Source: a virus
DNA length: 20,047 nucleotides
Direction: 5' to 3' (one strand)
Virus record (IMG/VR): IMGVR_UViG_3300025769_001148
Coordinates: 1 to 20,047 of that record
Shown here piece by piece: positions 1 to 20,047 of the stretch (position 1 is its first letter; each line of letters opens with the position of its first letter). Position numbers and translations under genes: made by a program. The notes beneath the pieces are model-generated. The model made no database searches and was not told where the DNA came from. It worked only from the letters and a program-made list of their open reading frames with translations.

Positions 1-668
1 TTCGTCAGTTTTACACTGATGACGCTGGTTATGCTCTGGCTCGTCAGATTGATGATGATCTTTTCCGTTCTGGTACTGCTTTCGGTACCGGCACTCTTGA
101 CCTTACTGTTCCTGTAACTGGTACTTGTACTGGTGCTGAGTGGCTTAACTCTAACGCTTACTTTGTTGATAGTGCTGACGGCTTGACTGCTTACACAGCA
201 GACACCGTTCTTCCTGCTGACGTATTTACTGATGCTGGTTTTCGCGCTCTCATCAAGCTGATGGATGACAACGATGTTCCTATGAATGATCGTGCTTTCG
301 TTATCCCACCTGCGCTGCGTTCTGCAATCATGGGTACTGAGCGTTATGTGTCTTCTGACTTCCGTGACGGAGCTACTGTTCAGTCCGGTCTGATTGGTTC
401 AGTTTATGGAATTGACATTTATGTCTCTTCTAACTGCCCACTCATTGAAGACTCAACTTCAAACACTGGTGTTGGCGCAACTGCTGACATTCGTGGTGCT
501 TACCTCATGCACAAAGATGCCCTTGTCCTGGCTGAACAGATGAAAGTTCGCTCACAAACTCAGTACAAGCAAGAGTATTTGTCAACTCTGTACACTGCTG
601 ACTGCCTGTATGGCGTTCAAGCACACCGTCCAGAGGCTGGCTTCATTCTCTGTGTACCTGACGTATAA
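1..668 (+). CDS. Major capsid protein, C-terminal part (5' end outside window)
   Basis: The reading frame is open from base 3 to the TAA at 666-668, so the gene begins upstream of the window. The roughly 220 visible residues look like the C-terminal part of an HK97-fold major capsid protein of a podovirus: a region reading NDVPMNDRAFVIPP, then a late segment with HKDALVLAEQMKVRSQTQYK and an ending in RPEAGF. That closing pattern (a residue run after a conserved HKDA, then QTQYK, then a RPEAG end) is what I associate with capsid proteins of this group; the assignment is from family memory. All 11 visible arginines use CGT or CGC, whereas most later genes favour AGA/AGG, which fits a very highly expressed protein. 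A strong hairpin follows 13 bases after the stop. The TTG at 183 is an internal codon, not a start. Confidence 0.8.
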   Translation, partial: RQFYTDDAGYALARQIDDDLFRSGTAFGTGTLDLTVPVTGTCTGAEWLNSNAYFVDSADGLTAYTADTVLPADVFTDAGFRALIKLMDDNDVPMNDRAFVIPPALRSAIMGTERYVSSDFRDGATVQSGLIGSVYGIDIYVSSNCPLIEDSTSNTGVGATADIRGAYLMHKDALVLAEQMKVRSQTQYKQEYLSTLYTADCLYGVQAHRPEAGFILCVPDV

Positions 669-681
669 GTTAGGATAGGTT

Positions 682-699
682 GGGGGGCTTCGGCCCCCT
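682..699 (+). terminator. C(UUCG)G hairpin after the capsid gene
   Basis: Six consecutive base pairs (683-688 with 693-698), plus a possible G-U pair at 682/699, close a TTCG tetraloop at 689-692. The C(UUCG)G loop is unusually stable. There is no long T tract after it (the next bases are gactacttatt), so it may be a weak or partial terminator, or a 3' stabiliser of capsid mRNA, rather than a full stop. Confidence 0.65.
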
Positions 700-710
700 G
701 ACTACTTATT

Positions 711-1115
711 ATGAAAAAGAAAGATTCAAGATTAGCAAGAGTCGGAGTCTCTGGTTTCAATAAACCTAAGAGGACTCCCAGTCACCCCACTAAAAGCCAC
801 GTTGTAGTGGCTAAAGAAGGGGATAAGGTAAAGACAATTCGATTCGGCCAGCAGGGTGTATCGGGCGCTGGTAAGAATCCAAAGACAGCGAAAGAAAAGG
901 CTAGAAAGAAGTCTTTTAAGGCGCGTCACGCAAAAAACATTTCAAAGGGCAAAATGTCTGCGGCGTACTGGGCAGATAAGGTTAAGTGGACAATAGTTCT
1001 AACTGGTAGTATGATTCTAATGAACTTTAATAATTCATTGGAAAATCAATATGCCAAATTGGAACTTGAAAGTAGAAACGACTTGCCCAAGCTGCAACAA
1101 AGTTCGTTTAGCTAG
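711..1115 (+). CDS. Small basic phage protein (DUF6321-like) with an altered C-terminus
   Basis: This encodes 134 aa, starting 12 bases after the capsid hairpin with no clear Shine-Dalgarno sequence. Residues 1-93 are rich in Lys and Arg. They contain the segments VVVAKEGDKVKTIRFGQQGV and KARHAKNISKGKMSAAYWAD and finish in KVKW, matching from memory a small family often found beside capsid genes in marine phages (DUF6321-like). Its role is not known to me; the charge suggests nucleic-acid or capsid contact (inference). Homologues as I remember them end at or near KVKW. Here the frame runs on for 41 residues of different, hydrophobic then acidic composition and overlaps the start of the HNH gene by 65 bases. 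I infer that the native stop was lost when the HNH cassette was inserted. Confidence 0.65.
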   Translation: MKKKDSRLARVGVSGFNKPKRTPSHPTKSHVVVAKEGDKVKTIRFGQQGVSGAGKNPKTAKEKARKKSFKARHAKNISKGKMSAAYWADKVKWTIVLTGSMILMNFNNSLENQYAKLELESRNDLPKLQQSSFS

Positions 1116-1502
1116 AGGCGATGTTGTAAGAAAGGCGCAAAAAGAAGGAAAGGAATTATGGTGCAAGCCTTGCAGAAACCAAAAAAGATTTTCTGACAAG
1201 CCGCACCCTAAAAAAGGGACTGGTGTTATTAACAATCCAGACCTTAAAAGGACAAGAAACAGTTTTTATAAGGCAAAGCGAAGATGCAAACTAGGTTCAA
1301 AGCATCATCCAGCTTATGAGAATATAGAATTTAAGTTTAAGTGTTTGCAAGATTTGATAGACGAAATAGGTATTAGGCCAGAAAATACAACACTTGATAG
1401 AATTAATGGTTTAGGCCATTACGAACATGGCAACGTAAGATGGGCGACTCCTATTGAGCAAGCTCAAAATAGAATGCCTAGAAATTATTGGAGCAAGACA
1501 TA
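990..1502 (+). mobile_element. Putative inserted homing-endonuclease cassette
   Basis: This is a proposed unit, not a proven one. Its left limit is the point where the upstream gene passes its usual KVKW end (base 989), and its right limit is the start of the fibre gene at 1503. The segment is visibly more AT-rich and AGA-rich than the capsid gene before it. It contains the HNH endonuclease gene and the read-through tail of the upstream gene. I see no terminal inverted repeats and no group I intron core, so a free-standing homing gene is more likely than a transposon or intron. Confidence 0.4.
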
Positions 1503-1503
1503 A
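1051..1503 (+). CDS. HNH-type homing endonuclease-like protein with N-terminal zinc-binding cysteines
   Basis: This is a 150-aa protein. Residues C12, C15, C38 and C41 form two CxxC pairs typical of a zinc ribbon or knuckle. Residues 70-100 are basic and helix-like. The C-terminal motif [20 protein letters not shown] (residues 114-133), followed by EQAQNR, is the hallmark of a widespread phage HNH/beta-beta-alpha-metal nuclease group, usually seen as LDRI...G.Y...N.RWAT..EQ..N. By family such proteins cut DNA at or near their own insertion site and promote spread of their gene between related phages; activity here is inferred. The start overlaps the upstream gene by 65 bases, and the TAA shares a base with the ATG of the fibre gene. 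The low-GC, AGA-rich coding differs from the capsid gene, consistent with a recent arrival. Confidence 0.8.
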
Positions 1504-2846
1504 TGGCAACGATTATTACTAAGTTTTCCTCTACCCCGTCATCAGTGCCTAGTAACACTGATCTAGTCCAGGGTGAGCTTGCGGTTAATACTGCCGATAA
1601 AAGACTCTACACGGAGGACAATGGTAATGTCATTATTGAGTTGGGAACTAATCCTTCTTCTATTACAACTCCATCTATCATATTGGATGGTAGAGATTTA
1701 GCCACAGACAGAACTAAGTTAGACGGTATTGAGCCTAACGCTACGGCAGATCAAACAGATGCCGAGATTAAGACTGCGTATGAAAACAACGCAGACACTA
1801 ACGCTTTTACTGATTCTGAAAAAACTAAGTTAGGAACTGTTGAGTCGGGTGCTGATATAACCGATGCTACTAACGTAGATGCTGCGGGTGCTGTAATGAA
1901 CACAGACACCTCTACAGTCGCTATGGGCTTTGTTATCGATGAAGATGACATGGTATCTAACCTGGCTACAAAGGTTCCCACACAGCAATCCGTCAAAGCC
2001 TATGTTAATGCTGAGATTTCTGCCGTAGGTGGTCTTTCCGTTTCTGGCACTCCTGTTGCTGGGGAATATGGTCGATTTACTAGCGCAAGCCAAATTGAAG
2101 GAAGAAGCGCAGCAGAAGTAAAAACAGATTTAGATTTAGAGGTCGGTACAGACATACAAGCCTATGATGCTGGACTGACTGATATTGCAGGACTTGCAGT
2201 AACAGACGGGAATTTTATCGTAGGGAATGGAACAAATTGGGTAGCGGAGTCAGGAGCAACCGTAAGAACATCGCTTGGTCTTACGATAGGAACAGATGTC
2301 CAAGGATACGATGCTGGATTAAATTCTATTGCTGGTTTGACTACAGCAGCAGACAAGATGATTTATACCACAGCATTAGACACCTACGCGACCACTGACT
2401 TAACATCTTTTGCTAGAACACTGCTTGATGACGCAAGTAGCTCAGATGCTAGGACAACACTGGGGGTCGCAATTGGTACTGATGTTCAGGCATATAGTTC
2501 AGACCTGACTACATTTTTAGCTTCATTCGATTTGGGGTATAGAAATATTCCTGCGGTTGGCACTCAAACAGGAAGCTACTCCCTTACTACTGGCGATGTC
2601 GGCAAATATGTTCAGGTTGGTACAGGCGGTTCAATAACTATTCCTGATGCTACTTTTAGCGAAGGAGATGTTGTTTCTGTTTTTAATAACACTACAGGAA
2701 ACATCACAATAACCTGTAGCATTACTACTGCTTATATTGCTGGGATTGATTCTGATAAAGCCTCTGTTACTTTAGCGACAAGAGGTGTTGCGACAATATT
2801 TTTTATTTCTGGAACTGTTTGTGTGATTACAGGTAATGTAATTTAA
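1503..2846 (+). CDS. Tail fibre protein
   Basis: This encodes 447 aa from the ATG at 1503 (TAATG overlap with the HNH stop; GGAG at 1490-1493). I prefer this to the in-frame TTG at 1488 because the N-terminus MATIITKF, followed by the segment [19 protein letters not shown], is the standard head of many phage fibres. Two fibre-type repeats carry [15 protein letters not shown] (from about residue 71) and [18 protein letters not shown] (about 103). Three copies of a GTD(I/V)Q(A/G)Y unit begin at residues 215, 263 and 325, giving a repeated shaft. The last 100 residues are beta-rich ([14 protein letters not shown] to the end) and resemble a common distal fibre domain. The likely role is a trimeric, host-contacting appendage of the virion. 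The next gene starts inside its stop codon. Confidence 0.8.
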
Positions 2847-3676
2847 TGTCTGGAATATTTCTTCAGTTATTGGCTTCTGGCGGAGCAACTACGGTTGACG
2901 TCAGCTATTTTGTAATGGCTGGCGGAGGCGGTGGCGGCTATCTTAGTAGTAACACTCAAGGTCATGGTGGAGGTGGCGGTGGCGGCCATAGAATATCGTC
3001 AGCTACTTTAGACAAGGGTACTTCATATACTGTAACTGTTGGCGCGGGTGGTGCTGGTGATACCGCTGGATCAGATAGTACATTTAATGGCCTAGCTTCA
3101 ACAGGTGGTGGCGAAGGCTCAGACTTAAGAACTACCCCAGGAGGCACTGGTGGTTCTGGCGGTGGTGGCTCTGCGGGTAGTGCGGGTGCTGGCGTAGGTG
3201 GCTCTGGAACCGTTGGACAGGGAAATGATGGCGGTGATGCTTTGTCTGCTGGTGGTGAAGGCGGCGGTGGTGGTGGTGGCGGGGCAGATACAGCCGGTGC
3301 TGACGCCTCTGGAAGCCCTCCGAACGGTGGTAATGGTGGTGATGGTTTGAACGCAAGCTCCGTAACGGGCACTTCCACACGATATGGCGGCGGTGGTGGT
3401 GGTGGCTCTTCTCTCGCCACAAGAGGTACTGGTGGTCTTGGCGGTGGAGGTAATGGAGCGCAGTCCGGTGCAAACGCACAAGATGGTGATGCTAACACTG
3501 GTGGCGGTGGCGGTGGTGATGCCTCAAATAGAGACGTTGAGGGTTCTGGTGGCTCTGGCGTAGTTATCATAAGAAGTTTGGCTACTGCTGCTTCTACTAC
3601 TGGTTCTCCTACTCTTACAACAGATGGTTCGTTTAACATTTATACCTACACTGGTTCTGGGAGTATTACTTTCTAA
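2846..3676 (+). CDS. Glycine-rich adhesin-like protein (fibre tip or fibre-associated)
   Basis: This is a 276-aa protein starting in the TAATG overlap with the fibre gene. After VSYFVMAGGGGGGY (about residues 20-33), long Gly runs alternate with short serine/threonine/alanine segments until about residue 235, followed by SGGSGVVIIRS and a C-terminal strand region ending TYTGSGSITF. This architecture (VxAGGGGGG start, TVTVGAGGAG, GSGVVIIR close) is the glycine-rich domain found in many phage tail tips; poly-Gly runs may pack as polyglycine-II helices as in T-even-like gp38 adhesins. Its position directly after the fibre gene suggests it is the receptor-binding tip or attaches to it (inference). 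The strong G bias leaves a long proline-rich open frame on the other strand, which is not a gene. Confidence 0.7.
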   Translation: MSGIFLQLLASGGATTVDVSYFVMAGGGGGGYLSSNTQGHGGGGGGGHRISSATLDKGTSYTVTVGAGGAGDTAGSDSTFNGLASTGGGEGSDLRTTPGGTGGSGGGGSAGSAGAGVGGSGTVGQGNDGGDALSAGGEGGGGGGGGADTAGADASGSPPNGGNGGDGLNASSVTGTSTRYGGGGGGGSSLATRGTGGLGGGGNGAQSGANAQDGDANTGGGGGGDASNRDVEGSGGSGVVIIRSLATAASTTGSPTLTTDGSFNIYTYTGSGSITF

Positions 3677-4050
3677 TGGCGCATTTTGCTGAATTAGATG
3701 ATTCTAATAAGGTTGTTAGAGTTATTGTCGTATCAAATGACAATGTTCTTAACGAATTATCTGGAATAAGTTTTTGCCAGTTTCTTTTTGGAGATGGGAC
3801 TAATTGGGTTCAGACTAGCTATAACACCCATAGGGGTGTTCATAAAAATGGTGGGAATCCTTTTAGAAAGAATTTTGCTGGAATAGGATTTAGTTACGAT
3901 TCTACTAGAGATGCATTTATACCGCCAAAGCCATATGATAGTTGGATTTTGGATGATTTTGCTTGTGCGTGGAAAGCTCCTGTAGATATGCCTGATGATA
4001 GAAATGAATATACTTGGGATGAAGATACGACTTCTTGGGTAAGAAGTTAA
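3676..4050 (+). CDS. Conserved phage protein of the MAHFAEL type, function unknown
   Basis: This encodes 124 aa, with its ATG inside the stop of the glycine-rich gene. The opening MAHFAELDDSNKVVRVIVVS and the internal segments GGNPFRKNFAGIGFSYDSTRDAFIPPKPY and W-D-E-D near the end are features I know from a protein common in marine phages and cyanophages, generally near fibre genes. No membrane segment, signal peptide or catalytic motif is visible. It is aromatic-rich (several W, F, Y), which would suit a small virion-associated or fibre-assembly protein, but that is inference. It is followed 12 bases later by the holin-like gene with its own CAGGAG ribosome site. Confidence 0.65.
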   Translation: MAHFAELDDSNKVVRVIVVSNDNVLNELSGISFCQFLFGDGTNWVQTSYNTHRGVHKNGGNPFRKNFAGIGFSYDSTRDAFIPPKPYDSWILDDFACAWKAPVDMPDDRNEYTWDEDTTSWVRS

Positions 4051-4062
4051 CAGGAGCAATTT

Positions 4063-4263
4063 ATGTTTGGAAATGGAGAACCAACAGCAATTAAAGGAAT
4101 GGTCGCAGGGGTGTCAACTATATCGGTTTGGGGTATTAACCTTAACATGGAAGAAGTTTCCTTCTGGTTTACGATAATGGCTGATCTAGGAGTGTTTGCT
4201 GGCGGTATCACTACAGTAGCTCTGGGCATTAAGTCCTGGCGAGAGGGTAAGAACAAAAAATGA
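4063..4263 (+). CDS. Small two-helix membrane protein, probable holin
   Basis: This is a 66-aa protein with two hydrophobic segments, about residues 10-28 and 33-57, separated by a short polar turn (NLNMEE), and a strongly basic C-terminus (KSWREGKNKK). Size, two-helix plan and charged tail match class II holins, which make inner-membrane lesions that time lysis. A CAGGAG ribosome site lies before the start. The stop overlaps the next start as ATGA. Adjacent DUF1353 and lipoprotein genes support a lysis cassette, but no endolysin is recognisable in the window, so the holin call rests on topology and context alone. Confidence 0.55.
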   Translation: MFGNGEPTAIKGMVAGVSTISVWGINLNMEEVSFWFTIMADLGVFAGGITTVALGIKSWREGKNKK

Positions 4264-4637
4264 GCCACTTCGTAGATCAAACGCTCTTGATGGAACCTGT
4301 TGACAAAGGCTGGAGGTTACTGTCTTCATTTAGGTATCACAGTGACACGTTAAATAGGACTATTACAGTCCCTCATGGGTTCTTTACTGATCTGGCAAGT
4401 GTGCCTAAACTGTTCCGCTGGTTAGTTCCAGTGGCAAACGCAAAGAACCGCAAAGCCGCAATAGTCCACGACTATTTGTGCTGTGAGGCGGTACAAAACT
4501 TGTATGGCATAGACCAACGAATGGCAGACAAGATATTCAGAGAAGCCCTGGCAGTATGTAACGTCCATCCTGTAGGTCAGTGGGTAATGTGGACGCCTGT
4601 ACGGGCTTATCAGTGGACAAAAGGACTATTCAAATGA
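4260..4637 (+). CDS. DUF1353 family phage protein
   Basis: This encodes 125 aa. The core GFFTDLASVPKLFRWL (about residues 40-55) followed by RKAAIVHDYLC (about 64-74) is the recognisable DUF1353 signature: TD.ASVP...... then a conserved HDYL. The family is widespread in phages and prophages and lies often near lysis genes; its biochemical function is not established to my knowledge. The start overlaps the holin-like stop (ATGA) and its own TGA overlaps the next start (ATGATGG), so it is translationally coupled on both sides. The conserved Asp and His could be catalytic or metal-binding, but I cannot show this. Confidence 0.75.
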   Translation: MSHFVDQTLLMEPVDKGWRLLSSFRYHSDTLNRTITVPHGFFTDLASVPKLFRWLVPVANAKNRKAAIVHDYLCCEAVQNLYGIDQRMADKIFREALAVCNVHPVGQWVMWTPVRAYQWTKGLFK

Positions 4638-4864
4638 TGGTACGAGACGAAATGAGGGCTATAGGTTTAATAGCCCTGATTCTATTAGTTCTAGTTATGA
4701 CTGGATGTGGATCTTTTAACGCTACAGAAGCAGGAAAGAAAGCTAGAGAAGTTGAGGAAGCCCTCTGTCCACTACAGACCGCTAAAAACCTAGATAATAC
4801 TATAGACAATCTTTTTGACTTGATTCCTATAATTGCCTGGGATCCTGTTTGCCGGGAAGAATAA
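4634..4864 (+). CDS. Small predicted lipoprotein, possible outer-membrane spanin-like protein
   Basis: This encodes 76 aa from the ATG at 4634 (AAGGA at 4621-4625, 8 bases upstream; the in-frame ATG at 4637 is equally possible). Upstream TTG/GTG starts would overlap DUF1353 much more and lack a ribosome site. Residues 8-24 form a hydrophobic signal sequence ending in LVMTGC, so Cys25 is a candidate lipidation site (Met at -3 is tolerated but not ideal). The mature part is about 52 residues, with an amphipathic region and a C-terminal hydrophobic patch (LIPIIAW). Phage lipoproteins of this size after a holin can be outer spanins, but no embedded inner spanin gene is evident, so this role is only a suggestion. 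Confidence 0.6.
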   Translation: MMVRDEMRAIGLIALILLVLVMTGCGSFNATEAGKKAREVEEALCPLQTAKNLDNTIDNLFDLIPIIAWDPVCREE

Positions 4865-5205
4865 TGGAAGTTAGAAGACAGTTGGCCCAAGTTAGACCTA
4901 ATGTAACGACAGGTGTTACAGGGTTTACTTTAACAAGTTCTACACCATTTATTGTTGATTTAATAAATATTGTAAACGTAGGCACTTCTGAATGTGAAGT
5001 ATCTATATTCCATGACGTAGACGGAGCTACTTTTGACGAGACTACTGCATTGGTATGGAGGCATATATTAAGACCTTCAGAAATACTTTGCTACGAAGAA
5101 TATATTTCTGGATTTAGCTCTGCTGAAAACGTAGGAGTACAGTGTAGCGTTGCAGACAGTGCTAACTTTACTATTTACGGAACAATACCGAAGGAAAGAC
5201 TGTAA
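4864..5205 (+). CDS. Small beta-rich phage protein, probably virion-associated
   Basis: This encodes 113 aa from the ATG at 4864, which shares a base with the preceding TAA; the TTG at 4849 lies inside the lipoprotein gene and is not preferred. The sequence is dominated by alternating hydrophobic/polar strands (TSSTPFIVDLINIVNVGTS, CEVSIFHDVDG, NFTIYGTIP), with no membrane segment. It looks like a single beta-sandwich domain. I recognise the general type from marine phages, where such genes sit in pairs in the structural block; the function is not known to me. It is immediately coupled to the next gene (TAATG), and the pair may form one structural component. Confidence 0.6.
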   Translation: MEVRRQLAQVRPNVTTGVTGFTLTSSTPFIVDLINIVNVGTSECEVSIFHDVDGATFDETTALVWRHILRPSEILCYEEYISGFSSAENVGVQCSVADSANFTIYGTIPKERL

Positions 5206-5531
5206 TGCCTTTAACCAAGATTAAGAATCCTCGGTATGATAATTCAGAAATACAATGGGACTATAAAAGGGTGGATTTAGCTTCTGGGGATACTGTCGTG
5301 GAGACACTTCCATGTCTAGTAAAAGGAGTTTATATCAATGAACAAACGTCCAATCATCGAATAGAGATTAAGGACGGATCTGCCTTTGCTTACTCAGTGC
5401 CTGCTTCTTCCCCCTCTGGACAGGCATATGATTTTAGCACTGACGGTGTTGCCTATGATTCTGGCATTGTAGTTTCGCCAGATCCAGGTGCCACCGGAAA
5501 TATAACTGTAGTGTACTTTGTACTTAATTAA
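5205..5531 (+). CDS. Small beta-rich phage protein, probably virion-associated
   Basis: This is a 108-aa protein, starting in the TAATG overlap with the previous gene and preceded by AAGGA. It has a basic N-terminus (MPLTKIKNPRYDN) and then predicted strands: GDTVVETLPCLVKGVYIN, HRIEIKDGSAFAYSVP, and a final GNITVVYFVLN. The plan resembles small decoration or fibre-base domains with a jelly-roll-like fold (inference). No catalytic motif. Its partner upstream (4864) is of similar size and style. A separate ribosome site and a short gap follow before the large structural gene at 5545. Confidence 0.6.
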   Translation: MPLTKIKNPRYDNSEIQWDYKRVDLASGDTVVETLPCLVKGVYINEQTSNHRIEIKDGSAFAYSVPASSPSGQAYDFSTDGVAYDSGIVVSPDPGATGNITVVYFVLN

Positions 5532-5535
5532 AGGA
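5531..5535 (+). promoter_or_regulatory. Independent AAGGA ribosome site for the 642-aa gene
   Basis: AAGGA lies 9 bases before the ATG at 5545. Unlike most neighbours, this gene does not rely on a TAATG overlap, so it can be translated independently of the gene before it, fitting its predicted high expression. Confidence 0.6.
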
Positions 5536-5544
5536 ATTTGACAT

Positions 5545-7473
5545 ATGGCTATTGTTGCTTCTGATTGGACTATTGACCGTGCTACGGGCAATATCCGGTA
5601 TGTGGGTGATGATCACAATGGCGCGTCTCCTAGCTATGCGACTGTAATTCAGTTTCATAGATTTTTGAGCGACCTTAACGATGATCCCGAATTTTCTGGC
5701 GATGATGAACTCGACATCATTGACAAGACCCCATCAAACCGTTCAACAGATAACATTATTACACTCGTTAACGGGTTTAATATTGATGCTACTGCTGCTG
5801 AACACTTATTTGATGGCTCTATTATCCAAGCCGGTGGCGATACTGTTTTTGATGGTATTGTTAACTTTGGTAACGCTGACGTACAAATCCAAATTATTCA
5901 GGACGGTTCTGTTCTGGCTGATGATTGGTGGAACTATAACGGTGCTGGGCTTAACCCTGACGCTAACCAAGGTATCTCTCACCGCTTCATGCTTCTTGTT
6001 CGTGATGCTGGTGCTGATATTGACGGAAGACGTTTGATTGGTACTAGCAAAACTTTTGGTAATACCTTTTCTGAGTTTAAGATCAACGGTACAAGTAATG
6101 GTAATAACGTACTTGCACTGACAGATGCTGGCGACCTTAACAATACTACTGTTGAGGGAACTATTGCCGCTCTAACTGATATTTATATTGACCGTGTAGA
6201 CTCAACTACTTCTGTAGACGGTGTTAACAATACTGGTCAAAACGTATTGAATGTTGCTGATGGTACTCAGTTTACTGCTGGCGACTTCATTATGACAGGC
6301 GTTGCCACTGATCAGCAGGAGTATCAGATTACCTCTATTGCTACTAATGCTTTGACTCTTAATCAAAACCTAGCAGTTGCTACTGTTGGCGCTGAGACTG
6401 TATACAAGTTGAACCTTGGCTATACGGAGATTGACGTAGATGGTAACGGCGTTAACGAAAACTACTACGCTCAGTGGGATAAGGGTTCTAACAGCATTAA
6501 CACTTACTACGAGCGTATGAAGTGGCTTGTCCGTGATGGCTCTACTTCTTATGTTTATGGTTTGCCTGGCGAGTTGTTCCGAGGAATTACTCACGAGATT
6601 GACGTAGATACTCCTACGGGCACTTTTGCTTCCGTAGAAGGCGTGTCCTGGGGTAGTGGTGCAACTGCTGGTACAGGCCAGATGCTTGCTATCAACTCTC
6701 CTACTGCTGGTACTAAGATGTGGATTCAGCTCTTAACAGGAGTTCTTCCAACAGACGGTACTACAATTACAGGTACGATTTCTGGTGCTACTGTAGACAT
6801 GAACGTGACCATTACGGAACGTCCTGTATCTACTCCGTTTGTTGGTCAGTCCACTGGTACTGCATTGATTGGTGCGTTTGGTCTTGCTCTGCAAACTGAT
6901 GATCTGCTTTCTACAGATACTGTGTTTGATTTGGGCAACAACGCTGTAACTCCACCAAACAACGTGACCTTCATTGTTACTGGTATGATCAGTGGCGAGG
7001 ACTATGTTCTTGTTACTAACAACAATGCTGGTGACATTGACTTTGCTCAGATGGCACTTAATGCAACATATAGCACAGCAGGAGTAACTACGATCTCCGT
7101 TGTAGCCATCCCTGTTGATTGTCCGTCAACTGGCACAATTCGTATTCAGAGAGCAGATGGTTTGTATTCTCGACACGCATTTAGTGCTAGAGATTTAACT
7201 ACTGATGACTTCACAATTGCCTCAACTGACTTCAGCACTAACAATGCTAACAGTGGTGCGAATGTGTTTATCAGCTACCTTGATAATCTCTATGATGGCA
7301 CAACTGCTACAGACCGATTCACTTATGTATATAACGCTGACCGAACTCACTTCATCCGAGTCCGTGACGGTGGTACTGCTGGTGATGGCGAAGGTATCAA
7401 GACTTTTGAGTCTACCTCTACTATGGGTTCTAACGGCGGTGGTACTTCAATCAACCGTATCGCTGATGTGTAA
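5545..7473 (+). CDS. Large virion structural protein of unknown role, probably abundant
   Basis: This is a 642-aa protein. The N-terminus (SDWTIDRATGNIRYVGDDH) and the segments FNIDATAAEHLFDGSIIQ (about residues 75-95), GISHRFMLLVRDAGADIDGR (about 145-165) and YYERMKWLVRDG (about 320) belong to a family I recall from many marine phages, where it is called only a structural or tail protein. The rest is Thr/Gly/Asp-rich beta sequence without membrane or catalytic features. A segment at about 217-289 (starting RVDSTTSVDGV) looks like an extra beta domain set between conserved parts. Arginine is CGN in 18 of 22 codons, like the capsid gene and unlike later genes. It has its own ribosome site and is followed by a C(UUCG)G hairpin. 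I infer an abundant virion component, such as a surface, decoration or fibre protein. Confidence 0.7.
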   Translation: MAIVASDWTIDRATGNIRYVGDDHNGASPSYATVIQFHRFLSDLNDDPEFSGDDELDIIDKTPSNRSTDNIITLVNGFNIDATAAEHLFDGSIIQAGGDTVFDGIVNFGNADVQIQIIQDGSVLADDWWNYNGAGLNPDANQGISHRFMLLVRDAGADIDGRRLIGTSKTFGNTFSEFKINGTSNGNNVLALTDAGDLNNTTVEGTIAALTDIYIDRVDSTTSVDGVNNTGQNVLNVADGTQFTAGDFIMTGVATDQQEYQITSIATNALTLNQNLAVATVGAETVYKLNLGYTEIDVDGNGVNENYYAQWDKGSNSINTYYERMKWLVRDGSTSYVYGLPGELFRGITHEIDVDTPTGTFASVEGVSWGSGATAGTGQMLAINSPTAGTKMWIQLLTGVLPTDGTTITGTISGATVDMNVTITERPVSTPFVGQSTGTALIGAFGLALQTDDLLSTDTVFDLGNNAVTPPNNVTFIVTGMISGEDYVLVTNNNAGDIDFAQMALNATYSTAGVTTISVVAIPVDCPSTGTIRIQRADGLYSRHAFSARDLTTDDFTIASTDFSTNNANSGANVFISYLDNLYDGTTATDRFTYVYNADRTHFIRVRDGGTAGDGEGIKTFESTSTMGSNGGGTSINRIADV

Positions 7474-7480
7474 CTTAACG

Positions 7481-7498
7481 AGCGCCCTTCGGGGCGCT
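7481..7498 (+). terminator. C(UUCG)G hairpin after the 642-aa gene
   Basis: Seven perfect pairs (7481-7487 with 7492-7498) close a TTCG loop at 7488-7491. It is followed by TTTAGGTTCTCTTT, a short and interrupted T-rich tail. It resembles the hairpin after the capsid gene in loop and closing pair. It probably terminates some transcripts or protects the 3' end of the 642-aa gene's mRNA, with the rest reading on into the next genes. Confidence 0.75.
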
Positions 7499-7511
7499 TT
7501 AGGTTCTCTTT

Positions 7512-7676
7512 ATGCCTAAGTACAACATTAAGATAGTTAGCGAATTGCTTGCAGAAGGAATTGAGGCTGACTCTTATGAAGAAGCTAAGGACTACGTTGA
7601 TAAAGATTTTACAACTAGGTTCTCGGCTGAAACTTCTATTGTTGTGGTTTCTTATGAAGAAGAACAGGGTAACTAA
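7512..7676 (+). CDS. Small acidic protein (54 aa), function unknown
   Basis: The ATG at 7512 opens a 54-codon frame to the TAA at 7674-7676, whose last base is the A of the next ATG. The protein begins MPKYNIKIVSELLAEGIEAD, followed by the acidic helix-like stretch SYEEAKDYVDKDF and a terminal strand SIVVVSYEEEQGN. It fills nearly the whole space between the hairpin and the 621-aa gene, and the TAATG coupling used throughout this block supports its being real. The sequence suggests a compact alpha/beta fold. I recognise no family; a role as a chaperone or regulator of the adjacent virion gene would be guesswork. Confidence 0.6.
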   Translation: MPKYNIKIVSELLAEGIEADSYEEAKDYVDKDFTTRFSAETSIVVVSYEEEQGN

Positions 7677-9541
7677 TGGCTGCTGTTAGTGTAAGTTTTA
7701 ACGGAACCAGATTAAACGACTCCGACTCTAATACGGGTTGGGGAAACTTTAATATTGGTGGTGGTTCTCCCGCATCTGAGCCTGCTAACGCCTATCAGCG
7801 TTCTACGGGTTCGGCCTCTACTGTTGGCGCAGTTGGTAAGAAAATAAACTCTACCACTGCTCGACAGGGTGTGGATTATGTGGGCACTTCTGTTGACTTC
7901 ACCGCAGCAGCTAATCGTCTATGGTATTGTAAAGTCTATGTTGCAGATGGCTTTAATGTGAACTCTACTTGGGGAGTAGAGGTTGCTATGGGTTCTGCAA
8001 ATACGTCAAATTCCCATAGATACAATATCGCGGGAAGTGGTGCTAATCGCTCTGTGTATAGTTCTTATCCTCCACAGGGCGGTTACATCATTACCTGTAT
8101 TGACCCTACTATTGACTCCTGGGCAGAGACAGCAGATGACGGCGGGGCTTTTGATCAGACCTCTGTTGTTTGGTATGCCGTAGGTGCGCAGTTTGCCACT
8201 GGTGAGGCTAAGTCAGAAAACGTAGCAATGGATGCTATTGATTACGGGACAGGGCTTACCTTGGTAGGTGGTGATGGTGGGGATACTGATGGTAAGTATA
8301 CCGACTTTGTAGATTTTGATCAGAACGACATTGACAAAAGATATGGTGCAGCAATAGGAAACGGTGATGCTGTAATCTTTAGAGGTATTGCTACTTTAGG
8401 TAGTGCTACTGCTACCGAATTTACCGATACTACCTCTGTTGTTACATTCCCCGATGGTTATCATAGTGCTGGGTTATTCGGTGTTAACGCTGATATACAG
8501 AATGCCAGCACACTTATCACAGATGGTGCACTTTTAATTAGTAACGGCTCTACAAGTATTGAGGATACCAGGGCTGACTATACGGTGAGTGGAACAAGTG
8601 GAACATTCTCCGCTTCTCACCAGATTCGTAACTTTAGAAACATAACCTATACGTCCGTATGTGATGTAGAAAACGCAGACATTGAGTGTCAACTATTAAC
8701 TCAAAACAGTGCAAATATCTCTAATACGACAATTAGGACTAATTCTTTGTCAGGTGTTGCTTGCTTGCAAGACCCGACCCTTGGGACAACTACTGATCTC
8801 AATAATGTGGACTTTATTCAATCTGGCGTAGGCCATGCGATTGAGTTAGCGACCACTAACGGTGATTTTACTTTAACGAACATAACCTTCACTGGATACG
8901 GTTCTGATACAGCTAATGACGCGGCAATATACGTCTCTGCTACTACCGGAACTACGACTATTAACTACACTGGCGCAGCCCCTACAGTTAGAAGTGCTGG
9001 AGCTGCTATAGAATTGGTAGGTAATCCTGTTACTTTAAGTATCAATGTTAAAAACAGTTCAGGGGCTAATATACAGAACTCAAGAGTTTTAGTTGAAACT
9101 GCTGCAAGTGCTACGGGCGGGGAACCTTTCGAGGAGTCCGTATCTATCAGCCAAAACGCTGGAACTGCTACGGTAAGCCACACTGGTCACGGTATGACTA
9201 CTGGTGATGTTATGGTGATACGCGGCGCGCAGCCAGACGGGTATAATAAGGCTGCTATAATTACAGTAACTGGAGTAGATAACTATACTTACAGTGTTAA
9301 CTCGGCCCTATCTTCCCCTGCTACGGGTACGCCTGTAGCTTCGTTTGCCCCAATATCAGGTCTTACAGATGCTAATGGGGACATTAGTGCGACAAGGACT
9401 TGGAATGCAAATCAGTCCTTAAAGGGTGTGGCGAGAAAGGGTAATACTTCTTCGCCTTTCCTAAAGCCTGCGGAGTTCACACAATCTATCAGCTCTAGTA
9501 ACGGTTTAGCTGTTAACTTAGTTCAACAACCTGACGAATAG
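7676..9541 (+). CDS. Large beta-helix-like virion protein with an FCCH-like C-terminal domain
   Basis: This is a 621-aa protein, starting in the TAATG overlap with the 54-aa gene. Residues 1-200 look like a carbohydrate-binding or jelly-roll type domain (SVSFNGTRLNDSDSNTGWGN, several Trp/Tyr). Residues about 270-450 show repeated short strands and Asn/Thr/Ile-rich turns (NADIQNASTLITDGAL, NISNTTIRTNSLSGV, DLNNVDFIQSG, DFTLTNITFTGYG) typical of a right-handed beta helix. Residues about 486-559 (SISQNAGTATVSHTGHGMTT with GDVMVIRGA and NYTYSV) resemble the FCCH-like domain recurring in phage tail proteins. The end carries a Gly/Asp module found in virion carboxy-terminal parts. I infer a tail or capsid appendage, possibly glycan-binding. 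The stop overlaps the GGAGG of the next gene. Confidence 0.65.
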   Translation: MAAVSVSFNGTRLNDSDSNTGWGNFNIGGGSPASEPANAYQRSTGSASTVGAVGKKINSTTARQGVDYVGTSVDFTAAANRLWYCKVYVADGFNVNSTWGVEVAMGSANTSNSHRYNIAGSGANRSVYSSYPPQGGYIITCIDPTIDSWAETADDGGAFDQTSVVWYAVGAQFATGEAKSENVAMDAIDYGTGLTLVGGDGGDTDGKYTDFVDFDQNDIDKRYGAAIGNGDAVIFRGIATLGSATATEFTDTTSVVTFPDGYHSAGLFGVNADIQNASTLITDGALLISNGSTSIEDTRADYTVSGTSGTFSASHQIRNFRNITYTSVCDVENADIECQLLTQNSANISNTTIRTNSLSGVACLQDPTLGTTTDLNNVDFIQSGVGHAIELATTNGDFTLTNITFTGYGSDTANDAAIYVSATTGTTTINYTGAAPTVRSAGAAIELVGNPVTLSINVKNSSGANIQNSRVLVETAASATGGEPFEESVSISQNAGTATVSHTGHGMTTGDVMVIRGAQPDGYNKAAIITVTGVDNYTYSVNSALSSPATGTPVASFAPISGLTDANGDISATRTWNANQSLKGVARKGNTSSPFLKPAEFTQSISSSNGLAVNLVQQPDE

Positions 9542-9547
9542 GAGGAA
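9541..9547 (+). promoter_or_regulatory. Strong ribosome site deciding a GTG start
   Basis: GGAGGAA begins on the last base of the upstream TAG. The GGAGG core (9541-9545) lies 6 bases before GTG 9552, making it the strongest Shine-Dalgarno sequence in the block and supporting the GTG as the true start. Confidence 0.7.
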
Positions 9548-9551
9548 TATC

Positions 9552-9839
9552 GTGAGTTTTGGAAGTTCTAGCAAAGATCCTGGAGAAATGACCAGGGCAG
9601 AAGAGATCGCGGCCCATGTCCGTAGTAAGTCTGCAACTGTAGAAGGAGTACACCAAATGCTCCAAGTACAGGCCCAGCAGATAGAAACGATCAGACAGGA
9701 CGTAGCAGGTCTTCACATGGCCTACAAGACTCTTAGAGAAGAGTTTAGTCAGTTCCAGGCCGCAAGGCATAGAGAATTGTCTATGAAGGTTAACGGCGGC
9801 TCTACGACCCCTGAAGACGATGGCCTAATGGATAGGTAA
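9552..9839 (+). CDS. Small coiled-coil protein
   Basis: This encodes 95 aa from a GTG start chosen because of the GGAGG just upstream. After a short polar N-terminus (MSFGSSSKDPGEMTRAEEIA), residues about 20-78 are predicted to be one long amphipathic helix with heptad-like spacing (VHQMLQVQAQQIETIRQDVA, LREEFSQFQAARHRELS). The tail, KVNGGSTTPEDDGLMDR, is disordered and acidic. The helix would readily form a dimer or trimer. Such short coiled-coil proteins occur in phage structural blocks as fibre trimerisation factors or scaffold-like helpers, but nothing here decides the role. Its stop overlaps the next start (TAATG). Confidence 0.65.
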   Translation: MSFGSSSKDPGEMTRAEEIAAHVRSKSATVEGVHQMLQVQAQQIETIRQDVAGLHMAYKTLREEFSQFQAARHRELSMKVNGGSTTPEDDGLMDR

Positions 9840-10246
9840 TGGCTATAAGTATTGACAGAGTAACTAACGTAATCAGTGTCCCACAGAGTGATTTAACCTT
9901 TGTGTCTGGCACTTTTTACCGTTTGGATACTCGTCTGCTTTGGGAGGAGCTAAAGCAGATAGAGGCTAGTGAGGAAGGGATAATCTTTCCTGATACGCAG
10001 GTACATAATAGTGAATATACAGTGGCTGGCGCTACTTATGCGGAGTCTATACAGATTATAGCTCCGTATTCGATAGAGTTTACGCCTGACGGACAGTATA
10101 CCGTGGAGCTAATTAATTCCAATAACAACATATTTGATGTTGGTAATGCTATTTTGATACAGAATCAGGTACAGGTGATCCCTACTAACTCTGCTGGCTT
10201 GGTAGTCGAGGAGTCTCCTGTTAACTTAACCAAGGGATTCAGGTAA
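9839..10246 (+). CDS. Conserved phage virion-type protein, function unknown
   Basis: This is a 135-aa protein in the TAATG chain. The sequence pattern MAISIDRVTNVISVPQSDL, then RLLWEELKQIEASEEGIIFP (about residues 31-50), HNSEYTVAGATYAESIQII, and FTPDGQYTVELINSNNNIFD is a family I know well from phage genomes of many types, often annotated as tail fibre or hypothetical structural protein: I.VP...L......LD...... then a strand-rich middle with a DGQY motif and ending in NSAGL. The likely location is the virion; the family function is not known. The N-terminal strand plus helix suggests an oligomerising domain (inference). Confidence 0.7.
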   Translation: MAISIDRVTNVISVPQSDLTFVSGTFYRLDTRLLWEELKQIEASEEGIIFPDTQVHNSEYTVAGATYAESIQIIAPYSIEFTPDGQYTVELINSNNNIFDVGNAILIQNQVQVIPTNSAGLVVEESPVNLTKGFR

Positions 10247-10422
10247 TGGAAGTTATAGATTTTCCTATAAACAAGATGGACTCTATTGCTGAACAAGCAG
10301 ACGCAGAACTTTATGAGTGGTGTTTAGAAAAAATACAGCAAGGATTAGATCCTGTATACCTTTCAGGAGTTTTGCAGTACAACTCTGCTTATCTGTTATC
10401 AAGTATGATTGAGGAAGAGTAA
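10246..10422 (+). CDS. Small acidic protein (58 aa), function unknown
   Basis: The ATG at 10246 shares a base with the preceding TAA, and its own TAA (10420-10422) shares a base with the next ATG, so it sits perfectly in the coupled chain. The 58-residue protein has a short strand-like start (MEVIDFPINKMDSIAEQADA) and then helices (ELYEWCLEKIQQGLDP, LSGVLQYNSAYLLSSMIEEE). It is acidic and mostly helical, with no membrane segment or motif. I recognise no family. Fit to both neighbours on both sides makes a chance open frame unlikely. Confidence 0.7.
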   Translation: MEVIDFPINKMDSIAEQADAELYEWCLEKIQQGLDPVYLSGVLQYNSAYLLSSMIEEE

Positions 10423-11429
10423 TGGGTTCATTTACTAGACTAAGAGGCACTTCATACCTATACGATCCAGGTACGGGTATGTTTAGTCAGGTTCAAGACC
10501 TACCCAATTGGGTTGATGACTCTGCCCCTGCAATTAATATTACTGGAAGTTTTGGCGGTGGTGTTGATACCCAGGCTTTTTATGATGCTCTTGCAAAAGA
10601 TTATGAAGAGCAACTTGGAGGTGAAGAGGTTCAGGATTTATTTACCAATCAATTAGCTTACCAGCCTCCTGATGAATTTGTTGGGCCTCCTGAGCCTGAA
10701 GATGATGGAATAGAGATTGAAGATGATCAAATAGACATGGTGGATTTGGTTGAAGAGGTTTCTGGTGTTGTAACAGATGACCCAAATGATGTTTGGAAAG
10801 ATACAGATAAGGATGATCTGGATTTAAAAGGCTTTATAGATTTAGCCTTTGATGTATTTGGTGCTTACAACAGAGATGCAATTACCAATGTTGTAGACTT
10901 AGTTAATGAAAGAGGTATATCTGTTCAGGAAGTAGCTAATGCTACAGGTAACAGTGTTGAATCTATCAACCAAGCTGCTACGGAATCTGGCGCTGCGATT
11001 GAGAATCAAGGCACTGGAGATACCGCTGGAGATACCGCTGGAGATACCGCTGGGACTCCAACAGGAACCACAGGAACCACAGGAACTCCAACAGGGACTA
11101 CAGGTACGCCAACAGGAACTCCTACAGGAACCCCTACAGGAACACCAAGTGGTGAGCCAGAGCCAGAGCCAGATGACGAGCCGCCAAGTGGGATATTTAC
11201 TGAGCCTCCAAGAGATGATACGCCGACTCCTGAGCCAACTATTCAAACTCTGCCTCAAGTAGAGCCAACCCCTCAGCCAATCCCTCAAATGGGAATGTTG
11301 GCTCTTATTCAAAACACCCCTGTAGCAAATCAGATGTTTTCAAGAGAATTATTTGAGCCAAAGCTAAAAGAGCTAGATAACGTAGCGCAAGCTTTAGGAA
11401 TGCTTCAAAGCATAGGAAGGCGATTCTAA
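10422..11429 (+). CDS. Acidic protein with Thr/Pro/Gly repeat linker, probably virion-associated
   Basis: This is a 335-aa protein. The N-terminal 100 residues carry FTRLRGTSYLYDPGTGMFSQ and an acidic segment (PPEPEDDGIEIEDDQIDM); residues about 135-195 look helical (FIDLAFDVFGAYNRDAITN). Three GDTA units are followed by about 30 residues of TPTGT-type repeats (about 199-241), then a Pro/Glu-rich linker (EPEPEPDDEPPSGIF, TPEPTIQTLPQ) and a helical C-terminus (KLKELDNVAQALGMLQSIGRRF). Low-complexity repeats in a phage structural block usually serve as flexible spacers. The position just before the adaptor gene suggests a virion or assembly role. I know of no assigned function. Confidence 0.65.
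   Translation: MGSFTRLRGTSYLYDPGTGMFSQVQDLPNWVDDSAPAINITGSFGGGVDTQAFYDALAKDYEEQLGGEEVQDLFTNQLAYQPPDEFVGPPEPEDDGIEIEDDQIDMVDLVEEVSGVVTDDPNDVWKDTDKDDLDLKGFIDLAFDVFGAYNRDAITNVVDLVNERGISVQEVANATGNSVESINQAATESGAAIENQGTGDTAGDTAGDTAGTPTGTTGTTGTPTGTTGTPTGTPTGTPTGTPSGEPEPEPDDEPPSGIFTEPPRDDTPTPEPTIQTLPQVEPTPQPIPQMGMLALIQNTPVANQMFSRELFEPKLKELDNVAQALGMLQSIGRRF
11016..11051 (+). repeat. Tandem 12-bp repeat, three perfect copies
   Basis: GGAGATACCGCT occurs three times in direct succession (11016-11027, 11028-11039, 11040-11051), encoding GDTA three times in frame. Twelve-base units preserve the reading frame, so copy number can change without breaking the gene. Confidence 0.95.
11052..11143 (+). repeat. 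Degenerate Thr-Pro-Thr-Gly coding repeat
   Basis: This run of imperfect ACAGGAAC(T/C)CC-type units encodes alternating TPTGT and TGT residues. Codons for the same residues vary between units (ggaacc, ggaact, gggact, ggtacg), so the repeat has diverged at DNA level while keeping the amino-acid pattern. Confidence 0.85.
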
Positions 11430-12076
11430 TGACATACTTAGACTTAATTAACAACGTCCTCCGTAGACTGAGAGAAGATACAGTAGATACTGTTAACTCT
11501 ACTACTTACTCTAGTCTTATTGGCGATTTAGTAAATGATGCCAAGAAGATAGTTGAGAACTCTTTTGATTGGACTGCGTTAAGGGACTCGATAGTAGTAA
11601 ACACTGTAGACGGGACTAATCAATATTCTCTAACAGGCAGTGGTGACTTGGCCGTAGTTAAGGACGTAATGAACACTACAGCTAAGAAGTTTATGCACCA
11701 GAGAAGTCAGTCATTTTTTAACAATGTTAACTACAATACTTCTCCGGTATCAGGATCACCTGATTACTTTACCTTTGTGGGGATAGACTCTAATCAAGAT
11801 TTAACAGTCCAGCTATACCCTAATCCTGACGCTGCTTATACGATTAGGTTTGACGTATCTGTACCTCAAGCTGACTTATCTACTGACTCGGATAGACTTT
11901 CAGTACCCGTTAATCCTGTTATCCAACTAGCCTACGCTATGGCTTTGAGGGAAAGGGGTGAGACAGGTGGACAGAGTGCTGCGGAGCAATTTGCTGTAGC
12001 CTCTACCGCTTTGTCTGATGCTATAAGTTTTGACGCTAATCGCTATCCATCTGAGTTGACTTTTGTGGTGACATAA
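11429..12076 (+). CDS. Head-tail adaptor, T7 gp11 / P22 gp4-like (tail tubular protein A)
   Basis: This is a 215-aa protein. The N-terminus MTYLDLINNVLRRLRE followed by a helix (YSSLIGDLVNDAKKIVENSF, with a WTALR after it) is characteristic of the gp11/gp4-type adaptor that docks beneath the portal ring. The middle is strand-rich (QYSLTG, LTVQLYPNPD, YTIRFDVSVPQADL) and the C-terminal helical part has NPVIQLAYAMALRERGETGG, also typical. Family proteins of podoviruses are about 165-200 aa, so the length fits. Placement just before the large tail protein matches gene order in T7-like and P22-like phages. It is coupled to its neighbours by TAATG at both ends. Confidence 0.8.
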   Translation: MTYLDLINNVLRRLREDTVDTVNSTTYSSLIGDLVNDAKKIVENSFDWTALRDSIVVNTVDGTNQYSLTGSGDLAVVKDVMNTTAKKFMHQRSQSFFNNVNYNTSPVSGSPDYFTFVGIDSNQDLTVQLYPNPDAAYTIRFDVSVPQADLSTDSDRLSVPVNPVIQLAYAMALRERGETGGQSAAEQFAVASTALSDAISFDANRYPSELTFVVT

Positions 12077-13605
12077 TGGCCCAAGCTCTACAAGACATAA
12101 CCATAACGGCTCCTGGGTTTGCTGGAGTAAACACCCAAGACGCACCGTTAGCACAAGATCCTACTTTTGCGTCAGTTGCAGATAACTGCATTATTGACAA
12201 AGAGGGACGGGTTGCTGCGCGTAAAGGTTATGAAATGGTATCTACCAACGGGGCTTCTGTATTGGGAAGTTCTGAAGGGATTACTGCGGTTCACCAGTTC
12301 AGAGATTCTACCGGAACTGAAATTATCCTATCCGCTGGAAATAACAAAGTGTTTGTCGGTGATACCACTTTGGTAGATAACACTCCTGCTGGATATACAA
12401 TTACCGATGATAACTGGAAGATCGTAAGTTTTAATGATCACGCCTACTTTTTTCAGAGAGGGCAGGAGCCTTTACTCTATCACGATCCTGTTGGGAACAT
12501 TGAAGTTATGTCCCAACACGTTCAGGCCCAAGGAATCCCACCTCAAGGTAACGAAGTCCTAGCAGCTTTTGGTAGATTGTGGGTGGCCGATTTTAATACA
12601 GATAAGTCTACTATTTACTGGAGTGACCTCTTAAATGGGCATGATTGGTCTGGAGGATCTACGGGTTCAATAGACATATCTAAGGTATGGCCTAATGGTT
12701 ATGACGAAATCGTAGCTTTAGCTGCTCATAATGGGTTCTTAGTTATCTTTGGTAAGGACTGCATCATTATCTACGATGGTGCTGAATCCCCATCTACCAT
12801 GACTTTAGTGGATACCATAGTCAATATTGGCTGCGTATCTAGGGACTGTGTAGCCTCTACGGGTAAGGACTTAATCTTTTTAGACCGTTCTGGCGTAAGA
12901 AGTTTGTCCAGAACCATTCAGGAAAAGTCCTCACCGATTGGTGATATTTCTAAGAACGTAAACAATGACGTTAAAAATCTTGTATTTAGCTCTACGGGTA
13001 ATATCAAATTACACTACTCTTCTAAAGAAGCGTTTATACTTATTAACTTCCCGTCTCTTCAGTCGATTTACGTCTTTGATACGAGATTTCCTCTCCAGGA
13101 TGGATCTTACAGAGCCACTACATGGTCAAGCATTTCACCATTATGTTTCACTAATCTGGTGGATGACACTATTTATCTTGGCAATGCAGATGGCATCGCT
13201 AAGTATGATACTTACACAGATGGGACAGACTCCTATCAGCTAAGTTACTTTTCCCATCCCTTATCTTTTGGGGATAGCTCAAGACTTAAATTCCTCAAGA
13301 AAGTAAACCTTCTTACTTTCAATGGAGCAGAGGCTACAGTTGTTCTTAACTGGGCCTACGACTATAAGAATGATTACAAGAAGCAAGCGTATACATTGCC
13401 TGCCAATAAAGCTGCTCAGTATAACGTATCCGAATACAACACTACCGCAGAATACTCCTCTTCTTTGAGTCTGATTAACCGCCAGAAGATTAACACTTCT
13501 GGGTCGGGGTCTGTTGTATCTGTAGGAGTGGAAACTACCGTAAACGGTAAATCAATAGCTATTCAAGAACTTAATATTCATGCACTACTTGGAAGGATTG
13601 TATAA
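12076..13605 (+). CDS. Tail nozzle / DNA-stabilisation protein, P22 gp10 or T7 gp12-like (tail tubular protein B)
   Basis: This encodes 509 aa, close to P22 gp10 (about 470) and shorter than T7 gp12 (about 790). It begins with a strand segment (TITAPGFAGVNTQDAPL) and the motif DNCIIDKEGRVAARKGYE, which I associate with this family, and continues as repeated beta blades (LWVADFNTDKSTIYWSD, NGFLVIFGKDCIIIYDG, DLIFLDRSGVRSLSR, SIYVFDTRFPLQDGSYRA). This is expected for a beta-propeller hub that extends the short tail beneath the adaptor and helps retain packaged DNA. Gene order after the adaptor is exactly that of podoviruses. Arginines here are mostly AGA/AGG (10 of 14), unlike the capsid gene. 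Confidence 0.8.
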   Translation: MAQALQDITITAPGFAGVNTQDAPLAQDPTFASVADNCIIDKEGRVAARKGYEMVSTNGASVLGSSEGITAVHQFRDSTGTEIILSAGNNKVFVGDTTLVDNTPAGYTITDDNWKIVSFNDHAYFFQRGQEPLLYHDPVGNIEVMSQHVQAQGIPPQGNEVLAAFGRLWVADFNTDKSTIYWSDLLNGHDWSGGSTGSIDISKVWPNGYDEIVALAAHNGFLVIFGKDCIIIYDGAESPSTMTLVDTIVNIGCVSRDCVASTGKDLIFLDRSGVRSLSRTIQEKSSPIGDISKNVNNDVKNLVFSSTGNIKLHYSSKEAFILINFPSLQSIYVFDTRFPLQDGSYRATTWSSISPLCFTNLVDDTIYLGNADGIAKYDTYTDGTDSYQLSYFSHPLSFGDSSRLKFLKKVNLLTFNGAEATVVLNWAYDYKNDYKKQAYTLPANKAAQYNVSEYNTTAEYSSSLSLINRQKINTSGSGSVVSVGVETTVNGKSIAIQELNIHALLGRIV

Positions 13606-13835
13606 TGTCTGATTATATAAAGACCACAAACTTTGCCGCCAAGGATGCCCTGGTGTCAGGTAATCCTGCCAAGGTTGTGAAAGGCACAGAGCTTAACGCT
13701 GAGTTTGACAACATTGCTACCTCAATAGCCACTAAGTCTAATTCAGGATCGCCCACATTTACGGGAACCACAACTGTAGCTAACCTCACGGTGTCAGGTA
13801 CTTTCACCGGCACTATTGATGGAGGGACTTACTAA
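13605..13835 (+). CDS. Short fibre-like protein
   Basis: This is a 76-aa protein. The pattern TNFAAKDALVSGNPAKVVKG then TELNAEFDNIATSIATKS, followed by SPTFTGTTTVANLTVSGTFTG, is a common phage module: a capping helix domain, then the beta-strand repeats seen at the start of many tail fibres. Here it stops after the first repeats, so it may be a small stand-alone trimeric protein at the tail or the remains of a longer fibre. It is coupled by TAATG to the nozzle gene upstream and the ejection-protein gene downstream, so I favour a working gene rather than a fragment. Confidence 0.65.
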   Translation: MSDYIKTTNFAAKDALVSGNPAKVVKGTELNAEFDNIATSIATKSNSGSPTFTGTTTVANLTVSGTFTGTIDGGTY

Positions 13836-14896
13836 TGGCTTGGTATGATGAGTTAGGAAGCGCAATAGGAGGCCTACTTGGCAGTCCTACTGCTGGACTT
13901 ATAGGAGCTATAGGGCAGGGTGCCTTAACAGAAGACGCTATTCGGGATATTGGTCAAGCTCGCCAGGAGGCTAACATATTCTTTGGTGGGCAACCTGATC
14001 TACCTACTTATGAAGGTGGTTTGTTAGGCGAGGTAGCAAGACAGTCTCAGTTCAAACCATTTACCGTTACTGGGACTAATGTATTTGGACAACCTTCTGC
14101 TGCTACTATATCCGAAACAGGTACTGAGCTGGCCCTAAGCCCTGAAGAAGCTGCATTACAAAGGTCTTTGACTGGGTTTGGTCAGAGTGCTTTTGACTTC
14201 CTGGGCGACCCTATGGCTAGAGGGGAAGAGCAAACCAATATTATTGGTATGTTGACCCAAGACCCAGCTCAAAGAGCGGGTAGAGAAGCTGACATATTCC
14301 AAAGACTAGAGGCTATGCAAGCTCCTGAAAGGGAAAGGGCTAGACTTGGCTTGGAAGAAAGACTTTTAGGCCAAGGAAGATTAGGTGTACGGACTTCTAT
14401 GTTTGGCGGTACTCCTGAACAGTTGGCCCTTAGCAAAGCCATTGAAGAGCAACGTGCTGGATCTGCGGTATCTGCTATGGAGCAGGCCCGTCAAGAGCAA
14501 GCACTACAGTCTCAGCAGACTCTACAGGGTTTGGGTGAGTTTAGAGGTAGAATGGGACTATTGGGACAGCTTGGATTGCAGTCTGTACCTACGGCTTACA
14601 CCCCGCAGCAAGAGCTGTTAAGGACGTTAACTCCGCAACTGGAGGCTTCACGCCTAGCATCCTCTTTACAGGCCACTGGTCTAGGTTTAGGGGCTGGTTT
14701 GGCAGAATCTGCAATAGAATCCCAGTTGGGATTTGAAGGGCTTAAAAACGCTCTGAGACAGCAGCAGTATCAAGGTCTGTTTGACTTGTTGAACACAGAA
14801 AGACAGGCTCAGGCCCAAGCTGCATCTGGAGGCAGTGGGTTTTTCCAGAATCTATTTGATCTAGGTGCTTTTGATCCTCTTGGATCTGCTGGGTAA
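13835..14896 (+). CDS. Internal virion / ejection protein 1
   Basis: This is a 353-aa protein. A glycine-rich hydrophobic N-terminus (GSAIGGLLGSPTAGLIGAIG, about residues 8-27) is followed by a Gln/Ala/Glu/Arg-rich helical body with the segment RARLGLEERLLGQGRLGVRT (about residues 168-187), then FGGTPEQLALSKAIEEQRAG and FRGRMGLLGQLGLQSVP. These features match a protein found next to the tail genes in marine podoviruses. By position (after the adaptor and nozzle) and composition it is probably one of the internal core proteins that leave the capsid with DNA and help form a channel through the cell envelope, as T7 gp14-16 do. That role is inferred; no enzymatic motif is visible. Confidence 0.65.
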   Translation: MAWYDELGSAIGGLLGSPTAGLIGAIGQGALTEDAIRDIGQARQEANIFFGGQPDLPTYEGGLLGEVARQSQFKPFTVTGTNVFGQPSAATISETGTELALSPEEAALQRSLTGFGQSAFDFLGDPMARGEEQTNIIGMLTQDPAQRAGREADIFQRLEAMQAPERERARLGLEERLLGQGRLGVRTSMFGGTPEQLALSKAIEEQRAGSAVSAMEQARQEQALQSQQTLQGLGEFRGRMGLLGQLGLQSVPTAYTPQQELLRTLTPQLEASRLASSLQATGLGLGAGLAESAIESQLGFEGLKNALRQQQYQGLFDLLNTERQAQAQAASGGSGFFQNLFDLGAFDPLGSAG

Positions 14897-14913
14897 CTGC
14901 AAGGATATTAACA

Positions 14914-16239
14914 ATGGCTATTAACATACAATCTTTATTTAGCGACATCATTGAGACTCCTGCACAGCGTCAAGAACGTATGCTTGGTGAAGGAATACTC
15001 AAGGGGCGGGAGTTAACTAGCGGTCTTACAGGCTTGGCTAGGACTCAGGCCCCTCTAGTATCTGCTTTGGCTATGCAAATGCCCCAGAGACAAGAAGCAA
15101 TGCGCAGGGGTGTTGGTGGAATGTTGGGCCTGGACGTTAGAACTGAGTCTGAGAAGGTTCAGGACGCTCTGAAGGGTCTTGATATAGAAAATATAGACAG
15201 CGCAAGAAGTACAGCAAAGACCCTTCAAGACATGGGTCTTGGCCTTCAAGCCGCCCAGCTTTTGTCTTTAAGCGAACAAAGAATTGCTGAAAAGGCGGCT
15301 AGGGAACGAGAACTTGCTGTTGCAGAAAGTCAAGCAGAAACCGCTAAAACAAGAGCAGCAACTGCTGCTGAACAAGTTGAGCTAGGAAGAGAAGAGCTGC
15401 AATTTAATCAGACGGTTCAAGATGATTTAACCGACTGGAGAAACCAGCAAGTTTCCGAAGCAGAACTTGACAGGGTTCTAAAAAGGGATGAACTTGATTT
15501 AAGAGAAAGGCTCGCTGAGTTGCAGAAGGAAGATTTGGATTCTAGGACAATAGCGGCTTTAAGAGAAGCCGACCTTAGAGCTTCCGATCTTTATGATGAC
15601 GCTAGAGAGACAAGAGCCTTGGCAAAAGAGTTCAATGCAGCAGAAGCCGCTGCTAATTATACTCCTGGAATGGCTGGTGAGATAAATGAGAAATGGAAGG
15701 CCATAACTGGAACACAAGACGAAATAAGTACGTTAAGGAGAAGGTTCAATAAAGTTATCAATGCTGCAACAATGGACGGACTCCCTCCTGGAGCTGCTTC
15801 AGATAAAGATATTGAATTGGCAAGGCAAGGCTTTCCAGACGAAACTTATAGTGCGGAACAAATTGCAAGCTATCTGGCTGGTATGCAGAAATTGTCTTTT
15901 ATTGCAGCAGAAAAAGAGAACGAAAGGCTTAAGTTTTTGAGGCAAAACAATGGCTCTCCAGCAATGATAGATTCTGAAACCAATGAGGTTGTTACTTTCA
16001 ATGATTTCTGGTCTAGTAAAATCAATGATCCTCAATACATTACTTATTTAGAAGAAAAAACTAGCCTTAATTTTATGGATCAAGCCGAAAGAGAGGCCTA
16101 TGACAGGCAATTGCAAAGCAGCAAAAGGCAGCAGCTAGAAGAAGAGCAAAGGCAGCAGCTTGAGCTACAGAGACAAAGGCAAGCAGAATTTGAGCAAACT
16201 CAAAGGTCTGTTAGCTCACCAGGAACATTTAGTTTATAG
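14914..16239 (+). CDS. Internal virion / ejection protein 2, coiled-coil rich
   Basis: This is a 441-aa protein with AAGGA 8 bases before the ATG. The N-terminal 110 residues are helical; residues about 121-226 form a long Glu/Arg/Lys/Ala-rich coiled coil (AEKAARERELAVAESQAETA, ELDRVLKRDELDLRERLAEL). A globular region follows at about 240-395, and the C-terminus (about 398-433) is a Gln/Glu/Arg-rich helix (KRQQLEEEQRQQLELQRQRQ). No membrane segment is clear. Its location between two other helical/membrane-active virion proteins suggests an internal core component. I do not recognise a catalytic domain such as a transglycosylase. Confidence 0.6.
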   Translation: MAINIQSLFSDIIETPAQRQERMLGEGILKGRELTSGLTGLARTQAPLVSALAMQMPQRQEAMRRGVGGMLGLDVRTESEKVQDALKGLDIENIDSARSTAKTLQDMGLGLQAAQLLSLSEQRIAEKAARERELAVAESQAETAKTRAATAAEQVELGREELQFNQTVQDDLTDWRNQQVSEAELDRVLKRDELDLRERLAELQKEDLDSRTIAALREADLRASDLYDDARETRALAKEFNAAEAAANYTPGMAGEINEKWKAITGTQDEISTLRRRFNKVINAATMDGLPPGAASDKDIELARQGFPDETYSAEQIASYLAGMQKLSFIAAEKENERLKFLRQNNGSPAMIDSETNEVVTFNDFWSSKINDPQYITYLEEKTSLNFMDQAEREAYDRQLQSSKRQQLEEEQRQQLELQRQRQAEFEQTQRSVSSPGTFSL

Positions 16240-16248
16240 GATAAGACA

Positions 16249-18120
16249 ATGGCAGACCCTAGAGATTTATTAGGCATTGACCTGTCTACATTAAGTGATG
16301 AGCAGATAGATTCGCTTTATGAGAGAAGGAGAAGGCCAACTAATGTAGAAGGTCTTGAGACTGTAGGTTCTATTGCTGGTGGAATAGCTGCTGGTGCTGC
16401 TGCTGGTACATTGGGTGCTGGCCCAGTTGGAACAGTTATTGGTGGCATTGCTGGTGGCATGGTTGGGGCTTTTGGTGGCGAGCTTCTTGAAGACATAATT
16501 GAAGGAAAAGAAAAAGATTATGTCGGAGCGGCTGAAGAGGCTTTGATTTCTGGTGGCTTTGACGTTGCCACATTGGGTGCTGGCAAATTAGTCAGGCCAG
16601 TGTTTCGGCTAACTGGAGCAAAAGCACTAGGCGATAAATTTGGTCAGCTTATGAATGTTTCTAGGGCTGCTCAAGGAAGCAGGGCTTCTCTTGCCCAAAC
16701 TCAACAACTTCTTCAAGAAGGCGGTGCTTCTCTTAACCCAAGGGCTATTGAAGATGTTGGCTTTATGAGAAAGCTGTTCAATGAAATTGCTGAAGTCGGC
16801 ATGATTTCCAGAAGAAGCTATGAAGCAGACAGGAAGGCTGCGGCTGACGTAATTAAGGGGCATATAGAAGGGTTCTCAAAAGGAGGTCTGACTACTGAAG
16901 ACCTTGGGGAGTCTATGTATTATGTCGTAAATGGTGGCCGTAACGCCGCCAGAGAGTTTTATGGAAAAGAGCTAGACAAGATAATACAAAACGCGCCGAC
17001 AGAATCAGTTTTTCCAACTAACAAGATTGGCTTCAAGATTGGTGATTTCCAAGTCAAGAATATGGACGATACTGGTTCTATTCTTCATAAAGAAACTCAG
17101 AGAATATATGAAGAGTTCAGGGACATAATTGCTCCTGATGGGAAAGCGTTAAAAGTAAATGCACAAACATTGCTAAACCTTCAAAAGCGTCTTAACGGAT
17201 ATATTGATGATGCTATGCCTGGTGGCGCAAGCCAGAACGCGACAGTTGTTAGAGAGCTTACTCAGCTTTCTCAGGCAATCAAGGAAGGGATAGAAGAAAC
17301 TTTAGAGAAGCAAGCTCCAGGAATATACAAAGATTACGCTAATCTAAATTCAACATTCAAAGATCTGACTGAAGGAATACTTCCAGAAGTTAACGCTGGT
17401 CAGTTTAGGCGCGCAGGAAAAGGTGATTTTGATGCGCTTGGTAATATGTTGATAGCTACTGGGAATATCTCAAAGGTTAAGAACTTTATGACCAGTATTG
17501 ATAAGTCCTTTGAAGCCCTAAGAAAATCTGGCTTATTAAAAGAATTACCAAAAGAACTTAGGACAAAGAAGAACGTAAAATCAATATTGAGAGCGTCTTT
17601 CACTAGGAATATGTTTGGTGATTTGACTGATGAAAAGGTCTTTAATCAGGCTACCGTAAATAAATTTAATAGCCCCAAGAACCAGAAGATAATGGCAGCG
17701 ATATACGGGGAAGAATGGCCTCAGTTTAAGAAAGTATTAAATGCTGTGGGCGACTCTCTAAGAACTACTGAGGGAGGCGTACTGTCTTTGGCGTTGAGAG
17801 GTAGGGAAATTAGTGCTGCTCTTGGTGCTGGTGCTATTTTTGGGCTTGGTACGCAAGACCCTGCGGCTGGAGCTACTGCTGCGGCTACCACTGCTTTAGG
17901 TGTTCTGGGATTGCCTCCAGTTCTTTACAGGCTTTCAAAAAGCCCAAGGGCAGTAAACAAGTTGATTGCTTTTGAGAAGAGAGGTTTTAAGCCAAGCGAA
18001 TACACTCCAGAATTTGTTATGTCTTCTTTAGCTAAAATCTTCTCAGAATTAAATGAAGATGACAGAAACGCAATTAAGGAAGAGGCGTATAACGCTGGCG
18101 TCTACAATATTAAACTTTAA
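16249..18120 (+). CDS. Internal virion / ejection protein 3 with glycine-zipper membrane segments
   Basis: This is a 623-aa protein. Residues about 39-80 contain repeated GxxxG-type spacing (GSIAGGIAAGAAAGTLGAG then IGGIAGGMVGAFGG), a glycine zipper able to insert into membranes. A second small-residue hydrophobic region lies at about 511-558 (LRGREISAALGAGAIFGLGT, then ATTALGVLGLPPVLYRL). The centre (about 130-500) is helical, with many Lys/Glu. Glycine zippers at an N-terminus occur in ejection proteins that build the DNA conduit across the host envelope. It ends the late block, with a 67-bp gap to the opposing operon. No lysozyme or protease motif was found by eye. Confidence 0.6.
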   Translation: MADPRDLLGIDLSTLSDEQIDSLYERRRRPTNVEGLETVGSIAGGIAAGAAAGTLGAGPVGTVIGGIAGGMVGAFGGELLEDIIEGKEKDYVGAAEEALISGGFDVATLGAGKLVRPVFRLTGAKALGDKFGQLMNVSRAAQGSRASLAQTQQLLQEGGASLNPRAIEDVGFMRKLFNEIAEVGMISRRSYEADRKAAADVIKGHIEGFSKGGLTTEDLGESMYYVVNGGRNAAREFYGKELDKIIQNAPTESVFPTNKIGFKIGDFQVKNMDDTGSILHKETQRIYEEFRDIIAPDGKALKVNAQTLLNLQKRLNGYIDDAMPGGASQNATVVRELTQLSQAIKEGIEETLEKQAPGIYKDYANLNSTFKDLTEGILPEVNAGQFRRAGKGDFDALGNMLIATGNISKVKNFMTSIDKSFEALRKSGLLKELPKELRTKKNVKSILRASFTRNMFGDLTDEKVFNQATVNKFNSPKNQKIMAAIYGEEWPQFKKVLNAVGDSLRTTEGGVLSLALRGREISAALGAGAIFGLGTQDPAAGATAAATTALGVLGLPPVLYRLSKSPRAVNKLIAFEKRGFKPSEYTPEFVMSSLAKIFSELNEDDRNAIKEEAYNAGVYNIKL

Positions 18121-18125
18121 GTTTC

Positions 18126-18184
18126 GAGGCAGTGCGGCATCCTGGGTTTCCTCCACCCTCGCCTTTGGGTGTCGTACTGACCTC
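18126..18184 (+). ncRNA. Long structured stem between the converging operons
   Basis: Arms 18126-18142 and 18167-18184 form 17 base pairs with one bulged A (18180). Three of the pairs are G-U on the + strand and would be C-A mismatches in - strand RNA, so the fold favours + strand transcripts. Inside, GGGT (18144-18147) pairs with ACCC (18155-18158) around a TTCCTCC loop. A competing short hairpin CACCC/GGGTG (18154-18158 with 18167-18171) is also possible. No T tract follows, so it is not a classical intrinsic terminator. It could be a 3' end element of the late mRNA, or a small RNA; the evidence is structural only. Confidence 0.5.
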
Positions 18185-18187
18185 ACC

Positions 18188-18424
18188 TTAATGTAGATCC
18201 TTATCTATTATCTCTTTGTATCTCATAGAGATGAACATACTGAATAACTCATCTACAGTATTATTCTCCTCCATGAATTCTGAGTAATCCCTCACCATCA
18301 TTGCTAGAGTCCCTATCGCCCTCTGATCGTCCCCCTCCAAAAAGGGCAAGTTGTCGCTCACCCACTTCGCCAGATCTTCTGGTTCCATGGGATCTACCTC
18401 TACAGTCCGGTTTTCCTGTTTCAA
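18188..18424 (-). CDS. Small acidic protein (78 aa), function unknown, TTG start
   Basis: This is the last gene of the - strand operon. The TTG at 18424 is chosen because GGAG lies 9 bases upstream (18434-18437) and no in-frame ATG exists before residue 13. The protein is acidic: EVDPMEPEDLAKWVSDNLPF, DDQRAIGTLAMMVRDYSEFM, ending in MFISMRYKEIIDKDLH. It is predicted to be mostly helical with no motif I can name. It lies 20 bases after the NinG-like gene, so it is in the same transcript. A start at the internal ATG (residue 13) remains possible. Confidence 0.55.
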   Translation of the reverse strand: MKQENRTVEVDPMEPEDLAKWVSDNLPFLEGDDQRAIGTLAMMVRDYSEFMEENNTVDELFSMFISMRYKEIIDKDLH

Positions 18425-18433
18425 GCCAACATA

Positions 18434-18437
18434 CTCC
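18434..18437 (-). promoter_or_regulatory. Ribosome site supporting the TTG start
   Basis: GGAG on the - strand ends 9 bases before the TTG at 18424, inside the short gap after the NinG-like gene's stop. It is the only good site near this start. Confidence 0.45.
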
Positions 18438-18444
18438 GCATAGT

Positions 18445-18867
18445 TTATATTTGTGATTCAAGTTCTTTGTTCTTCTTTCTCAGGTCTTTGATCATATCTT
18501 CTAGGTCAGGTCTGAAGTATTTAACAGGCTTCCTGGAGTCCATTAGCATTTGATCGCAGAAGTCATCCCCGTACATATCCCGCATAAACTTTGAGTAACC
18601 TTCTCTAACGTGAGTCCTATGCCTCATGCCATATTGATTACACCCTTTACACTGGGGATGTATGTTCTCTTCCATAATCTTAGTAGCCTGCTTCCCTCTT
18701 TCTATCCAGTGTCCACCCTGCATATCCTTCCAGTGAAACCACTTATTACATGATACACACTCTATAAACCCACTCTTATCAGCAGCCACCGCAGCCTTCA
18801 ATCTAACGTGCTTCTGTAATAACTTAGCTACATCATCTATCAAAGCCCTAAGTGTTTTCTTTGGCAT
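18445..18867 (-). CDS. NinG-like (Rap-type) recombination protein
   Basis: This is a 140-aa protein. Two CxxC pairs (C37/C40 and C73/C76) bracket the core. Between them is WKDMQGGHWIER (H53), followed by NIHPQC then KGCNQYG, which is the lambda NinG pattern C..C...(H)...R...N.H.QC..CN. NinG/Rap proteins are structure-specific nucleases, related to HNH enzymes, that act on branched DNA in phage recombination. Lambda NinG is about 200 aa, so this is a shorter version. The C-terminus is a charged helix (LEDMIKDLRKKNKELESQI). It starts one base after the DUF3310 stop. A repair, recombination or DNA-end processing role in this operon is consistent. Confidence 0.75.
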   Translation of the reverse strand: MPKKTLRALIDDVAKLLQKHVRLKAAVAADKSGFIECVSCNKWFHWKDMQGGHWIERGKQATKIMEENIHPQCKGCNQYGMRHRTHVREGYSKFMRDMYGDDFCDQMLMDSRKPVKYFRPDLEDMIKDLRKKNKELESQI

Positions 18868-18868
18868 A

Positions 18869-19102
18869 CTACTCTCTTAAATATTCTAATTTAGGCTCTT
18901 TAATCTCGCTCTCTATGAGCAGGTCTATGTAGTGTTTAGCTTTTCTCAAGTCCTCAACACCATTCTTACTCCTCCACCTAGTAACATACTTAACTACGTT
19001 GGCTTCGCAGTAACTTAAATTGTTAGCCTGGATATACTCTATGGGTTGGATTTTGAAATCCTTGTAATGATTCCCACCTACTTGTATGTCTTTTGCTTTC
19101 AT
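18869..19102 (-). CDS. DUF3310 family phage protein
   Basis: This encodes 77 aa. The motif VGGNHYKDFKIQPIEYIQAN, then EANVVKYVTRWRSKNGVEDL and KAKHYIDLLIE, is the DUF3310 signature, and the full domain (about residues 8-65) is intact. The family is common among phages in the DNA-metabolism region, sometimes attached to nucleotide kinase domains; its own function is not established to my knowledge. The ATG overlaps the DUF1289 stop (ATGA), and the stop is one base before the NinG-like start, so translation is coupled with both. No Shine-Dalgarno sequence is evident. Confidence 0.8.
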   Translation of the reverse strand: MKAKDIQVGGNHYKDFKIQPIEYIQANNLSYCEANVVKYVTRWRSKNGVEDLRKAKHYIDLLIESEIKEPKLEYLRE

Positions 19103-19353
19103 AAGTAATCTAGGTTATCAGTAACCTCTCCACTCCTCTTTTTCTGTTGATGTTCCGTAGCCCTCTTCATGGCTAGTATCTTGTTAGACTCATCATAGGC
19201 ATTCCAATTAATCACATCTTTGTAATACCTACCACAACCTACACACCAGATACTCCCCACGGTAGAAGTAGAACATATACCTCTACAGGGATTCCTGACT
19301 TTAGCTACACCTTCAACAAAGGGCATACGATTGGAAAGTGTTTGTTTACACAT
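19099..19353 (-). CDS. DUF1289-like Cys-rich protein
   Basis: This is an 84-aa protein. NPCRGICS followed by WCVGCGRYYKDVINW gives four cysteines (23, 27, 37, 40) in the C-x3-C-x9-C-x2-C order, ending in a GR-Y-x-x-x-V-x-W motif, as in DUF1289 proteins, which are short, conserved mostly in proteobacteria and presumed to bind a metal. The function of the family is not established. The ATG at 19353 is preferred because GGGAGG is 11 bases upstream; the in-frame ATG at 19326 has no ribosome site. It overlaps the preceding 59-aa gene by 49 bases. The C-terminus is charged and helical (KILAMKRATEHQQKKRSGE). Confidence 0.7.
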   Translation of the reverse strand: MCKQTLSNRMPFVEGVAKVRNPCRGICSTSTVGSIWCVGCGRYYKDVINWNAYDESNKILAMKRATEHQQKKRSGEVTDNLDYL

Positions 19354-19484
19354 ATCTCTACTGGCCTCCCATATCTTTCTGCCAGCTTCTCACAATAAGT
19401 TCGAGAAGGGTTGATGTCATCTTTCTTGTGATAGACGCACTGTTGGCAGTGTTCAAGGATGTTAAGTTCGCTCAGTTGTCTCAT
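19305..19484 (-). CDS. Small Cys-rich protein (59 aa), function unknown
   Basis: The ATG at 19484 overlaps the phosphoesterase stop (ATGA) and the frame runs 59 codons to the TAG at 19305-19307, overlapping the DUF1289-like gene by 49 bases. The sequence begins MRQLSELNILEHCQQCVYHK and includes CEKLAERYGR and ICVNKH. Cys13 and Cys16 form a CxxC pair; Cys31, Cys45, Cys54 and several His could complete a metal site. The exact ATGA junction with the gene upstream supports it as real. I recognise no family. Confidence 0.55.
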   Translation of the reverse strand: MRQLSELNILEHCQQCVYHKKDDINPSRTYCEKLAERYGRPVEICVNKHFPIVCPLLKV

Positions 19485-20047
19485 GGTGTTACCGTTACTC
19501 TACTAATCTCGCCTTTCTGCTTATCATAAGTGATTGCCAATGCACCCCTTTGGGAGTGTTCAAATCCCCTAGCCCCGTAGGCATCTCTGGCATTTAATGT
19601 GGGGTGTCTTTCTATCACCGCACCGGATACCTCTACTACCTCCTTGGTATGGTAGTGTCCTGTACTAATGTAGATGTAGTCAGTATTCGCCATCTGACCA
19701 CGGAACCTTGGCTCTGAGAAGAACTTACCAGCAAGACCTCTAATCTTGGTTAAGTGTCCATGATGCCATCCCAAGAAGACATTACCCCAGGTAAATGAAT
19801 AGTATGGGAACACACTATCATCCACGGTGACTCTTTTGTTCTTTTTGAATGCCATCTTCATTATGGCTTGTAACCAAACAGACCCAGTTAGATCGTGATT
19901 ACCCTCGCACATTACTACATGAACGTGCTTATGCTTGTGTAATAGCATTTCTACCGCCCGTACACAGGTTTCTACCGCGACTTGGACTAGCTTAGGGTAT
20001 CTACCATCTGAATCAAGAACGTGCTTGTTTAGTGGGGTTACGGAGGT
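19481..20047 (-). CDS. Metallophosphoesterase, C-terminal part (N-terminus outside window)
   Basis: The frame stays open from the stop at 19481-19483 to the edge of the window, so the start lies beyond 20047. Within it, GNHD (19892-19903), WHHGH, and GHYH further on are the calcineurin-like metallophosphoesterase motifs (GNH[DE] and a GHxH pair), in the correct order; the first GD-type metal motif must lie outside. Such phage enzymes sit among early/DNA-metabolism genes and may act as nucleases or phosphatases; substrate is unknown. The first residues visible (LDSDGRYPKLVQVAVETCVR) lie before the GNHD motif. It is the first visible gene of the coupled - strand operon. Confidence 0.85.
   Translation of the reverse strand, partial: TSVTPLNKHVLDSDGRYPKLVQVAVETCVRAVEMLLHKHKHVHVVMCEGNHDLTGSVWLQAIMKMAFKKNKRVTVDDSVFPYYSFTWGNVFLGWHHGHLTKIRGLAGKFFSEPRFRGQMANTDYIYISTGHYHTKEVVEVSGAVIERHPTLNARDAYGARGFEHSQRGALAITYDKQKGEISRVTVTP

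Follow-up and report, generated by a model that had tools for sequence, protein, structure and literature searches.

Stem-loops known as PeSLs are tied to gene shuffling in T4-type phages (Arbiol et al. 2010; Comeau et al. 2014; as cited in PMC4503421 and PMC3950731), and short conserved stretches, termed boundary sequences, lie at the junctions of phage modules (PMC3029335). At the RNA level, 3′ exonucleases keep degrading until a stable stem-loop is encountered (PMC8297930). In titles and opening lines of abstracts from the literature on phage hairpin and boundary elements, we found no description of the element reported here, a hairpin between converging operons that we read, at a probability of about 0.55, as the 3′-terminal stabilising stem-loop of a late plus-strand mRNA, with a constancy that lets it serve as an anchor of homology when modules are exchanged.

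The window, by which we mean the whole stretch of DNA analysed, is the entire virus record IMGVR_UViG_3300025769_001148 (20,047 bases). Late genes occupy its plus strand up to position 18120 and early-type genes its minus strand from 18188. The element fills the whole intergenic gap (18121–18187, plus strand), between the TAA of the plus-strand gene at 18118–18120 and the minus-strand TAA at 18190–18188, exactly as an initial annotation made from this single sequence had placed it, and other copies are likewise placed. Its 17-bp stem pairs a 5′ arm at 18126–18142 with a 3′ arm at 18167–18184, interrupted by a single bulged A at 18180, and encloses a 24-nt loop region (18143–18166) containing the word UUCCUCC at 18148–18154, which is predicted to be unpaired with a probability of 0.99–1.0. 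Three stem pairs are G-U (18134 with 18175, 18137 with 18172 and 18140 with 18169) and turn into A-C on the minus strand, leaving 14 of 17 pairs there; the annotated fold, with one bulge and wobble pairs compatible with the plus strand alone, was thus reproduced. Folding energies of both strands against shuffled sequence bear out the strand difference: positions 18111–18197 reach −34.9 kcal/mol on the plus strand (z −4.97), a value matched by 0 of 200 shuffles, whereas 27 of 200 match the −23.7 kcal/mol of the minus strand (z −1.18). When 7,992 windows of 70 nt were folded across both strands, the plus-strand window 18126–18195 ranked second among the separated best windows.

Rfam 15 models gave no match anywhere in the window up to an E value of 5, no tRNA or tmRNA was found in the window, and a scan covering sigma-70-type promoters listed no site between 17700 and 18500. 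Integron attC sites end in RYYYAAC and GTTRRRY; the edges of the element, read by eye, lack these ends in this orientation, and we rejected that identification. Elsewhere in the window, a hairpin with a UUCG-type loop (678–703, plus strand; tail ACTTATTATG) follows an ORF ending at 668, and a terminator-like hairpin followed by TTTTT (18363–18344, minus strand) lies inside a 78-aa early gene.

Copies of the element were collected from IMG/VR by searches with complementary biases. An exact 19-base word returned 44 contigs; a looser pattern, with much of the stem base fixed and the loop free, returned 55 stretches, of which L114 was dropped as chance; and a loop-based pattern, with the stem base free, returned 57, adding the variant L118, with L116 and L117 dropped as chance. 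Part of the conservation of the stem base is built in by these search patterns, and the loop pattern is biased the reverse way. Including the window, there are 56 copies (55 other contigs) with 11 distinct sequences, falling into clade A (47 copies) and clade B (9 copies), which have most of the stem and UUCCUCC in common and little else of the loop; both clades keep the word among the 55 copies obtained by a pattern that put no constraint on the loop. A search with the Rap-like protein, which fixes nothing in the element, returned 53 loci and gave the first clade B copies. Among the 30 loci at 68% identity or more, five break off no more than 40 nt past the gene and 24 of the other 25 carry the element, the lone exception being L025, in which about 1 kb follows the gene; at 34–47% identity the element is present in 0 of 23.

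Each contig, being a partial genome, contains one match. The contigs belong to one kind of phage: of ten genes of the window, at least one was recognised on the expected side of the element in 54 of 56, and none in L099 and L102, whose flanks are short. Six phage records (three Pelagibacter, two Roseobacter and one Microcystis phage) contain weak relatives, at 22–33% identity, of a late protein of the window (12076–13605). A blastn search of 50,697 phage records gave no match to the 70-nt element at an E value of 1, and 21 pattern matches among genomes of 84,980 species were rejected as chance, having 9–15 of the 17 stem pairs. A covariance model run on 68 chosen sources found the window and L118 only, each also weakly on the opposite strand, with L115 at an E value of 7.9. 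In 16 loci spanning whole contigs (for example L076, L078, L092, L096 and L105) no more than 330 nt of contig remain to the right of the stem, perhaps because assemblies break where one conserved stretch has differing neighbours.

Nearly all stem changes among the copies preserve plus-strand pairing. In an alignment of ten distinct sequences, leaving out L118, 169 of 170 stem cells are paired; twelve pairs are invariant, four vary on one side only, giving wobble-type pairs, one switches from G-C to A-U, and L113 breaks a single pair. This degree of pairing was matched in 1 of 500 shuffles, as was the covariation score, both figures being weakened by the kinship of the sequences. The compensatory change in relatives that the initial annotation named as a check amounts to one pair in one clade split, and two further measures do not rise above chance, since 360 of 500 shuffles equal the observed number of pairs changed on both sides and 500 of 500 that of further pair types. 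On the other hand, G.U occurs at five pair positions and A.C at none (one-sided p 0.03), and the plus strand folds better than the minus strand in all 11 distinct copies, both of which point to RNA. The annotation's proposal of selection for plus-strand RNA structure is thus modestly supported by the aligned copies. Its inner 4-bp hairpin fares less well: the GGGU:ACCC pairing has a probability of about 0.08 against about 0.89 for a competing inner pairing, and the inner region is not common to clade B; we rejected this hairpin as a conserved part. A minus-strand peptide was also rejected; clade A has GGAGGAA and an ATG for a very short frame, but among seven copies inspected neither start nor frame is retained in clade B, and the peptide runs into whichever gene adjoins.

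The genes on either side of the element are variable. In the window it follows the last late gene (16249–18120, plus strand; 623 aa), in whose place unrelated genes stand in other copies, and it is followed by the last early gene (18188–18424, minus strand; 78 aa), which has no family match and from which accessory genes separate the element in other contigs. Next comes a NinG/Rap-like endonuclease gene (18445–18867, minus strand), and the early-type minus-strand genes also encode a DUF3310 protein and an exonuclease. The left neighbours fall into seven protein groups and the right neighbours into four, apart from short ends, with left and right types occurring in many combinations; seven right flanks end before any gene can be shown. 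The late gene at 14914–16239 (plus strand) lies upstream of the exchanged block, and in many contigs only about 90–110 of its residues match. Left frames reach their stop 4–7 nt before the stem in 54 of 55 copies (L081 is cut by its contig start), and right frames stop between 3 nt past the stem and 2 nt inside it.

One accessory family, R2 (120–146 aa), lies directly against the right edge of the element (L060, 3885–4256, minus strand; L063, 3188–3547, plus strand; L068, 3596–4033, plus strand; L102, 19–384, plus strand; and others). Eight distinct members have invariant D35, E49-x-K51 and G60-Q61, which we take to be a PD-(D/E)xK-like pattern, and on this motif R2 may be a nuclease. The members tried gave no Pfam, PHROG or PADLOC match, AlphaFold models reached a mean pLDDT of 73.3 at best and 35–49 in the other four, and Foldseek returned no match with E ≤ 0.001, its first rows including a Cas4-family protein and a Holliday junction resolvase at E values of about 0.07. 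Also to the right of the element, L090 encodes a MUG113/T5orf172-type protein, presumably GIY-YIG-like, and L075 a family 2 glycosyltransferase with very similar ORFs in L071 and L118.

Pairwise comparison of flanks, which lies beyond the reach of a single-sequence annotation, shows that the element is a constant joint between two exchanged gene blocks, barring assembly chimeras, which could be responsible for part of the mosaic joins. Among 1,378 contig pairs with at least 40 nt of both flanks, 15 pairs (15 contigs) are at least 97% alike on the left and unrelated on the right, and 53 pairs (28 contigs) are at least 97% alike on the right and unrelated on the left; these 15 and 53 pairs are non-independent. 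In homology-block comparisons of eight chosen pairs, the edges of the blocks lie no more than about 6 nt from the stem. L086 and L071, for example, are 94.6% identical upstream, then differ by an unrelated block of about 3 kb, and are 98.2% identical from about 6 nt before the stem onward, while L067 and L068 are 97.2% identical to about 5 nt past the stem, where L068 has a 440-nt insertion, and 97.8% identical thereafter. Variants of the element shift gradually from left-linked to right-linked: among left-sharing pairs, differences occur in the loop in 8 of 15 but in the 8 nt preceding the stem in 0 of 15, and among right-sharing pairs these 8 nt differ in 32 of 53 but stem column 47 in 1 of 53. 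These patterns point to crossovers inside the element, with the pairs again non-independent. Furthermore, for pairs with flanks of 60–97% identity, the element is more conserved than the right flank in 235 of 239 and than the left flank in 84 of 105.

Relatives lacking the element indicate that it is dispensable. In L057 the last late gene is 80% identical to that of the window, yet the element is absent. A search with one last-late-gene family found 27 contigs, of which 26 were inspected: five have the element, all already counted; seven have a different hairpin right after the stop (L127–L131, L134 and L143); three have short different hairpins (L124, L136 and L137); three, also close relatives, have overlapping stops and no hairpin (L120–L122); and in eight a same-strand reading frame continues. 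A core-pattern search for one of these other hairpins, the sister hairpin, whose sequence is unrelated to the element and which lacks UUCCUCC, returned 19 contigs, five of them already seen. Read by eye, TAA or TAG directly precedes it in all 19, and its left flanks and left genes are of seven types; left flanks are unrelated in 142 of 171 pairs, whose right flanks are at least 90% identical. It is more stable on the plus strand in all 14 distinct sequences. Weighing against it, two pair positions show A.C and four others mismatches, the pairs having been taken from one member's plus-strand fold (G.U 6, A.C 2, p 0.14), and the sister hairpin overlaps an open reading frame.

The late-mRNA 3′ element suggested by the initial annotation fits the position between converging stop codons, and it also agrees with the unlike hairpins that some relatives carry there; the role itself we infer from sequence. 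In the proposed mechanism, polymerase would copy the hairpin after the last late stop codon and, as there is no U tract on the plus strand, release would probably be factor-dependent and come slightly later, in a C-rich antisense stretch. C exceeds G in the 200 nt past the stem in 48 of 48 copies on the plus strand, and also in 47 of 55 on the minus strand, so that the excess may only mirror antisense coding. Exonucleases would then trim the RNA back to the stem, giving the late mRNA a defined, stable end, and this function would hold about 58 nt nearly constant. Such constancy could supply the homology for crossovers that swap the last late gene or genes to its left and the accessory genes to its right, plain homology sufficing with no dedicated enzyme. 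Support is limited to 11 distinct sequences, two clades and one compensatory pair, and against a plain stabilising stem stands the unpaired loop word, which is more conserved than such a stem needs.

That loop word speaks for a small RNA derived by processing of the late 3′ UTR, in which UUCCUCC would pair with Shine-Dalgarno sequences of phage or host mRNAs. Both clades keep the word, unpaired, while the remaining loop differs, and the sole plus-strand GGAGGAA of the window (9541–9554), complementary to it, lies just before a 95-aa ORF with a GTG start. We nevertheless consider this unlikely, as most start codons listed in the window have other, weaker purine stretches, the sister hairpin does without the word, and a 7-mer common to two loops is modest evidence. 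An ordinary intrinsic terminator of one or both operons, although it would suit a strong GC-rich stem between converging operons, is very unlikely: the 8 nt past the stem contain 1–4 T on the plus strand in all 56 copies and 1–3 on the minus strand in 49, the 24-nt loop is long, and an automatic scan of the window did not list the element. The annotation was right that the plus strand has no U tract, and plus-strand intrinsic termination is rejected on that ground. The other seven copies (L104–L109 and L111, left of the stem) have 5 T in these 8 nt on the minus strand, where a minus-strand role is possible; judged by their flanks, they appear to belong to clade B and to have a left flank ending in ACAATC. 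The long stem with its one bulge might recall an RNase III-type processing site between transcripts, which we regard as highly improbable since the genes converge rather than follow one another, and cleavage would separate nothing useful on the plus strand.

Another reading places the function in DNA. A hairpin or cruciform recognised by a Rap-like or accessory nuclease, with the RNA form incidental, would explain why exchange is centred on the element, why a NinG/Rap-like gene lies nearby and why nuclease-like genes abut the element in several contigs; we find it an unlikely account, because the G.U over A.C bias and plus-strand preference point to RNA and plain homology accounts for breakpoints spread inside the element. 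Quite unlikely, too, is a combination of both roles, in which the hairpin would be a dedicated docking site for gene exchange in this phage group, PD-(D/E)xK-like enzymes encoded directly against it (in one contig also a GIY-YIG-like protein nearby) or the neighbouring Rap-like enzyme would act there and drive turnover of the last late and accessory genes, and the RNA form would close the late transcript. If true, transcript-end control and module swapping would be combined in a single small element.

As a late-mRNA 3′ hairpin and homology anchor, the element would offer a natural case, in uncultured marine phages, of a structured operon-end RNA that stays constant at the joint around which genes are exchanged; a second lineage apparently uses a different hairpin in the same role. 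The idea that module borders in phages are set by transcript-end hairpins thereby becomes open to test, and variable last late genes and accessory genes can be sought beside the element. Anti-Shine-Dalgarno small RNAs of alphaproteobacteria carry a CCUCC-type word in a hairpin loop, as the element does, but the element has no Rfam match and occupies a different place. With 3′ hairpins that block exonucleases it has in common a stable predicted stem without a U tract just after a stop codon, and differs in that its sequence and loop word are more conserved than that role needs. PeSLs and the element are both conserved stem-loops associated with gene shuffling between related phages; PeSLs, however, lie among early genes, join the stem-loop to an early promoter and occur several times per genome, whereas the element lies between converging operons, has no listed promoter-like site of the sigma-70 type inside or beside it and was found once per contig in partial genomes. 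It likewise resembles boundary sequences in being conserved between otherwise unrelated modules with crossovers apparently inside it (among non-independent pairs), and departs from them in being a predicted structured RNA at an operon end, where a sister lineage has an unrelated hairpin.
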